A DNA stretch of 64,000 nt from Sphingosinicella ginsenosidimutans (GTDB lineage Bacteria; Pseudomonadota; Alphaproteobacteria; Sphingomonadales; Sphingomonadaceae). Of this stretch, positions 1-64,000 are shown in pieces. The notes under the pieces were generated by a model. The model searched no databases. It saw only the letters and a program-made list of their open reading frames with translations, and was not told the DNA's origin. The stretch is from NCBI RefSeq assembly GCF_007995055.1, contig NZ_VOQQ01000001.1, positions 1,843,001 to 1,907,000 on the forward strand, given 5' to 3'. Positions within the stretch are counted from its first letter, which is position 1, and each line of letters opens with the position of its first letter. The translations under genes and the position numbers were made by a program.

Positions 1-68
1 CGCGTCTTCGCCGCGAGGAAGCGGCCCTGCCAGACGGTCACTTCGGGCGCGTCGCGGTCGGCGCTCAC
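1..68 (-). CDS. 5' fragment of an unidentified protein (window edge)
   Basis: Only the first 22 codons are inside the window. The GTG at 68-66 overlaps the TGA of the preceding TPM gene in a GTGA junction, so the two are probably translationally coupled in the LemA/TPM operon. The visible N-terminus contains VTVWQGRFL, the kind of opening strand found in NUDIX hydrolases. That is a guess from a very short stretch, and the gene should be treated as unidentified. Confidence 0.4.
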   Translation of the reverse strand, partial: MSADRDAPEVTVWQGRFLAAKT

Positions 69-748
69 AGTTCGACCACGCTGTCCGGCAGCTCGTTGGG
101 GTTGTCGGCCTCGGGAGGGATGACGCGCGCCAGCACGGCGCCGATCTTCTCGACCGCAAGCGCCATGCCCTCGCCCGCCCGGCCCGCCTTCACCTCGGCG
201 ATCAGCACCGCCATCGCCTCGCCCCAATCCTCGGGCGCGGTCTTTTCGGCGATCGCCTTGTCGGCGACGATCTCGGCGCGATGCTCGAGCAGCGAGAGAT
301 AGAGGAGCACGCCGGTGCGCCCGCGCGTCCGCCGCTCGCAGGTGACACGGAACATGTCGATCGCGCGGCGGCGCACCCGCCGCGTCTTGGTCGCGCCCGG
401 CGTCAGGGCCATTCTGAGCGGCATCCAGGCGAAGAGGAGCCGGCCGATCAGGAAGGCGCCGGCGAGCTTCGCGAACACGAAAAGCATCACCTCGCCCCGC
501 GTCGGCTGCGCGTTCCAGCCGAGCAGCAGCGTCGTCCACCAGTCGATCCAGCCCTGCGGGACCAGGGCGATGCCCGCCGGCACGAGCAGCATCAGGAGCA
601 CGGCATAATGAAGCGCGACGTCGTGATAGGCGTCGGATCGCGGCGCGACGATGGTGACGATCTCGCCGTCGCTCTTCGCCTCCGCGGCCTGAACCGCCGC
701 GGTCACGCGGTCGTGATCCGCCTCGCTCAGCCTCTGCCGCATCACCAT
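65..748 (-). CDS. TPM-domain membrane protein (TLP18.3/Psb32/MOLO-1 family)
   Basis: A 227-residue protein with an N-terminal TPM-like segment (residues ~1-45, containing SDGEIVTIVAPRSD), hydrophobic segments around residues 45-65 and 85-110, and a further TPM part beginning near residue 125 (RAIDMFRVTCERRTRGRTGVLL). This matches the short membrane TPM proteins encoded next to LemA and the secreted TPM protein. The function of the family in bacteria is not settled. Start choice: ATG at 748 and ATG at 742 are only two codons apart, and both overlap the stop of the upstream TPM gene (TGA at 744-742), so coupling is likely. It ends in a GTGA overlap with the next gene. Confidence 0.8.
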   Translation of the reverse strand: MVMRQRLSEADHDRVTAAVQAAEAKSDGEIVTIVAPRSDAYHDVALHYAVLLMLLVPAGIALVPQGWIDWWTTLLLGWNAQPTRGEVMLFVFAKLAGAFLIGRLLFAWMPLRMALTPGATKTRRVRRRAIDMFRVTCERRTRGRTGVLLYLSLLEHRAEIVADKAIAEKTAPEDWGEAMAVLIAEVKAGRAGEGMALAVEKIGAVLARVIPPEADNPNELPDSVVEL

Positions 749-1605
749 CCCCCCGACGCGCCGCCGCCGCCGAACGATCCGCCGCCGCCGGAAAAGCCGC
801 CGCCGCCGCCACCACCGCCGCCGCCCCAGGACGATCCACCGCCGCCGTGGCGGCCCGAATTGCCGAGGCTGTTGAGCGCCATTCCGAGCAGGAACCAGCC
901 AATGTCGCTGCCCGCATTGTCGTGGCGATAGGGCGTGCCGGGGCCCCAGACCGAAACGTCGCGCCGGTAGCGCTGGCCGCCGCCCCGCGAGGCCGCGGAG
1001 ATGAACAGGATGACCAGGATCACGCCGACCCAGAACAGGATCGGGGCGATCGATCCGCCGCGCTCGCGTTGCTGTTGCTGCGCCTGCTGGGCGGCGAGCG
1101 CGCGTTGCTCGGCCTGCTCCGGCGGCGCCTGGAGCTGGGCGATGATCGCGTCGGTCCCGGCCTCGATGCCGCCGGCATAGTCGTTGTCGTGGAAATGCGG
1201 GACGATGTCGTCGCGGATGATCTGGCTCGACAGCGCGTCGGTGAGGATGCCCCCGAGCCCGTAGCCGACCTCGATGCGGACCTTGCGCTCATTCAAGGCG
1301 ATGATCAGCAGGACGCCGTTATTCGCCTCGCTCTGCCCGATCTGCCAGTGGCGGCCGATCTGGTAGCCATAATCCTCGATCGTCATGTCGCCGATCGTCG
1401 GCACCGTGACGATGACGAGCTGGCGCGAGGTCGCCTGCTGCAGGGCCTCCAGCTTCTGCGTCAGTGCCGCTTCCTGCTCGGGGCTGAGCAGGTTCGCCTG
1501 ATCGACGACCCGGCCGGTGAGCTGCGGAAAATCCTGCGCCGCCGCCGGCACGGCGAGGAGCAGCGCCAGCAGGACGGCGAGCAGCGCCCGGGCGGCGCCG
1601 GTCAC
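742..1605 (-). CDS. Secreted TPM-domain protein with glycine-rich tail (YgcG family)
   Basis: A 287-residue protein. A signal peptide (cleavage after AAA near residue 23) is followed by a TPM domain at about 32-160 ([15 protein letters not shown], then [15 protein letters not shown] and [11 protein letters not shown]). A hydrophobic stretch near 187-205 is followed by a C-terminal tail that is almost entirely glycine and serine (about residues 255-287). This is the standard YgcG layout: exported domain, membrane anchor and Gly-rich tail. TPM domains have been linked to membrane-protein quality control and phosphatase activity in plants, but no role can be assigned here. The start overlaps the LemA stop by 4 bp, so lemA and the two TPM genes form one operon. 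Confidence 0.9.
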
Positions 1606-2192
1606 TGATTGTTGCCGAAGGCGTCCGCGACGCTTGGGGCGCGCTGGGCGGCCTCATCGGCCTGATAGGGCTGCATCGGCTGCGATCCGTAGATGACCTT
1701 GGCCCCGATCACCGCGGGGAAGGTGCGGATCTCGGTATTATAGGCCTGGACGGCGGCGTTATAATCGCGGCGCGCGACCGCGATCCGGTTCTCCGTTCCC
1801 TCCAGCTGCGATTGGAGGGTGAGGAAATTCTCGTTGGTGTGGAGCTCCGGATAGGCCTCCTGGAGCCGCTGGAGCGTCAGCGTCAGCTGGGTCTGCGCGG
1901 CGGCATAACGCTGCATCGCCGCCGGATCGGTGAGCTGGTCGGGCGTGACGGTGATCCGGCTCGCGCTCGCGCGCGCCTCGGTCACCTCGCGAAGCACGGT
2001 GCGCTCCTGGGTCGCCGCGGCGCGCACGGTCGCGACGAGGTTGGGGACGAGATCGGCCCGGCGCTGATACTGATTCTGGACCTCGGCCCACTTGGCCTTG
2101 GCATTTTCCTCGGCGGTCGGGATCGAATTGATCCCGCAGGCCGACAGGGTGACGACGAGGGCGGCAAGAACGGCGTAGAGACCGCGGCGCAT
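1602..2192 (-). CDS. lemA: LemA family lipoprotein
   Basis: A 196-residue protein starting at the ATG at 2192, preceded by a strong AGGGAGGGG ribosome binding site. The open frame continues upstream but without a suitable start. The N-terminus is a lipoprotein signal with lipobox LSAC (Cys19). The rest is the typical LemA helical core ([19 protein letters not shown] near residues 30-50; [21 protein letters not shown] in the C-terminal half). LemA proteins are membrane-attached helical proteins of unknown biochemical role that commonly sit upstream of TPM-domain genes, as here. It is the first gene of the operon and divergent from mscL, so a promoter must lie in the 75 bp between 2193 and 2267. 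Confidence 0.92.
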
Positions 2193-2267
2193 GGTGAACC
2201 CCTCCCTTGGCAAGGCAAGCAGGAAGGACGTAAGCATTCGCTTCTCGCTCCGCAACGGGAGGCACGA

Positions 2268-2696
2268 ATGTTCAGGGAATTCCGGGAATTCATCGCGCGC
2301 GGCAACGTGCTTGACCTCGCGGTCGCCGTCATCATCGGCGCCGCCTTCGGCAAGATCACCACGTCGCTGACCGAAGACATCATCATGCCGGTCGTCGGCG
2401 CGATCTTCGGCGGGCTGGATTTCTCCAGCCATTTCATCCTCCTGGGCAATGTCCCCGAAAGCTATCACGGCTCGCTCACCAGCTACAGCGCGCTCAAGGC
2501 CGCCGGCGCGCCGGTCTTCGGCTATGGCGAGTTCATCACGGTGGTGATCAACTTCCTGATCCTCGCCTTCATCATCTTCCTGATGGTGCGCGCGGCCAAC
2601 AAGATCATCGCCCGCAAGGAGGAGGCGCCGGCCGCCGATCCGGCCGAAATCGTCCTGCTGCGCGAGATCCGGGACGAATTGAAGAAGCGGGGCTGA
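2268..2696 (+). CDS. mscL: Large-conductance mechanosensitive channel MscL
   Basis: A 142-residue protein of normal family length. It begins [21 protein letters not shown] and keeps the conserved gate helix ([21 protein letters not shown]). The second transmembrane helix is around 85-105 ([19 protein letters not shown]), followed by the charged cytoplasmic bundle ending EILRDELKK-like ([13 protein letters not shown]). MscL is a homopentameric inner-membrane pore that opens on hypo-osmotic shock to release solutes. The start is supported by a GGGAGG ribosome binding site 6-7 bases upstream. It is divergent from lemA and followed directly by the tmRNA promoter. Confidence 0.97.
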
Positions 2697-2707
2697 GCGC
2701 CGCTCAC

Positions 2708-2735
2708 TTCACATTAATCGCCATTTCCCTATATA
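2708..2735 (+). promoter_or_regulatory. Candidate sigma-70 promoter of tmRNA
   Basis: TTCACA at 2708-2713 and TATATA at 2730-2735 are separated by 16 bases, close to the sigma-70 consensus. Transcription would start near 2742, just before the acceptor half of the permuted tmRNA. Assigned by eye from spacing and hexamer match. Confidence 0.5.
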
Positions 2736-2739
2736 GGGT

Positions 2740-3050
2740 GTGCCGGTTTCGGCCGGCTATGGCGATAAACGACGGTGTGCAATAGGCACAGCGGACCCGG
2801 GGGCAGTACCCGGCGGCTCCACCATCTGGGCCGAGCCGCGCGACCAGCCCGCATGACGCGGGCCGGCCGGGCGGCTCAGCTGATGGGGCCGAACCAGGAT
2901 CGACGTGTGTTGAAAAGCACCGACTTTCGCTCGGAAGGGGCCACCGTGACGGCTCATCACACAAGTGCCAACGATAACGAGGCGCTCGCGATTGCCGCGT
3001 AACCAAAGCCTCACGGCCTAGGTTACTAAGGACAAAAGCGCGGTCGGGCC
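2740..3050 (+). ncRNA. ssrA: tmRNA, circularly permuted two-piece form
   Basis: The acceptor piece comes first and ends with encoded ACCA at 2821-2824. The coding piece begins at about 2885 with GGGGCCGAACCAGGATCGAC. The acceptor stem forms between 2885-2891 (GGGGCCG) and the seven bases before the ACCA (CGGCUCC). It has a G-U pair at the third position, as required for alanyl-tRNA synthetase. The tag frame at 2967-3002 reads ANDNEALAIAA followed by TAA. tmRNA rescues stalled ribosomes together with SmpB and tags the nascent chain for proteolysis. The permuted order is typical of Alphaproteobacteria: the precursor is cut in the segment 2825-2884, leaving two RNA pieces. The outer 5' and 3' ends are approximate. 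Confidence 0.95.
2967..3002 (+). other. tmRNA proteolysis-tag reading frame
   Basis: Resume codon GCC at 2967, then 11 codons giving ANDNEALAIAA and a TAA stop at 3000-3002. The hydrophobic, alanine-ended C-terminus is the usual degradation signal for ClpXP-type proteases. Confidence 0.92.
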
Positions 3051-3214
3051 GCACCGGGCAACAGAAGCGGATTCCAGCGGCTTGGGGGTGCCGGGCAACA
3101 GAAACCCCCACTTTCCTGCTTTCCCGGCCTCGTGCCGCGCGCCATTCGGGGCGTGCGTGGAACAGCCGCTCGCCCCGGCCATTGTGCCTTGACACGCGAC
3201 CGAAAGGACCCGCC

Positions 3215-3514
3215 ATGACCAGACTGCTCGTGATCGCCACCGCCGGCCTTGCCGCGCTCGCGGGATGCAGCCAGCAGACGGCCGATTCGATGACCAACGA
3301 CATGGCGCGCACCGAGAACTCGATCTCGGAGAGCGCCAATGCGCTGAGCGCCGATACCGCCAACGCCGCCGCCGCGGCGCAGCAGGCGCTCGACAACCAG
3401 ACCGCCGCCTTCGGCAACACGCTCGATGAAACCGGCAACCGGCTCGATGCCGCCGGCAATGCGCTTCGCGGCGACCGCGCGGACGATACCGGGAACCGAA
3501 GCGACGGCCGCTAG
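3215..3514 (+). CDS. Small predicted lipoprotein
   Basis: A 99-residue protein beginning MTRLLVIATAGLAALAGCSQQ, with lipobox LAGC (Cys18). The start at 3215 has a GAAAGGA ribosome binding site. A TTG 33 bases upstream would place charged residues before the signal and is unlikely. The mature part is rich in Ala, Asn, Asp and Thr. It looks like a long helix with spaced Asn/Asp residues (repeated NALxxDTANAAAAAQQAL-type pattern), resembling small entericidin-like or Lpp-like envelope lipoproteins, but no family is clearly recognised. It is followed by the hairpin at 3548-3569. Confidence 0.7.
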   Translation: MTRLLVIATAGLAALAGCSQQTADSMTNDMARTENSISESANALSADTANAAAAAQQALDNQTAAFGNTLDETGNRLDAAGNALRGDRADDTGNRSDGR

Positions 3515-3542
3515 GCCCCGGCCTCGGCCATCGCCGCAAACG

Positions 3543-3569
3543 AAAAAGCCCCGCCATCGCTGGCGGGGC
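3543..3569. terminator. Intrinsic terminator for pnp, possibly bidirectional
   Basis: A perfect 8-bp stem (gccccgcc 3548-3555 / ggcggggc 3562-3569) with a 6-base loop. Read on the minus strand it is followed directly by TTTTT (3547-3543), a good rho-independent terminator for pnp. On the plus strand the following bases are TTCTCGTTTC, so it may also end the lipoprotein transcript less efficiently. Confidence 0.75.
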
Positions 3570-3613
3570 TTCTCGTTTCGTCCGGACCCGGCGTTCACCG
3601 GGGCCGGTGACGA

Positions 3614-5983
3614 TCAGTCGTCGTCGCGGGTCAGGAAGGCCGGCGCGAATTCGGGCTCGGGCCCGTTGTCGTCGCCGCCGCCCTCACGCTCGCGGCGCGG
3701 GCCGCGATCGCCGCGGCCTTCGCCGCGGTCCGAACGCTCGCCGTCGCGGCGCGGTCCGCGGTCACGGCCGCCCCGGCCACGATCGCCGCGTCCGCCGCGG
3801 TCGCCACGGCCTTCGCCGTCACGACGCGGGCCACGATCGCCGCGCTCGCCCCTCGGGCGCTCCTCGCGCGGGGGACGGGTGTCCTCCAGCTCCTCGCCGG
3901 TCTCCTGATCGACGACGCGCATCGACAGGCGGACCTTGCCGCGCGGATCGATCTCGAGGACCTTGACCTTCACTTCCTGGCCTTCGGACAGGGCGTCGCG
4001 GACATTCTCGACCCGCTCGTTCTTGATCTCCGAGACGTGGACGAGACCGTCTTTGCCGCCCATGAAGTTCACGAACGCGCCGAAATCGACGATGTTGACG
4101 ACCTTGCCGCTGTAGATCTTGCCGACCTCGGGCTCCTCAACGATGCCCTGGATCCACTTGCGGGCCGCCTCGATCTGCGACAGGTCCGACGAGCTAATCT
4201 TGATCACGCCCTCGTCGTCGATATCGACCTTGGCGCCGGTGGTGGCGACGATCTCGCGGATCACCTTGCCGCCGGTGCCGATGACGTCGCGGATCTTCTC
4301 CTTGGCGATCTGCATCGTCTCGATCCGCGGCGCGTGGGCCGACAGCTCGTGCCGGCTCTCGCCGAGCGCCTTCGACATTTCGCCGAGGATATGGGCGCGG
4401 CCGTCCTTCGCCTGGGCGAGCGCGGCCTTCATGATCTCCTCGGTGATGCCGGCGACCTTGATGTCCATCTGGAGCGAGGTGATGCCCTTCTCCGTGCCGG
4501 CGACCTTGAAGTCCATGTCGCCGAGATGATCCTCGTCGCCGAGGATGTCGGAAAGGATCGCGAACTCCTTGCCTTCCAGGATCAGGCCCATCGCGATGCC
4601 GGACACCGGCCGCGCGATCGGCACGCCCGCATCCATCATGCTGAGGCAGCCGCCGCACACCGTCGCCATCGACGAGGAGCCGTTGGACTCGGTGATGTCG
4701 GACAGGACGCGGATCGTGTAGGGGAACTCGTCATGGCTGGGCAGCACCGGGTGCAGCGCCCGCCAGGCGAGCTTGCCATGGCCCACTTCACGACGGCCCG
4801 GCGCGCCGAAGCGGCCGACCTCGCCCACCGAATAAGGCGGGAAATTGTAGTGGAGCATGAAGCGCTCGTAGGAGAGGCCGACGAGCCCGTCGATCATCTG
4901 CTCGGATTCCTTGGTGCCGAGCGTGGTCGTGCAGATCGCCTGGGTCTCGCCCCGGGTGAACAGCGCCGAACCATGGGTGCGCGGCAGGAAGCCGACCATC
5001 GCCTCGATCGGGCGGATCTGGGTGGTGGTGCGCCCGTCGATGCGCGCGCCGTCCTTCAGGATGGCGGTGCGGACGATTTCGGCCTCGAGCTTCTTGACCT
5101 GCTTGATCGCGACCATCTGGGTCTGCGGGTCCTCGCCGGCGAAGGCCTCCTTCGCCTTGGCGCGGGCGGCGTTGAGCGCGTCCGCGCGGGCCGACTTGTT
5201 GGTCAGCTTGTAGGCGGCGGCGATGTCCTTGCCGATCAGGTCCTTGAGGCGGGCCTTGATCGCGCTGTTGTCGTCGCCCTGGTCGAGCTCCCACGGATCC
5301 TTCGCGGCCTTTTCGGCGAGGCTGATGATCGCGTCGATCACCTTGCGGCTCGCGTCATGCGCGAACATGACCGCGCCGAGCATCGTTTCCTCCGAAAGCT
5401 CCTTGGCTTCTGATTCGACCATCATCACCGCGTTCTGGGTGGCGGCGACGACGAGATCGAGCTCGCCCTCCTTGAGCTGGTCGAGCGTCGGGTTCAGCAG
5501 ATATTCGCCGTCCTTGTAGCCGACGCGCGCCGCGCCGATTGGACCCATGAAGGGAACGCCCGAAATGGTGAGCGCCGCCGAGGCCGCGATCATCGCGAGG
5601 ATGTCCGGCTCGTTCTCCCCGTCATAGGAGAAGACCTGACAGATCACGTTGATCTCGTTGTAGAAGCCCTCCGGGAAGAGCGGCCGCACCGGCCGGTCGA
5701 TGAGGCGGCTGGTCAGCGTTTCCTTTTCGGTCGCGCCGCGCTCCCGCTTGAAGAAGCCGCCCGGGATGCGCCCGGCCGACGAGAATTTTTCCTGGTAGTG
5801 GACGGTCAGCGGGAAGAAGTCCTGCCCTTCCTTGACCGACTTCGCGGCCGTGACGGCGCAAAGCACCACGGTTTCGCCGAGGGTGGCGAGCACCGCCCCG
5901 TCGGCCTGGCGGGCAACGCGGCCCGTTTCGAGGGAGAGGGTCTTTCCGCCCCACTCGATTTCAACTTTCTTCGTATCGAACAT
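3614..5983 (-). CDS. pnp: Polynucleotide phosphorylase
   Basis: A 789-residue 3'-5' exoribonuclease that degrades RNA phosphorolytically. Two RNase PH domains fill about residues 1-545. A KH domain follows at ~555-615 with the GxxG loop in [12 protein letters not shown], then an S1 domain at ~625-695 ([20 protein letters not shown]). The last 89 residues (701-789) are an unstructured Arg/Gly/Asp-rich tail with RGDRG-type repeats, ending in [12 protein letters not shown]. This tail is longer and more basic than in enterobacterial PNPase and may bind RNA or degradosome partners (inference). The start ATG has an AAGGAA ribosome binding site. It lies downstream of rpsO in the conserved rpsO-pnp pair and ends at the hairpin at 3543-3569. 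Confidence 0.97.
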
Positions 5984-6108
5984 GGTTTTTCCTTAAACTC
6001 CCGCGACCCTATGCCGTGGGGGCCTCTGATGCGGGCCGGATCGCCCGCCGGTTCGGACCCCAACGGTCCGTCTCCGGCCCCGCCGGATTGCGGGCGCCGG
6101 ATAAACGA

Positions 6109-6129
6109 AGCGGCCCCGTCGGGGCCGCT
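6109..6129 (-). terminator. Hairpin after rpsO
   Basis: A perfect 9-bp inverted repeat, agcggcccc (6109-6117) and ggggccgct (6121-6129), starting just after the rpsO stop. On the minus strand it is followed by TCGTTTAT, a short T-rich run. It could terminate part of the rpsO transcript or be the processing hairpin known between rpsO and pnp in other bacteria. Confidence 0.55.
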
Positions 6130-6135
6130 CCATGC

Positions 6136-6405
6136 TTACTTGCGAAGGCCGAGCTTCGCGATGAGTGCGGTGTAGCGCGCTTCGTCCTTGCGCTTCAGAT
6201 AGTCGAGCAGCGAACGGCGCTTGTTGACGAGCATAAGCAGGCCGCGGCGCGAATGATTGTCCTTGGCGTGCGTCTTGAAATGCTCGGTCAGGTTGGCGAT
6301 GCGCTCGGTGAGGATCGCGACCTGCACCTCGGGGCTGCCCGTATCGCCCTTGGTCTGGGCGTTGTCCTTGATGATGTCCTGCTTGCGTTCGGCGGTCACC
6401 GACAT
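6136..6405 (-). CDS. rpsO: 30S ribosomal protein S15
   Basis: An 89-residue protein, the normal length. It has conserved segments [18 protein letters not shown] (residues ~20-37), [20 protein letters not shown] (~46-65) and the C-terminal [13 protein letters not shown]. It binds the three-way junction of 16S rRNA early in assembly of the small-subunit platform. The ribosome binding site AAAGGA precedes the ATG at 6405. It lies between truB and pnp in the conserved order. Confidence 0.98.
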
Positions 6406-6423
6406 CGTTTCATTCCTTTGTCG

Positions 6424-7395
6424 TTACAGGTTGAAGCCACGCACCACGCGGAGCCCGTCTCCGCTCAACTCCACCAGCGCGACCGGAACGTCGTTGTCGG
6501 TCGCAAGATGGAGCCCCGGCTGTGCGGCGATCCCGGTCAATATTCGCCCCTGGCGGAGCGCCCCTGCCTGATCCGGGGTGACGGGTAGAGCCGGGATGTC
6601 GTCCAGCCCCGCCGTCAGCGGCAGGAGATAGTCTTCAAGGCTGCGCGCCTTAGCGGCTTCGCTCAATTTGTCCAGCGAAATCGCGGAATCGAGCCCGAAC
6701 GGGCCGGCCCTGGTCCGTCTCAACATGGTGACGTGGCCGACCGTATCAAGGGCATGGGCGATGTCGCGGGCGAGGGAGCGGATATAGGTGCCCTTGGAGA
6801 CATGGGCCGCGAGCGTGACCGCCGCCAGTTCCTCCCCGCAACGGGGAGGGGGACCGGCGCAGCTGGTGGAGGGGGCCTGGAGACCCGCCCCGCCCCGGTG
6901 GCCGCCCTCCTCCCTCGCCCCACCGGCGAGGATTGCGAGCTGGCGCACCGTCACGTGGCGGCTCGCCAGTTCGACCGCCTTGCCTGCGCGCGCCAGATCA
7001 TAGGCCCGCTCGCCACCCACCTTCAGCGCCGAATAGGCCGGCGGCACCTGCTCGATCGGTCCGGTGAAGCGGGGGAGGACCGCCTCGATCCCGGTCCGGG
7101 TCGGGCGGTTGTCCGACGTCGCGACGACGGTCCCTTCCGCGTCCAGCGTATCGGTTTCGGTCCCGAAGGCGATCGTGAAGTCATAAGCCTTGTCGCTGTC
7201 GAGCATCCGGCCCGAAAGCTTGGTCGCCTCGCCGAGCGCCACGGGCAGCACCCCGCTCGCCAGCGGATCGAGCGTCCCGCCATGGCCGACCTTCACCTTC
7301 GGGTAGCCGCCCTCGCGCAGCGCGCGCTTCACCGCGCCGACCGCCTGGGTCGAGCCGAGTCCCACGGGCTTGTCGAGGATGAGCCAGCCGTTCAT
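6424..7395 (-). CDS. truB: tRNA pseudouridine-55 synthase, with an in-frame repeat insertion
   Basis: A 323-residue enzyme that makes pseudouridine 55 in the T-loop of tRNAs. The catalytic motif GHGGTLDPLASG contains the nucleophilic Asp43. YSALKVGGERAYDLAR (~121-136) and SKGTYIRSLARDI are also conserved. Residues ~154-189 do not belong to the family: they are Gly/Pro/Arg-rich and encoded exactly by a palindromic repeat pair at 6829-6934. The family sequence resumes at ELAAVTLAAHVSKGTY immediately afterwards. The reading frame is kept, so the enzyme is probably functional with a surface-loop insertion. It is the penultimate translation gene before rpsO, and its ribosome binding site is weak. 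Confidence 0.96.
   Translation of the reverse strand: MNGWLILDKPVGLGSTQAVGAVKRALREGGYPKVKVGHGGTLDPLASGVLPVALGEATKLSGRMLDSDKAYDFTIAFGTETDTLDAEGTVVATSDNRPTRTGIEAVLPRFTGPIEQVPPAYSALKVGGERAYDLARAGKAVELASRHVTVRQLAILAGGAREEGGHRGGAGLQAPSTSCAGPPPRCGEELAAVTLAAHVSKGTYIRSLARDIAHALDTVGHVTMLRRTRAGPFGLDSAISLDKLSEAAKARSLEDYLLPLTAGLDDIPALPVTPDQAGALRQGRILTGIAAQPGLHLATDNDVPVALVELSGDGLRVVRGFNL
6829..6934. repeat. Paired palindromic repeat (REPIN-like) inside truB
   Basis: Two hairpins in inverted orientation. cctccccg (6831-6838) pairs with cggggagg (6842-6849), followed by gggacc...ggtggaggggg (6850-6876). On the other side cctcgcc (6913-6919) pairs with ggcgagg (6925-6931). It belongs to the same family as the copies at 44501-44556, 44931-44990 and 61577-61714. 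It is about 105 bp and in frame with truB. Confidence 0.85.
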
Positions 7396-7426
7396 CCGGC
7401 GCGCTTAGCGGCGGCGCGCGGCGCTG

Positions 7427-7552
7427 TCAGCCTTGGCGGCGATCGTCCGGACGGCGGATCGGCGGCGGCGGGGCAAGATCGGTCGGCACGGGCGGCAGCC
7501 TGACCTGCCCCGTGGCGATGAGCGCGAAGGCGGTGAAAAGCGCGTTGACCAT
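7427..7552 (-). CDS. Possible small protein, 41 residues
   Basis: An open frame in the 205-bp gap between truB and the hydrolase, on the operon strand. ATG at 7552 has a GGGGGA ribosome binding site about 8 bases upstream. The product starts MVNALFTAFALIATGQVRLP, a short hydrophobic N-terminus. It continues as a Pro/Arg/Asp-rich tail (DLAPPPPIRRPDD) and ends at TGA 7427-7429. It could be a small membrane or secreted peptide. No family is recognised, and coding status rests only on the start signals and strand. Confidence 0.4.
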   Translation of the reverse strand: MVNALFTAFALIATGQVRLPPVPTDLAPPPPIRRPDDRRQG

Positions 7553-7600
7553 CGATTGCGTCCCCCGGTTTCCCGTCAGATAGGCGTTCCTGCCGCCGGT

Positions 7601-8482
7601 TCAATGCGGCAGCGACTCCAGCCAGTTGATAAGGGCCGCGGCGAGCGCGATCCGATGATCGGAAAAGCTGTGGTCGGTGTCCATGATCTCGCTGGCCACC
7701 GCCCGGCCCCCCGCGTCGCGTGCGCGCCGTGCATAATCGGCCGACTCCGCGCCATTGCCGGTGCGCGCTCCGATGATCAGCAGCGGCCGTCGTGCCAGCG
7801 CCGGCAGCCTCGCCGTGAGATCGAGCTCCGGGCCGGACGCGGAGATTTCCGCGAGAATCGCCTCGACGCTGGTGCCGGCGAGCGGCGGTATGTCCCCGGC
7901 CAGCTCCTCGTCGATGAGCCGCTGGCGATAGGCCGGATCGGCGATCGCCGCGCGCTCCCCGCCGATATTCCACGCATCGATCAGCGCGGTGCCGATCACA
8001 TCCGCATCGGCGGCCTGCGCGGCCATGAACCCGCCCATGCTGTGCCCGGCAAGCGCGATCCGGCGCGGATCGATCCGGTAGTGCGCGATCGTCTCGGGCC
8101 GGCGCAGGAAGGCGAGGGCGGCGCGGCTGTCCTCGACCGCATTTGCGAAGGAAAAGGCGCCGGAACTGCCCCATGAGCCGCGATAGTGAAGCGTCAGCAC
8201 GTTCCACCCGGCGCGCCGCGCCGCCTGCGCGAGATCGAGATTCTGTTCGTTGCCCGGAAAGCCGTGGAGCAGGAGCAGCGTCGGGTGCGGCTGCGTCCCG
8301 GATGCGAGGTAGAAAACGGCGTTCATCGCGCCGTCGCCGCTCGGAATGACGAAGGACGCCATGTCCGCCGGCGCCGCCGCGTCGCGGGGGGGATCCTGGA
8401 TGACCGCGCGCGGCACCGATTGGGCTCCAGCCGCCACCGACCACAGCGCAAACGGCACGGCGAACCACGAAAAGCCACGCAT
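7601..8482 (-). CDS. Secreted alpha/beta hydrolase (dienelactone hydrolase/prolyl-oligopeptidase-like)
   Basis: A 293-residue protein with a signal peptide ending near AAGAQS (residue ~21), then an alpha/beta-hydrolase fold. The oxyanion-hole motif is LLLLHGFPGNEQN, the nucleophile elbow is LAGHSMGGFMA (Ser in GHSMG), and the likely acid and histidine are in TGNGAESAD and TDHSFSDHR near the C-terminus. The fold suggests a periplasmic esterase or peptidase; the substrate is unknown. The ATG at 8482 is used here. A GTG two codons upstream (8488) overlaps the tdk stop in GTGA and is equally possible, so the gene is probably coupled to tdk. Confidence 0.85.
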   Translation of the reverse strand: MRGFSWFAVPFALWSVAAGAQSVPRAVIQDPPRDAAAPADMASFVIPSGDGAMNAVFYLASGTQPHPTLLLLHGFPGNEQNLDLAQAARRAGWNVLTLHYRGSWGSSGAFSFANAVEDSRAALAFLRRPETIAHYRIDPRRIALAGHSMGGFMAAQAADADVIGTALIDAWNIGGERAAIADPAYRQRLIDEELAGDIPPLAGTSVEAILAEISASGPELDLTARLPALARRPLLIIGARTGNGAESADYARRARDAGGRAVASEIMDTDHSFSDHRIALAAALINWLESLPH

Positions 8483-8484
8483 GT

Positions 8485-9120
8485 TCACTCGATTTCCCCC
8501 GCAGCAGCTCGCGTCAGCGCCAGCCGCAATTGCTCGCCGCTGCCCTCGGCCAGCTTGTCCATGAAATGCCGGCGACAGAGCGACACATATCTTTCGTTGC
8601 CGCCCACCTCGACCGACGCCCCCTCGGCGACCGCATTGCCCTCCGCATCGACGCGCAGGTTCATCGTCGCCTTGCGCCCGCAATGGCAGATACCCTTGAG
8701 CTCCACCAGCGAATCGGCGAGCGCGAGCAGGTTCGCGCTGCCCTCGAACAGATTGGCCTGGAAATCGGTCCTGAGGCCATAGGCGAGGACCGGGATGTCG
8801 AGCTCGTCGCAGATCGAGCAGAGCTGGACGACATGGGCCCGGCTCAGAAACTGCGCCTCGTCGACCAGGATGCAGTGGAGCGGCCGCTTCTTCAGCTCCT
8901 CCTCGACCTCGTGGCGGATGTCGGTGCGGGCATCGTAGAGCCGCGCGCCGGTCCTGAGGCCGATGCGAGAGGCGATCGCGCCGATCCCGGCACGATCGTC
9001 GAGCGCCGCCGTCCACAACATGGTCTCCATGCCGCGTTCGCGATAGTTGAAATCCGCCTGCAGCAGGGTGGTCGATTTCCCCGCATTCATGGAGGCGTAG
9101 TAGAAATAGAGCTTGGCCAC
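8485..9120 (-). CDS. tdk: Thymidine kinase (type II)
   Basis: A 211-residue cytosolic kinase that phosphorylates thymidine to dTMP in the salvage pathway. The P-loop is MNAGKST (11-17). The Walker-B-like ILVDEAQFL carries the catalytic base region, and the zinc-binding cysteines appear in GICHCGRK and SLCRRHF. The lasso/TK1 signature GNERYVSLCRRHF is present. The start codon is GTG at 9120. Its position in the rbfA-truB block suggests cotranscription, although the genes between are not translation factors. Confidence 0.96.
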   Translation of the reverse strand: MAKLYFYYASMNAGKSTTLLQADFNYRERGMETMLWTAALDDRAGIGAIASRIGLRTGARLYDARTDIRHEVEEELKKRPLHCILVDEAQFLSRAHVVQLCSICDELDIPVLAYGLRTDFQANLFEGSANLLALADSLVELKGICHCGRKATMNLRVDAEGNAVAEGASVEVGGNERYVSLCRRHFMDKLAEGSGEQLRLALTRAAAGEIE

Positions 9121-9162
9121 GGCGTTGGTTCTAGCGCCGCGGCCGCGCTTGGGAAGGGCGCG

Positions 9163-9522
9163 TCAGCGGCGGTGCAGCGGGCGCTGGTGCGGCGCGTGCG
9201 GCGGCGTTCCCGATTCGGTGATGCTCGCGACCTGGCAGCGCCAGCTGTCGACGCGGATCGCGCTGGCATGATCGAAACGATCGCCCGGCGAGGCGATGAA
9301 CCGGATCTGCGGCCGCTGCATCAGCCGCGGGCAGGGTGCTTCGGTCTGCACCCGATACCAGCGGCCGGTATCGGCGCGGATGAACAGGGAAGTTGGGCTT
9401 TCCGCCTGCCATTCGAGATAGTGCGACATGCGCGGGATGGTGACCTCGTGCCGATCCGGCGGCGTCGCGAGGGCCGGCGCCGCAGCGGTGACGGCAAGAG
9501 CGATCAGGGCCGGACGAATCAT
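9163..9522 (-). CDS. Small secreted protein of unknown function (DUF6491-like)
   Basis: A 119-residue protein with a signal peptide (MIRPALIALAVTAAAPALA, cleavage near residue 19). The mature domain has features of small periplasmic proteins common in sphingomonads (RADTGRWYRVQTEAPCPRL with a central Cys, then SWRCQVASI with a second Cys). The two cysteines could form a disulfide in the periplasm. Assignment to DUF6491 is from memory of the pattern and is tentative. The GGAGGACC ribosome binding site fixes the start. Confidence 0.65.
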   Translation of the reverse strand: MIRPALIALAVTAAAPALATPPDRHEVTIPRMSHYLEWQAESPTSLFIRADTGRWYRVQTEAPCPRLMQRPQIRFIASPGDRFDHASAIRVDSWRCQVASITESGTPPHAPHQRPLHRR

Positions 9523-9564
9523 GGCGGGTCCTCCAATGTTGAGCGTGTGCGCGCGGCTAGCGAT

Positions 9565-10095
9565 TCATCCCTGAACCGTGGCTGAGCGCGGCCATTCGGC
9601 GGCGAGGATCGAAAACAGGACGGTGTCGCGCACATGGCCGGTCCAGGTGATCCGGTCGGCCCGGATCACGCCCTCGCGGACGGCGCCGAGCCTGGCGAGC
9701 GCGGCCTGCGAACGGCTGTTGCGGGCATCGACCCGGAACTCGACCCGCCGAAAACCGCAATCGAACGCGCGGGCGAGCATCAGGTGCTTCACGCCGCGGT
9801 TGAGCCCGGTCCCGCGCAGATCGGGCGTGTAATAGGTGTTGCCGATCTCCAGCGCGCCGCGCCCCTCGTCGATGCCGAGATAGCAGGTCATCCCGACCAG
9901 CCGGTCGCCGGCGAAGACCGCGAACCGCCGGGCATCGGCGCGGGCCATCAGCGCATCGAAGGCCGCGTCGAAATGACCGGGATCGTAGGAGACCGAATAG
10001 ATCGGCCAGATCGCCGGATCCTCGGCGCAGGCGGCCTTGAGCGCGGCACGATGCGCCTCGGTCATCGGGCAGAGGCGGACAGCGCCGTCCGCCAT
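9565..10095 (-). CDS. GNAT family N-acetyltransferase (RimJ/RimL type)
   Basis: A 176-residue protein with the GNAT core: ALEIGNTYYTPDLRGTGLNRGVKHLML (acetyl-CoA binding loop with RGTGLN), then RRVEFRVDARNSRSQAALARLGAVREGVIR, the classic motif B of the RimJ/L group. These enzymes transfer acetyl from acetyl-CoA to protein N-termini, small molecules or antibiotics; the substrate here is unknown. ATG 10095 is chosen. A TTG overlapping the upstream stop (TTGA at about 10116) would add a few residues and couple it to the previous gene. Confidence 0.85.
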   Translation of the reverse strand: MADGAVRLCPMTEAHRAALKAACAEDPAIWPIYSVSYDPGHFDAAFDALMARADARRFAVFAGDRLVGMTCYLGIDEGRGALEIGNTYYTPDLRGTGLNRGVKHLMLARAFDCGFRRVEFRVDARNSRSQAALARLGAVREGVIRADRITWTGHVRDTVLFSILAAEWPRSATVQG

Positions 10096-10112
10096 CGCAT
10101 CGCCGAGCGCGC

Positions 10113-10763
10113 TCAACGAATCCAGGTGTCGGCGATGCCGACGATCTCCCACCGGCCCGCGCGCCGTTCGAGCGCGTAGAGGTTCCCGTTGCCGCAGACC
10201 GACCCGCATTGATAGGCGATCTCGATGAAGGCCGCATCGCCCGCAAAGACGGGCGCGGACAGGGTGAGCAGCGCGCAATCGTCGCTGGGCCGCTGGAGGT
10301 GGAGCGGCGAAGGCACGTCGCTCGCCGCGATCCCGCGGGCGGGGGGCATCGGCCGGCCCGGGTCGGTCGCCTCCCGCCAGAGCGTATCGAGGCGCGCCGC
10401 CAGATCGGCCGCGAGCGGCGTCGGCGGCGGCACCGGTTCGGGCCGCGGCCGCCGGCGCCGCCGCTCACCGGGAGCCGGGGGCGTATAGGCCGGCCGCGCG
10501 CTGGCCGGCGCCGGCAGGACATGCCATTGGGGCCGGATCCGAACCGCGCCGCCGGGCGCCATCGGATCGTCTCCGTCCGGCGCGAGCGGGACCCCGGCAA
10601 GGCCTTCGGACACGCAGGTTTCGGCGGCATTCTCCTGGCCCCGGGCCGCAACCTCCTGGGCGAGCACCGCCGCGATCACCGCGTGGGGATCGTCGGTCCC
10701 CTGCTGCGCCCCGGCCGGCGCGGCGAGGAGCAAGAGGGCGCAAAGGGCGGCTCTAGTCCGCAT
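10113..10763 (-). CDS. Secreted protein of unknown function
   Basis: A 216-residue protein whose ATG at 10763 overlaps the last codons of rbfA. A signal peptide ([21 protein letters not shown]) is followed by a helical segment and a Pro/Arg-rich linker (about residues 85-105). A C-terminal domain begins near 140, ending [29 protein letters not shown]. Cysteines in [20 protein letters not shown] suggest disulfides in the periplasm. The C-terminal strand pattern ([13 protein letters not shown]) resembles small beta-rich periplasmic domains, but no family is recognised. It is cotranscribed with rbfA by position. Confidence 0.7.
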
Positions 10764-11151
10764 CGCCCAGATCCTGCGCCACCTTGGGCGATCGGAGAAG
10801 CGCATCGATATGGCTGCCTTCGTCGAAGCTCTCGTCGAGCAGGAATTTGAGCCGGGCCGCATATTTGGTGTTCACGCGCCGCGCGACCTCGCTCTGCAGG
10901 AAGGCGGTGTTGGTGCGAAGCGCCTTGAGCACCGCATCGGCGTCGCCGCCGAGCAGCGGCATGACGAAGGCGGTCGCGTGGCGCAGGTCGGGCGACATGC
11001 GGACTTCGGTGATCGAGACGCTGTGGCCGGCGAGGGTGGGATCGTGAACCTCGCCGCGCATCAGGATGTCCGAAAGCGCATGGCGCACCTGCTCGCCGAC
11101 GCGAAGCAGGCGCACCGAGCGGCCTTCCGGGGTTTCGTTGTGGCGTGCCAT
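10753..11151 (-). CDS. rbfA: Ribosome-binding factor A
   Basis: A 132-residue, KH-like protein that binds the immature 30S subunit during 16S rRNA maturation and cold adaptation. Family segments are [17 protein letters not shown] near the N-terminus, [19 protein letters not shown] (45-63) and [27 protein letters not shown] near the C-terminus. It directly follows infB in the canonical nusA-infB-rbfA order. Confidence 0.97.
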
Positions 11152-11182
11152 CCAGAGCCAGCCTAGCCGGTCGATCCCGGCG

Positions 11183-13693
11183 CTACAACGTCCGCTCGCG
11201 CTCCTCGACCTCGTAGGTCTCGACGAAATCGCCGGCCTTGATGTCGGTCGTGTTCTCGAAGGTGACGCCGCATTCCAGGCCGGCGCGGACTTCGGCCACG
11301 TCGTCCTTGAAGCGCCGGAGCGAGGCGATCGATCCGTTGTAGATGATCACGTCGTCGCGCATGATGCGCGCCTTCAGCGCCTTGCGGATATAGCCTTCGG
11401 TGACGAGCAGGCCGGCCGCCTTGCCGTGCTTGCCCGCCGAGAAGACCTCGCGGACTTCGGCGCGGCCGACGACATTTTCGACGATCAGCGGGCCGATCTT
11501 GCCGGCCATCGCCGATTTCACCGCGTCGGTGAGATCGTAGATTACGTCGTAATATTGCATCGCGACGCCCTGCCGCTCGGCGATCTCGCGCGCCTTTGCG
11601 TTGGCGCGGACGTTGAAGCCGATGATCGGCGCGCCCGAAGCCCCCGCCAGGATGACGTCGCTTTCGGTGATGCCGCCGACGCCGGCGTGGAGCACCCGCG
11701 CGCGGATATCCTCGTTCGAGATCTTGTTGACCGCGTTGACGATCGCCTCGACCGAGCCCTGCACGTCGCCCTTGATGACGAGCGGGAATTCGACCGCCTG
11801 CTTCTCCTTCAGCGCGGAGAACATCGTGTCGAAGCTCGCCGGCGCGCTGGTCGTGCGCTTGCGGTCGATGACGCCCTGGCGATAGGCGGCGACCTCGCGG
11901 GCGCGCGCCTCGTTCTCGACCACCGTCAGCGTGTCACCGGCCGAAGGCACGCCGGAGAGGCCGAGCACCTCGACCGGGAAGCTTGGGCCCGCCTCCTTCA
12001 CCTGGCGGCCATGATCGTCGATCATCGCGCGGACCTTGCCGGAGATCGGGCCGGCGACGAAGATGTCGCCCACCTTCAGCGTGCCGCGCTGCACGAGCAC
12101 GGTGGCGAGCGGGCCGCGGCCCTTGTCGAGCTTCGCCTCGACCACCGCGCCTTCCGCGGCACGATCCGGATTGGCCTTGAGCTCGAGGATTTCCGCCTGG
12201 AGGCTGATCGCCTCGAGCAGCTTGTCGAGATTGGTCTTCTTGAGCGCCGAAACCTCGACGTCCTGGACCTCGCCGCCCATCTCCTCGACGACGATCTCGT
12301 GCTGGAGCAGCTCCTCGCGCACCTTCTGCGGATTGGCGCCCGACTTGTCGATCTTGTTGATCGCGACGATCATCGGCACGCCGGCCGCCTTGGTATGGTT
12401 GATCGCCTCGATCGTCTGCGGGCGAAGGCCGTCGTCGGCCGCCACCACCAGGATGACGATGTCGGTGACGTTCGCGCCGCGCGCACGCATTTCCGTGAAC
12501 GCCTCGTGCCCGGGCGTGTCGAGGAAGGTGATCTTGTCCTTCGACGGCAGCGTGACCTGATAGGCGCCGATATGCTGCGTGATGCCGCCGGCTTCGCCGG
12601 AGACGACATTCGCGCCGCGGATCGCGTCGAGCAGGCTCGTCTTGCCGTGATCGACATGGCCCATGATCGTGACCACCGGCGGACGCGGCTTCAGCGTCTC
12701 CGGAGCGTCGACGTCATGGTCGGTCTGGATATCGACGTCGCTCTCGCTGACGCGCTTGATGTTGTGGCCGAACTCGGTGACCAGCAGTTCGGCCGTGTCC
12801 TGGTCGATCGACTGGTTGACGGTGACGGGCATGCCCATCTTGAACAGCGCCTTCACCAGGTCCGCGCCGCGCTCCGCCATGCGGATGGCGAGCTCGCCCA
12901 CGGTGATCGTTTCCGGAACCACCACGTCGCGCACCTGCTTGGCGGACGGGCCGGACTGCATGTGGGCGCGCTTTTCCTTCTCGCGCGCACGCTTCAGCGC
13001 GGCGAGCGATCGGGCGCGGGCATCGCCGCTGTCGTCGAGCGCGCGGGTGACGGTGAGCTTGCCGCGCTCGCGGCGATGATCCTCGCGGCCACGCGCCGGA
13101 CGCGGCGGCTCGGGCCGCTTGATCGGCGTGAAGACCTGGCGCGGCGGGCGCGCATGGGCGCTCCGCGCGGTTTCCTCGCCGGCGGCTTCGGGCGCGGCGG
13201 GCGCCGCCTCGGGCTGCGGCTGGGTCGGCTCCTCGGCGGCGCGCCGGGCCTCCGCCTCGGCCTGGGCCCGGGCCTCCTCCTCGGCGCGGCGATTTTCCTC
13301 GGCGCGACGCTTTTCCTCCTCGGTCGCGGCGCGCGCCTGCTGCTCCTCGCGCCGGCGCGCCTCCTCGGCGGCGGCGAGCCGGGCTTCCTCGGCCTCGCGA
13401 AGCAGCTGGGCCTGGCGCTCGCGGCGGGCGGCGGCATCGTCGATCGGCCGCGCCGACGGCTTCGGCGCAGGCTGCGGCGCGCGCGCGACCGGGGCCGGCT
13501 CGGGAGCCGGCGGCGGCGGCGCGGGCGCCTCGGCTTCGGGACGGCCAAGGATGCGGCGCTTCTTCACCTCGACGACGACGGTGTTCGACCGGCCGTGGCT
13601 GAAGCTCTGCTTCACCTTGCCCGTCTCGACCGTGCGCTTGAGGCCCAAAGGCGCCCGCGTCCCGAGTTTCGGCTTGTCCGTCGAATCGCTCAC
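11183..13693 (-). CDS. infB: Translation initiation factor IF-2
   Basis: An 836-residue GTPase that places initiator tRNA on the 30S subunit. The N-terminal region (to ~260) contains an IF2-associated segment, [24 protein letters not shown], then long Ala/Glu/Arg-rich charged helices (residues ~90-170) and an IF2N domain ([16 protein letters not shown]). The G domain starts around 340 with G1 [10 protein letters not shown]3 DTPGHEAF and G4 NKIDK. Domains II-IV follow to the C-terminal initiator-tRNA-binding domain, ending [16 protein letters not shown]. Part of the rimP-nusA-ylxR-infB-rbfA operon. Confidence 0.98.
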
Positions 13694-14425
13694 TTAAATT
13701 CCTTCGTTCAAATTCATTTCGGGCGCACCGGCCGCTTCCGCCGAAGCGGCCTCTAGCGCAGCATCCCGTCCGATAAAAGCGCGCCACCGCCGAAGCGCGT
13801 GCGTCACGCGCGCGGCCGCGGCGCGATCCACGATGGCGATGTGTACCACATTTTCGCGTCCCAGCGCCAATGACAATATGGTGCGCGGCACCGGCAAAAC
13901 CAGTCCCTGCCGGCCGCTGCCTTCCTCGCCCGCGCCGACCCGGAAGGCCTGATCGAGCTTGCGCCGCCCCTCCGCGCTGGCATCGGCGGCATGGAGGAGC
14001 AGGACGACGTCGCCGCGTCGCGCCGCGACCTCGATCTTCTCGCTGCCCAGCACCAGATGGCCGGCCCGCGCCTCGAGCCCCAGCCGATCGAGCGCGGCCT
14101 GCCGAAGCGCCGCCTCGATCCGCGCGCCGAGATCGGCGGGAACGGCGACGTCGTTCGTCTTGAACGCGCGGGCGAGCGCGCCCCTCAGCCTGCCCTTGGC
14201 CTGCGCCGCCTCGAGCGTCGGTCGGTCGACGCCGATCCACGCGCCGCGGCCCGGCGCCCGGGCGCGGACATCGGGCGCGATCTCGCCGTCCGGCGAGAGC
14301 GCGAGGCGCACAAGATCATCCCGGGCGGCATGTTCGCCGCTCAGGATGCACTTGCGCTCGGGCGTATGGCGATCGCCGGTTAGCGTCTCATTGGGGAGTT
14401 TCCGCAACCGCGTCCTCCCCTTCAT
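13694..14425 (-). CDS. ylxR: YlxR (DUF448) / L7Ae-type RNA-binding protein
   Basis: A 243-residue protein, longer than the ~90-residue Firmicute YlxR. An N-terminal DUF448 domain (RHTPERKCILSGEHAARDDLVRLALSPDGEI, then APGRGAWI, about 18-100) is joined to an L7Ae-like domain (~100-215, LGLEARAGHLVLGSEKIEV). The two-domain form is usual in Alphaproteobacteria. It sits between nusA and infB, consistent with a role in transcription/translation RNA binding. The ATG at 14425 overlaps nusA by 38 bp. No closer in-frame ATG precedes the conserved HTPERKC motif, so the exact start is uncertain. Confidence 0.88.
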   Translation of the reverse strand: MKGRTRLRKLPNETLTGDRHTPERKCILSGEHAARDDLVRLALSPDGEIAPDVRARAPGRGAWIGVDRPTLEAAQAKGRLRGALARAFKTNDVAVPADLGARIEAALRQAALDRLGLEARAGHLVLGSEKIEVAARRGDVVLLLHAADASAEGRRKLDQAFRVGAGEEGSGRQGLVLPVPRTILSLALGRENVVHIAIVDRAAAARVTHALRRWRAFIGRDAALEAASAEAAGAPEMNLNEGI

Positions 14426-16025
14426 CCTCGAACCAGTGAGCGCGGGCGGCCATGATGATCTCGTTGCCCTGCTCCTCGGTCAGGCCATATTCGCCGAGCA
14501 CGCCGCCGCGATTTTCCTCGCTGCGCGGGTGGGGCGGGCTGTCGGCCCGGCGCCGCGGCTCCGGACGCTTCTTGGCGATCAGCTCGTCGGTGGCGAGATC
14601 GGCGAGATCGTCGAGCGTCTTGATCCCCGCCTTGCCGAGCGTCACGAGCATCTGCTCGGTGAGATAGGGCATTTCGGCCAGAGCATCGTCGACGCCGAGT
14701 CCGCGGCGCTCCTCGCGCGCGGCCGCCTCGCGCCGCTCCAGCGCCTCGGCGGCGCGGTTCTGCAGCTCGGCGGCGAGCTCCTCGTCGAAGCCCTCGATCG
14801 TCGAAAGCTCCTCGGCCTCGACATAGGCGACCTCTTCCAGCGCGCCGAAGCCCTCGGCAACGAGCAGCTGGGCGAGCGTCTCGTCGACGTCCAGCTCGTC
14901 CTGGAACATCTGCGAGCGCTCCATGAACTCGCGCTGGCGCTTCTCGCTCGAATCCGCCTCGGTCATGATGTCGATGCCCTTGGCGGTGAGCTGGCTGGCG
15001 AGCCGGACATTCTGGCCCCGCCGGCCGATGGCGAGCGACAGCTGGTCGTCGGGAACGACGACCTCGATCCGGTCCTCCTCCTCGTCGATGACGACGCGGC
15101 TGACGGTCGCCGGCTGCAGCGCGTTGACGACGAAGGTGGCGAGATCCTGGCTCCAGGGGATGATGTCGATCTTCTCGCCCTGGAGCTCCTGGACGACGGC
15201 CTGGACGCGGCTGCCCTTCATGCCGACGCAGGCGCCGACCGGATCGATCGAGCTGTCATGGCTGAGCACGCCGATCTTGGCGCGGCTGCCAGGATCGCGG
15301 GCGGCGGCCTTGATCTCGATGATGCCGTCATAGATTTCCGGCACTTCCTGCGCGAACAGCTTCTTCATGAACTCGGGATGCGCGCGGCTCAGGAAGATCT
15401 GCGGCCCCCGGTTCTCGCGGCGCACGTTGAGGATGATCGAGCGCACCCGATCGCCGACGCGAAGCAGTTCGCGCGGGATCTGCTGGTCGCGGCGGATCAC
15501 GCCCTCGGCGCGGCCGAGATCGACGACGACATGGCCGAATTCGACGCGCTTGACGACGCCGGTGATGATCTCGTTCGCGCGGTCCTTGAATTCCTCATAT
15601 TGCCGCTCGCGCTCGGCATCGCGGACCTTCTGGAAGATGACCTGCTTGGCGGCCTGGGCGGCGATGCGGCCGAACTCGATGGGCGGCAGCGGATCGACGA
15701 TGAAGTCGCCGAGCTTGGCGCCGGGCTGGAGCTTCTCGGCATCCTCGAGGCTGACCTGCTTGAAATAATCCTCGACCGCCTCGACGACCTCGACGACGCG
15801 CCACAGGCGAAGATCGCCGGTGGTCGGATCGAGCTTGGCGCGGATATCGTTCTCGGCGCCGTAACGGGCGCGGGCGGAGCGCTGGATCGCGTCCTCCATC
15901 GCCTCGATCACGATCATCCGGTCAATGAGCTTCTCGCGCGCAACGGCGTCGGCGATGGCGATGAGCTCGGCCTTGTTGGCGGAGATCGCGCCGGGCGCGG
16001 CCGGGTTGGGAGCGGTGGTGGCCAT
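14388..16025 (-). CDS. nusA: Transcription termination/antitermination factor NusA
   Basis: A 545-residue protein with the usual order: N-terminal RNA-polymerase-binding domain (to ~130), S1 domain (~135-200, GVVKRVEFGHVVVDLGRAEG), two KH domains (~205-350, including GACVGMKGSRVQ and LAIGRRGQNVRLA) and C-terminal acidic helix-hairpin-helix repeats (~370-520). NusA modulates pausing, intrinsic termination and rRNA antitermination. The ATG is 5 bp downstream of the rimP stop, and ylxR overlaps its end. Confidence 0.97.
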   Translation of the reverse strand: MATTAPNPAAPGAISANKAELIAIADAVAREKLIDRMIVIEAMEDAIQRSARARYGAENDIRAKLDPTTGDLRLWRVVEVVEAVEDYFKQVSLEDAEKLQPGAKLGDFIVDPLPPIEFGRIAAQAAKQVIFQKVRDAERERQYEEFKDRANEIITGVVKRVEFGHVVVDLGRAEGVIRRDQQIPRELLRVGDRVRSIILNVRRENRGPQIFLSRAHPEFMKKLFAQEVPEIYDGIIEIKAAARDPGSRAKIGVLSHDSSIDPVGACVGMKGSRVQAVVQELQGEKIDIIPWSQDLATFVVNALQPATVSRVVIDEEEDRIEVVVPDDQLSLAIGRRGQNVRLASQLTAKGIDIMTEADSSEKRQREFMERSQMFQDELDVDETLAQLLVAEGFGALEEVAYVEAEELSTIEGFDEELAAELQNRAAEALERREAAAREERRGLGVDDALAEMPYLTEQMLVTLGKAGIKTLDDLADLATDELIAKKRPEPRRRADSPPHPRSEENRGGVLGEYGLTEEQGNEIIMAARAHWFEDEGEDAVAETPQ

Positions 16026-16030
16026 GGCAG

Positions 16031-16561
16031 TCAGTCCTGTCCTTCCAATATTTCGTCGGCGCCCTCGGTGTCGAGCGGCGCGGTGGCGGCGATCAGCCGG
16101 TCCGTCAAGACAAGCTTGGCCGAACGGAGCGCGGCAAAGGGAATGCGGGTCGGGCCGAGGCCGGCGGCGTCGATGACGACCTCGTCGCCCTCAGCGCCGA
16201 TCAGCGCGCCGCGATAGTCGCGGCGGCCGTCCGCCTGTTTCTCGACCAGGCTGAGCCGGGCCTCATGGCCCTTCCAGTCCTCGAAATCCTTCAAACGGGT
16301 CAGCGGCCGGTCTATCCCCGGCGAGCTCACCTCGAGGCGATAGGCCTCCTCGATCGGATCGGCGCTGTCGAGCACGTCCGAAAGCCGCCGCGAAAGCCGC
16401 TCGCAATCGGCGAGGTCGAGCTGGCGCGTGTCGGGCCGCTCGGCCATCACCTGGAGCGTCGGATCGTCCTTCCCGCCGATCATCATCACGCGCACGAGAT
16501 CGAAGCCCTCGGCCTTCACCTCGGGCTCGATGATCCTCGTCAGGGCGGCAATATCGGCCAA
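16031..16561 (-). CDS. rimP: Ribosome maturation factor RimP, TTG start
   Basis: A 176-residue protein needed for 30S maturation. It has the family core LTRIIEPEVKAEGFDLVRV (residues ~7-25), TRQLDLADCERLSRRLSDVLD and YRLEVSSPGIDRPL, then the SH3-like C-terminal domain. The start chosen is TTG at 16561, which gives the usual N-terminus (M)ADIAALTRII and has GGAGAG 8 bases upstream. Longer upstream frame is open but not family-like. A TTG start may lower its translation relative to nusA. It is the first gene of the operon, with the promoter somewhere in 16562-16792. Confidence 0.93.
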   Translation of the reverse strand: MADIAALTRIIEPEVKAEGFDLVRVMMIGGKDDPTLQVMAERPDTRQLDLADCERLSRRLSDVLDSADPIEEAYRLEVSSPGIDRPLTRLKDFEDWKGHEARLSLVEKQADGRRDYRGALIGAEGDEVVIDAAGLGPTRIPFAALRSAKLVLTDRLIAATAPLDTEGADEILEGQD

Positions 16562-16792
16562 CCACGCTCTCCAGAAAACATATCCTCCTCGCGCCGGCCC
16601 CGACCCCGGGACCGGCCTCAACATGTGTGACGATGTCGAGGAAGGTGACGGACATATAAGGAAGGCGCGCCGGCCGGGCAAGCGTCGATTGCTTCCCCCC
16701 TTGTGCATCGTGCATGGGACATCCCGTCTCTGGCAAATGATATGAACCTTCAAGGCGCCGTCGCTTTCAACCCACATTACAGGATCTGCGCT

Positions 16793-18019
16793 ATGACCCG
16801 ACTGAAGCCGTTCCTCTTGTCGATCCTCCTCCTCGCCGCGTGCGGCGGTGGTGGGCCCGTCGCGGCGCAAGGGGATGAGCGGCCGTTCCGGATGGCCGAG
16901 GTCGGCCGGTTCGAGCAGCCCTGGGCAATCGCCTTCATGGCCGATGGGCGGGCGCTCGTGACCGAGAAGAGCGGCGGTCTCAAGATCTGGCGCTCGGGCG
17001 GGGAGACGGTGGACGTCGCCGGCGTGCCCGCGGTCGCCTTCGGCGGGCAGGGCGGGATGCTCGATGTCGCGCTCGCCCCCGATTTCGCGCGCAGCCGCAA
17101 CGTCTATCTGAGCTATTCGGAGCCGGGCGCCGAGAACGAGGGGGGCGGCAGCGGGCTTGCGCTGGGCCGCGGCCGGCTGGTCGAGGCGGATGGCGCCGCG
17201 CGGCTTGAGGATTTCCGCGTGCTCTGGCGGCAGCTGCCGCGCGGGCGGGGCGGCCAGTTCGGCGGGATCATCGCCTTTTCGCCCGACGGCCGCTTCCTGT
17301 TCCTGAGCTCCGGCGAGCGCCAGCGCTTCACGCCCGCGCAGGATCCGAACCAGGCGGTCGGCAAGATCCTGCGTCTGACGCTCGACGGCGCGCCCCCGCC
17401 GGGCAATCCGGGGGCCGGGCGCACCGGCGCGACCATGGTCCAGGTCACCGATCCGCCGCGCGACACGGTCGCGGCACGGACGGCACCGGCGCGGACCCTC
17501 TCCCTGCCTGGGCCGAACCTTACGCCCGCCGAAACCTGGTCGATGGGCCACCGCAACCCCTACGGCCTCGCCTTCGCGCCGGACGGCCGGCTGTGGGAGC
17601 ATGAGATGGGCCCGCGCGGCGGCGACGAGTTCAACCTGATCGAGCCCGGCCGCAATTACGGGTGGCCGCTCGTCTCCGAGGGCGAGAATTATGACGGCGT
17701 CGCGATCCCCGATCATTCGACCCGGCCCGATCTCACCGCGCCGGTCCTCTCCTGGGTGCCGTCGATCTCGCCGTCCGGCCTCATCTTCTACAGCGGGCGC
17801 ATGTTCCCGGCCTGGCGCGGCTCGGCCCTGCTCGGCGCGCTGTCGGGTGAGGCGCTGGTGCGCGTGGAGGTGCGTGGCGCCGGCGCGCGCAAGGCGGACC
17901 AGTGGAATCTCGGCATGCGGGTGCGCGATGTCGCGCAGGCGCCGGATGGATCGGTCTTCCTGGTCGAGGATGGCGGGCGCAGCGGCGGTGGGCGGCTTTT
18001 CCGCCTGACGCCGCGCTGA
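16793..18019 (+). CDS. PQQ-type sugar (glucose/sorbosone) dehydrogenase lipoprotein
   Basis: A 408-residue protein with a lipoprotein signal (lipobox LAAC, Cys17), then a six-bladed beta-propeller of the soluble glucose dehydrogenase / Hhip / YliI family. Family motifs are EQPWAIAFMADGRALVTEKSGGLKIW, GQGGMLDVALAPDF, QFGGIIAFSPDGRFLFLSSGER, WSMGHRNPYGLAFAPDGRLWEHEMGPRGGDE and GRNYGWPLVSEG. Members oxidise aldose sugars in the periplasm using PQQ when the cofactor is available. Start 16793 places the signal peptide correctly, and an in-frame ATG at 16742 would not. It is divergent from rimP and convergent with the zinc-ribbon gene. Confidence 0.9.
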   Translation: MTRLKPFLLSILLLAACGGGGPVAAQGDERPFRMAEVGRFEQPWAIAFMADGRALVTEKSGGLKIWRSGGETVDVAGVPAVAFGGQGGMLDVALAPDFARSRNVYLSYSEPGAENEGGGSGLALGRGRLVEADGAARLEDFRVLWRQLPRGRGGQFGGIIAFSPDGRFLFLSSGERQRFTPAQDPNQAVGKILRLTLDGAPPPGNPGAGRTGATMVQVTDPPRDTVAARTAPARTLSLPGPNLTPAETWSMGHRNPYGLAFAPDGRLWEHEMGPRGGDEFNLIEPGRNYGWPLVSEGENYDGVAIPDHSTRPDLTAPVLSWVPSISPSGLIFYSGRMFPAWRGSALLGALSGEALVRVEVRGAGARKADQWNLGMRVRDVAQAPDGSVFLVEDGGRSGGGRLFRLTPR

Positions 18020-18031
18020 CTGAAGGCTCGC

Positions 18032-18454
18032 TCAGGCGGACTTGGGCATCGCGACGATGATGTAGACCGCCATCAGCACCAGAATCGCGCCGAGGGCCAG
18101 CGTCACGATCTTGAGCAGGCCGCTCTGCTGCCCGGTCCTCATCAGATGGATGCCGTTGCCGAGCCCGGCGAGGCCCATCAGCGCGACCAGCACGAACAGC
18201 GAGAAGAAAAGCCGTCCCTGCGCCGGCGAGCCGGTGAATCGCGCCGGATCGGGATTGAGCATCATCGGCCCGAGAAAGAGCGAGAGCGCCCCGCCCGCGC
18301 CCAGCAGGAACAGGCCGGTGATCAGCAGCACGATCCCGCGCGCCGGCGAATCGCCCACCCGACGCATCGGCCCGCCACATTTGGGGCAGATGTCCCGCTT
18401 CTCCTCGACGGTGACGGCGCAGGCCGGATTGTCGCAGACGCTGAGTGTCGCCAT
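18032..18454 (-). CDS. Zinc-ribbon membrane protein of unknown function
   Basis: A 140-residue protein with an N-terminal zinc ribbon (CDNPAC at 7-12 and CPKCGG around 23-28: four cysteines in two CxxC-like pairs). Three hydrophobic segments follow (about 39-62, 82-100 and 112-135). The short cytosolic zinc ribbon plus membrane helices resembles many small unassigned inner-membrane proteins. No specific family is recognised, and it is monocistronic by position. Confidence 0.7.
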   Translation of the reverse strand: MATLSVCDNPACAVTVEEKRDICPKCGGPMRRVGDSPARGIVLLITGLFLLGAGGALSLFLGPMMLNPDPARFTGSPAQGRLFFSLFVLVALMGLAGLGNGIHLMRTGQQSGLLKIVTLALGAILVLMAVYIIVAMPKSA

Positions 18455-18488
18455 GATCGCCCCCGGTCAGGTCAGGCGACGTTCTACC

Positions 18489-19169
18489 TCAATTCCGGCG
18501 ATATCGGAAATACCAGACCTCGCGCCCCTCGCGTCGTGCCTTCGCCTCGTAGCGCGTCTCGGGCCAGCCGCCGGGGCGGGTGAGGAAGTCCCGCGCGCTT
18601 TCCGCCAGCCATTCGAAATCGCGGCGGCCATCCATCACCATCATCGTCCAGCGGCAATAGGTCGGATCGTCGGTGCCGATGCGAAGCTCCCCGCCGGGCC
18701 TGAGCTTCCTTGCGATCAGGTCGAGCGGGCCAGGATTGACCATCCGCCGCTTGGCGTGCCGCGCCTTCGGCCAGGGATCGGGATGGAGCAGGTAGACGAA
18801 GGTGAGGCTGGCCTCGGGCAATCGCTCCATGACGCCCAGCGCGTCGCCCATGTGCAGCCGGACATTGCCGAGCCCGCGATCGCGGACATGGCCGAGCGCC
18901 GCGGCGACGCCGTTGAGGAACGGCTCGGCGCCGATGAAGCCGTGATCGGGAAGCAGGTCCGCGCGATAGGCCAGATGCTCGCCGGCGCCGAAGCCGATTT
19001 CGAAATGAAGCGGGCGATCGTCGCCGAACAGGCTCCGGCTGTCGATCGGGCCCTCGTCCGGCACCGCGAGCTGCGGCAGCAGCCGATCGACGAGCTCGGA
19101 CTGGCCGGCCCGCAGCGGGCGGCCCTTGGAGCGGCCGTAGAGCCGGCGGATGGTGGTCGGATCGTTCAT
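18489..19169 (-). CDS. trmB: tRNA (guanine-N7-)-methyltransferase
   Basis: A 226-residue SAM-dependent methyltransferase that makes m7G46 in tRNA variable loops. The SAM loop is FEIGFGAGEHLAYRA (~55-70). The family signatures YLLHPDPWPKARHAKRRMV (tRNA-binding and catalytic PWPK..H..RR) and TDDPTYCRW are present. ATG 19169 starts with MNDPTTIRRLYGRSKGR. The longer upstream open frame has no family similarity and overlaps the divergent gene at 19204. Confidence 0.95.
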   Translation of the reverse strand: MNDPTTIRRLYGRSKGRPLRAGQSELVDRLLPQLAVPDEGPIDSRSLFGDDRPLHFEIGFGAGEHLAYRADLLPDHGFIGAEPFLNGVAAALGHVRDRGLGNVRLHMGDALGVMERLPEASLTFVYLLHPDPWPKARHAKRRMVNPGPLDLIARKLRPGGELRIGTDDPTYCRWTMMVMDGRRDFEWLAESARDFLTRPGGWPETRYEAKARREGREVWYFRYRRN

Positions 19170-19203
19170 CGCAAATTCGTGGCGCGCTGCTATCCTCTTT
19201 CCC

Positions 19204-19581
19204 ATGAAACTCGCAAGCTGCATCGCCGCGATCCTGTTCGCCGCCGCCTCTCCCGCCATCGCGACCGGGACGATCCTGTGCCGATCGACGATCAACCCGA
19301 CCGACGGGCCGGCGCTCGCGCTCTCGATCGGCGATGACGGCATCTTCCAGGCCCGGCTGGTCCAGGGCGGTCCGGCCTTCATCACCGGTGTCGGCGCCGG
19401 CGCCCCGACGATCGCGCAATCCTGGATCGACGCCAACCGGCTGTCGCTCGATATCGTCGCCGCCGGGTCCGGGGCGCGCCTCGCCCGGCTCGACGCCAGA
19501 CGGCGCGCCGGCGACGATTATGTGGGGCTGCTCGACTATGCCGGACGCAGCTGGCGGGTGCGCTGTCAGGAGGTGGGCTAG
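19204..19581 (+). CDS. Small secreted protein of unknown function
   Basis: A 125-residue protein with a signal peptide (MKLASCIAAILFAAASPAIA). The mature part looks all-beta, with two cysteines (ILCRSTI and VRCQEVG at the very end) that could be disulfide-bonded. No family is recognised. It starts only 34 bp from the divergent trmB, so the two promoters overlap. Confidence 0.65.
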   Translation: MKLASCIAAILFAAASPAIATGTILCRSTINPTDGPALALSIGDDGIFQARLVQGGPAFITGVGAGAPTIAQSWIDANRLSLDIVAAGSGARLARLDARRRAGDDYVGLLDYAGRSWRVRCQEVG

Positions 19582-19617
19582 GGCCCGCGCTCAATGATCG
19601 GCGGCTGTTCCCGACAA

Positions 19618-19637
19618 TGACGAAATCCACTTCGTCA
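19618..19637. promoter_or_regulatory. Candidate operator palindrome
   Basis: A perfect inverted repeat TGACGAA (19618-19624), 6-base spacer, TTCGTCA (19631-19637), about 43 bp before the start of the TIGR02117 protein gene. The size and symmetry fit a dimeric repressor site. No regulator gene is adjacent, so this is inference. Confidence 0.3.
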
Positions 19638-19679
19638 CGCCCGTTGCCCGATCATGACCGGATGCCCTAGCCTCGTGCG

Positions 19680-20363
19680 ATGACGGGGCGAGCCATTGGT
19701 CGGTTGCTGCTGCGGGTCCTGCTCGGGATCGTCGCGGTCCCTGCCGCCTATCTGGGCGCCGCGCTCCTTCTCGGGCTGGTGCCGGCCAATGTCGCCTGGA
19801 ACCCGCCGGCGCAGGGCATCACCATCTACGTGCGGAGCAACGGCGTCCACACCTGGATCATGATGCCGCGGACCAACGCCTATATGGATTGGCGCCCCTA
19901 TGCGCCGGCGGAGGATCTTCGCGATCCGCGCTGGGGCAACGCCAATTATGTCGCGATCGGCTATGGCAATCGCGATTTCTACCTGAACACGCCGACCTGG
20001 GGCGACCTGTCTCCCCGCACCGCGGCGCTGGCGCTGTTCGGCCGGGGGCCGAGCCTGCTCCATGTCGAGCATGTCCACAATCCCGAGCCCGATGAATGGC
20101 AGCGGCCGATCAAGCTGAGGCCGGCGGAATATCGCCGCCTCGTCGCCTTCATCCGCCCGCGCTTCCGGCGCGATGCCGCCGGGCGCACCATCCCGGTCGC
20201 GGGGCGCGGCTATGGCGATGACGACGCATTCTACGAAGCCGTCGGCGGCTATTCCTTCATCCTCACCTGCAACGAGTGGACGGGGCGCGCGCTGCGGGCG
20301 GCGGGGGTGCGGACCGGCCTGTGGACTCCGCTTGCCCAAAGCCTGACGTGGCGTCTCGATTGA
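19680..20363 (+). CDS. TIGR02117/DUF2459 family protein
   Basis: A 227-residue protein with one N-terminal membrane helix (residues ~9-32). Conserved segments are VRSNGVHTWIMMP (51-63), RWGNANYVAIGYGNRDFYLNTPTW (~83-106) and YSFILTCNEWTGRALRAAGVRTG near the C-terminus. This pattern matches the TIGR02117 / DUF2459 family. The conserved His (GVHT) and Cys (LTCNEW) suggest a cysteine-hydrolase-like periplasmic domain, but no activity is established. It is followed 95 bp later by the efflux operon on the same strand. Confidence 0.8.
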   Translation: MTGRAIGRLLLRVLLGIVAVPAAYLGAALLLGLVPANVAWNPPAQGITIYVRSNGVHTWIMMPRTNAYMDWRPYAPAEDLRDPRWGNANYVAIGYGNRDFYLNTPTWGDLSPRTAALALFGRGPSLLHVEHVHNPEPDEWQRPIKLRPAEYRRLVAFIRPRFRRDAAGRTIPVAGRGYGDDDAFYEAVGGYSFILTCNEWTGRALRAAGVRTGLWTPLAQSLTWRLD

Positions 20364-20458
20364 TACGGCGGCGGATCGGATTTCGCGACAATTCGTTACA
20401 AAGCCATCATACGGGGGACAAACTTGCGCGACAGGCACGAAGGACTAGGGGCAGGATG

Positions 20459-21874
20459 ATGAAGCTCGCTGCCCCGTTTTGCGTGCTCGCCCTCGCGGGC
20501 TGCACCGTCGGTCCCGACTATCGGCCTCCCGCGGCGGCGTCGCTGCAGGTGCCGGAGGCCTATGCCGGGCCGACGGGCGCGACGACGGAGCCGGCCGATC
20601 TGTCGCGCTGGTGGGAGCGGTTCGACGATCCGCTGATGACCCGCCTGATCGACGAGGCGAGCGCCGGCAATCTCGACATCGCGGTCGCCCAGGCCCGGCT
20701 CGTCCAGGCTCGCGAGGCGCTGGTGCAGGCGCGGGCGAACCAGCTCCCGAACGCCGGCGCGAGCGCAAGCGTCGGCCGCGACGTCGGCGCCGGCAACGAT
20801 CGAACCAGCTTCAGCCTCGGCGCCGATGCGTCGTGGCAGGCCGACCTGTTCGGCGGCATCAGGCGGGGCGTCGAGGCGGCCGGCGCGGATGCCCAGGGCG
20901 CCTTCTACAATCGCGAGGCGACGCGCGTCGCGATCGCCGCGGAGGTCGCCGCCAATTATATTGACGCGCGGCTGACTCAGGAGCGCCTTGCGATCGCCCG
21001 CGATACGCTGCGGATCGCGGACGACAATCTGCAGATCAGCCAGTGGCGCGTGCAGGCCGGGCTGGCCTCGTCGCTCGATTCCGAACAGGCGCGCGCCTCC
21101 CGCGCGCAGACCGCCGCTTCGATCCCGAACCTCGAACAATCCTATTCCGCCTCGGTCTACCGGCTCGGTGTCCTCACCGGCCGCGCGCCCCAGGCGCTGA
21201 TCGGCGAGATGGCGGCCACCAGGCCGGTGCCGCGCGGCCCGGACGGTGTCGCGGCCGGCATCCCGGCCGATACGCTGCGCCAGCGGCCCGACGTACGCGC
21301 CGCCGAACGCGGTCTCGCCTCCGCAACGGCGCGGATCGGGGTGGCGGAGGCGCAGCTCTATCCACAGCTTCGCCTCAGCGGGAATATCGGGACCAGCGCC
21401 TTCTCGCTCGGCGGCCTGTTCGATGCGATCACCGGCGGGCTGCTCGGCTCGTTGAGCCAGACGCTGTTCGACGGCGGGTCGCTGCGCTCGCAGGTCCGTT
21501 CGCAGCGCGCCGCGGCCGATGCGGCGCTCGCCACCTACCGTCAGTCGGTGCTGACCGCGCTCGAGGACGTCGAGAATGCGCTCGCCGCGCTCAATGCCGC
21601 CAAACAGCGGGAGGCCCAGTTCACGATCGCGCTCGATGCCGCGAACAACAGCGCCATCCTGGCCCGGACCCAATATCGCTCCGGCCTGATCGACTTCCAG
21701 TCGCTGCTCCAGACCGAAAATGCGCTGCTCTCCGCGCGCGACGGCCTCGCCAACAGCCGCGCCGCCGAATCGAGCGCGCTCGTCCAGCTCTATCAGGCGC
21801 TCGGCGGCGGCTGGACGCCGATCGATTCTCCTCCCACGGCCCGCGACGCCGAACCCCAGACGGAAAGCCGCTGA
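20459..21874 (+). CDS. NodT-family outer-membrane efflux lipoprotein
   Basis: A 471-residue TolC-like channel. A lipoprotein signal (MKLAAPFCVLALAGC, Cys15) is followed by the family N-terminus TVGPDYRPP and WWERFDDPLMTRLIDEA. Two OEP repeats follow with long coiled helices (DIAVAQARLVQAREALVQARANQ and TALEDVENALAALNAAK). It forms the outer-membrane exit duct for the adaptor and MacB pump encoded next. Two adjacent ATGs (20456 and 20459) are possible; the second has better spacing to AGGGG. The stop overlaps the adaptor start in TGATG, indicating translational coupling. Confidence 0.93.
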   Translation: MKLAAPFCVLALAGCTVGPDYRPPAAASLQVPEAYAGPTGATTEPADLSRWWERFDDPLMTRLIDEASAGNLDIAVAQARLVQAREALVQARANQLPNAGASASVGRDVGAGNDRTSFSLGADASWQADLFGGIRRGVEAAGADAQGAFYNREATRVAIAAEVAANYIDARLTQERLAIARDTLRIADDNLQISQWRVQAGLASSLDSEQARASRAQTAASIPNLEQSYSASVYRLGVLTGRAPQALIGEMAATRPVPRGPDGVAAGIPADTLRQRPDVRAAERGLASATARIGVAEAQLYPQLRLSGNIGTSAFSLGGLFDAITGGLLGSLSQTLFDGGSLRSQVRSQRAAADAALATYRQSVLTALEDVENALAALNAAKQREAQFTIALDAANNSAILARTQYRSGLIDFQSLLQTENALLSARDGLANSRAAESSALVQLYQALGGGWTPIDSPPTARDAEPQTESR

Positions 21875-23349
21875 TGACCGATACGACCGCGACTGGCGGA
21901 CAAAAGCCCGACAACGAAACGCTCGACGAGTTTCTCGGCGCGCCGCCGCGGCGCCCCTGGTGGCGCCGGCCGACCACGATCGTCGGCGCGGTGATCCTCG
22001 TCGCCGTGCTGCTGCTCCTTTCGCGCTGCTTCGCCGGCGAAGGCGAAGCGGGCTATGCGACCGAAAAGGCGACCCGCGGCAATCTCACCGTGTCGGTCTC
22101 CGCGACCGGCAATCTCGCGCCGACCAACCAGGTCGAGGTCGGATCGGAGCAATCGGGCATCATCACCCAGGTCTTCGTCGACAATAATGATCGGGTGACG
22201 CGCGGGCAGCCGCTCGCCCGGCTCGATACATCGCGGCTCCAGGATGCGGTGACGCAGGCGCAGGCCGGGCTGGCCGCGGCGCAGGCGGGCGTCGCCACCG
22301 CCGAGGCGTCCGCCGCCCAGGCGCGCGCCGATCTCGCGCGGCAGGAAGAGGTGTGGCGCGTCTCCAACCACCGCGTCCCCTCCGAGACGGAGCTCGATGC
22401 GGCGCGCGCGGAAAACCGGCGGCAGCAGGCCGCGGTCCGCTCGGCCTCGGCGAACGTGCAGACCGCGCGCGCCCAGCTCGCTTCCGCGCAGACCAATCTG
22501 TCCAAGGCGACCATCTACTCGCCGGTCACCGGCGTCGTCCTTTCGCGCCAGATCGATCCGGGCCAGACGGTCGCCGCCTCGTTCCAGGCGCCGGTGCTGT
22601 TCACCATCGCCGAGGATCTTTCCCAGATGAAGCTGGAGGTGAAGGTGGACGAGGCCGATGTCGGCCAGGTCCGGGCCGGCCAGCGCGCGACGTTCACCGT
22701 CGATGCCTATCCGGGGCGGACCTTCCCGGCGACGGTGACGCGGATCGACGTCGGCGCCAACGCCACCAATGCGACGACCAGCACCGGCACCAGCGCCGCC
22801 TCCGGCGCGGCTGGCGTGGTCGCCTATACGGCGGTGCTCGCGGTGCAGAATCCGGAGCTGATCCTGCGCCCGGGCATGACCGCGACCGCGGACATCGTCA
22901 CCACCGAGCGCCAGAACGTCCTGCTGGTCCCCAATGCCGCGCTCCGCTTCTCGCCCGGGCGGGATGCGGCCGCCGGCGGCGGGCGCAGCGGCGTGACCAG
23001 CGTTCTGATCCCGCGCGGCGGACGGCGCGGCATGGGCAACCGCCCGGCGCGCGAGGCGACGATCGGCCGGGGCAGCCGCCAGACCGTCTATGTCCTCGGC
23101 GCGGACGGCACGCCGAGCCCGGTCAGCGTCGTCGTCGGGGAGACCAACGGGGCCGAGACCGAGATCACCGGCGGGGATCTTCGCGAGGGCATGGAGGTCA
23201 TCACCTCGCGCCTCGCCGCCGGCCAGAGCTCGCGCAAGGGCGGCGGCAATCGCCGACGGGGCAACGGCCAGGGTGGCGACCAGGCCGCGACCCCGGCGGG
23301 CGGCGGCGGGCAGCGGCGCGGCGGCGGCGGCGGGCCCAATGGCGGATGA
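21874..23349 (+). CDS. macA: MacA-type periplasmic adaptor protein
   Basis: A 491-residue membrane-fusion protein. It has a cytoplasmic N-terminus (~35 residues), one membrane anchor (~37-58) and a lipoyl/barrel-sandwich half (NLTVSVSATGNLAPTNQVEVGSEQSG, ~70-95). A long alpha-hairpin at ~125-210 is rich in Ala/Gln repeats, followed by the second lipoyl half (KATIYSPVTGVVLSRQIDPGQTV) and a beta-barrel domain. The C-terminal ~45 residues are a Gly/Arg/Gln-rich low-complexity tail. It bridges MacB and the outer-membrane channel. The gene overlaps its neighbours at both ends. Confidence 0.92.
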   Translation: MTDTTATGGQKPDNETLDEFLGAPPRRPWWRRPTTIVGAVILVAVLLLLSRCFAGEGEAGYATEKATRGNLTVSVSATGNLAPTNQVEVGSEQSGIITQVFVDNNDRVTRGQPLARLDTSRLQDAVTQAQAGLAAAQAGVATAEASAAQARADLARQEEVWRVSNHRVPSETELDAARAENRRQQAAVRSASANVQTARAQLASAQTNLSKATIYSPVTGVVLSRQIDPGQTVAASFQAPVLFTIAEDLSQMKLEVKVDEADVGQVRAGQRATFTVDAYPGRTFPATVTRIDVGANATNATTSTGTSAASGAAGVVAYTAVLAVQNPELILRPGMTATADIVTTERQNVLLVPNAALRFSPGRDAAAGGGRSGVTSVLIPRGGRRGMGNRPAREATIGRGSRQTVYVLGADGTPSPVSVVVGETNGAETEITGGDLREGMEVITSRLAAGQSSRKGGGNRRRGNGQGGDQAATPAGGGGQRRGGGGGPNGG

Positions 23350-24046
23350 TCCGATCATCTCGCTGCGCAAGGTCACGAAGACCTATGGCAGCGGGCAGAC
23401 CGCCTTCCAGGCCCTGAAGGGGATCGACCTCGATGTCGCGCGCGGCGATTTCGTCGCGGTGATGGGCGCGTCGGGATCGGGCAAGTCGACGACGATGAAC
23501 ATCCTCGGCTGTCTCGACGTGCCGTCGTCCGGCACCTTCCTGTTCAAGGGCATCCCGGTCGAAAGCCTCGACCGCGACCAGCGCGCGCTGCTGCGGCGGC
23601 GCTATCTCGGCTTCGTCTTCCAGGGCTTCAACCTGCTCGCCCGCACCAGCGCGCTCGAAAATGTCGAGCTGCCGCTCCTCTATCGCGGCGAGGACAAGGC
23701 GGCGCGGCGCGAGGCGGGCATGGCCGCGCTCGACAAGGTCGGCCTCGCCGACTGGTGGGATCACACGCCCGCCGAACTGTCCGGCGGCCAGCAGCAACGC
23801 GTCGCCATCGCCCGCGCGATCGTCACCAATCCCGACGTGCTGCTCGCCGACGAGCCGACCGGCAATCTCGACAGCCAGCGTTCGGTGGAGATCATGGAGC
23901 TGCTCTCCAGCCTCAACCGCGACAGCAACATCACCGTCATCATGGTCACGCACGAGCCGGACATGGCGGATTTCGCCCACACCCTTGTCCATTTCCGCGA
24001 CGGCCTGGTCGAGCGGATCGAGACCAATCCGCACAGGGCCCGCTGA
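23339..24046 (+). CDS. macB: MacB-type ABC transporter ATPase
   Basis: A 235-residue ATP-binding protein with Walker A GASGSGKST (~43-51), Q-loop FQGFNLLARTSALENVELP, signature LSGGQQQRVAIARAI, Walker B VLLADEPTGNLDS and H-loop VTHEPD. This is the LolD/MacB type of ABC ATPase. In E. coli MacB the ATPase and permease are one polypeptide; here they are split into two genes. It starts within the end of the adaptor gene (11-bp overlap) and is joined to the permease gene by TGATG. Confidence 0.94.
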   Translation: MADDPIISLRKVTKTYGSGQTAFQALKGIDLDVARGDFVAVMGASGSGKSTTMNILGCLDVPSSGTFLFKGIPVESLDRDQRALLRRRYLGFVFQGFNLLARTSALENVELPLLYRGEDKAARREAGMAALDKVGLADWWDHTPAELSGGQQQRVAIARAIVTNPDVLLADEPTGNLDSQRSVEIMELLSSLNRDSNITVIMVTHEPDMADFAHTLVHFRDGLVERIETNPHRAR

Positions 24047-25251
24047 TGTTCTTCACCACGATCATCCTCGCCGTGCGCGAGATCCGGCGCCACCTGCTCC
24101 GGTCCTTTCTCACCGTCCTCGGCATCGTCATCGGCGTCGCCGCGGTGGTGACGATGGTGACGCTCGGCAACGGCGCGACCGCCGCTGTCGCCGAACAGAT
24201 TTCCAGCCTCGGCGCCAACATCCTCCAGATCCGGCCCGGCCAGGGATTCGGCCGCGGCGGCGGCGGGCCGCAGGCGCCCGATTTCGACATGGACGACGTG
24301 ACCGCGATCCAGGAGCAGGTGGCGGGCGTGCGCGCCGTCGCTCCGCAGGCGCAAAGCTCGGGCGTCGCCGTCCACAACGCGCAGAACTGGTCGACCACGA
24401 TCAACGGCACGACCGCGCAATTCTTCGTCGCGCAGCAATGGAACGTGACCGAGGGGCGCGTCTGGAACGCGGCCGAGGAGCAGGCCGGCAAGGCCGTCTG
24501 CGTGATCGGCACGACCGTGCAGCAGAACCTGTTCCAGGGCGAGGATCCGGTGGGCCAGCGCCTGCGCGTGTCCAACGTGTCGTGCGAGGTGATCGGCGTC
24601 CTCGCCTCGCGCGGGCAGGGCGGTTTCCAGGACCAGGACGATGTCGTCCTGATGCCGATCAAGGCGGTCCAGCGCCGCTTCACCGGCAATCGCAACATCC
24701 GCTTCATCATGGTCGCCGTCGACGACAGCTATGACAGCCAGTCGGTCCAGGATTCGCTGAGCAGCCTGCTTCGCGAGCGCCGGCATATCGCGCCCGGAGC
24801 GGACGACAATTTCAACATCTTCGACACCAAGCAGATATCCGAGACGCTGCAGGGCACGACGAAGATCCTGACCACCGTGATGGGCGCGGTCGCCGCGGTC
24901 AGCCTGATCGTCGGCGGCATCGGCATCATGAACATCATGCTGGTGTCGGTGACGGAACGGACGCGCGAGATCGGCATCCGCCTGGCCATCGGCGCGGTCG
25001 CCAACGAGGTGCTGATGCAGTTCCTGGTCGAAGCGACGGTGCTTGCCTGCCTGGGCGGTCTGATCGGCATCCTGCTGGCGCTGATCGCGACCTTCATCCT
25101 GGCGCCGATCATCCAGGTGCCGTTCCTGTTCGATCCGCAGGTCAACCTGCTGGCGTTCAGCGTTTCGGCGCTGATCGGGATCGTCTTCGGCTATTTCCCC
25201 GCCCGGCGGGCGGCGGCGCTCAACCCGATCGACGCGCTGCGCCACGAATGA
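24046..25251 (+). CDS. MacB-type ABC transporter permease
   Basis: A 401-residue inner-membrane protein of the FtsX/MacB fold. The first membrane helix is at ~20-42 (FLTVLGIVIGVAAVVTMVTL). A large periplasmic domain (~50-275) follows, then three helices in the FtsX domain (~280-305, 330-355, 365-390) with the motif GGIGIMNIMLVSVTERTREIGIRLAIGA. It transmits ATPase motion to the periplasm and pushes substrate through the channel, as in macrolide/peptide/lipid exporters. The substrate is unknown. Last gene of the four-gene efflux operon. Confidence 0.93.
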   Translation: MFFTTIILAVREIRRHLLRSFLTVLGIVIGVAAVVTMVTLGNGATAAVAEQISSLGANILQIRPGQGFGRGGGGPQAPDFDMDDVTAIQEQVAGVRAVAPQAQSSGVAVHNAQNWSTTINGTTAQFFVAQQWNVTEGRVWNAAEEQAGKAVCVIGTTVQQNLFQGEDPVGQRLRVSNVSCEVIGVLASRGQGGFQDQDDVVLMPIKAVQRRFTGNRNIRFIMVAVDDSYDSQSVQDSLSSLLRERRHIAPGADDNFNIFDTKQISETLQGTTKILTTVMGAVAAVSLIVGGIGIMNIMLVSVTERTREIGIRLAIGAVANEVLMQFLVEATVLACLGGLIGILLALIATFILAPIIQVPFLFDPQVNLLAFSVSALIGIVFGYFPARRAAALNPIDALRHE

Positions 25252-25272
25252 CGCGGCGCGCCGGTTCGGCGA

Positions 25273-25722
25273 TCAGGCGACGTCTTCGACCTGGTCGAGA
25301 TAGGCGCCGTAACCCTGCGCCTCCATCTCCTCCTTCGGCACGAAGCGCAGCGAGGCGGAGTTGATGCAGTAGCGGAGGCCGCCGCGGTCGGCCGGCCCGT
25401 CCTCGAACACATGGCCGAGATGACTGTCGCCGTGCTTCGAGCGCACCTCGGTGCGGACCATGCCGTGCGAAAGGTCATTGAGCTCGGCGACATTGGCGGG
25501 CTCGATCGGCTTGGTGAAGCTCGGCCAGCCGCAGCCCGATTCATATTTGTCGGACGAGGCGAAAAGCGGCTCGCCCGACACGATGTCGACATAGATGCCG
25601 GCGGCCTTGTTGTGGAGATACTCGCCGGTGCCCGGCCGCTCCGTGCCCGCCTGCTGGGTCACGCGATATTGTTCGGGGGTCAGCTTCGAGATGGCGGCCT
25701 CGTCCTTGCGATACTCTGTCAT
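25273..25722 (-). CDS. msrB: Peptide-methionine (R)-S-oxide reductase
   Basis: A 149-residue MsrB that repairs methionine-R-sulfoxide. Family motifs are [17 protein letters not shown] (~19-35), [20 protein letters not shown] and the catalytic [11 protein letters not shown]. The structural zinc site is absent: where many MsrB proteins have CxxC (IYVCAGC...), this has IYVDIVSG, so it is the non-zinc form. GCGW supplies a possible resolving cysteine. ATG 25722 begins [10 protein letters not shown]. It is convergent with the efflux operon. Confidence 0.95.
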
Positions 25723-26012
25723 TGCGGATTCCTCCGTTCCTTGCTCGTTGCAGCCAAGATGGCGATCCGAGCGGCCTTGTCCAAGAGGCCCCAGGCCCGA
25801 CGAACAGGACCGATGGCCGATATTCCGATAGGCACTCGGCCTCGATTTGGTCGGCAAGGTGATCGACGTATACTCGCCTTCCCGGCCCAGGCCTGTCCGC
25901 AGCATCGAGCTTTTCGCGCCGTCCCAGGCCAGTGGCAGGCCGCCGCCGAGCTATATCAGCCGATGGAGTCCAATGCGCGCGAACGTGCTCGGATCGCCGG
26001 TCCGCCTAACGG

Positions 26013-26231
26013 TTGAAAAACAGCGCGCGCCGATCCGCAGCTTGCGCAGCGACGGGACCCAGCGATTTTGAGCGGGCCGCGCCGTTCGCCGATCTCTTCG
26101 ACACCGCAATCCACGCCGCGATGCGCGCCGGCGCACTATTCGACGAAGGCGATATGGAGGGTGCGCGGACGTTTCGGATGATCGTGAAGAAGATCAACGA
26201 GCTCCAGCGCGGCGCGGCGACGCTGCAATAG
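26013..26231 (+). CDS. Possible small helical protein, 72 residues
   Basis: A short frame with an in-frame stop just upstream of the only available start, TTG 26013. The product from residue ~17 (DFERAAPFADLFDTAIHAAM...) looks like two amphipathic helices and ends KINELQRGAATLQ. The composition is protein-like, but the start is poor and no family is recognised. It converges on the next small frame. Confidence 0.4.
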   Translation: MKNSARRSAACAATGPSDFERAAPFADLFDTAIHAAMRAGALFDEGDMEGARTFRMIVKKINELQRGAATLQ

Positions 26232-26234
26232 CGC

Positions 26235-26453
26235 TCAGGCCAGCTCGGTCACGCGCGCAGCCTTCGATAGGGCTGAGAGTTGCTCGTCCAGAGCATCGAT
26301 CGCCATCGACAGCTTCGCGCCGGCGAGCCCGAAATTTATCATGTCGAGCCGGTTGAGCGCGTCAGTCATCTGCGCTCGGATCTCGTTTGCCGCTGCTTCA
26401 GTTGCGCCAACGATGAGCTGCGTCGTGTCGTCCATGAAAAGAAATTTGCCCAC
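26235..26453 (-). CDS. Small helical protein of unknown function, 72 residues
   Basis: A mostly helical, acidic protein with regular heptad-like spacing (ATEAAANEIRAQMTDALNRLDM, then LSMAIDALDEQLSALSKAARV). It starts at GTG 26453 after AGGGG, or at ATG 26435 (MDDTTQLIV). It ends 3 bp from the convergent small gene. No family is recognised. Confidence 0.5.
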   Translation of the reverse strand: MGKFLFMDDTTQLIVGATEAAANEIRAQMTDALNRLDMINFGLAGAKLSMAIDALDEQLSALSKAARVTELA

Positions 26454-26571
26454 GCGCCCCTGGATGCCAAGGCCACTTCAATCCGATTCGGAGCGAGTTT
26501 TGTGTTGTCGAGAAGTCGCCCTCACCAACATAGGTGCTTGAGTTGCCGTCACCGTTAAGCATGTTGTTGTC

Positions 26572-27108
26572 GTGGAAGACAATCGCCCGCACCTGACCGA
26601 GGCCCAAAAGGAGGTCCTTCGTCTCTTCCATGTCCGCAAGAGTGCCAAGGAAATCGGGCGCGAGCTCAACATAACCCATTGGGCGGTCAATGAACGCCTG
26701 CGCAGCGCTCGGCGCGCCCTGAGGGCTGCTTCGAGCGCTGAAGCTGCCGAGCGTCTGGCGCGATGTGAAAGCGCGGCGACCTACAATCGGATTGTATGCG
26801 ATCCGGCGCTGCTTGCCGAGCGGGCAGGTCACCCGGATGAAATGACCCCGCACCTCGACGAACAAGCGCCGAGGGCGGAAGGCGAAACCTGGCTTCGGGA
26901 AGAGCGTGTCCTTTACCGGCACGATCCCCTCCACAGCTTAAGGCTTCCCCTTCCTCGCTACAGGGGGGAGCCAAATGACCTAAGCGCAACCACACGCCTC
27001 AAATGGATCGGCGCACTTGCGTTCGGCATAGTGCTTGCCATCGGCGCGCTGGTCTCGATTGCCGGAGGGCTGCTCGAAATCTTCAGCTCCCTCGTCGGCA
27101 CGCTCTGA
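26572..27108 (+). CDS. Membrane-anchored LuxR-type HTH protein
   Basis: A 178-residue protein starting at GTG 26572. Residues ~5-60 form a LuxR/GerE-type helix-turn-helix (LTEAQKEVLRLFHVRKSAKEIGRELN, then ITHWAVNERLRSARRAL) at the N-terminus instead of the usual C-terminus. There is no sensor domain before it. A polar linker (65-140) leads to one C-terminal transmembrane segment (~144-168, WIGALAFGIVLAIGALVSIAG). A DNA-binding domain tethered to the inner membrane suggests a one-component membrane regulator (inference). It may control the following small genes on the same strand. Confidence 0.72.
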   Translation: MEDNRPHLTEAQKEVLRLFHVRKSAKEIGRELNITHWAVNERLRSARRALRAASSAEAAERLARCESAATYNRIVCDPALLAERAGHPDEMTPHLDEQAPRAEGETWLREERVLYRHDPLHSLRLPLPRYRGEPNDLSATTRLKWIGALAFGIVLAIGALVSIAGGLLEIFSSLVGTL

Positions 27109-27161
27109 ACCTCGAAAATCCACATCCTGCGAAACGCGCTCGCTGCGCGAAGGAGGAACCT

Positions 27162-27494
27162 ATGCGCCATCAAATCATCGCATCTGCCCGGCGGATCGCC
27201 GGCGAACTGCAAGCCACGGAGAACGATTTCGACACCGCGATCGCCAACAATGCGCGGCTCGTCGCCACCATGATCGATGCCCGCCTTGCTGCCGGGCTGC
27301 CCGCAGCCGTCGCGCGCGGTGCGTTCGGCAAGGCGGTCGAGGCGATTTCCCATTCGGCCAAGGCGCGCGACCTCCTGATCGATGCCCATCAGGAGTTGGC
27401 CCAGCTCAACATTCGCGAACTCGCCACGGGTGACCTTTCGCAATGTCCGGAAGGCTGGGTGGCCCCGGTCGGCCTCGTCGCCAACGCAGCCTGA
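27162..27494 (+). CDS. Small protein of unknown function, 110 residues
   Basis: Preceded by a strong AGGAGG ribosome binding site. The protein is soluble and mostly helical (ARRIAGELQATENDFDTAIANNARLVATMIDARLAAGL, then FGKAVEAISHSAKARDLLIDAHQELAQLNIRELATGD). It ends in a short hydrophobic tail (WVAPVGLVANAA). No family is recognised. Its place after the membrane HTH gene and before the 4-TM gene suggests one transcript. Confidence 0.65.
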   Translation: MRHQIIASARRIAGELQATENDFDTAIANNARLVATMIDARLAAGLPAAVARGAFGKAVEAISHSAKARDLLIDAHQELAQLNIRELATGDLSQCPEGWVAPVGLVANAA

Positions 27495-27539
27495 CCAAGC
27501 GGCTTGACGAGCGGCGCCGGCGGAGGATCATGCGCGTTG

Positions 27540-27956
27540 ATGCGCATCCTGATCTACGCTGCGCTGCTCGTCGGCTGCCTCATCATCTCGTTCTGGCGAG
27601 GCGGAGGGCCTGAGCGGATCGGCTCGGCGAATATGGCGATCGGATCGGTGCTGACGGTCCTCGTCAACTCGCCAATGTCCACCCGATACGCATCGGTCGA
27701 GATCCGGATCTTCATCGTCGATCTCGCGGTGCTTCTGGTCTTCCTCGCCCTTGCGTTGCGTACGGATCGGTTCTGGCCTCTATGGACAACGGCGATGCAG
27801 CTTCTGGTCGTGCTCGCACATGCCGCGCGACTTGCCGATCCAGGGATGCTGCGCAACGGTTATGGGGTCGTCATGGCGATGTGGAGCTATCCGCAGCTCA
27901 TCGTCATCGCCGCGGCCGCCTGGCGACGCACGCGCGCGCCCTCACCAGCATTCTAG
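27540..27956 (+). CDS. Small integral membrane protein (about 4 TM)
   Basis: A 138-residue protein with hydrophobic segments near 3-18, 27-42, 52-68, 73-95 and 105-125 (four or five helices) and a basic C-terminus RRTRAPSPAF. ATG 27540 is used; TTG one codon before is closer to GGAGG. The last ~75 bp overlap the start proposed for the JAB-domain gene, implying coupled translation. Function unknown. Confidence 0.6.
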   Translation: MRILIYAALLVGCLIISFWRGGGPERIGSANMAIGSVLTVLVNSPMSTRYASVEIRIFIVDLAVLLVFLALALRTDRFWPLWTTAMQLLVVLAHAARLADPGMLRNGYGVVMAMWSYPQLIVIAAAAWRRTRAPSPAF

Positions 27957-28522
27957 GCCAGCTCGGACACAGCGACGCCGAGGCACTGGCGGACGCGCTG
28001 CTTTGTGAATGCGGCAGCCTGGGGGGCGTGCTCGCCGCGCCTCCACATCGGCTGCTGCGCGCGTGCGGCGATCGAGCGGTGACCCGCCACCTGGCCAGCA
28101 TTGGCGAGGCGTTTCGCTTGAGCTTGCGCGATGCCGCATTCGAGGGCGAGCGCATAACGGGGACCGCGGGACTTGCCCGCTATCTTGCCGCGACGATGGG
28201 CCATTTGCCCCGCGAGGAAGTGCGCGCGCTCTTCCTGTCGGCGAAGAACGAACTGCTTGCCGATGAGACGTTGTTCGCCGGCTCCGTCGACTCATCCGTC
28301 CTCGAGGCGCGTCCGATCATCCACCGGGCGCTCGACCTTGCGGCGACCGGCCTCATCGTCGTCCACAATCATCCAAGCGGCTGCGCCGAACCAAGCGCCG
28401 CCGACGTGGCCGCGACGCGTCGGCTGGCAAAAGCCTGCAAGGAACTTTCGATCATCGTCCATGACCACATCGTCGTCGCGCGTGGTTCCTGGTCAAGCTT
28501 CCGCGACCTGGGGCTCCTCTAG
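27881..28522 (+). CDS. RadC/JAB-domain protein
   Basis: About 213 residues from GTG 27881. The N-terminal part (~20-100) lacks the full RadC helix-hairpin-helix region. The C-terminal JAB/MPN domain carries the metalloprotease-type motif VVHNHPSGCAEPSAADV (two His and the Asp of JAMM) and FLSAKNELLADETLFAGSVD. RadC-family proteins are common on mobile elements and near defence genes; enzymatic activity is unproven. The start is uncertain: the frame is open upstream into the membrane-protein gene. Confidence 0.75.
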   Translation: MELSAAHRHRRGRLATHARALTSILGQLGHSDAEALADALLCECGSLGGVLAAPPHRLLRACGDRAVTRHLASIGEAFRLSLRDAAFEGERITGTAGLARYLAATMGHLPREEVRALFLSAKNELLADETLFAGSVDSSVLEARPIIHRALDLAATGLIVVHNHPSGCAEPSAADVAATRRLAKACKELSIIVHDHIVVARGSWSSFRDLGLL

Positions 28523-28605
28523 CGATGCCTATCCATTCCGAAAGTTCACTTGCCCTCGTTTCCCGTTACCGCGCTCGATCCGGGTATCTAGAAACCCACC
28601 AAAAC

Positions 28606-28682
28606 TGGCGCGCCCGGCAGGATTCGAACCTGCGACCCCAAGCTTAGAAGGCTCGTGCTCTATCCAACTGAGCTACGGGCGC
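28606..28682 (-). tRNA. tRNA-Arg (anticodon TCT)
   Basis: A 77-nt cloverleaf on the minus strand. The acceptor stem GCGCCCG pairs with CGGGCGC, discriminator G, and CCA is encoded (28608-28606). The D-arm is AGCTCAGTTGGATAGAGC. The anticodon loop CTTCTAA contains TCT, and the T-arm is GCAGG-TTCGAAT-CCTGC. It decodes AGA/AGG. Its 3' end faces the accessory cluster at 26.0-28.5 kb. Confidence 0.96.
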
Positions 28683-28760
28683 GTGGGGAAGGCCTCTAGC
28701 GCGGTTTCATGAAGATCGGAACCGCGCTACGTCGGCCCGGGCTTCACGAGGGTGGCGCGC

Positions 28761-29498
28761 ATGGGCGAAGGGTTGCGGGCGGTCAAGGCGGGGGAGATCG
28801 CCGGGCGGCATTTCCGCTATTACGACATCGTGATGACGGCGTTCGTCGTCATCCTGCTCCTCTCCAACGTGGTCGGCGCGGAAAAGCGATCGGTGATCGA
28901 TCTGCCCTGGCTTGGCGCGGTGCCGTTCGGGGCGGGCATCCTGTTCTTCCCGATCTCCTACGTGATCGACGACATCCTGACGGAGGTCTACGGCTATGCC
29001 CGCGCGCGGCGGGTGATCTGGGTCGGCTTCGCCGCGCTCCTCTTCATGGGGGTGATGGAATGGACGGTCGTGCATCTGCCGGTGGCGGCAGGATGGACCG
29101 GGCAGGAGGCCTATGAGCGGGTCTTCGGCGTCGGCTGGCGGATCATCCTGGCCTCGCTCTGCGCCTTCTGGGCCGGCGATCTCCTGAATTCCGTCGTCCT
29201 CGCCAAGATGAAGATCTGGACCCAGGGGCGGTGGCTGTGGACCCGCACGATCGGCAGCACGATCATCGGCGAGGGCGCGGACAGCCTGATCTTCTACCCG
29301 CTCGCCTTTTACGGCCTTGCCGACTGGCCGCTCCAAGCGCTGCTCGCGGTGATGGCGAGCCAGTTCCTGCTGAAGGTCGGCTGGGAAGTCGTGCTGACGC
29401 CCGTCACCTATGCCGTGGTCGGCTTCCTCAAGCGCCGCGAAGGCGTCGACGTCTATGACGAGGGGACCGATTTCACGCCGTTCCGCGCGAAGGTCTGA
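28761..29498 (+). CDS. yhhQ: Queuosine-precursor transporter family protein (YhhQ/DUF165)
   Basis: About 245 residues with six predicted membrane helices. Family motifs are LLLLSNVVGAEK, FGAGILFFPISYVIDDILTEVYGYARARRVIW and WTRTIGSTIIGEGADSLIFYPLAF. YhhQ-type proteins import queuosine precursors (preQ0/preQ1) for tRNA wobble modification. Start: ATG 28761 (MGEGLRAVK) has better support than GTG 28752. The 3' end overlaps the convergent MFS gene by 26 bp. Confidence 0.9.
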   Translation: MGEGLRAVKAGEIAGRHFRYYDIVMTAFVVILLLSNVVGAEKRSVIDLPWLGAVPFGAGILFFPISYVIDDILTEVYGYARARRVIWVGFAALLFMGVMEWTVVHLPVAAGWTGQEAYERVFGVGWRIILASLCAFWAGDLLNSVVLAKMKIWTQGRWLWTRTIGSTIIGEGADSLIFYPLAFYGLADWPLQALLAVMASQFLLKVGWEVVLTPVTYAVVGFLKRREGVDVYDEGTDFTPFRAKV

Positions 29499-30903
29499 CC
29501 CGTCCGAGTGTCGCGAAGGCGATGAGCGCGGAGGCGAAGGCGAGGACGGCGCCGACGAGGGCGGCGTCGTGCAGGCCCTCGATCAGCGCCCCGCCCTGGA
29601 GCGAGATCACCGCGCCGAGCAGCGCGACGACGATGAGGCCGCCGGCGCGCGAGACGGCGCTGTTGAGGCCCGAGGCGGTGCCGACATGCTGCTCGTCGAC
29701 GGCGGAGAGCACCGCCGTGGTGAGCGGCGCGACGGCGAGCGCCATGCCGAGCGAGACGACGACAATCGGCGGGAGGACGGTCGTCCAATAGCTTCCCTCG
29801 GCGTCGATCCGGACGCCGAGCGCATAGCCCGCGGCGACGATCGCCGGGCCGATGGTGAGCGGCCATCGCGGCCCGATCCGCGCGGCGATCCGGCCCATCA
29901 ACGGCGATCCGGCGGCGACCAGGACCGGGAAGGGAATGACGGCGAGCCCGGCCTCGGTCGCCGTATAATGCGCGGCCTCGATCAGCGTGTAGGGCAGGAG
30001 GAGCATCAGCCCGCCGAGCGCGCCATAGAGCAGGAAGGTGAGGAGGGTGAGGCCGACAAAGGCCTTCGATCCGAACATGTCGAGCGGGATCATCGCCTTG
30101 CCGCGCTTTCGCCGCTCGACGAAGATGAACAGGACCAGCAGGGCGATCCCGCCCGTCGCCGTCGCCCAGGCCTCGGCATCGAAACGCTTGGTCGCCGACC
30201 AGGCGGTGAGGCCCCAGGTCAGTGCGCCGAGCCCGATCGTGGCGAGCGCGGCGCCGGGCCAGTCCGGCGGGGCGCGGCTGTCGTTCCGGCTTTCGGGAAC
30301 GAAGAACCAGCCGAGCGCGATCGCCGCCGCCCCGACCGGCAGGTTGATGACGAAGATGAACGGCCAGCCGGCCCGGTCGACCAGCCAGCCGCCGATCAGC
30401 GGCGCGATCGCCCCAGCGACCGCGCCGGCCGCCGCCCAGATGCCGACGGCGCGACCGCGCGCCTCGCCTGCAAAGGCGGCGCTCAGCGTCGCCAGGCTGT
30501 TGGGCAGCAGCATCGCCGCTCCCAGCCCCTGGAGCGCGCGCCCGGCGAGCAGGAAGCCAAGGCCCGGCGCCACGGCGCAAAGAGCCGACGCGGCGGTGAA
30601 GAGGGCGATCCCCCACAGCATCACCCGCTTGCGGCCATAGAGATCGCCCGCCGCCCCGCCGATCAGGAGCAGGGCGGAGAGCGGCAGGGTGAAGGCGTTC
30701 ATCACCCACTGAACTTCCGCCGCATGCGCGCCGAAGCTCCCGGCGATCGCCGGGAGCGCGACGTTCAGCACCGATCCATCGATGAAGGACAGGCTGGAGG
30801 CGAGGATGCAGGCCGCGAGGACGAGGCGCGGGTAACGGGCCTCGCCGCTCGATCCGGCGACGGCGGCGGGCGGACCGAGCGGGTGGGGCAGAGCCTGGCT
30901 CAC
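29473..30903 (-). CDS. MFS transporter, DHA2-type drug exporter
   Basis: A 476-residue proton antiporter of the major facilitator superfamily. The N-terminal family signature SSLSFIDGSVLNVALPAIAGSFG is followed by the loop motif GAAGDLYGRKRVMLWG and motif C GWRW-like APLIGGWLVDRAGWPFIFVINLPVG. About 14 helices are predicted. GTG 30903 starts VSQALPHPLG and has GGGGG 3-4 bases upstream. It begins 5 bp after the thiolase stop, so they are cotranscribed. The substrate is unknown. Confidence 0.9.
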   Translation of the reverse strand: MSQALPHPLGPPAAVAGSSGEARYPRLVLAACILASSLSFIDGSVLNVALPAIAGSFGAHAAEVQWVMNAFTLPLSALLLIGGAAGDLYGRKRVMLWGIALFTAASALCAVAPGLGFLLAGRALQGLGAAMLLPNSLATLSAAFAGEARGRAVGIWAAAGAVAGAIAPLIGGWLVDRAGWPFIFVINLPVGAAAIALGWFFVPESRNDSRAPPDWPGAALATIGLGALTWGLTAWSATKRFDAEAWATATGGIALLVLFIFVERRKRGKAMIPLDMFGSKAFVGLTLLTFLLYGALGGLMLLLPYTLIEAAHYTATEAGLAVIPFPVLVAAGSPLMGRIAARIGPRWPLTIGPAIVAAGYALGVRIDAEGSYWTTVLPPIVVVSLGMALAVAPLTTAVLSAVDEQHVGTASGLNSAVSRAGGLIVVALLGAVISLQGGALIEGLHDAALVGAVLAFASALIAFATLGRVRPSRGTA

Positions 30904-30908
30904 GCCCC

Positions 30909-32087
30909 CTACAACACCTCGAACAGCCCCGCCGCTCCCATCCCGCCGCCGATGCACATCGTGACGACCACATATTTGGCGCCGCGACGCTTGCCCTCGA
31001 TCAGGGCATGGCCGGTCATCCGGGCGCCCGACATGCCATAAGGATGGCCGATCGAGATCGAGCCGCCGTTGACGTTGAGCAGCTCGTCCGGGATGCCGAG
31101 CTTGTCGCGGCAGTAGATGACCTGGACCGCGAAGGCCTCGTTCAGCTCCCACAGGCCGATATCGCTCATCTTGAGCCCGAACCGGTCGAGCAGCTTGGGC
31201 ACCGCGAAGACCGGGCCGATCCCCATTTCGTCGGGTTCGGTGCCGGCGACCGCCATGCCGACATAGCGGCCGAGCGGGGCGAGCCCCTTGGCGGCGGCGA
31301 TGCCGGCCTCCATCACCACCACCGCCGAGGATCCGTCCGACAGCTGGCTCGCATTGCCGGCGGTGATGAAATTGCCGGGGCCCATCACGGGCTGGAGCGA
31401 GGCAAGGCCCTCGATCGTCGTGTCGGGCCGGTTGCCTTCGTCCTTCGCGATCGTGACCTCGCGGGTCGAAACCTCGCCGGTCGCCTTGTCCTTGACGCTC
31501 ATCGTCGTCGTGACGGGGATGATCTCGTCATCGAACTTGCCGGCGGCCTGGGCGGCGGCCGTGCGCTGCTGCGACTGGAGCGCATAGGCGTCCTGCGCCT
31601 CGCGGCTGACATGGTAGCGGCGCGAGACGACCTCGGCGGTGCCGATCATCGGCATGTAGACGTCCTTGTGCATCGCGACGAGCTCGGGATCGCCGCCGAG
31701 CCGAAGCTCCGGCGTCTGGACGAGGCTGATCGATTCGACGCCGCCGGCGACGATGATGTCCATCCGGTCGACGATCACCTGCTTGGCCGCCGTCGCGATC
31801 GCCATCAGGCCGGACGAGCATTGCCGATCGATCGTCATTCCGGCGGTGGTGACCGGAAGGCCCGCGCGCAGCGCCGCGGTCCGCCCGATCGTGTGCTGCC
31901 CGCCCTGCGGCAGCGCCGCGCCGATGATGCAGTCCTCGACCTCCGCCGGATCGATCTTCGCGCGCTCGACCGCCGCCTTGATCGCGTGCGAGGCGAGCGT
32001 CGGCGGCAGGGTCGCGTTGAAGGCGCCGCGATAGGCCTTGCCGATCGCGGTGCGTGCGGTGGAAACGATAACGGCGTCGCGGCTCAT
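30909..32087 (-). CDS. Acetyl-CoA C-acyltransferase (thiolase)
   Basis: A 392-residue thiolase. The active-site cysteine Cys90 is in [13 protein letters not shown]. The catalytic His is in [13 protein letters not shown], and the second Cys is in [13 protein letters not shown] near the C-terminus. Such enzymes cleave 3-ketoacyl-CoA with CoA (FadA type) or condense acetyl-CoA. The motif DRQCSSG and the neighbouring MaoC hydratase favour a fatty-acid or acyl-CoA degradation role. It lies in a minus-strand run MaoC, thiolase, MFS exporter. Confidence 0.93.
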
Positions 32088-32145
32088 AATCTGTCCTTTC
32101 CTTGGGTCCTCCCATCCCGGCGTCCGCCGGATCGGGGAGGATTGA

Positions 32146-32601
32146 TCAGGTGAATATCATGCCGATCCATTCGGCGATCAACGCGGGCTTGTCCTCGCCT
32201 TCGATCTCGACGGTGACCTCATGGGCGAACTGCCACTGGCCGGGGCGCTTTTCGTCGAAGCCGAGCAGCTTGAAATGGCCGCGCACGCGCTTGCCGGCCC
32301 GCACGGGGGCGAGGAAGCGGACCTTCTCGAACCCGTAATTGACCGCCATCTTCATCGTCGGGGGCGCGAGCATCACGCCGGCCGCCATCCGGCTCAGCAG
32401 CGAAAGCGTCAGGAATCCGTGGGCGATCGTGCCGCCGAACGGGGTCTTCGCCGCCATTTCGGGGTTCACATGGATGAACTGATGGTCCTCGGTCGCGTCG
32501 GCGAAGGCGGTGATGCGCGCCTGATCGACCACGATCCAGTCGGACACGCCGATGTCGTCGCCGATCCGCGCGCGGATGTCCTCGAAGCTGGCGACCGGCA
32601 T
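32146..32601 (-). CDS. MaoC family dehydratase (R-specific enoyl-CoA hydratase-like)
   Basis: A 151-residue single hotdog domain with the hydratase motif [18 protein letters not shown] (catalytic Asp and His) followed by [17 protein letters not shown]. Members hydrate trans-2-enoyl-CoA to (R)-3-hydroxyacyl-CoA. GGGGAGG precedes the ATG. It is upstream of a thiolase on the same strand and divergent from putA, with only 81 bp between the two starts. Confidence 0.9.
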
Positions 32602-32682
32602 TGAGCCTCCCCATATTTGCGCCTATCCGCGCCCCGCATAGGGCCGCGCGGCGGCATGAAACAAGCCTTTGGGAGAGCGGGC

Positions 32683-35600
32683 ATGGCGGACGCTACGGCA
32701 ACCGCGCGAAACGAGTTGAGACGGCTGCACCGCGCGAGCGAGCCGGAGGTGCTGAAGCCGCTGCTGGCGGCCGCCGCGCTCGACGCCGATTCGCGCCGCC
32801 GCGTGGAGGGGCGCGCGCTCGCCATGCTGGCCGAGCTTCGCGCCGCCCAGTCGAAGGGGTGGGTCAACCAGTTCCTCCAGGAATATCGGCTGAACACTTC
32901 GGAGGGCGTCGCCCTGCTGTCGCTCGCCGAGGCGTTCCTTCGGGTTCCCGATCCGGAGACCGCCGACAGCCTGATCGCCGACAAGCTCGGCGGCGGCGAC
33001 TGGCGGGCGCACAAGGGCCGGTCCAATTCCGCGCTCGTCAATTCGGCGACCTGGGGCCTCGTCATCGGCCGCGCGCTGACCAGCGACAGCGAGCAGGCGA
33101 GCGTGCTCAAGCGCCTGATCGCGCGCACCGGCGAGCCGTTCGTGCGTCAGGGCGTCGGCGCGGCGATGCGGATGATGGGCGAAATTTTCGTCATGGGCCG
33201 GACCATCGACGAGGCGATCGATCGGATGCGAAAGCGCGAGAACAAGGGCTTCACCGCCAGCTTCGACATGCTGGGCGAGGCGGCGCGCACCTTCCCCGAC
33301 GCGGATCGCTATTTCGATGCCTATGAAGCGGCGATCCGGGCGGTCGGCGCCGCCGCGTCGGAGGGGCACAGCATCTCGGTCAAGCTCTCCGCCCTCCATC
33401 CGCGCTACGAGGTCGCGCAATATGATCGCTGCGTTCCCGCGCTGATCGAGAAGGTCGAGGCGCTGGCGGTGCTCGCCGCTGGCTTCGATATTCCCGTCAC
33501 CATCGATGCGGAGGAGACCGAGCGGCTCGAAATGAGCCTCGACATCATCGAGGCGGTGGCCGGGCTGCCGGCGCTGAAGGGCTGGGACGGGCTCGGCATG
33601 GCGATCCAGGCCTATGGCAAGCGCGCCCGGCCGACCGTCGCCTGGGCCGATGCGGTCGGCGCCAGGACCGGCCGGCGGATCGCCGCCCGGCTCGTCAAGG
33701 GCGCCTATTGGGACACGGAGATCAAGCGCACCCAGGAACAGGGCCTCACCGATTACCCCCTCTTCACCCGCAAGGCGGCGACCGATGTCTCCTATCTCGC
33801 CTGCGCGAAGGACATGCTGGCGGCGAAGAACATCTATCCCGCCTTCGCGACCCACAATGCGCTGACCGTCGCGACCCTGCTCGAATGGGCGGGCGACAGC
33901 CGCGATTTCGAATTCCAGCGGCTGCACGGCATGGGCGACGGCCTCTATGAGGATCTGGTGCGCGAGCAGGGTTATCGCTGCCGCATCTACGCGCCGGTCG
34001 GCGGCCATCGCGATCTGCTCGCCTATCTCGTCCGCCGCCTCCTCGAAAATGGCGCGAACTCGTCCTTCGTCCACCAGCTCGCCGACGAAAACCTGACCGA
34101 CGAACAGCTGCTCGCCGATCCGGTGGCGAAGATCGAAGCGGTCGGCGGCACGCGCCACCCCTCGATCCCGCTGCCGCGCGACCTGTTCGGCGCGGTGCGC
34201 GGCAACAGCGCCGGCATCGACCTCAACGACAAGCCGGAGCTCGAGCGGGTCGCGGCGGTCGTGGCGCAGCCCCTGAACTTCGCGCCCGCCGAATCCGCTC
34301 GCTCCGAGCGCCGCTCGACGACGCTGGGGACGAACGAGGCCGAGGGGGCCGGGCAAGCCGTGTCCCGGGCCTTGGCGGGCTTTCGCGCCTGGTCCGGCCG
34401 GTCCGTCGAGGATCGCGCCGCGTGCCTCGATCGGCTCGCCGACGCGCTCGAGCGCGATCGCGACATGCTGATGCGGATCTGCGTGCAGGAGGCGAAGAAG
34501 ACGATCCCCGACGCGCTCGCCGAGGTGCGCGAGGCCGCGGATTTCTGCCGTTATTATGCCAATCAGGCGCGCGCCGGCCTCATGCCGGTCGAGCTGCCGG
34601 GACCGACCGGCGAGCGCAACGTGCTCCGGATGGAAGGCCGCGGAGTCTTCGTGTGCATCGCGCCGTGGAATTTCCCGCTCGCCATCTTCCTCGGCCAGGT
34701 GACGGCGGCGCTGGTCGCCGGCAACACGGTCGTCGCCAAGCCCGCGCCGCAGACGCCGGACATCGCCGCTTATGCGGTCGGCCTCGCCCATGCGGCCGGC
34801 ATTCCGGAGGATGCGCTCGTCTTCGCGCCCGGCGGGCCGGAAATGGGCCAGGCGCTGATGGAGGATGTTCGGATCGCCGGCGTCGCCTTCACCGGATCGA
34901 CCGCCACCGCCAAAAGGATCGCCCGCACCCTCCTCGCCGACGACGATGAAGAAGGACCCGGGCGCCCGATCATCCCGCTGATCGCCGAGACCGGCGGCAT
35001 CAACGCGATGATCGTCGATTCGACCGCGCTTCCCGAACAGGTGGTGCAGGATGTCGTCACCTCCTCCTTCCGCTCCGCCGGCCAGCGCTGCTCGGCCCTG
35101 CGCCTGCTCCTGCTCCAGGAGGACGTTGCGGAGCGGACGCTGGAGATGCTGAAGGGCGCGATGGACACGCTGATCGTCGGCGATCCCGCCGATCCGCGCA
35201 CCGATGTCGGCCCGGTGATCGATCAGGCGGCTTATGACCGGCTGATGGGCCATCGCGCCGCCAAGCAGGATCGCTGGCTGAAGACGATCGATGCGCCGGC
35301 CGAGGGCCTTTACGTCCCGCCCACGCTGATCGGCGTCGACCGGATCGAGGATGTGACGCGCGAATGGTTCGGCCCATTGCTCCACGTCACCACCTGGCCG
35401 GCTGGAAAGCTGGCCGAGACGGTGCGGCGGGTGAACGCGTCCGGCTTCGGCCTGACCATGGGACTGCACAGCCGCATCGCCCGCGCCGCCGAGACCGTCG
35501 AGGAGACGGCGGAGGCGGGCAATCTCTACGTCAACCGATCGATGATCGGCGCGATCGTCGGCTCGCAGCCGTTCGGCGGCGAGGGGCTTTCCGGCACCGG

Positions 35601-35721
35601 CCCGAAGGCGGGCGGCCCGCATTATCTCCCGCGCTTCTGCGCCGAGCGGGTGACGAGCACCGACACGACGAGCGCCGGCGGCAACGCCACCCTGCTCAGT
35701 CTGGAGGACGTCGGCTTCTAG
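32683..35721 (+). CDS. putA: Bifunctional proline dehydrogenase / delta-1-pyrroline-5-carboxylate dehydrogenase
   Basis: About 1012 residues. The FAD-dependent PRODH barrel spans ~120-470 (VSIKLSALHPRYE-like SVKLSALHPRYEVAQ, RLVKGAYWDTEIKR, YAPVGGHRDLLAYLVRRLLENGANSSFV). The NAD-dependent P5C dehydrogenase is at ~555-1000 (APWNFPLAIFLGQVTAALVAGN, AETGGINAMIV, catalytic Cys in SAGQRCSALRL). Together they oxidise proline to glutamate at the membrane. There is no N-terminal ribbon-helix-helix, so it is not a self-repressor. A degenerate palindromic repeat (34296-34336) encodes residues ~538-552 in the inter-domain linker. ATG 32683 has GGGAG upstream; ATG 32656 is an alternative. Confidence 0.94.
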   Translation: MADATATARNELRRLHRASEPEVLKPLLAAAALDADSRRRVEGRALAMLAELRAAQSKGWVNQFLQEYRLNTSEGVALLSLAEAFLRVPDPETADSLIADKLGGGDWRAHKGRSNSALVNSATWGLVIGRALTSDSEQASVLKRLIARTGEPFVRQGVGAAMRMMGEIFVMGRTIDEAIDRMRKRENKGFTASFDMLGEAARTFPDADRYFDAYEAAIRAVGAAASEGHSISVKLSALHPRYEVAQYDRCVPALIEKVEALAVLAAGFDIPVTIDAEETERLEMSLDIIEAVAGLPALKGWDGLGMAIQAYGKRARPTVAWADAVGARTGRRIAARLVKGAYWDTEIKRTQEQGLTDYPLFTRKAATDVSYLACAKDMLAAKNIYPAFATHNALTVATLLEWAGDSRDFEFQRLHGMGDGLYEDLVREQGYRCRIYAPVGGHRDLLAYLVRRLLENGANSSFVHQLADENLTDEQLLADPVAKIEAVGGTRHPSIPLPRDLFGAVRGNSAGIDLNDKPELERVAAVVAQPLNFAPAESARSERRSTTLGTNEAEGAGQAVSRALAGFRAWSGRSVEDRAACLDRLADALERDRDMLMRICVQEAKKTIPDALAEVREAADFCRYYANQARAGLMPVELPGPTGERNVLRMEGRGVFVCIAPWNFPLAIFLGQVTAALVAGNTVVAKPAPQTPDIAAYAVGLAHAAGIPEDALVFAPGGPEMGQALMEDVRIAGVAFTGSTATAKRIARTLLADDDEEGPGRPIIPLIAETGGINAMIVDSTALPEQVVQDVVTSSFRSAGQRCSALRLLLLQEDVAERTLEMLKGAMDTLIVGDPADPRTDVGPVIDQAAYDRLMGHRAAKQDRWLKTIDAPAEGLYVPPTLIGVDRIEDVTREWFGPLLHVTTWPAGKLAETVRRVNASGFGLTMGLHSRIARAAETVEETAEAGNLYVNRSMIGAIVGSQPFGGEGLSGTGPKAGGPHYLPRFCAERVTSTDTTSAGGNATLLSLEDVGF
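34296..34336. repeat. Degenerate palindromic repeat in the putA linker
   Basis: Bases 34309-34336 match 24 of 28 positions, without gaps, to the right arm of the inverted repeat at 42531-42558. Bases 34296-34310 match 13 of 15 positions of the left arm. It encodes about residues 538-552 of PutA in frame, a linker with the sequence RSERRSTTLGTNE. Confidence 0.55.
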
Positions 35722-35755
35722 CGCGGCCGGGCCGCGGCGCGGCCCGGCGGGCGGC

Positions 35756-36943
35756 TCAGACCAGCTCCACCGCCACCGCCGTCGCCTCGCCGCCGCCGAT
35801 GCACAGGCTCGCCACGCCTTTCCGGCCGCCGCGATTCTGAAGCGCGGCGATGAGGGTGGCGAGAATGCGCGCGCCCGAGGCGCCGATCGGGTGGCCAAGC
35901 GCGGTGGCGCCGCCGTTCACGTTGATCTTCTCGTGCGGGATATCGAGATCGCGCATCGCGATCATCGCGACGGCGGCGAAGGCCTCGTTCACCTCGAACA
36001 GGTCGACGTCGGCGACGCTCCAGCCGGCCTTGTCGAGCACCTTGCGGATCGCGTTGACCGGGGCGGTGGTGAACTTCGCCGGCTGGTGCGCGTGCGCGGC
36101 GGTGGCGACGATGCGGGCGACGGGCGTCTGTCCCTTCGCCTCGGCGATGCTCCGCCGGGTGAGGACAAGCGCGGCCGCGCCGTCGCTGATCGAGCTCGCA
36201 TTGGCCGCGGTGATCGTGCCGTCCTTCGCGAAGGCGGGCTTCAGCGTCGGGATCTTCTCCGGATTGCCCTTCGGCGGCTGTTCGTCCAGCGCGACCGTCT
36301 CGCTGCCTTTCCGGGTCGCGACCTCGACCGGGACGATCTCGCGATCGAAGGCGCCGGAGGCCTGCGCGGCCTGCGCGCGGGTCAGCGAGGCGATGGCGTA
36401 ATCGTCCTGCGCCGCCCTCGTGAACTGATATTCCTGGGCGGTATTCTCGGCGAAGGTGCCCATCGCGCGGCCGGGCTCATAGGCGTCCTCGAGCCCGTCG
36501 AGGAACATGTGGTCCATCACCCGGTCATGGCCCATGCGCGCGCCGGCCCGATGCTTCTGCAGCAGATAGGGGGCGTTGGTCATGCTCTCCATGCCGCCGG
36601 CGACGATATAATCGACGCTGCCCGCGGCCAGCGCCTCGGCGGCCATGATGACCGTCTGCATGCCGCTGCCGCACATCTTGTTGACGGTCGTCGCCTCGAC
36701 CGAGGTCGGCAGGCCGGCCTTGATCGCCGCCTGCCGCGCCGGCGCCTGGCCGAGGCCGGCGGGGAGGACGCAGCCCATGTAGATGCGCTCGATCGCCTCG
36801 CCGGCGACACCCGCCCGATCGACCGCCGCCTTGACCGCGGCCGCGCCCAGATCGGTGGCGCTGGCGCCGGCGAGACTGCCCTGGAAGCTGCCCATCGGCG
36901 TGCGGGCATAAGAGAGGATGACGACGGGATCGGAATTGCTCAC
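35756..36943 (-). CDS. Acetyl-CoA C-acetyltransferase (thiolase)
   Basis: A 395-residue biosynthetic-type thiolase. Active-site Cys91 is in TVNKMCGSGMQTV, the His in GGATALGHPIGASGAR, and the second Cys in ASLCIGGGEA. It interconverts two acetyl-CoA and acetoacetyl-CoA, and would consume acetoacetyl-CoA made at the end of leucine degradation. GTG 36943 gives MSNSDPVVILSYARTPMG with AGGAGC upstream. It is divergent from ivd, with a fragment of palindromic repeat (36960-36974) in the gap. Confidence 0.94.
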   Translation of the reverse strand: MSNSDPVVILSYARTPMGSFQGSLAGASATDLGAAAVKAAVDRAGVAGEAIERIYMGCVLPAGLGQAPARQAAIKAGLPTSVEATTVNKMCGSGMQTVIMAAEALAAGSVDYIVAGGMESMTNAPYLLQKHRAGARMGHDRVMDHMFLDGLEDAYEPGRAMGTFAENTAQEYQFTRAAQDDYAIASLTRAQAAQASGAFDREIVPVEVATRKGSETVALDEQPPKGNPEKIPTLKPAFAKDGTITAANASSISDGAAALVLTRRSIAEAKGQTPVARIVATAAHAHQPAKFTTAPVNAIRKVLDKAGWSVADVDLFEVNEAFAAVAMIAMRDLDIPHEKINVNGGATALGHPIGASGARILATLIAALQNRGGRKGVASLCIGGGEATAVAVELV

Positions 36944-36959
36944 CGGGATGCTCCTGTTC

Positions 36960-36974
36960 CGCTCGTCCCGAGCG
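36960..36974. repeat. Half copy of the cgctcgtcccgagcg palindrome
   Basis: A 15-base self-complementary core identical to the outer part of the left arm of the repeat at 42482-42558. It lies between the thiolase and ivd starts, so it could also affect divergent transcription. Confidence 0.5.
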
Positions 36975-37064
36975 ATGAGGTTTGTGGCCCGCAAATAAGG
37001 CGGGGCATCCGCTTGTTCAAATCCTCCCCGCTCTGCTAGTCGCTGGCCGCAGGGAGACGCATGC

Positions 37065-38219
37065 ATGTCCGAGCTTGGCCTCGATTTCGACCTTGGCGAG
37101 ATGGCCGATACGATCCGCGATTCGACGCGGCGCTTTGCGAGCGAGCGGATCGCGCCGCTCGCCGCGCGGATCGACGCGGAGGATTGGTTCCCGGTCGATC
37201 TGTGGCCGGAAATGGGCGCGCTCGGCCTGCACGGGATCACGGTCGCCGAGGAAGATGGCGGGCTTGGGCTCGGCTATCTGGAGCATGTCGTCGCGCAGGA
37301 GGAGGTGGCCCGCGCCTCGGCCTCGATCGGCCTCTCCTACGGCGCCCATTCGAACCTTTGCGTGAACCAGATCCGCCGCTGGGCGAATGCGGAGCAGAAG
37401 GCGCGCTACCTGCCCAAGCTCATTTCCGGCGAGCATGTCGGCAGCCTCGCCATGTCCGAGGCCGGGGCTGGATCGGACGTGGTCTCGATGAAGCTGAAGG
37501 CCGAGAAGAAGGGCGACCGCTATGTCCTCAACGGCACCAAGTTCTGGATCACCAACGCGGCCTATGCGGACACGCTCGTCGTCTATGCGAAGACCGGGGA
37601 GGGGAGCCGCGGCATCACGACCTTCCTGATCGAAAAGGGAATGAAGGGCTTCGCGATCGGCCAGAAGCTCGACAAGATGGGGATGCGCGGATCGCCGACC
37701 GCCGAGCTGATCTTCGACGATTGCGAGGTGCCGGAGGAGAATGTGATGGGGCCGCTGAACGGCGGCGTCGGCGTGCTGATGAGCGGCCTTGATTATGAGC
37801 GCACCGTGCTCGCCGGCATCCAGCTCGGCATCATGCAGGCCTGCCTCGACGTCGTCCTGCCCTATGTGCGCGAGCGCAGGCAGTTCGGCCAGCCGATCGG
37901 ATCGTTCCAGCTGATCCAGGCGAAAGTGGCCGACATGTATGTCGCGCTCAATTCGGCGCGGGCCTATGTCTATCAGGTGGCGCGCGCCTGCGATGCGGGG
38001 CGCACGACGCGCTTCGACGCGGCGGGCGCGATCCTCTACGCGAGCGAAAACGCCTTCCGCGTCGCCGGCGAGGCGGTGCAGGCGCTCGGCGGCGCCGGCT
38101 ATACCAAGGACTGGCCGGTGGAACGCTACCTCCGCGACGCGAAGCTGCTCGACATCGGCGCCGGGACCAACGAGATCCGGCGGATGCTGATCGGTCGGGA
38201 GCTGATCGGGGCCGGGTAA
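37065..38219 (+). CDS. ivd: Isovaleryl-CoA dehydrogenase
   Basis: A 384-residue acyl-CoA dehydrogenase. FAD/substrate motifs are [38 protein letters not shown], and the C-terminus is [41 protein letters not shown]. The IVD-type features [13 protein letters not shown] and the catalytic glutamate in [12 protein letters not shown] support isovaleryl-CoA as substrate, the first oxidation after leucine transamination. It passes electrons to ETF. AGGGAG precedes ATG 37065; an overlapping ATG at 37061 is in another frame. Confidence 0.9.
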
Positions 38220-38236
38220 GGCGAAGAGGGGGATAC

Positions 38237-38872
38237 ATGGCGAAGGGGCGGCGCGACGAGGTGGACCATCCGCTGGAGCGGATGATCTTCTTTTCCGATG
38301 CGGTGTTCGCGATCGCGATCACCTTGCTCGTCATCGAAATCCATGTGCCGCACCTGCCGCGCGGCGCGAGCAGCGCCCAATATGGCGAGGCGCTCGCCGA
38401 GTTGCTGCCGAGCTTCGCCGCCTTCGCGCTCAGTTTCTTCGTGATCGGCCGGTTCTGGATCGGCCATCACAACGCCTTCGCCCATGTCCGGCGCTACGAT
38501 CCAAAGCTGCTCTGGCCGAACCTCATTTTCCTGTTCGCGATCGCCTTCATGCCCTTCGCGACCGCCTTCCTCGGCGCCAATCTCGGCGGGCTGGTGCCGG
38601 CCCTGGTCTACAACCTGACGATGCTGGCGACGGCGCTGCTCAACCTGTGGGTCGTGCGGCGCGCGCTCGCCCATGCCGATCTCGGCGCGCTCGATCCGGC
38701 CGAGCTCTATGCGCTGCGCACCCGGCCGCAGAGCGTCGCCATGGGCGCGCTGATCGCCGTGCCGCTCGCCTTCCTGATCCCCGCCATCAGCCAGATCGGC
38801 CTGGCGACGATCCCGCTGTGGCAGCGCTTGTTCGATCGGCTCGGCCGGCGGGCTGCGCCGGCCGAGGCGTGA
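38237..38872 (+). CDS. TMEM175/DUF1211 family potassium channel-like protein
   Basis: A 211-residue protein with about six membrane helices, beginning with the family signature MIFFSDAVFAIAITLLVIEI (FSDxxFAIA). It continues SFAAFALSFFVIGRFWIGHHNAF. Bacterial TMEM175 proteins form tetrameric K+ leak channels. A GAGGGGG ribosome binding site is present. It starts 17 bp after ivd and may be cotranscribed with it. Confidence 0.88.
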   Translation: MAKGRRDEVDHPLERMIFFSDAVFAIAITLLVIEIHVPHLPRGASSAQYGEALAELLPSFAAFALSFFVIGRFWIGHHNAFAHVRRYDPKLLWPNLIFLFAIAFMPFATAFLGANLGGLVPALVYNLTMLATALLNLWVVRRALAHADLGALDPAELYALRTRPQSVAMGALIAVPLAFLIPAISQIGLATIPLWQRLFDRLGRRAAPAEA

Positions 38873-38917
38873 TCTCCGCCCGTTCGCGCGGGCGCCGCTT
38901 CGCCCGGCGGCTCCAGC

Positions 38918-40999
38918 CTACCAGACCCTGACCCGCTCCGTCGGCGCGAGATAGAGCGTCTGGCCCTGCCGGACGTTGAACGCCGGGTACCAGGCGTCGA
39001 GATTGCGCACCGTCAGCGCCCGATAGGCGTCGGGGGCGTGCTCGTTGGTGGCGATCTGGGCGCGCATCGCGGCTTCGCGCTGCTTGGCGCGGTGGGCCTG
39101 GGCATAAGCGAGGAAGAAGCGCTGATCGCCGGTGAGCCCGCCGATCACCGGCGCCGGCCGGCCGTTCAGCGAGGCATGATAGGCATCGAGCGCGGCGGCG
39201 AGCCCGGCGAGATCGGCGATATTCTCGCCGAGCGTATGCTCGCCGTTGAGGTGCACGCCGGGGAACGGCTCATAAGCGTCATATTGCCGCGCCAGCGCCT
39301 GCCCGGCGGCGGTGAAATGGGCGAGATCGGCCGGCGTCCACCAGTTGCGGTAGCGCCCGTCGGCATCGAATGTCGCCCCGAGATTGTCGAAGCTGTGGCT
39401 GATCTCGTGACCGATCACCGCGCCGATCGCGCCATAGTTGAACGCCGGATCGGCATTGGGATCGTAGAAAGGCGGGTTGAGGATCGCCGCCGGGAAATTG
39501 AGCGCGTTCTGCAAGGGCAGGTTCACCGCGTTCACCGTCTGCGGCGTCATCCACCATTCGTGGCGATCGACCGGCCGGCCGAGCTTCGCGAGCTGGTGGC
39601 GATATTCATAGTCCTGCGCGCGCCAGGCGTTGCCGAACGCATCGCCGGCACGGATTTCGAGGCCCGAATAATCGCGCCACGTTTCCGGATAGCCGACGCC
39701 GACGATCAGCGTCTGGAGCTTGCGGCGCGCCTCGGCGCGGGTTGCCGGCGCGAGCCAGTCCACCGCGAGCAGGCGCTGGTCGAAGGCGTGGACGATGCCC
39801 TGGACCATCGACTGGATGTCGCTCTTGGCCGAAGCGGGGAAATAACGCTGGGTGTAGATCTGGCCGACGGCATCGCCCAATGCGGCGCTGGTCGCGAGCA
39901 GGGCGCGGCGATCGCGCGGCCGCTGCTGCTGCTGGCCCGAAAGGGTCTGGCCGTAGAAGCCGAAGCGCAGATTATCGATCGCCGACGGCAGGACGGCGGC
40001 CATGCGGCTCGCGGTATGGAAGGCGAGCCAGTCCTTCCACGCGTCGATCGGCTGGCTCGCGACCAGCGCGGACAGGCGCGTGATCGGCTGCGGATGCCAG
40101 GCGACGAAATTCTGCTGGTTGCCAAGCCGGGCGGCGCCGAAGAAGGCGTCCCAATCGATGCCGGGGGCGCGCCGCGCGAAATCCGCCCGGCTCCAGTTTT
40201 GCACGCGGGCCGGATCCTGCGCCTCGCTCACCGGGGCCTGGCCCTGCGCGATCTTCATTTCCAGCTGGAAGATCCGCTCGGCGCGCATGTCGGGATCGCT
40301 CATCCCGAGCTGGCGCATCATCGCGGCGACATAGGCGCGATAGGCGGTGCGGATGCGCACCATGTCGGGATCGTTCGACAGATAATATTCGCGCTCCGGC
40401 ATGCCGAGCCCGCCCTGGAGCAGATACGGCACGGTCGTGTCGGGCGTCTCCAGCCCCTGGGTCACGAACAGGCCGAACAGGTTCTCGGTCCAGAAATTGG
40501 TCGCGTTCAGGGGATCGACGTCGGCGCGCATGTTGCCGCCGATCGCCGCCGACAGATCGTGGACGTTGCTGATCGCCGCGATGCGTTGCAGGATCGGCTG
40601 GAGCGGGGCGAGCCCGCGCCGGTCGATCGCGGCGGTGTCGCGATAGGCGGCGTAATAATCGGCGATCCGGCGCTGGTCGGTTCCGGCGGCGGGATTGCCC
40701 TGGCCGGCGCCGCCGATGATCTCGTTATTGCGCCGATCGACCTCTTCCTGGACGCCCTGGAACGATCCGATGCTGGTCCGGTCGGCCGGGATCTCGGTAT
40801 GCGCGCGCCAGCCGCCATTGGCGAACTCGTCGAAATTGTCGCCGGGCTGGACCGACCGGTTCATTCCGGCGACGTCGACGCCGATCTGGTCGTGCGTTCC
40901 CGCCGATGCAGCGGCCATGTTGTTCCCGCCGCCGGACACGGTGCAGGCGGTGGTGGCCAGAATGACGGCGGTGGTGGCGAGCAAGGCGAGCCGACGCAT
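38918..40999 (-). CDS. M13 family zinc metallopeptidase (neprilysin-like) lipoprotein
   Basis: A 693-residue exported endopeptidase. A lipoprotein signal (LATTAC) is followed by the M13 N-terminal domain (GDNFDEFANGGWRAHTEIPADR). The catalytic domain has HEXXH as IGHEISHSFDNLG, the third ligand in GENIADLAGL and the NAxY-type motif NAVNLPLQNALNFPA. It cleaves peptides in the periplasm. ATG 40999 (MRRLALLAT) is chosen because AAGAGG precedes it; ATGs at 41026 and 41020 would lengthen the signal. Confidence 0.93.
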   Translation of the reverse strand: MRRLALLATTAVILATTACTVSGGGNNMAAASAGTHDQIGVDVAGMNRSVQPGDNFDEFANGGWRAHTEIPADRTSIGSFQGVQEEVDRRNNEIIGGAGQGNPAAGTDQRRIADYYAAYRDTAAIDRRGLAPLQPILQRIAAISNVHDLSAAIGGNMRADVDPLNATNFWTENLFGLFVTQGLETPDTTVPYLLQGGLGMPEREYYLSNDPDMVRIRTAYRAYVAAMMRQLGMSDPDMRAERIFQLEMKIAQGQAPVSEAQDPARVQNWSRADFARRAPGIDWDAFFGAARLGNQQNFVAWHPQPITRLSALVASQPIDAWKDWLAFHTASRMAAVLPSAIDNLRFGFYGQTLSGQQQQRPRDRRALLATSAALGDAVGQIYTQRYFPASAKSDIQSMVQGIVHAFDQRLLAVDWLAPATRAEARRKLQTLIVGVGYPETWRDYSGLEIRAGDAFGNAWRAQDYEYRHQLAKLGRPVDRHEWWMTPQTVNAVNLPLQNALNFPAAILNPPFYDPNADPAFNYGAIGAVIGHEISHSFDNLGATFDADGRYRNWWTPADLAHFTAAGQALARQYDAYEPFPGVHLNGEHTLGENIADLAGLAAALDAYHASLNGRPAPVIGGLTGDQRFFLAYAQAHRAKQREAAMRAQIATNEHAPDAYRALTVRNLDAWYPAFNVRQGQTLYLAPTERVRVW

Positions 41000-41161
41000 G
41001 GGCATCCTCTTAACTGTCATGGTCATGTAGGACGGTCCTTAAGCCCTTCGCCGCGCCGCGCCTAGACTGTTCGACAGGCGGCCCGTTCCGTCGACCGGCG
41101 ACGCTTCCGATGGGGTCCAGGAGGATTCGAGAGGGCAGAGCCAGCTCGGATGGAGCCGATC

Positions 41162-42004
41162 TCAATTGCCCCGCGCCGCCAGGATGCGCCGTGCCTGGAT
41201 CAGGTGCGGGCGATCGATCATCTTGCCGTCGAGCGACAGCGCGCCCGCGCCGGGATTCGCCTCGAACGCGGCGACCACCGCCTCGGCATGGGCGATTTCG
41301 GCCTCGCCTGGCGTGAAGGCGGCGTTGATGACGGGCACCTGCGCCGGATGGATCGCCATCATTCCGGTGAAGCCGTCACGCCGGGCGCGCGCCGCATAGG
41401 CGGCGAGCCCGTCCAGGTCCCTGAAATCGGGATAGACCGTCTCGATCGGCGCCACGCCGGCGGCGGCCGCCCCGAACAGGGTGAGCGACCGCGCGATCTC
41501 GTAAGGCGGGGTGAAGCGGCCGTCCGCCTCGCGGCTGGTCGCCGCGCCGATCGCGGCGGGCAGGTCCTCCGCGCCCCAGGTCAGCGCCGCGAGCCGCTTC
41601 GCGCCGGCATAGGAGCCGAGGCCGAAGATCGCCGCGGGGGTTTCCGTCGCGATCGCCATGACCTGGGCGGTCGCATTGCCGCGCTCGGTCAGCCGCCGCA
41701 CCAGCGCATCGACGCTCGCCCCGCCCTCCGCCTTGGGCAGGACGATCCCGTCCGGCCGCCCGGCGAGGATCGCGTCCAGATCCTTTTCATTCTCCTCGCC
41801 GTCGAGCGGGTTGACGCGGACCCACAGCTTCGCCTCCGGATGCGCGGCGAGAAAGGCGGCGACGTGCCGCCGCGCCTCGGCCTTCGCCGCCGGCGCGACC
41901 GAATCCTCAAGATCGAGGATCAGCGCGTCCGCGCCGAGGCCGAGCGCCTTTTCCATCCGCTCCGGTCGGTCGCCGGGGACGAAGAGGAAGGAGCGCAGGT
42001 TCAC
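41162..42004 (-). CDS. CitE-like (HpcH/HpaI) CoA lyase
   Basis: A 280-residue TIM-barrel lyase of the citrate lyase beta / citramalyl-CoA / malyl-CoA lyase group. It opens LRSFLFVPGDRPERMEKALGLGADALILDLEDSV, with conserved RVNPLDGEEN, IVLPKAEG, WGAEDLPAAIGA and GFTGMMAIHPAQVPVIN. Members cleave 3-hydroxy-acid CoA esters. The GTG at 42004 overlaps the stop of the MaoC gene (GTGA), so hydratase and lyase are coupled. It is the last gene of the liuB-liuD-MaoC-CitE run. Confidence 0.9.
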   Translation of the reverse strand: MNLRSFLFVPGDRPERMEKALGLGADALILDLEDSVAPAAKAEARRHVAAFLAAHPEAKLWVRVNPLDGEENEKDLDAILAGRPDGIVLPKAEGGASVDALVRRLTERGNATAQVMAIATETPAAIFGLGSYAGAKRLAALTWGAEDLPAAIGAATSREADGRFTPPYEIARSLTLFGAAAAGVAPIETVYPDFRDLDGLAAYAARARRDGFTGMMAIHPAQVPVINAAFTPGEAEIAHAEAVVAAFEANPGAGALSLDGKMIDRPHLIQARRILAARGN

Positions 42005-42453
42005 CCCGGCCGCCTCTGCATCAGGGCCGTGCGCTCCATCACGCAGACGAGCTCGTCCTTCTGGTTGAACATGCGATGTTCGAAGGTGACGATCCCGGCA
42101 TCGGGCCGCGACTTCGAATCCTTGAGCGCGACCACCTCCGTTTCGGCGCGAAGCGTGTCGCCGATGAAGACCGGCTTTGGCATCCTGACCTTGTCGTAGC
42201 CGAGGTTCGCGACGAGCGTGCCCAATGTGGTGTCGCTGACCGAAAGCCCGACCAGCAGGGCGAAGGTGAACGTGCCGTTGACGACGATCCGCCCGAACTC
42301 GGTCCCTTCCGCATAGGTCTCGTCGAGATGGAGCGGCTGCGGATTGTGCGTGAGCGTGGAGATGAGGAGATTGTCGGTCTCCGTCACCGTGCGATGCGGC
42401 TGGTGACGAAGCGTGTCGCCAAGCGTCCATTGCTCATAATAACGGCCGGGCAT
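42001..42453 (-). CDS. MaoC-type acyl-CoA hydratase
   Basis: A 150-residue hotdog protein of the mesaconyl/itaconyl-CoA hydratase type: GRYYEQWTLGDTLRHQPHRTVTETDNLLISTLTHNPQPLHLDETYA carries the hydratase motif in variant form (THNPQPLHLD). FIGDTLRAETEV is typical of the family. ATG 42453 has GGGGGG 8 bases upstream. It pairs with the CitE-like lyase by a 4-bp overlap, suggesting sequential hydration and cleavage of one CoA ester. Confidence 0.87.
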   Translation of the reverse strand: MPGRYYEQWTLGDTLRHQPHRTVTETDNLLISTLTHNPQPLHLDETYAEGTEFGRIVVNGTFTFALLVGLSVSDTTLGTLVANLGYDKVRMPKPVFIGDTLRAETEVVALKDSKSRPDAGIVTFEHRMFNQKDELVCVMERTALMQRRPG

Positions 42454-42481
42454 CAGCACATCCCCCCTTTGCAACCAACCT

Positions 42482-42558
42482 CGCTCGTCCCGAGCGAAGT
42501 CGAGGGGCGTGTGTGATGACTCCGTGCCAGCGCCCCTCGACTACGCTCGGGACGAGCG
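42482..42558. repeat. 28-bp inverted repeat between liuD and the MaoC gene
   Basis: Left arm 42482-42509 and right arm 42531-42558 are complementary at 27 of 28 positions, with a 21-bp spacer. As RNA this would be a very stable hairpin. It lies between liuD (stop at 42569) and the MaoC start. It is the best copy of a family also seen at 36960-36974 and, degenerate, inside putA. Confidence 0.85.
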
Positions 42559-42568
42559 GAAGCTTTTG

Positions 42569-44488
42569 TCATTCCTCGTCCCCCTTCTCGATCCGCGCGA
42601 GCAGCGTCCCTTCGCTCACCTGCGCGCCGGCCGCGGCGTTCAGCTCCGCCACCATCCCGTCGAACGGTGCGACGAGGCTATGCTCCATCTTCATCGCCTC
42701 CAGCGTCAACAATTTCTGCCCCTTTGCGACGGCCTCGCCCGCCTTCACCTCCAGCGCAATGATCTTGCCCGGCATCGGAGAGATGATCGCGCCGTCGCCG
42801 GCGCCGCCGCCGGCGCCCGATTCGCCGGGACGATCAAGCGTGAAATAGCGGGTGATCCCGTGCTCCACCGTCAGCACGCCCTCGCCGCGCGTCCAGTGCC
42901 GAACGGCCGGATGATCGGTCCCGGCCTGGCCGATATGGACGTGCTCGCCATCGGTCATCCGCACCGCCAGATTGGATTCGGCATTGGCGCGGAAGCCGGC
43001 GATCCACGACCACGGTCCCGCGTCGATGCGCCCGGCATGGAGCATGTTCGGAATCCGATCGCCGCTCATTCCCGCGAGCGCCTGCGCCGCCGCGTCGAGC
43101 AGGTCCTGCGTCGGCGCCTCGGGCGCGATCAGCGCCTCGATCCGGTCGGGAATGAACCCGGTGTGGACGTCACCGCGCGCAAATTCCGGCTGGCTGGCGA
43201 GCCGGTAAAGGAAGCCCGCATTGTTGCGTAGCGGCCAGGTCGTCACCTGGTCGAGTTCGGCGAGCAGCGCCCCGCGCGCATCCTCGCGATCGTCGCCGCG
43301 CGCGATGATCTTGGCGATCATCGGATCGTAAAAGGGCGACACCTCGTCGCCGGCCGCAACACCGGTGTCGATGCGGACCCAGGACGTGCCCCTGACTCCC
43401 ATTTCGCGGATCGGCCCGGTGACGGGGAGGAAGCCCTTGGCGGGGTCCTCGGCATAAAGCCGCGCCTCCATCGCCCAGCCGTTTATGCCCAGTTCCGCCT
43501 GCGTCAGGGGGAGCGGCTCCCCGCTCGCCACCCGCAATTGCCATTCGACCAAATCCTGCCCGGTAATCTCCTCGGTCACCGGATGCTCGACCTGGAGGCG
43601 GGTGTTCATCTCCATGAACCAGATGCGATCCGCCCGAAGCCCCTCGGAGGCATCGGCGATGAACTCGATCGTCCCCGCGCCGACATAGTCCACCGCCTGC
43701 GCCGCCCGCACCGCCGCGCCGCACACCGCCGCGCGCGTCGCCTCGTCCATGCCCGGCGCCGGCGCCTCCTCGATCACCTTCTGGTGGCGGCGCTGGAGCG
43801 AGCAGTCGCGCTCGAACAGGTGGACGACATTGCCGTGCGTGTCGCCGAACACCTGCACCTCGATGTGGCGCGGGCGCTGGACATATTTCTCGATCAGCAC
43901 CCGATCGTCGCCGAAGGAGGAGGCCGCCTCGCGCTGGCACGACAGCAGGGCATCGGCGAAATCCGCGGCGGCATTCACCTGCCGCATCCCCTTGCCGCCG
44001 CCGCCGGCGACCGCCTTGATCAGCACCGGCCAGCCGATCGCCTCCGCCTCGGCCCGAAGCCGCTCCAGCGACTGGTCCTCCCCGAGATAGCCCGGCGTCA
44101 CCGGCACGCCGGCCGCGATCATCCGCGCCTTGGCCGCGTCCTTGAGGCCCATCGCCCGGATCGACTCCGGCCTCGGCCCGACCCAGACCAGCCCCGCATC
44201 GATCACATCTTGCGCGAAATCGGCATTTTCGGAGAGGAACCCATAGCCCGGATGGATCGCCTCCGCGCCCGTCGCCTTCGCCGCCGCGATGATCTTCTCG
44301 CCGACGAGATAGCTCTCCCGCGCCGGGCTCGGCCCGATATGTACCGCCTCGTCCGCCTGCCGCACATGCAGCGCCTTCGCGTCCGCGTCGGAATAAACGG
44401 CCACGGTCCTGATCCCGAGCTTCCGCGCGGTGCGGATGATCCGGCAGGCGATCTCGCCCCGGTTGGCGATGAGGAGGGAGCTCAGCAT
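42569..44488 (-). CDS. liuD: Methylcrotonyl-CoA carboxylase, biotin-carboxylase/BCCP subunit
   Basis: A 639-residue alpha subunit. A biotin carboxylase/ATP-grasp domain spans ~1-450 (SSLLIANRGEIACRIIRTARKLGI, KAVAGGGGKGMR, FMEMNTRLQVEHPVTE). It ends in a biotinyl domain with LTLEAMKMEHSLVAPFDG, the lysine of EAMKMEH carrying biotin. It carboxylates biotin for conversion of 3-methylcrotonyl-CoA to 3-methylglutaconyl-CoA in leucine catabolism; pairing with the LiuB-like subunit supports that over propionyl-CoA carboxylase. ATG 44488 gives MLSSLLIANRGE. Normally next to liuB, here separated by the repeat-bounded DUF559 gene. Confidence 0.92.
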   Translation of the reverse strand: MLSSLLIANRGEIACRIIRTARKLGIRTVAVYSDADAKALHVRQADEAVHIGPSPARESYLVGEKIIAAAKATGAEAIHPGYGFLSENADFAQDVIDAGLVWVGPRPESIRAMGLKDAAKARMIAAGVPVTPGYLGEDQSLERLRAEAEAIGWPVLIKAVAGGGGKGMRQVNAAADFADALLSCQREAASSFGDDRVLIEKYVQRPRHIEVQVFGDTHGNVVHLFERDCSLQRRHQKVIEEAPAPGMDEATRAAVCGAAVRAAQAVDYVGAGTIEFIADASEGLRADRIWFMEMNTRLQVEHPVTEEITGQDLVEWQLRVASGEPLPLTQAELGINGWAMEARLYAEDPAKGFLPVTGPIREMGVRGTSWVRIDTGVAAGDEVSPFYDPMIAKIIARGDDREDARGALLAELDQVTTWPLRNNAGFLYRLASQPEFARGDVHTGFIPDRIEALIAPEAPTQDLLDAAAQALAGMSGDRIPNMLHAGRIDAGPWSWIAGFRANAESNLAVRMTDGEHVHIGQAGTDHPAVRHWTRGEGVLTVEHGITRYFTLDRPGESGAGGGAGDGAIISPMPGKIIALEVKAGEAVAKGQKLLTLEAMKMEHSLVAPFDGMVAELNAAAGAQVSEGTLLARIEKGDEE

Positions 44489-44500
44489 CCGACGCTCCGG

Positions 44501-44556
44501 TTCCTCCCCGAGCTTGTCTCGGGGAGGGGGACCATGCGAAGCATGGTGGAGGGGCC
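44501..44556. repeat. Palindromic repeat, left border of the DUF559 unit
   Basis: The hairpin cctccccgag (44503-44512) / ctcggggagg (44518-44527) is followed by gggacc, a small inner palindrome (atgcgaagcat) and ggtggaggggcc (44545-44556). The last part holds GGAGGGG 8 bases before the DUF559 ATG. It is inverted relative to the copy at 44931-44990. Confidence 0.85.
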
Positions 44557-44562
44557 CGCGCC

Positions 44563-44994
44563 ATGCTGAAGAACATCGCGCCCACGGGATCGGCGAGAAC
44601 GGTGCGAAGGGCACGCCGCCTCCGACGCGACATGACCCTTCCCGAACTGCTGCTGTGGCGGGCGCTTCGAGCCCGGCCCGGCAATCTCAAATTCCGCCGT
44701 CAGCATCCCACCGGCCCCTTCATTCTCGACTTCTTCTGCAGCGACGCACGCCTTGCGATCGAGATCGACGGCGAGGCCCATTCGCGCGGCGACCGGCCCG
44801 AGCGCGATGAGCGGCGCGATGCCTGGTTGCGGACGAGCGCGATCGAGACGCTGCGGATCCCGGCGAGCGAGGTCCTCAACGATCCTGAGGCCATCACGAG
44901 ATACATATTCGCGCAAGCCATGGCCCGCCTGCCCCTCCACCACCCGGCTGCGCCGGGCGGTCCCCCTCCCCCAGACAAGCTGGGGGAGGACTGA
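44563..44994 (+). CDS. DUF559 (Vsr-like) endonuclease-fold protein bounded by repeats
   Basis: A 143-residue protein with a basic N-terminus (RTVRRARRLRRDMTLPELLLWRALR) and a PD-(D/E)xK-type core (FRRQHPTGPFILDFFCSDARLAIEIDGEAHS: Asp in FILDFF, Glu-x-Asp in IEIDG). This is the DUF559/Vsr-related nuclease fold. The family has no fixed function. It lies on the plus strand inside the minus-strand liuB-liuD operon. Its ribosome binding site lies in the left repeat, and its last ~20 residues (from about 123, Pro-rich, ending DKLGED) are encoded by the right repeat. It may be a mobile or selfish unit (inference). Confidence 0.85.
   Translation: MLKNIAPTGSARTVRRARRLRRDMTLPELLLWRALRARPGNLKFRRQHPTGPFILDFFCSDARLAIEIDGEAHSRGDRPERDERRDAWLRTSAIETLRIPASEVLNDPEAITRYIFAQAMARLPLHHPAAPGGPPPPDKLGED
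44931..44990. repeat. Palindromic repeat, right border of the DUF559 unit
   Basis: gcccctccacc followed by an inner palindrome and cctcccccag (44965-44974) / ctgggggagg (44980-44989). Its reverse complement aligns along its whole length with 44501-44556. It codes for the C-terminus of the DUF559 protein, whose TGA (44992-44994) comes immediately after it. Confidence 0.85.
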
Positions 44995-45068
44995 AGCAAA
45001 GCTCCTCCCGGCCGGCCCCGGCGGGGTGGCAGCGCGAATCACTGACGAACGGTGGGTCCTGCCCATCA

Positions 45069-46664
45069 TCACATCCTGAACAACCCGAACCGCGCCCGCT
45101 CCGGGATCGGCGCGTTCAGCGTCGCCGCGAAAGCCAGCCCCAGCACGTCGCGCGTCTGTGCGGGATCGATGATGCCGTCGTCCCAGAGGCGCGCGGTGGC
45201 GTGGTAGGGATTGCCCTGGGCCTCGTAATCGTCGCGGATCGGCTGCTTGAAGGCTTCCGCTTGCTCCGGCGTCCATTTCTCCGCGTCGCGGTGGACGGTC
45301 GCCAGCACCGAAGCCGCCTGCTCGCCGCCCATCACGGAAATCCGCGAATTGGGCCAGGTGAAGAGGAAGCGCGGCGAGTAAGCCCGGCCGCACATGCCGT
45401 AATTGCCGGCGCCGAAGCTGCCACCGATCAGGACGGTGATCTTCGGCACCTGCGCGGTGGCGACCGCGGTCACCAGCTTGGCGCCGTTCTTGGCGATCCC
45501 CTCGGCCTCATATTTGCCGCCGACCATGAAGCCGGAAATGTTCTGGAGGAACAGCAATGGCGTGCGGCGCTGGCAGGCGAGCTCGATGAAATGCGCGCCT
45601 TTCAGGGCGCTCTCGCTGAACAGGATGCCGTTATTGGCGAGGATCGCGACAGGAATGCCCCAGATGCGCGCGAAGCCGCAGACCAAAGTGCTGCCGTACA
45701 GCGCCTTGAACTCGTGAAACTCGGAGCCGTCGACGATCCTCGCGATCACCTCGTGGACGTCATAGGGAGTGCGCACGTCGTCCGGGATGACGCCGTACAG
45801 CCCCTCGGGATCGAGCATCGGCGGCACCGGCTCGGCAAGATCGATGTCGGGCCGCTTCACGGTGTTGAGCTGCGCGACGATGTCGCGGACGATCGACAGC
45901 GCATGTTCGTCATTCTCGGCGAGATGATCGACGACGCCGCTTTTCCGCGCATGGAGATCGCCGCCCCCAAGATCCTCGGCCGAGATCACCTCCCCGGTTG
46001 CCGCTTTCACCAGCGGGGGGCCGCCGAGGAAGATCGTGCCCTGGTTCTTCACGATGACGCTCTCGTCGCTCATCGCGGGGACATAGGCGCCGCCGGCGGT
46101 GCAGCTTCCCATCACGCAGGCGATCTGGGCGAGGCCGAGGCTGCTCATCTGCGCCTGGTTGTAGAAGATGCGGCCGAAATGGTCGCGATCGGGGAAGACC
46201 TCGGCCTGGTGCGGCAGGTTCGCCCCGCCGCTGTCGACCAGATAGATGCTCGCAAGCCGGTTCTGCAGCGCGATCTCCTGCGCGCGCAGATGCTTCTTCA
46301 CCGTCATCGGATAATAGGTGCCGCCCTTCACCGTCGCATCGTTGGCGACGATCATCGTCTCGCGCCCGGAAACGCGGCCGATCCCGGCGATCAGCCCGGC
46401 CGCCGGCACCTCGCCCTCATAAAGGTCGCAAGCGGCGAGCTGGCCGATCTCGAGAAAAGGCGAGCCTGGATCGAGCAGCCGCTCGACGCGCTCCCTCGGT
46501 AGCAATTTGCCGCGCGACACATGCCGCTCGCGCGATTTCTCGCTGCCGCCCTTCGCCGCCTCGGCAACGCGCGCGCGCAGCTCCTCGGCAAGGGCGCGAT
46601 TGTGCGCCGCGTAGCGCCGCGCCTCGTCCGAATTCTCGTCGATCCTGGAAGTGAGAACGGTCAC
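45069..46664 (-). CDS. liuB: Methylcrotonyl-CoA carboxylase, carboxyltransferase subunit
   Basis: A 531-residue beta subunit with two crotonase-like carboxyltransferase halves. Family segments are [96 protein letters not shown] and [23 protein letters not shown]. The [15 protein letters not shown] motif is typical of methylcrotonyl-CoA rather than propionyl-CoA enzymes. It transfers CO2 from carboxybiotin to 3-methylcrotonyl-CoA. GTG 46664 (VTVLTSRID) has GGGGGG upstream. The frame upstream runs into a palindromic repeat and is not coding. Confidence 0.93.
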
Positions 46665-46681
46665 GAGCGCATCCCCCCGTT

Positions 46682-46766
46682 CGTCATTGCGAGCGGAGCG
46701 AAGCAATCCAGCGCACCAGCCGCGACGGCTCCGGATTGCCGCGTCGCGACGCGCCTCGCAATGACG
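46682..46766. repeat. Palindromic repeat of the cattgcgagcg family
   Basis: Outer arms cgtcattgcgag (46682-46693) and ctcgcaatgacg (46755-46766) are exact complements. The inner parts (agcgaagcaatcc and ggattgccgcgtcg) extend the pairing imperfectly over 85 bp. It is intergenic, just upstream of liuB. This is a widely seen type of bacterial interspersed repeat. Confidence 0.8.
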
Positions 46767-46776
46767 GCTTGAACAG

Positions 46777-47052
46777 TCACGCCCCCGCCTCCGCGTGCAC
46801 CGGCTTCTTGCGGATCAGGTAGCGATAGACGCCGATCAGGTTGATCGCGAGCAGGATCAGGTTCTGCGCGCCGATCCCCTTGCCCTCGTCATTGAGGAAC
46901 CCCCAGCCGATCAGGGCGACGGACGAGGTCACGAAGATCACGAACGCCCAGCCGGTCGGCCTGCGTCCCAGATCCAGCGACACGATCAGCGCCGCGATCG
47001 CCCCTGCGGCCGCGCCATAATATTGCAGGCAGTTGAGCAGGGTTTCGCTCAT
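46777..47052 (-). CDS. Small membrane protein of unknown function, 91 residues
   Basis: ATG 47052 ([17 protein letters not shown]) has AGAGAGG upstream. Three hydrophobic segments are predicted (about 10-27, 36-52 and 60-78). It ends [16 protein letters not shown], a basic, cytoplasmic-looking tail. No family is recognised. It lies 25 bp upstream of the repeat before liuB. Confidence 0.65.
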
Positions 47053-47251
47053 CGCATCCTCTCTTCTTCTGCGTCGCCTAGCCTTGGCGGCGGGCGCGGG
47101 CAACCGTGCCATCGCGAAGCGCAAGGCTGCGGGACTCCATCCCGCCGGGACGCAAATATCCTCGCCGACTCGCGCAGCCGGGACAAAAGGCCGGCGGGCC
47201 GCGACTCCTCGCGCCTTGCCGGGCGGGGAGGGCGGGCCCTAGAAGCGCGGG

Positions 47252-48034
47252 GTGCGGTTCGGGGAGGTCCTTGCCAATGCGCCCTTGCTCGGCCTGGTCG
47301 GCGCCGGCCTCGGCCTGATCGCGGGGAGCTTCGTTGCGACCATCATCATGCGCTGGCCGCGCGGGGCAAGCGCGCTTGCCGGCCGGTCGCGCTGCGATTC
47401 CTGCGCCGCGGCGCTCGCGCCGCGCGATCTCGTCCCGGTTCTGTCCTTCCTCGTCGCGCGTGGCCGTTGCCGTCGCTGCGGGGCGGCGATCGACGGGCGG
47501 CATCTCGCGATCGAGCTTGCCGCCGCGGCGATGGGCGTGGTGGCGGCGCTGGCCCATCCGCTGCCGCTCGCGCTGGTGACGGCGCTTCTCGGCTGGTGGC
47601 TGCTGCTCGTCGCCGCGCTCGATGTCGAGCATCAGTGGCTGCCCGACCGGTTGACGCTGCCGCTGATCCCGTTCGGCCTCGCCGCCGCCTGGGCCGGCTT
47701 CGGCCCGCCGCTCGCGGACCGGCTGATCGGCGCGGCGGCGGGATGGGCGGTGCTGGCCGCGATCGGCGCGCTCTACCGGGCCGCGCGTGGCCGCGACGGG
47801 CTTGGCGGCGGCGATCCCAAGCTCCTCGGCGCGATCGGCGCCTGGCTCGGCTGGGCGATGCTGCCGCTGGTGCTTGCCGGCGCCGGCCTCGCCGGGCTGG
47901 TCGCGCTGCTGGCGATGCGGGCGCGGGGCGAGCGGGTGGACGCGGCGACGCGCCTCCCGCTCGGCGCGCTGATGGCGCTCGTCGCCTGGCCCTTGTGGAT
48001 CGCGATCGCCGCCGGGCCGGCATTCAGCCTCTAG
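47252..48034 (+). CDS. gspO: Prepilin peptidase / methyltransferase (GspO/PilD type)
   Basis: A 260-residue integral membrane aspartyl protease that cleaves the leader of pseudopilins and N-methylates the new Phe. An N-terminal helix is followed by the zinc-binding cytosolic loop with CDSC and CRRC (~48-75), then about six helices. The catalytic aspartates are in AALDVEHQWLPDRLT and GGGDPKLLGAIGAWLG. The GTG at 47252 is the first start in frame. It heads the type II secretion locus, and its substrate GspG is encoded 6 kb downstream. Confidence 0.92.
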   Translation: MRFGEVLANAPLLGLVGAGLGLIAGSFVATIIMRWPRGASALAGRSRCDSCAAALAPRDLVPVLSFLVARGRCRRCGAAIDGRHLAIELAAAAMGVVAALAHPLPLALVTALLGWWLLLVAALDVEHQWLPDRLTLPLIPFGLAAAWAGFGPPLADRLIGAAAGWAVLAAIGALYRAARGRDGLGGGDPKLLGAIGAWLGWAMLPLVLAGAGLAGLVALLAMRARGERVDAATRLPLGALMALVAWPLWIAIAAGPAFSL

Positions 48035-48316
48035 CCAGAATCGCGCTGCTACAGGGGTGGCTTGAGGGCGGCGCTTTTCCCTAGAGGCGCCGCCCGACCG
48101 ATTCCGGGGCGCCGGCCCGTCGCGGCCCTTGCGCCCCGCCCCAAAAGCTGGAAACGTCCGCGCAAGCGACTCTTCGGGGAAGGGGAGGCGTCGGGCCGCC
48201 AATTCATCGCGATGAGCCGCGCCGTTCGTTCGCGCCTGTGCTGATCGCGCGGGCGCCGGCAAAGCTGGGCCGCCCTGGGCTTCGGGGAGCCCGCACAGGG
48301 GAGGCAGGCGTTCATC

Positions 48317-48919
48317 GTGCGATTGGGGATCGATCCCTCCGGCCGGTTGCCGCGTTCCGCGCTGCTCCTCGGCGCCGAGCTGCTGCTTCTGGCGCTGGTC
48401 GCGGTGCAGGGGGCGCGGCTGGTCTGGACGCTCGCGACTCCGCACGGGCCGATCGGCGACTGGCGGCCGTCGCGCGCGCTCGTTCCAGTGGCCGGGCCCG
48501 AGGTCCTCGCCAGCTTCGATCCCTTCTTCCGGCTTCAGGGCGGCGGCGGGCCGGCCGTCGTGACCGCGCTCAACCTCAAGCTCTATGGAATCAGCCAGGA
48601 CCGGGCGACCGGCCGCGGCTCGGCGATCGTCGGCCTGCCCGACGGCACCCAGCGCAGCTTCGCGGTCGGCGAGGAGATCATGCCGGGCGTCACCCTGGCC
48701 GAGGTCGCGTTCGACAATGTGACGATCCGCCGCGGCGGCGTGGCGGAGCAGCTGTTCCTCGATCAATCCACGCCCGCCGCCGCCGCGCCCGCCGCCGCGA
48801 CGCCGGCCCAGCCGCTTGCGCCCGCCGTAACGCCCGCGCCGAACGCGCCGGCCGCCCCGGCTGCGGCGGCGACGCCGACCGCCAACCAGCTGCGCGACAT
48901 CCGCGCCAATGCGAATTGA
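48317..48919 (+). CDS. gspC: Type II secretion protein C
   Basis: A 200-residue inner-membrane protein. It has one N-terminal helix (~17-38), a periplasmic linker with SFDPFFRL and the homology region VVTALNLKLYGISQDRATGRGSAIVGLPDGTQRSFAVGEEI (~80-125). The C-terminal tail is Ala/Pro-rich. It contacts the secretin GspD and helps select substrates. It lacks a clear PDZ domain, as in many short GspC proteins. GTG start. The stop is 7 bp before the chosen gspD start. The 282 bp before it hold nothing recognised and may contain a promoter. Confidence 0.85.
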   Translation: MRLGIDPSGRLPRSALLLGAELLLLALVAVQGARLVWTLATPHGPIGDWRPSRALVPVAGPEVLASFDPFFRLQGGGGPAVVTALNLKLYGISQDRATGRGSAIVGLPDGTQRSFAVGEEIMPGVTLAEVAFDNVTIRRGGVAEQLFLDQSTPAAAAPAAATPAQPLAPAVTPAPNAPAAPAAAATPTANQLRDIRANAN

Positions 48920-48926
48920 GGTCCCG

Positions 48927-51109
48927 GTGAAACGTGTCCTGATCGCCCTTGCCATCGCGATCGCGCCGCTCACGCCGGCAAGCGCGCAATATGTGCTGAA
49001 CCTTCGCGAGGCCGATATCCGCGCCTTCGTCCAGGATGCGGCGCGGGTGACCGGGCGGACGTTCATCCTCGATCCGGCCGTCCAGGGGCGGGTGTCGGTG
49101 GTGACCGAGCGGCCGTTGTCGCGAAGCGAATATTTCGAACTGTTCCTGTCGACGCTGCGGACCAACGGATTTGTCGCGGTGCCGGCCGCTGGCGGCGCGC
49201 TTCGCATCCAGCCCGTCGCGGGGGCCTCGTCCTCGGCGCAGCTCGGCGGATCGCGGCGGGCGAGCCCGAGCGGCTTCGTCACCGAAATCTTCCGTGTCCG
49301 CCACATCGATCCGGCCCAGGCGATCGAGACGCTGCGGCCAAGCGTCAGCCGCGACGGTTCGATCACCGCGAGCCGCAGCTCGATCGTCGTCTCCGACTTC
49401 GCCGACAATGTCCGGCGGGTGCGCGCGATCCTTGCCCAGATCGACGTCAGTTCGGGCGTCAGCCGGGTCATCGGCCTCGAAAATGCCGGCGCGCGCGAAA
49501 TCGCCTCGGCGCTCGCGAACCTGGTCGGCGATGGCGTGACGGTGGTGCCGGTGGACAGCGCCAATTCGATCGTGATCCGGGGCGACGCGTCGAGCGTCGC
49601 CGAACTCGCCCGCGTCGCCCAGGACCTCGACCGGCGTGCGGCGCGCGGCAGCGAGATTCGGGTCGTCTACCTCGAACATGCCGATGCCGAGCAGCTCCTG
49701 CCGGTGCTCCAGCGCCTGCTCGGCCAGGCGCCGAACGAGGCGCCGGCGCAAAACCAGGCCGCGAACCGGCTGCGCCGCCCCAACGACAGCAACGCCTCCA
49801 GCGGTCCCTCCGGCGCGACGATGGGCCGCAACGCGCCGCCGCCCCCGCAGCCGGCCGCGGCCGCCGCGACCGCGGAGCCGGCCAATCCCAACGCCCAGCT
49901 CACCGTCGGCGCGCGCAACGCCATCGTCACCCGGTTCGAGGGCGCGAACGCGATCGTCATCTCCGCCACCGCCGACATCCAGCGCGAGCTGGGCGAGGTC
50001 ATCCGCCAGCTCGACGTGCGCCGCCAGCAGGTTCTGGTCGAGGCGATCATCGTCGAGATTTCCGACACCGCGGCGCGGCAGCTCGGCGTCCAGCTCTTCC
50101 TCGCTGGGCTCAACGGCACGATCCCGTTCGCGCTCACCAATTATTCCAACATCGCGCCCAATGTCGGCACGATCGCCGGCGCGCTCGCGGCGCGTGAGCT
50201 CAACGGCACGACGACGACGATCCAGACCGGCGACGGATCGACGACGACGACGACCAGCAACGGCACCACCGATCTCATCAACGCCGCCGCGGCCCAGCTT
50301 TCGGGCATTTCCGGCGGCGTCGGCGGCCTCGCGATCCGCAGCGGCGATGCGATCTTCGGGTCGATCATCAGCGCCGTGCGCAACGACAGCAACTCCAACA
50401 TCCTGTCGACCCCGCACATCGCGACGCTCGACAATCAGGAAGCCTATCTGCTGGCCGGGCAGGAGATTCCGGTCACGACCGGCGAGGCGCTGTCGCCCAA
50501 TTTCGACAACACCTTCCGCACCGTCCAGCGCCAGAATGTCGGCATCACGCTGGAGGTCCGGCCGCAGATCAACGCCGGCGGCGAGGTGAAGCTCGATCTT
50601 CGCGTGGAGATCAGCTCGATCGCCGGGCCGGTGACGCAAGGCTCGCCCGATCTCATCCTCAACAAGCGCGAGATCGAGAATACGATCACCGTCGACGACG
50701 GCCAGATCGCCGCGCTCGGCGGCCTGCTCGACGACAATGAGCGCCGCACGCTCGAGCGGATCCCGCTGCTCGGCGACATCCCGGTCCTCGGCAACCTGTT
50801 CCGCGCGCGCAGCCGATCGCGCGTGCGGACCAATCTGATGATCTTCATCCGGCCGACCATCCTGCGCAGCGCACAGGACATGCAGGACGTGAGCGCGCGT
50901 CGTTACGATTACATGCGCGGCCGCCAGCTGCTCTTCAATCCGAACCAGGAGCCGAGCCTGGACGAGCTCGTCCGCGATTATATGGGCACCGTGCCGCCGG
51001 GCGCGCACCCGACCGCCGGCGACGTCACCGTCGCGCCGGCGCCCGCGCCGGCCCTGCCCGCCGCCCCGGCGACGGAGTCGCCGCCGGCCCATCCGGACGG
51101 GACGCCCTG

Positions 51110-51113
<4 letters not shown>
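48927..51113 (+). CDS. gspD: Type II secretion secretin
   Basis: A 728-residue outer-membrane channel protein. A signal peptide (KRVLIALAIAIAPLTPASAQ) is followed by N0-N3 ring domains (~25-400), the N3 loop being long and Pro/Ala/Asn-rich (~270-310). The secretin core (~400-645) contains VEAIIVEISD, LSTPHIATLDNQEAYLLAGQEIPV and GGLLDDNERRTLERIPLLGDIPVLGNLFR. A Pro/Ala-rich tail ends the protein. GTG 48927 has GAGG upstream; ATG 48909 inside gspC is an alternative. It overlaps gspE by 4 bp. Confidence 0.96.
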
Positions 51114-52586
<1,473 letters not shown>

Positions 52587-52594
<8 letters not shown>

Positions 52595-53813
52595 TTATGC
52601 CTGGGTCGGGCTCGACACCGCCGGACGCGAGCGGCGCGGCGCGGTGCGCGCCGAAACCAGCGAGGCGGCCCGGGCGCAGCTCAATGCGCGGCGGCTCTAT
52701 GTCGTTCGGATCGAGGAGGCGGCCGAAAGCGTGCCCGCGCCGCCCTTGCTCTCGCGCGATCTGTTCCAGCGCAAGCGCCTGTCGGCGCGGCAGCTCGCGC
52801 TCTTCACCCGCCAGCTCGCGACGCTGATCCAGGTCGCGCCGCTGGAGGAGGCGCTGCGGACGCTCTCGCGCCAGTCGGAGCGCGACGATGTCCGCGCGAT
52901 CCTCGGCCATGTCCATGCCGGCGTCGTCGAGGGCCGCCGCCTGTCCGAGGCGATGGCGCGCGAGCCGAAGAGCTTCCCGCCGCTCTACCGCGCGATGGTC
53001 TCGGCGGGCGAGGGCTCGGGGATGCTGCCGGCGATCCTCGAGCGGCTCGCGGCCTGGCTGGAGCGGCAGGCCGCGGTGCGCGGCAAGGTGCTCTCGACGC
53101 TCGCTTATCCGGTGATCCTCGCGATCGTCGCCGCCTTCGTCGTGCTTGCGCTGATGATCTTCGTCGTGCCGCGCGTCGTCGAGCAGTTCCAGGATATCGG
53201 CCAGCGCCTGCCGCTGCTGACCCGGATCGTGATCGGCATCTCGCATTTTCTCGCTCATTGGTGGTGGGCGCTGCTGATCGCGGCGGCCGTGCTCGTGCTG
53301 CTCGCCGGGCGGGCGCTGAAGGAGGAGGGGCCGCGGCTGAAATTCGATGCGGCGCTGCTGAAGCTGCCGCTGATCGGGCGGCTGATCCGCGATCTCCACG
53401 CGGCCCGGATGGCGCGGACGCTCTCGACGATGGTCGCGGCGCGGCTGCCCTTGCTGGAGGGGCTGCGCCTGACGACCGGGACGGTGCACAACCGCGTGCT
53501 CCGCAACGCCAGCGCCGAGATTGCCGAGACGGTGCGGACCGGCGGCAGCCTCTCCGGCGCGCTCCGCAAGACCGGGGTGTTCCCGCCGCTGCTCGTCTAT
53601 CTCGCCGCGAGCGGGGAGGCGTCGGGCCGGCTGGACCTCATGCTGGAGCGCGCCGCCGATTATCTGGAGCGCGAGTTCGACAGCTTCACCTCGAGCGCGC
53701 TCTCGCTGCTGGAACCGGCGATCATCATCGTCATGGGCGGCGTGGTGGCGGTGATCGTGCTGTCGATCCTGCTCCCGATCCTGCAACTCGATACGCTTGC
53801 CGGAGGACTGTGA
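52587..53813 (+). CDS. gspF: Type II secretion inner-membrane platform protein
   Basis: A 408-residue polytopic protein with two T2SSF domains (~70-195 and ~275-395; RQLALFTRQLATLIQVAPLEEALRTL and HAARMARTLSTMVAARLPLLEGLRL). Three main membrane helices lie at ~175-200, 225-248 and 378-402. It connects GspE to the growing pseudopilus. It overlaps gspE by 8 bp and gspG by 1 bp (TGATG). Confidence 0.96.
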
Positions 53814-54307
53814 TGTTGGCCCGTGGTTTCCTGTCCCGTCATTCTCGCGGACGCGGGAATCCAGCTGCCTTCCTGGCTCGGCGGCCGAAAGGGAAGCTGG
53901 GCTCCCGCCTTCGCGGGAGCGACGAAAAAGCGAATGACGAAGAAGGCTTCACCCTGGTCGAGCTGATGGTGGTCCTCGTCATCATCGGGCTGCTCGCCAC
54001 CATCGTCATCATCAACGTCATGCCGGCGGTGGACCGGGCGGCCTCGACCAAGGCCCATGCCGACATTTCGACGCTGGAGCAGGCGATCGAGATGTACCGG
54101 CTCGATCACCTGCGCTACCCGACCCAGGCCGAAGGGCTCCAGTCGCTCGTCGCCGGCAATTATATCCGCCGGCTGCCGAACGATCCCTGGAACCATCCTT
54201 ATGCCTACAAGGTGCCGGGCGCGGGCGGCCATCCCTATCAGGTCATGAGCCTCGGCGCCGACGGGCAGGAAGGCGGCACGGGGGAAAATGCCGACATCTC
54301 CAACTGA
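53813..54307 (+). CDS. gspG: Major pseudopilin with an unusual 45-residue leader
   Basis: A 164-residue prepilin. The prepilin peptidase site is EEG^FTLVELMVVLVIIGLL, with the cleavage Gly at residue 45. Mature features are standard: DISTLEQAIEMYRLDHLRYPTQAEGLQ, LPNDPWNHPYAYKVPG and the calcium-loop region near GADGQEGGTGENADISN. Normal leaders are about 6-15 residues. Here residues ~9-42 are basic and encoded by a palindromic repeat (53836-53939). The start ATG 53813 has GGAGG 6 bases upstream and overlaps the gspF stop; no start lies between the repeat and the mature part. Confidence 0.93.
   Translation: MLARGFLSRHSRGRGNPAAFLARRPKGKLGSRLRGSDEKANDEEGFTLVELMVVLVIIGLLATIVIINVMPAVDRAASTKAHADISTLEQAIEMYRLDHLRYPTQAEGLQSLVAGNYIRRLPNDPWNHPYAYKVPGAGGHPYQVMSLGADGQEGGTGENADISN
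53836..53939. repeat. Palindromic repeat inside the gspG leader
   Basis: Outer arms cgtcattc (53836-53843) and gaatgacg (53932-53939). Inner arms cgcgggaatccagct (from 53852) and agctgggctcccg (53894-53906) match imperfectly, with further pairing around cgccttcgcggg. It belongs to the common interspersed type with 'tcattc...cgcgggaatccag' ends and is in frame with gspG. Confidence 0.75.
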
Positions 54308-55337
54308 TCCCGGCGCCGGCGCGACCCTGCTCGCCTTCATCGACGATGGCGGCGCCATCGGCGCGTGGCGGCTGATCGAGGGCGATGCCGTGATCGCGCG
54401 CGGCGGCGGCGATCTGCTGCCCGACGATGCGGCGCGGGCGGTGCTCGCCGTGCCCGGCACCGAGGTCGCGATCCACTGGCTCGACCTTGCCGATGACCTG
54501 ACCCTCGCGCAGGCGACGGCGGCGGCCCGGCTGATGCTCGCCGATTCGAGCGCGGAGCCGCTGGCGGACATGCATGTCGCCGTCGGCCGTCGCGAGGCCG
54601 GGAAGGTGCCGGCGGCGCTGGTGCCGGCGCGGACCATGCTGGCATGGATCGATGCGGCCGCGTCGGTCGGCATCGACGCCGATGCGATCGTGCCCGCGCC
54701 GATGCTGATCGCGCCGCCCGTGGCCGGCATCGTTCGACATGGCATCGATCATCGCGGGCCGGCGACGGCCTTCGCGATCGAGCCCGAGCTGGCGGCGGCG
54801 ATCCTCGGCGAGGCGCCGGTCGCGCTGCTCGCGGAGGCGGACTATGAAGCCGGCCTGCCGGCGCTCGCCGCCGATCCGGTGATCGATCTGCGCCAGGGGG
54901 CCTTCGCACGCCGGCGCCACTGGCGGCTGGAGAGCGGGGCTGGCCGGCGTCTCGTCCTCCTCGCCGCGATGCTCGTGCTGCTGACGCTGGCGGTGCCGGT
55001 GGCGAAGCTCATCCTCACCGATCGCGCGGCGGCGCGGATGGAGGCCGAGGCGGCGGCGCTGGCCCAGCGGCCCGCAACGGGCGCCGATTCCGCGCCAGGA
55101 TTCGCGCTCGTCGCGCCGGCCCTGTTCGATGCGGTGCGCGCGACCCCGAACGCCGAGCTCGGCCAGGTGGATTATCGCGCCGACGGCAGCCTCGCCGCGA
55201 CCGTCCTCATCGATTCGCCGGCGACGCTCGACATGCTCGCGACGCGGATCGAGGCGGCCGGCCTTTCGGTCGAGCGCGGGCCGGTCGGCAATCGCAACGG
55301 CCGCGCCGCCGCCGATCTTCTGGTGCGCCCCGCATGA
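54288..55337 (+). CDS. gspL: Type II secretion protein L
   Basis: A 349-residue protein. The cytoplasmic actin-like domain (~1-215) binds GspE. One membrane helix lies at ~223-242 (RLVLLAAMLVLLTLAVPVAKL), with a periplasmic ferredoxin-like domain beyond it. Sequence conservation is low, but length, topology, the IHWLDLADDLTLAQATAAARLML segment and position before gspM identify it. Its ATG lies 20 bp inside gspG, so the pseudopilin genes gspH-K usually found between G and L are absent. Confidence 0.85.
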   Translation: MPTSPTDPGAGATLLAFIDDGGAIGAWRLIEGDAVIARGGGDLLPDDAARAVLAVPGTEVAIHWLDLADDLTLAQATAAARLMLADSSAEPLADMHVAVGRREAGKVPAALVPARTMLAWIDAAASVGIDADAIVPAPMLIAPPVAGIVRHGIDHRGPATAFAIEPELAAAILGEAPVALLAEADYEAGLPALAADPVIDLRQGAFARRRHWRLESGAGRRLVLLAAMLVLLTLAVPVAKLILTDRAAARMEAEAAALAQRPATGADSAPGFALVAPALFDAVRATPNAELGQVDYRADGSLAATVLIDSPATLDMLATRIEAAGLSVERGPVGNRNGRAAADLLVRPA

Positions 55338-55804
55338 GCGGCCTCGCCCTCTGGTGGCAGGGCCGCAGCCGGCGCGAGCAGCTGTTGCTTGGCGTCATGG
55401 GCGCGCTGCTCGCCGGCGTGCTCATATGGCTGCTGATCGCGCGGCCGCTGTCGGCGGCGCTCGATGCGGCGCGCGCGCGCGAGGCGGCGGCGGCCGAGGC
55501 GCTCGGCGCGGCCCGGGCGCGCGCCGACGTGCGGCGCACCGGCCTTGGCGAGACGGCGCCGCTCCCGCTCGCCGCCTATGTCGCGCGCAGCGCCGCCGAC
55601 GCCGGCTATCCCAATGCGCGCGTCACCGCGAGCGGGCCGGCGCGCGCCACCCTGTCGATCGAGGCGGCCCGGCCGCAGGCCCTGTTCGGCTGGATCGCCG
55701 ACCTCGAGACGCATGGCGTCGCGGTCGAGACGCTGCGCGCGACCGCCGGGGCCGATCATACGGTCGCGGTCGCGGCCAGCCTCCGGGCGAGAGGCAGCCG
55801 ATGA
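55334..55804 (+). CDS. gspM: Type II secretion protein M
   Basis: A 156-residue bitopic protein with a short cytoplasmic N-terminus (WWQGRSRREQLLLGVMGALL), one helix at ~18-38, an Ala-rich coiled coil (~40-68) and a small ferredoxin-like periplasmic domain. It stabilises GspL and the platform. It overlaps gspL by 4 bp (ATGA) and gspN by 4 bp. Confidence 0.85.
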   Translation: MSGLALWWQGRSRREQLLLGVMGALLAGVLIWLLIARPLSAALDAARAREAAAAEALGAARARADVRRTGLGETAPLPLAAYVARSAADAGYPNARVTASGPARATLSIEAARPQALFGWIADLETHGVAVETLRATAGADHTVAVAASLRARGSR

Positions 55805-56493
55805 GCGCGCGCACCCGCTGGCTGGCCTTCGCGGCCTTCTTCGTCGCCGCCCTCGTCCTGTCGATGCCGATGCGCGTCGCGCTCGACTGGTTCGGGCTCG
55901 ACCGAACGGGGCTCAGCGCGCGCGACGCGACGGGAACGGTGTGGAGCGGCCGGATCGAGGAGGCCGCCTTGGGGCCTGTGCCGATCGGCGATGTGAAGGC
56001 GGGCCTTGCCGTCATGCCCTTGTTTGTCGGCCATGCCCGCGTCGCGATGAGCCGGACCGATCCCGATCCCGTCACCGCGACGGTCGACGTCTCGTATCGC
56101 GGCTTCGCGATCCGGCGCGCCACCGGGCGCTTCGCGGCGGGCCGGCTGCTCGCCCCGGCGCCGGTCGCGTCGATCGACCTGACCGAGGTCAGCGCCGCGT
56201 TCGTCAACGGCCGCTGCGTCGCCGCATCCGGGCAGGCGGGCGCGACGCTTGCCGGGCCGCTCGCCGCGGCGCTGCCGGCGCTGTCCGGGCAGGTCTCGTG
56301 CGAGAATGAGTGGGTGCTGATCCCGCTGGCCGGCGGCGGCGGGCGGATCGACCTGCGGATCGCCGTGGATGGCCGCTACCGGATCGACATGCAGGTCGCC
56401 GCGGTCAACGAGGCGGTCGCCGCCGCGCTTCAGGCCGGCGGCTTCCGGCCCGCCCCCGGCGGCTATGCGATCCACCGCGCGGGAGCGTTCTAG
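55801..56493 (+). CDS. gspN: Type II secretion protein N
   Basis: A 230-residue protein with one N-terminal membrane helix (~7-24) followed by a periplasmic domain containing the GspN pattern TGTVWSGRIEEAALGPVPIGDV and GYAIHRAGAF at the C-terminus. GspN is optional in type II systems and its role is unclear. Last gene of the locus, coupled to gspM by ATGA. Confidence 0.85.
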   Translation: MSARTRWLAFAAFFVAALVLSMPMRVALDWFGLDRTGLSARDATGTVWSGRIEEAALGPVPIGDVKAGLAVMPLFVGHARVAMSRTDPDPVTATVDVSYRGFAIRRATGRFAAGRLLAPAPVASIDLTEVSAAFVNGRCVAASGQAGATLAGPLAAALPALSGQVSCENEWVLIPLAGGGGRIDLRIAVDGRYRIDMQVAAVNEAVAAALQAGGFRPAPGGYAIHRAGAF

Positions 56494-56613
56494 GGCTGCG
56501 CCGGACAGCGGAGAAAATGCCCGCCTCGCTCGTTGGAGGGGGCGCACAGGGCATTCGTGCAGCGAGGGGGCTTCCCGCCGGCGGCAGGACCGCCGGCCGA
56601 TATGGAGGCCAGG

Positions 56614-57483
56614 ATGAAAAGATATGCGATCGCGGCCGCGGCACTGCTGCTCGGCACGTCGGCGCTCGCCTGGGCGCCCGACAAGACGGTCGAGGGCAAG
56701 CCGCTCGCAGCGGAGAAGAGCGACGTGAAGATGGCGGACGCCCAGCTCAAGAAGGCGGACATGGACGTCGTCGCCGATGCGAAACCGGCCTGGCAGCCGG
56801 TCTATGCCGAACAGGCCTATGCGTTCGACGATTCATGGGCGCCGAAGGTGAAGTCGGCCAGTTACGAGGCGTGGCAGGACGATCCGGCGATGCAGGATTC
56901 GACGCCCCCGGCGGTCGAGCCGCAATGGGGCGCGGAGCCGACCGTGGCCGAGGCGCCGGCGCCCACCATGCTGGTCGCATCGGCGGACACGACGCCGCGC
57001 CCGGCGACGGCCAATTATCCGGCCTGCCACCCGGGCCCGGGCGACGACAATTGCATCCAGCTCTACGAACGCGGCGTTCGAACGGCGCTCGCCAGCTGGG
57101 ACCGGCCGACCGGCGGCTTCGCCGGCGAGCAGGCCCAGGCGATGGCCGCGAACAGCTCGCCGGCCGACGACGCGACCGAAATCGCGAGCGCGGACACCGA
57201 TGAGGGCGTGATGCCGGCGCCAGGCACCGAAATGGCCGCGACGACGTCCGGCGACGAGGTGCTCGCCGCCGGTGTTCCCGACGCCGGCACGGACATGGCG
57301 GCGAACGATCCCGCCTTCGATTCGAACTCGCCCTACCAGGGCGTCGGCGGTCCGGACGAGGCGCTGATGGGCGACGAGGCGGCGTCGGCGATGATGCAGA
57401 CCGGCTATCCGGCCTGCTCGCGCACCGTCACCGATCGCTGCATCCAGCTCTACGAACGCGGCGTGACCGGCGAAGGAAACTAA
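56614..57483 (+). CDS. Secreted protein with duplicated YPxC...CIQLYERGV motif
   Basis: A 289-residue protein with a signal peptide (KRYAIAAAALLLGTSALA). The body is low-complexity, acidic and Ala/Asp/Thr-rich. A motif occurs twice, YPACHPGPGDDNCIQLYERGV (two parts, ~131-151) and YPACSRTVTDRCIQLYERGV (~265-284). Each has two cysteines that could bond. The second copy is at the C-terminus. No known family is recognised. The ribosome binding site GGAGG..AGG precedes ATG 56614. It lies 120 bp after gspN and could be a type II substrate (inference). Confidence 0.7.
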   Translation: MKRYAIAAAALLLGTSALAWAPDKTVEGKPLAAEKSDVKMADAQLKKADMDVVADAKPAWQPVYAEQAYAFDDSWAPKVKSASYEAWQDDPAMQDSTPPAVEPQWGAEPTVAEAPAPTMLVASADTTPRPATANYPACHPGPGDDNCIQLYERGVRTALASWDRPTGGFAGEQAQAMAANSSPADDATEIASADTDEGVMPAPGTEMAATTSGDEVLAAGVPDAGTDMAANDPAFDSNSPYQGVGGPDEALMGDEAASAMMQTGYPACSRTVTDRCIQLYERGVTGEGN

Positions 57484-58004
57484 CCGGTCTTGTCCCCCGG
57501 TCCCGGCGGTGTGTCCCCTTCGCCGCCGGGGCCTTCCCGCGCCGCGAGCCAGGCTTCGAGCTTGGCGATCGTGCGGCCGAGCGCGCGGATCACGGCGCGC
57601 ACGTCCTCCGGATCGCCGTCGGCGGTCGCGATATCGGACAGCCACCATGTCTCGGACAGCCAGGGCTGGCCGGTGTCCCGATCCTCGATCTCGATGCCCA
57701 GGAAGGCCTCTTCCGCATCGACCCAGCTGTCGCCCTCGGCCGTCAAGGTGTGGAGCCGCACCCGCCCAGCCTCGCGCAGATCGTCGGCCATCACGTCGCG
57801 CGCGGCCTCGAGCAGCGGGGCGACCAGCGCCCAGGGCAGCTTGCTCTGCGCCAGCATCTCCATCGCCGCATGGGCGATCTGCTTTTGCGCGACATTGTGG
57901 AAATCGGCCGCGGTGAACGGCTCCTCGGAATAATCGTCCCCGTCGACCTCGAAGTCGGCGGGCGCGTCTTCCGGCGCGGGCTTTTCGGGCGAATCGTCGG
58001 CCAT
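57480..58004 (-). CDS. Acidic cytosolic protein of unknown function
   Basis: A 174-residue protein. It has a disordered acidic N-terminus (DDSPEKPAPEDAPADFEVDGDD), a helical segment (FHNVAQKQIAHAAMEMLAQSKLPWALVAPLLEAARDVMADDL) and a probable alpha/beta part (EEAFLGIEIEDRDTGQPWLSETWWLSDIA). The C-terminus is Gly/Pro-rich. No family is recognised. ATG 58004 is used. Its stop overlaps the stop of the previous gene, and it is divergent from the oxoprolinase gene. Confidence 0.65.
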   Translation of the reverse strand: MADDSPEKPAPEDAPADFEVDGDDYSEEPFTAADFHNVAQKQIAHAAMEMLAQSKLPWALVAPLLEAARDVMADDLREAGRVRLHTLTAEGDSWVDAEEAFLGIEIEDRDTGQPWLSETWWLSDIATADGDPEDVRAVIRALGRTIAKLEAWLAAREGPGGEGDTPPGPGDKTG

Positions 58005-58077
58005 GCCGCTTCGCTGCGGCAAGCCGTCGCGGCGGTCAAGCTTGGCGGGGCCGTCGCGGCGATGCTAGGCCGGGCGG

Positions 58078-61000
58078 ATGAACTCAGGGGGCTGGACCTT
58101 CTCGATCGATCGCGGCGGCACCTTCACCGATATCGTCGCGCACGGCCCGGCCGGCGAGCGCGTGGTCCGCAAGCTGCTGTCCGAAAATCCCGAACGTTAT
58201 GACGATGCCGCGGTCGCCGGCATCGCCGCGATCCTCGCCGAGGCGGGCGGCGGCGAGATTGCCGCGGTGAAGATGGGCACCACCGTCGCGACCAATGCCC
58301 TGCTGGAGCGCAAGGGCGAGCCGGTGGCGCTCGCGATCACCGCCGGGCTGGGCGACGCGCTTCGCATCGGCCATCAGGCGCGGCCGGAGATTTTCGCGCT
58401 CGACATCCGGCTGCCCGAGCCGCTCTACAGCCGCGTCGTCGAGGTGGACGAGCGGGTGACGGCGGAAGGCGAGGTGCTGCGGCCGCTCGACACGGCCGCC
58501 GCGCGCGCGGCGCTCCAGGCGGCCTATGACGAGGGCTTTCGCGCGCTCGCCATCGTGCTGATGCATGGCTGGCGCTGGAGCGCGCACGAAGCGGCGCTGG
58601 TCGCCATGGCGCGCGAGATCGGCTTCACGCAGGTTTCGGCAAGCCATGAGGTCGAGCCGCTGATCAAGCTGGTCGGGCGCGGCGACACCGCGGTGGTCGA
58701 TGCCTATCTGTCGCCGGTGCTGCGCCGCTATGTCGACCGCGTGGTGGCGGGGCTGGCGCAAACGCCCGCGGGCCGCCTCTTCTTCATGCAGTCGAACGGC
58801 GGGCTGACCGATGCCGCGACCTTCCGGGGCAAGGATGCCATCCTCTCCGGCCCGGCGGGCGGGATCGTCGGCATGGCGCGCACGGCGGCGGAGGCCGGGT
58901 TCGGCCGGATCATCGGCTTCGACATGGGCGGCACATCGACCGACGTGTCGCATTTCGCCGGCGTCTATGAGCGCACCAGCGAGCGGACGGTCGCGGGCGT
59001 CAGGGTGCGCGCGCCGATGATGGAGATCCACACCGTCGCCGCCGGCGGCGGATCGATCTGCTCCTTCGACGGGCGGCGGTTCCGCGTCGGGCCGGACAGC
59101 GCCGGCGCGGTGCCGGGGCCGGCCTGCTACCGGCGCGGCGGGCCGCTGACGGTGACCGACTGCAACGTCGTGCTCGGCAAGATCAGGCCCGAACATTTCC
59201 CGCACGTCTTCGGCCCCGGCGGCGACCTGCCGATCGATGCGGAGGCCTCGCTGGCCCGCGCGGCCGAGATCGCCGAGGCGGCGGGGATGACTCCCCAGGG
59301 GGTGGCCGAGGGCTTCATCCGCATCGCCGTCGACAATATGGCGAGCGCGATCAAGCAGATCTCGATCGCGCGCGGCCATGACGTGACCCGCTACACGCTG
59401 CAATGTTTCGGCGGGGCGGGGGGGCAACATGCCTGTCTCGTCGCCGACGCGCTCGGCATCGAAACGGTGATGATCCACCCGCTCGCCGGGGTGCTCAGCG
59501 CCTATGGCATGGGCCTTGCCGACATGGTGGAGCTGCGCCAGCGCACGCTCGGCGGCGCGGACCTTTCGGAAACGCTGGCGGCGCTGGAGGCGGAGGCGGT
59601 GGCGGCGCTCGCCGCGCAGGGCGTCGAGCCGACGCAGGTGCGCCGCCGCGCCGCGCTCCGCTACGAAGGGAGCGACACGGTGATCGAGGTCGCCGTGTCG
59701 GACGAGATGACGGCCTCGTTCGAAACCGCGCACCGGGCGCGCTTCGGCTTCGTCTCGGACGCGCCGGTGGTGGTCGAGACCGCGATCGTCGAGGCGGTGG
59801 CGAAAAGCGAGGTCCACAGTTCGGGCGAGCCACCGGCCTTTTCGCCCGGGACGAGCGAGTCTGGAGTCCTGCTCAGAAGCCAACTCCCCCCCGGCACCCT
59901 CGTCCCCGGACCCGCGCTGATCGTCGATGCCACCGCCACCACCGTCGTCGAGCCGGGCTGGCGGGCCGAGGTGGACCGGCTCGGCAATCTCATCCTCACC
60001 CGCGCCGTCCCGCGCGAAGCCGCGCCGAAAATGGGGACCGATGTCGATCCGGTGATGCTGGAGGTGATGGGCAATCTCTTCATGGCGATCGCCGAAGAGA
60101 TGGGCGTCGCGCTTCAGAACACGGCGAGCAGCGTCAACATCAAGGAGCGGCTCGATTTTTCCTGCGCCCTGTTCGATGCGGCGGGGAATCTCATCGCCAA
60201 TGCGCCGCACATTCCGGTGCATCTCGGATCGATGGGCGATTCGATCCGGACGGTGATCGAAGCGCGCGCCGGGACGATGAAGCCGGGCGACGCCTATGCG
60301 CTGAACGCGCCCTATCGCGGCGGCACCCATCTGCCCGACGTGACCGTCATCATGCCGGTCTTCGCCGCGCCGGGCGACGCCGATCCGGCCTGGTTCGTCG
60401 CGGCGCGTGGCCACCATGCCGATATCGGCGGCGTCGCGCCGGGATCGATGCCGCCGGACAGCCGCACCGTCGACGAGGAAGGCGTGCTGATCGACAATGT
60501 GACCCTGGTCGAGGCCGGGCATTTCCGCGAGGCCGAGATGCGCGCGCTGCTCGGATCGGGCCGCTGGCCGGCGCGCGATCCCGATCGCAACATCGCCGAT
60601 CTGAAGGCGCAGGTCGCCGCCTGCGCGCGCGGGGCGGCGGAGCTGAAGCGGGTCGCCGCAGAGCGCGGTCGCGCCGCGATCGACGCCTATATGGCGCATG
60701 TGATGGACTATGCGGAAGAGGCGGTAAGGCGCCTGATCGAAAGGCTTTCGCCCGGATATTTCAACTATGAAATGGATAATGGGGCGGTGGTTTCGGTGGC
60801 GATCCACGTGGACCCGGCGGCGCGGACCGCGACGGTGGATTTCGCGGGCACGAGCGCGCAGCTGCCGACCAATTTCAACGCGCCCGCGTCGATCTGCCGC
60901 GCGGCCGTGCTCTATGTGCTGCGGACCCTGGTGGACGAGCCGATCCCGCTGAACGACGGCTGCCTGCGCCCGATCACGCTGCGCATCCCGGACGGATCGA

Positions 61001-61578
61001 TGCTGAAGCCGCATTATCCGGCCGCGGTCGTCGCCGGCAATGTCGAGACCAGCCAGGTCGTCACCGATGCGCTGCTCGCCGCCTGCGGCGCGCTCGCGCC
61101 GAGCCAGGGGACGATGAACAATTTCACCTTCGGCGACGAGCGCCGCCAATATTACGAGACGATCGCCGGCGGCGCCGGCGCCGGCCCGGGCTTCGATGGC
61201 GCGAGCGCGGTCCAGACCCACATGACCAATTCGCGGCTCACTGATCCTGAGATCCTGGAGACTCGCTTTCCGGTGCTGCTCGAACGTTTCGCGATCCGCC
61301 GCGGATCGGCCGGGGAGGGCGCGCATCGCGGCGGCGACGGGGTCGAACGGCATGTCCGCTTCCGCGCGCCGATGCACGCCGCGATCCTTTCCAACCGCCG
61401 GCGGGTCGCGCCGCGCGGGATCGCCGGCGGCGGCGACGGCGCCGCCGGGGTGAACAAGGTGGTGCGCTCCGACGGGCGCGAGGAGACGCTCTCGGCAACG
61501 GCGTCGGCGGAGATGGCCGTGGGCGACATGTTCGTGATCCTGACGCCGGGGGGAGGAGGCTATGGCGCGAGTGAATGA
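58078..61578 (+). CDS. ATP-dependent 5-oxoprolinase-type hydantoinase A/B fusion
   Basis: A 1166-residue cytosolic enzyme. The HyuA half (~1-650) starts [14 protein letters not shown] and has the ATPase-like [11 protein letters not shown] and [14 protein letters not shown]. The HyuB half (~660-1160) starts [20 protein letters not shown] and has [35 protein letters not shown] and [21 protein letters not shown] loops. It ends [11 protein letters not shown], typical of OPLAH. It hydrolyses 5-oxo-proline to glutamate with ATP; a hydantoinase activity is the alternative. The stop is followed directly by a paired repeat, then DUF969/DUF979 genes. Confidence 0.88.
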
Positions 61579-61714
61579 TCCTCCCTGTCCGCGAAGCGGA
61601 TGGCGAGGGGGGCTGCGCGAAGAGCGGTGGAGGGGCCTGCCGATTCCGGAAGGCCCCTCCGCCATGCGTCGCATGGTCCGCCTCCCCATGAAGCTTGGCT
61701 TCACGGGGAGGATT
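61577..61714. repeat. Paired palindromic repeat (REPIN-like) between oxoprolinase and DUF969 genes
   Basis: Two inverted copies. The left is 61577-61637, from cctccctg to ggtggaggggcc. The right is 61652-61714, from ggcccctccgcc to the hairpin cctcccc (61681-61687) / ggggagg (61705-61711). The 14-bp spacer is tgccgattccggaa. It fills almost the entire gap. GGGGAGG lies 8 bases before the DUF969 ATG. Confidence 0.85.
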
Positions 61715-61719
61715 TGGGG

Positions 61720-62391
61720 ATGACGCACTATCTTCCCCTTCTCGGCATCCTGATCGTCGTCGTCGGCTTCGCGAAGCGGTGGAACCCGATGCTGGTGGTG
61801 ACGGTGGCGGCGCTTGCGACGGGGCTGCTTGCCGGCATGAACATCGTCGCGGTGATCGCGCTGCTCGGGCGCGCGTTCAACGATAACCGGCTGATCGCGA
61901 TCGTATGGGTCGTGCTGCCCGCCATCGGCCTGCTCGAACGGTTCGGGCTGCAGGAGCGGGCGGCGACGCTGATCCGCGGGATCAGGGCGGCGACGGCCGG
62001 GCGCCTCCTCATCCTCTACATGCTGTTCCGCCAGGCTACGGCCGCGCTCGGCCTCACGTCGATCGCGGGCCATCCGCAGACCGTCCGCCCGCTGGTCGCG
62101 CCGATGGCGCTGGCGGCGGCGGAGAAGGAGCATGAGATCGACGACGACAGCCGGGAGAAGGTGAAGGCCTGGTCGGCGGCGACCGACAATATCGGCCTTT
62201 TCTTCGGCGAGGATATCTTCATCGCGGTCGGCTCGATCGTGCTGATCCAGGCGACGCTGGCGAGCGAGGGCTATGATCTGCGCCCGCTCGATCTCGCCAT
62301 CTGGGCGATCCCGAGCGCGATCGCGGCCTTCCTGATCCACGCCGTGCGGCTCTCGCGGCTGGACCGCAGCTTGCGGCAGCGGCGCAAATGA
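61720..62391 (+). CDS. DUF969 membrane protein
   Basis: A 223-residue polytopic protein (about five or six helices; LPLLGILIVVVGFAKRWNPMLVVTVAALATGLLAG at the N-terminus, FRQATAALGLTSIAGHPQTVRPLVAPMA in the middle). DUF969 and DUF979 occur as a pair, presumed to form a transporter or permease, often beside 5-oxoproline or pyroglutamyl-peptide genes. The ribosome binding site is provided by the repeat. It overlaps DUF979 by 4 bp. Confidence 0.88.
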   Translation: MTHYLPLLGILIVVVGFAKRWNPMLVVTVAALATGLLAGMNIVAVIALLGRAFNDNRLIAIVWVVLPAIGLLERFGLQERAATLIRGIRAATAGRLLILYMLFRQATAALGLTSIAGHPQTVRPLVAPMALAAAEKEHEIDDDSREKVKAWSAATDNIGLFFGEDIFIAVGSIVLIQATLASEGYDLRPLDLAIWAIPSAIAAFLIHAVRLSRLDRSLRQRRK

Positions 62392-63338
62392 TCACGCTGC
62401 AATGGGCCTACAGCCTCGCCGGGCTGATGTTCGCCGCCTTCGCGGTGCTGAGCGCGCTCGACCGGTCGAATGGCAAGCGCTTCGGCAATGCCGCCTTCTG
62501 GGGGCTGATGGCGCTGAGCCTGATCGCGGGCGGCTGGCTGGGCGATTTCGCCAATGGCGTGCTGGTGCTCGGGCTTGGCGGGCTCGCCGGCTTCGGCGCG
62601 CTCGGCCGCAGCAGCCCGCCGACGACGAAACAGGGCGAGCGGCTGACCTTGTCGCACCAGCTCGGCAGCAAGCTGTTCCTGCCGGCGCTGATCATCCCGG
62701 CGGTGGCGCTGGCCGGAACGCTCGCCTGGGCGCTGACGCCGCTCGGCGCTTCGGGCCTCATCGAGGCGAAGCGGGAGACCTACATCTTCCTGTGCCTCGG
62801 CGCGCTGATCGCCGTCGGCGTGATCTGGCTTTGGCTGAAGCCGCCGCCGCTCGCGCCGCTTCAGGAGGGCCGGCGCCTGATCGACGCGATCGGCTGGGCC
62901 GCGGTGCTGCCGCAGATGCTCGCGGCGCTCGGCACCGTCTTCGCCGCCGCCCATGTCGGCGACATCGTCGGCGAAGGCGCGCGCGCGGCGATCCCCGAAG
63001 GCAGCCTGTTCCTCACCGTTCTCGTCTTCGCGCTCGGCATGGTCGCCTTCACGATGATCATGGGCAACGCCTTTGCCGCCTTCCCGGTCATGTCGACCGC
63101 GATCGGCGTGCCGTTGCTGATCCGGGTCTATGGCGGCGATCCGGCGGTGGTCGGCGCGGTCGGGATGCTCGCCGGCTTCTGCGGGACGTTGATGACGCCG
63201 ATGGCGGCGAACTTCAACATCGTGCCCGCCGCCCTGCTTGAGCTCAGGGATCGCAACGGCGTCATCAAGGCGCAGGTCGGGACGGCGATCCCGCTGCTGA
63301 TCGTCAACATCGCGCTCATCTACTGGGTCGGTTTTTGA
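62388..63338 (+). CDS. DUF979 membrane protein
   Basis: A 316-residue polytopic protein with eight to nine helices. Family motifs are GWAAVLPQMLAALGTVFAAAHVGDIVG and TMIMGNAFAAFPVMSTAIGVPLL, then GFCGTLMTPMAANFNIVPAALLEL. ATGA overlap with DUF969 indicates coexpression in a fixed ratio, consistent with a two-subunit permease. Confidence 0.88.
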   Translation: MITLQWAYSLAGLMFAAFAVLSALDRSNGKRFGNAAFWGLMALSLIAGGWLGDFANGVLVLGLGGLAGFGALGRSSPPTTKQGERLTLSHQLGSKLFLPALIIPAVALAGTLAWALTPLGASGLIEAKRETYIFLCLGALIAVGVIWLWLKPPPLAPLQEGRRLIDAIGWAAVLPQMLAALGTVFAAAHVGDIVGEGARAAIPEGSLFLTVLVFALGMVAFTMIMGNAFAAFPVMSTAIGVPLLIRVYGGDPAVVGAVGMLAGFCGTLMTPMAANFNIVPAALLELRDRNGVIKAQVGTAIPLLIVNIALIYWVGF

Positions 63339-63340
63339 TT

Positions 63341-63360
63341 CTCCCCGTCGCGGGGAGGAT
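63341..63360. repeat. Single hairpin of the cctcccc/ggggagg repeat
   Basis: ctccccg (63341-63347) pairs with cggggag (63351-63357), then gatt. It is a half copy. GGGGAGG (63352-63358) lies 9 bases before the DUF2891 ATG. Confidence 0.65.
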
Positions 63361-63367
63361 TGGGTAG

Positions 63368-64000
63368 ATGGGCCGAATGAACCACCGCCTCACCGCCGAA
63401 ACCGCCAATCGCTTTGCCGACATCGCGCTCGGCCATGTCCGCCGCGAATATCCGCACAAGCTCGATCATGTGATGGAGGGGCCGGAGGACGTGCTCGGCC
63501 CCCGCGCGCTCCATCCGATCTTCTACGGCAGCTTCGATTGGCACAGCTGCGTCCACGGCTATTGGCTCCTGATGCGCACGCTGCGGCTCTATCCGGACAT
63601 GCCCTCGGCCGCGCGGGTCACGGCGCTGCTCGACGAGATGCTGACCGAGGAGAAGGTCGCGGGCGAACTCGCCTATCTCGATCGCGCCTATACCGGCGGG
63701 TTCGAGCGGCCCTATGGCTGGGCCTGGCTGCTGATGCTCCATGAAGAGGCGCGGCGGCACGAGGGGCAGCCCTGGGCCGATGCGCTGTCGCCGCTCGCCC
63801 GCGCCTTCGCCGATCGCTTCCTCGCCTATCTGCCGAAGCTCACCTATCCGATCCGCGTCGGCGCGCATTACAACACCGCCTTCGCCCTGGTCCTGGCCCG
63901 CGAATGGGCGGCGGCGAACGATCCGGCGCTGCTCGCCCTGATCGCCGAGCGGGCGGCCGACTATTATGGCGAGGACCGCGCTTGCCCCGGTTGGGAGCCG
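63368..64000 (+). CDS. DUF2891 family protein, truncated by the window end
   Basis: The frame is open to the last base (211 codons seen). It begins MGRMNHRLTAETANRFADIALGHVRREYPHKLDHVM. It contains the family segments HPIFYGSFDWHSCVHGYWLLMRTLR (~50-74), RPYGWAWLLMLHEEA and RVGAHYNTAFALVLAREWA. The repeated aromatic/Trp/His pattern suggests an alpha/alpha barrel; the activity is unknown. A second ATG is 9 bp downstream. It follows the oxoprolinase-DUF969-DUF979 genes on the same strand, 29 bp from DUF979. Confidence 0.85.
   Translation, partial: MGRMNHRLTAETANRFADIALGHVRREYPHKLDHVMEGPEDVLGPRALHPIFYGSFDWHSCVHGYWLLMRTLRLYPDMPSAARVTALLDEMLTEEKVAGELAYLDRAYTGGFERPYGWAWLLMLHEEARRHEGQPWADALSPLARAFADRFLAYLPKLTYPIRVGAHYNTAFALVLAREWAAANDPALLALIAERAADYYGEDRACPGWEP

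Follow-up and report, generated by a model that had tools for sequence, protein, structure and literature searches.

Between liuB and liuD of Sphingosinicella ginsenosidimutans lies a small gene of the DUF559 nuclease family, read on the strand opposite to liuB and enclosed by two inverted copies of one palindromic repeat. This locus raises the question of whether gene and repeats together form a mobile unit and whether the nuclease could be what spreads the repeats. In the window, which is the whole stretch of 64,000 nucleotides that was analysed, every feature of the original prediction was found in the sequence: the gene stands between inverted repeat copies in the junction and opposite to liuB; the liuB-liuD spacer, put at 580 bp, measures 583 nt; the left repeat supplies GGAGGGG ahead of the ATG; and the right repeat codes for the C-terminal tail, roughly 20 residues, with the TGA stop (44992-44994) following it directly. 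The names liuB and liuD agree with the annotation of the identical gene order in a Sphingobium record. The features of the unit, and two further places in the window with repeats of its type, are as follows.

44502-44554, + strand: left repeat (hairpin 1, 44503-44527; hairpin 2, 44531-44547; gene-facing G-rich tail, 44548-44554)
44548-44554, + strand: Shine-Dalgarno-like GGAGGGG tail of the left repeat, 8 nt ahead of the ATG
44563-44994, + strand: DUF559 nuclease gene (143 aa; PF04480, E 5.9e-25)
44932-44990, - strand: right repeat, inverted (tail, 44932-44938; hairpin 2, 44939-44961; hairpin 1, 44965-44989)
61571-61714, no strand assigned: gene-less inverted pair of the window repeat type with a short spacer
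6830-6874, + strand: single window-type repeat within a truB-like ORF (6424-7395, - strand)

The repeat at 6830-6874 is translated in frame as part of the truB-like protein.

The DUF559 Protein and Its Repeats

By its fold and active-site residues, the DUF559 protein of the window is predicted to be a Vsr/EDxHD nuclease. Its structure model matched Vsr/EDxHD structures, and E28, D56, E67, D69, H73 and D82 are invariant among 26 aligned DUF559 sequences, their equivalence to residues of VsrA being drawn by spacing only (PMC12907096). The earlier comparison of the unit with REP elements and their RAYT transposases, as alike in idea with an unrelated protein, is supported by the predicted fold, which is not HUH, and by the Pfam matches, which are limited to DUF559, MTES_1575 and DUF2726. 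Matches in defence and phage libraries were weak throughout (DpdF, E 1.1e-4; an HNH phage family, E 5e-4).

A protein search returned 1,303 relatives at E <= 1e-5, and among the best 120 of these the 119 other than the window protein are 138-191 aa long, mostly 143. LPLHHPA and GPPP are present near the C-terminus in all 16 homologues that were fetched; because the tail is kept across homologues, it is not an accident of one ORF. Furthermore, the protein is under purifying selection, with dN/dS values of 0.04-0.31 in 10 of 12 hand-picked DUF559 pairs, the other two being saturated.

When folded as single-stranded DNA, both window repeats form two hairpins and a tail, with z values of -5.4 and -3.7 that beat all 200 shuffles. 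The outer inverted arms (44502-44533 and 44959-44990) are 32 nt long and 94% complementary, and a second inverted pair is formed by 44544-44560 and 44926-44942. CCTCCCC hairpins number four in the window and none in 100 shuffles. Bracketing was measured with a flank score, the match of the left flank to the reverse complement of the right flank, a score of at least 18 being taken as a pass. The window unit scores 26, compared with a maximum of 14 at 1,507 control positions of the window, and such sliding-position controls rule out chance inverted repeats in GC-rich DNA.

Bracketing of DUF559 Genes by Inverted Repeats

The genome from which the window comes (3.04 Mb) has four DUF559 genes, all four of which lie between inverted palindromes, of three sequence types, and 44 of 60 genomes of relatives have a DUF559 gene, in up to 10 copies per genome. 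In 20 stretches of 20 kb together with the window, the flank score reached at least 18 at 19 of 21 DUF559 positions and at 5 of 9,647 sliding controls. Homologues elsewhere often have flanking repeats as well. At 114 unique loci, which remained from 123 after removal of duplicates, there were 76 passes: 50/56 in the window's family, 2/5 in the rest of the order and 24/53 in the rest of the class and phylum. The test failed at the other 38, and at roughly half of the DUF559 loci outside the window's family. Loci L001-L033 and L054-L083 were the best returned by searches, while L034-L053 and L114-L153 were picked by hand from the same lists.

A single scan of 80 named loci, from which four at contig ends and one whose pass was a run of N were dropped, gave scores of at least 18 at 38 of 75 loci, compared with 2 of 3,798 control positions. 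The 38 include Luteimonas, Pseudoxanthomonas, Bradyrhizobium, Azospirillum and Methylotenera, together with MAGs labelled Nitrospira, Desulfobacterota groups and Chloroflexota, in which contamination is possible. The DUF559 copy of A. brasilense has clear repeats on one side only; absence of the unit among Azospirillum replicons was considered and ruled out, as all seven Azospirillum records listed align over it. That any nuclease gene might be bracketed in this way is ruled out by the HNH nuclease genes, none of which passed the same flank test (0/27, three short loci omitted), and GIY-YIG domains within long frames taken as UvrC were not bracketed either (0/6). The association between DUF559 genes and inverted repeats is strongly supported.

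A second family behaves similarly. Free-standing GIY-YIG genes of the same genomes score at least 18 at 19 of 24 loci (L154-L177). Contig ends truncate two of these 24, and one of the 19 (L173) sits among many repeats, with a score of 28 at a control position too. Their repeats are inverted palindromes unrelated in sequence to those of DUF559 genes, such as GTCATTCCCGCGAAAGCGGGAAT. One such unit (L160) lies in the genome of the window, at the following place.

G000:C1:2590594-2590809: GIY-YIG unit

The bracketing of GIY-YIG genes suggests that a wider principle is at work.

Repeat Type, Protein Clade, and Co-occurrence Across Genomes

Repeats were typed by simple motifs, the window type being C, and compared with a tree of the proteins (122 rows, 100 columns), the resolution of which is poor in places. 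The types cluster on this tree, requiring 38 changes compared with a shuffled mean of 73.8, and none of 200 shuffles was as low. Type C was assigned to 18 rows, 15 of which stand in one clade of 17; judged by eye, the remaining three look mistyped by motif. The four copies in the genome of the window are likewise typed by clade, as L001, L003, and L002 with L004. Because near relatives share both type and protein by descent, these results amount to clustering and not to proof of recognition.

Repeats and gene also occur together across genomes. The number of hairpin-pattern matches follows the DUF559 count, with a rho of 0.83 over 60 genomes and 0.63 over 25 genomes of the genus; for a backward control pattern rho was 0.45. 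Outside the family, the order is represented by 24 genomes: the seven with strong DUF559 matches have 21-72 pattern matches and the other 17, two of which have weak DUF559 matches, have 0-6. The same split is seen within families f2 and f4. In the 79 genomes of family f49, probably the Enterobacteriaceae, at least five BoxC-tail matches were found in 7 of 8 genomes with strong DUF559 and in 3 of 71 without, a contrast that is inflated because 29 of the 71 are of 2.0 Mb or less. A count over Pseudomonadota, made with one type-A pattern (up to 3 mismatches), DUF559 at E <= 1e-12 and the genome of the window omitted, found at least five matches in 39 of 85 genomes with DUF559 and in 10 of 213 others; two genomes in this count (G226 and G113) show no clear excess over the backward control. 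Three genomes (G013, G232 and G420) have repeats and no DUF559 match, and two (G012 and G034) have a DUF559 gene and one pattern match each.

One explanation for such patterns would be that the Vsr-like DUF559 protein is a repair enzyme and that the repeats hitchhike, gathering through local breakage or as its substrates. Caulobacter VsrA, which has a DUF559 domain, has been reported as a probable repair enzyme that is SOS-induced and needed for the SOS response of cells without ScmA (PMC12907096), and triplex motifs have been linked to instability (PMC4666352). However, the bracketing is two-sided and inward-facing, repeat type clusters with protein clade, genomes hold multiple copies, and at a rhizobial locus discussed below a whole unit was gained, all of which make this explanation quite improbable.

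Layout of the Units

By pattern, 72 hairpins were found in 464 kb. Pairs that span a DUF559 gene are mostly oriented tail-in (11 of 16, with two direct and three of no assigned orientation), and the same holds for gene-less neighbours at most 150 nt apart, which are tail-in in 10 of 14 cases, direct in one, tail-out in none and without assignment in three. Three gene-less pairs of one genome have a common spacer (scores 51.0, 43.8 and 42.6 over 60-61 nt, compared with 21-38 for other pairs); thus, the pair has multiplied. In bracketed genes, the start could be placed in 67 of 76, and a purine-rich stretch stands ahead of it in 52, a placing like that of the left tail in the window. At the other end, the ORF runs into or across the downstream repeat in 60 of the 76, of which 40 end within 30 nt past the repeat, and stops before it in 16.

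In hairpin 2 of type C, pairing is kept while the letters vary: at least three outer pairs form in 17 of 32 distinct inner sequences, compared with 7% with shuffled partners, and the loops are often GNA. Most repeat ends follow a plan of hairpin and G-rich tail. The tail mirrors the G arm (A against A or T) in 118 of 135 ends with a detected hairpin, compared with 57% when tails of other-arm loci were used and 13% with shuffled tails, and a mirrored tail is the rule of a purine intrastrand triplex. In the window, the left end passes (6/8) and the right end fails in that scoring (5/9). The original prediction can be refined, in that the repeats are of, or near, a described kind, the BoxC/PIT/TM intrastrand triplex motifs (PMC4666352).

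Mobility and History

Evidence for gain of a unit comes from a rhizobial locus (L062, in genome G231), where a 568-bp insertion with 101-nt arms that differ at one position lies between two convergent genes. Once the flanks are joined, they can be aligned without interruption in 69 of 117 matching genomes of the genus (119 searched); in the best 30 of those 69, the displayed stretch measures 77-136 nt and contains no comparable unit. This empty site is a single locus, seen between species rather than strains. In the nearest relative (G533), the site is occupied by a gene of the same DUF559 type, with more repeats. Among 20 genomes fetched for longer spacers, three (L312, L316 and L317) have a gene-less pair of another type at this site and one (L304) has a further pair beside another gene; one was cut by a contig end, four were not delimited by the anchors, and the remainder mostly contain different genes or sequence. 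L304, L071 and L079 carry the rhizobial repeat type CCTTCTCCCC..GGGGAGAAGGTGG..GGATGAGGGG, which brackets DUF559 genes in L071 and L079 and which may resemble the RIME elements of rhizobia.

The earlier suggestion of a minimal mobile or domesticated unit gains support from the empty site of this related unit, from the clustering of repeat type with protein clade, and from the two checks that could have refuted it, in which homologues often proved to have flanking repeats and the borders at the liu junction of relatives proved to be repeats. Homing offers another account of mobility, in which the nuclease would cut empty sites or gene-less pairs and the gene would be copied in during repair of the break, the repeats spreading otherwise. 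It is possible, though rather unlikely, as a gene-less pair multiplies as one unit and at L062 both gene and repeats arrived at a site for which the relatives examined show nothing of the kind.

The history of the window copy itself appears to be older. At 30 loci fetched by liuB, 10 have a DUF559 gene just downstream of liuB, which in three of them, the window included, is opposite to liuB; one further locus has DUF559 upstream of liuB, two (L085 and L087) have a gene-less inverted pair at the junction, and the remaining junctions contain different genes or could not be resolved. Uninterrupted liuB-liuD junctions do exist, two of the 30 being tight, at 8 and 13 nt, and the borders found at the identical junction in relatives are repeats and not ordinary ones. 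Other small unrelated genes, of 200-750 nt, are seen at the junction in L113, L086, L096, L098, L099, L101 and L102, and in L107 a GIY-YIG-like unit, recognised by eye, lies there beside a DUF559-type repeat. As the junction in this genus often holds small unrelated genes, it looks like a tolerated insertion spot.

On a Sphingobium plasmid, too, liuB and liuD are separated by a unit with repeats of the window type, next to which stands a small hypothetical gene. Because other species, and this plasmid, carry DUF559 at the corresponding junction, the window copy is probably an old, settled resident of the junction, and the original prediction is refined accordingly, as the copy does not look like a recent guest. 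Changes of orientation fit recombination between the inverted repeats, or re-entry. A first tree had hinted, with weak support, that the window copy reached the liu junction independently, but an AU test did not uphold this, one ancestral insertion not being rejected (p-AU 0.25).

No general target-site duplication was seen over 73 loci, where the mean longest shared word was 4.01 compared with 3.89, although shared words of at least 7 were in slight excess (4 of 73 loci; 1.6% expected). This result argues against ordinary transposon ends, that is, terminal inverted repeats moved by an unrelated transposase with DUF559 as cargo. Inverted ends and short gene-less versions do exist, but each end forms a hairpin and tail of its own, and DUF559 is the bracketed gene in many genomes with differing repeat types, so that cargo status is highly improbable.

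A Probable Minimal Element and Its Proposed Spread

The window unit is probably one of a set of widespread minimal elements that consist of a repeat, a DUF559 gene and an inverted repeat, measure about 450-570 bp and are REPtron-like, with a Vsr/EDxHD PD-(D/E)XK nuclease replacing the HUH transposase. We hold this reading with reasonable though far from complete confidence. It brings together the observed bracketing, the clustering of type with clade, the co-occurrence of gene and repeats, the gene-less tail-in pairs, the one empty site and the purifying selection on the protein. Its counterweights are the 38 loci that fail the flank test, the copies with clear repeats on one side only, the genomes in which gene and repeats do not go together, the reported repair role of VsrA, and the fact that the clustering on the tree is partly plain descent. 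Spread of the repeats would be driven by the DUF559 nuclease. The protein may recognise the folded single strand of its own repeat, as a hairpin and possibly as a triplex, and would nick or cut it, whereupon repair might copy the repeat pair, with or without the gene, into new intergenic places.

Comparison With Known Systems

REPtrons, composed of RAYT/TnpAREP and REP/REPIN, resemble the unit in having a small nuclease gene within inverted hairpin repeats, gene-less inverted pairs dispersed in the genome, a repeat class tied to protein lineage and no clear target-site duplication (PMC8266576). They differ in their HUH (Y1) transposase, in place of which the window unit encodes a predicted PD-(D/E)XK Vsr-like nuclease. 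Furthermore, the foot of the RAYT/REP hairpin carries a GTAG (or CGTC) tetranucleotide (PMC8266576; PMC3733652), whereas this is absent at the foot of both window repeats, in which the tail mirrors the G arm instead.

BoxC/PIT/TM triplex motifs have been described in more than 260 genomes, and the E. coli motif is reported to form a triplex in vitro (PMC4666352). They share with the present repeats a C arm, a G arm and a G-rich third strand (E. coli type CCCTCGCCCC..GGGGAGAGGGTTAGGGTGAGGGG), as well as inverted pairs and an intergenic position. However, the ITxF search for these motifs took both loops to be 1-6 nt, which excludes the window type with its hairpin 2 of about 20 nt between G arm and tail; repeat types A and B, unlike type C of the window, have short second loops. 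That report describes no transposase or integrase remnants next to the E. coli copies and does not settle how these spread, and its main text names no associated gene, DUF559 and ycjD being absent from it (PMC4666352). A literature search that covered few subscription papers and no preprints turned up nothing that ties DUF559 or GIY-YIG to flanking palindromes.

The DUF559 gene of E. coli is ycjD (1,351,407-1,351,760 of MG1655), which lies 168 bp from BoxC copy no. 9 (1,351,239-1,351,204; PMC4666352) and has clear repeats on one side only. In the MG1655 locus (L269, 5204-5761), degraded-looking copies are seen between ycjD and this published BoxC/TM copy, which is downstream of the gene. Among 5,426 E. 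coli genomes, ycjD was found in 3,365, and the median count of places for a BoxC-like 44-mer in this species is 19 per genome. A clean insertion polymorphism of ycjD is ruled out, as the eef efflux genes occupy its place in three ycjD-lacking strains examined, in agreement with published work (PMC12817139). By predicted fold, the window nuclease is kin to the Vsr-like/EDxHD nucleases (E. coli Vsr, I-Bth0305I, 3hrl and Caulobacter VsrA); compared with these, no methyltransferase partner, intron or extra DNA-binding domain was seen in the window unit.

The association makes DUF559 a candidate spreader of a common repeat family of unexplained origin, and the question of repeat spread becomes approachable in E. 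coli K-12 through ycjD. More broadly, and here our judgement is evenly balanced, small nucleases of homing-endonuclease fold, DUF559/EDxHD and in parallel free-standing GIY-YIG, may account for the so far unexplained spread of several widespread families of palindromic repeats, including E. coli BoxC. Nucleases and repeats would then make up a class of elements alongside RAYT/REPIN, with every nuclease lineage recognising its cognate repeat in the folded single-stranded form. Should the nuclease indeed prove to disperse the repeats, the unit would count as an autonomous element of very small size, and the principle of the REPtron would have arisen more than once, with unrelated nucleases.
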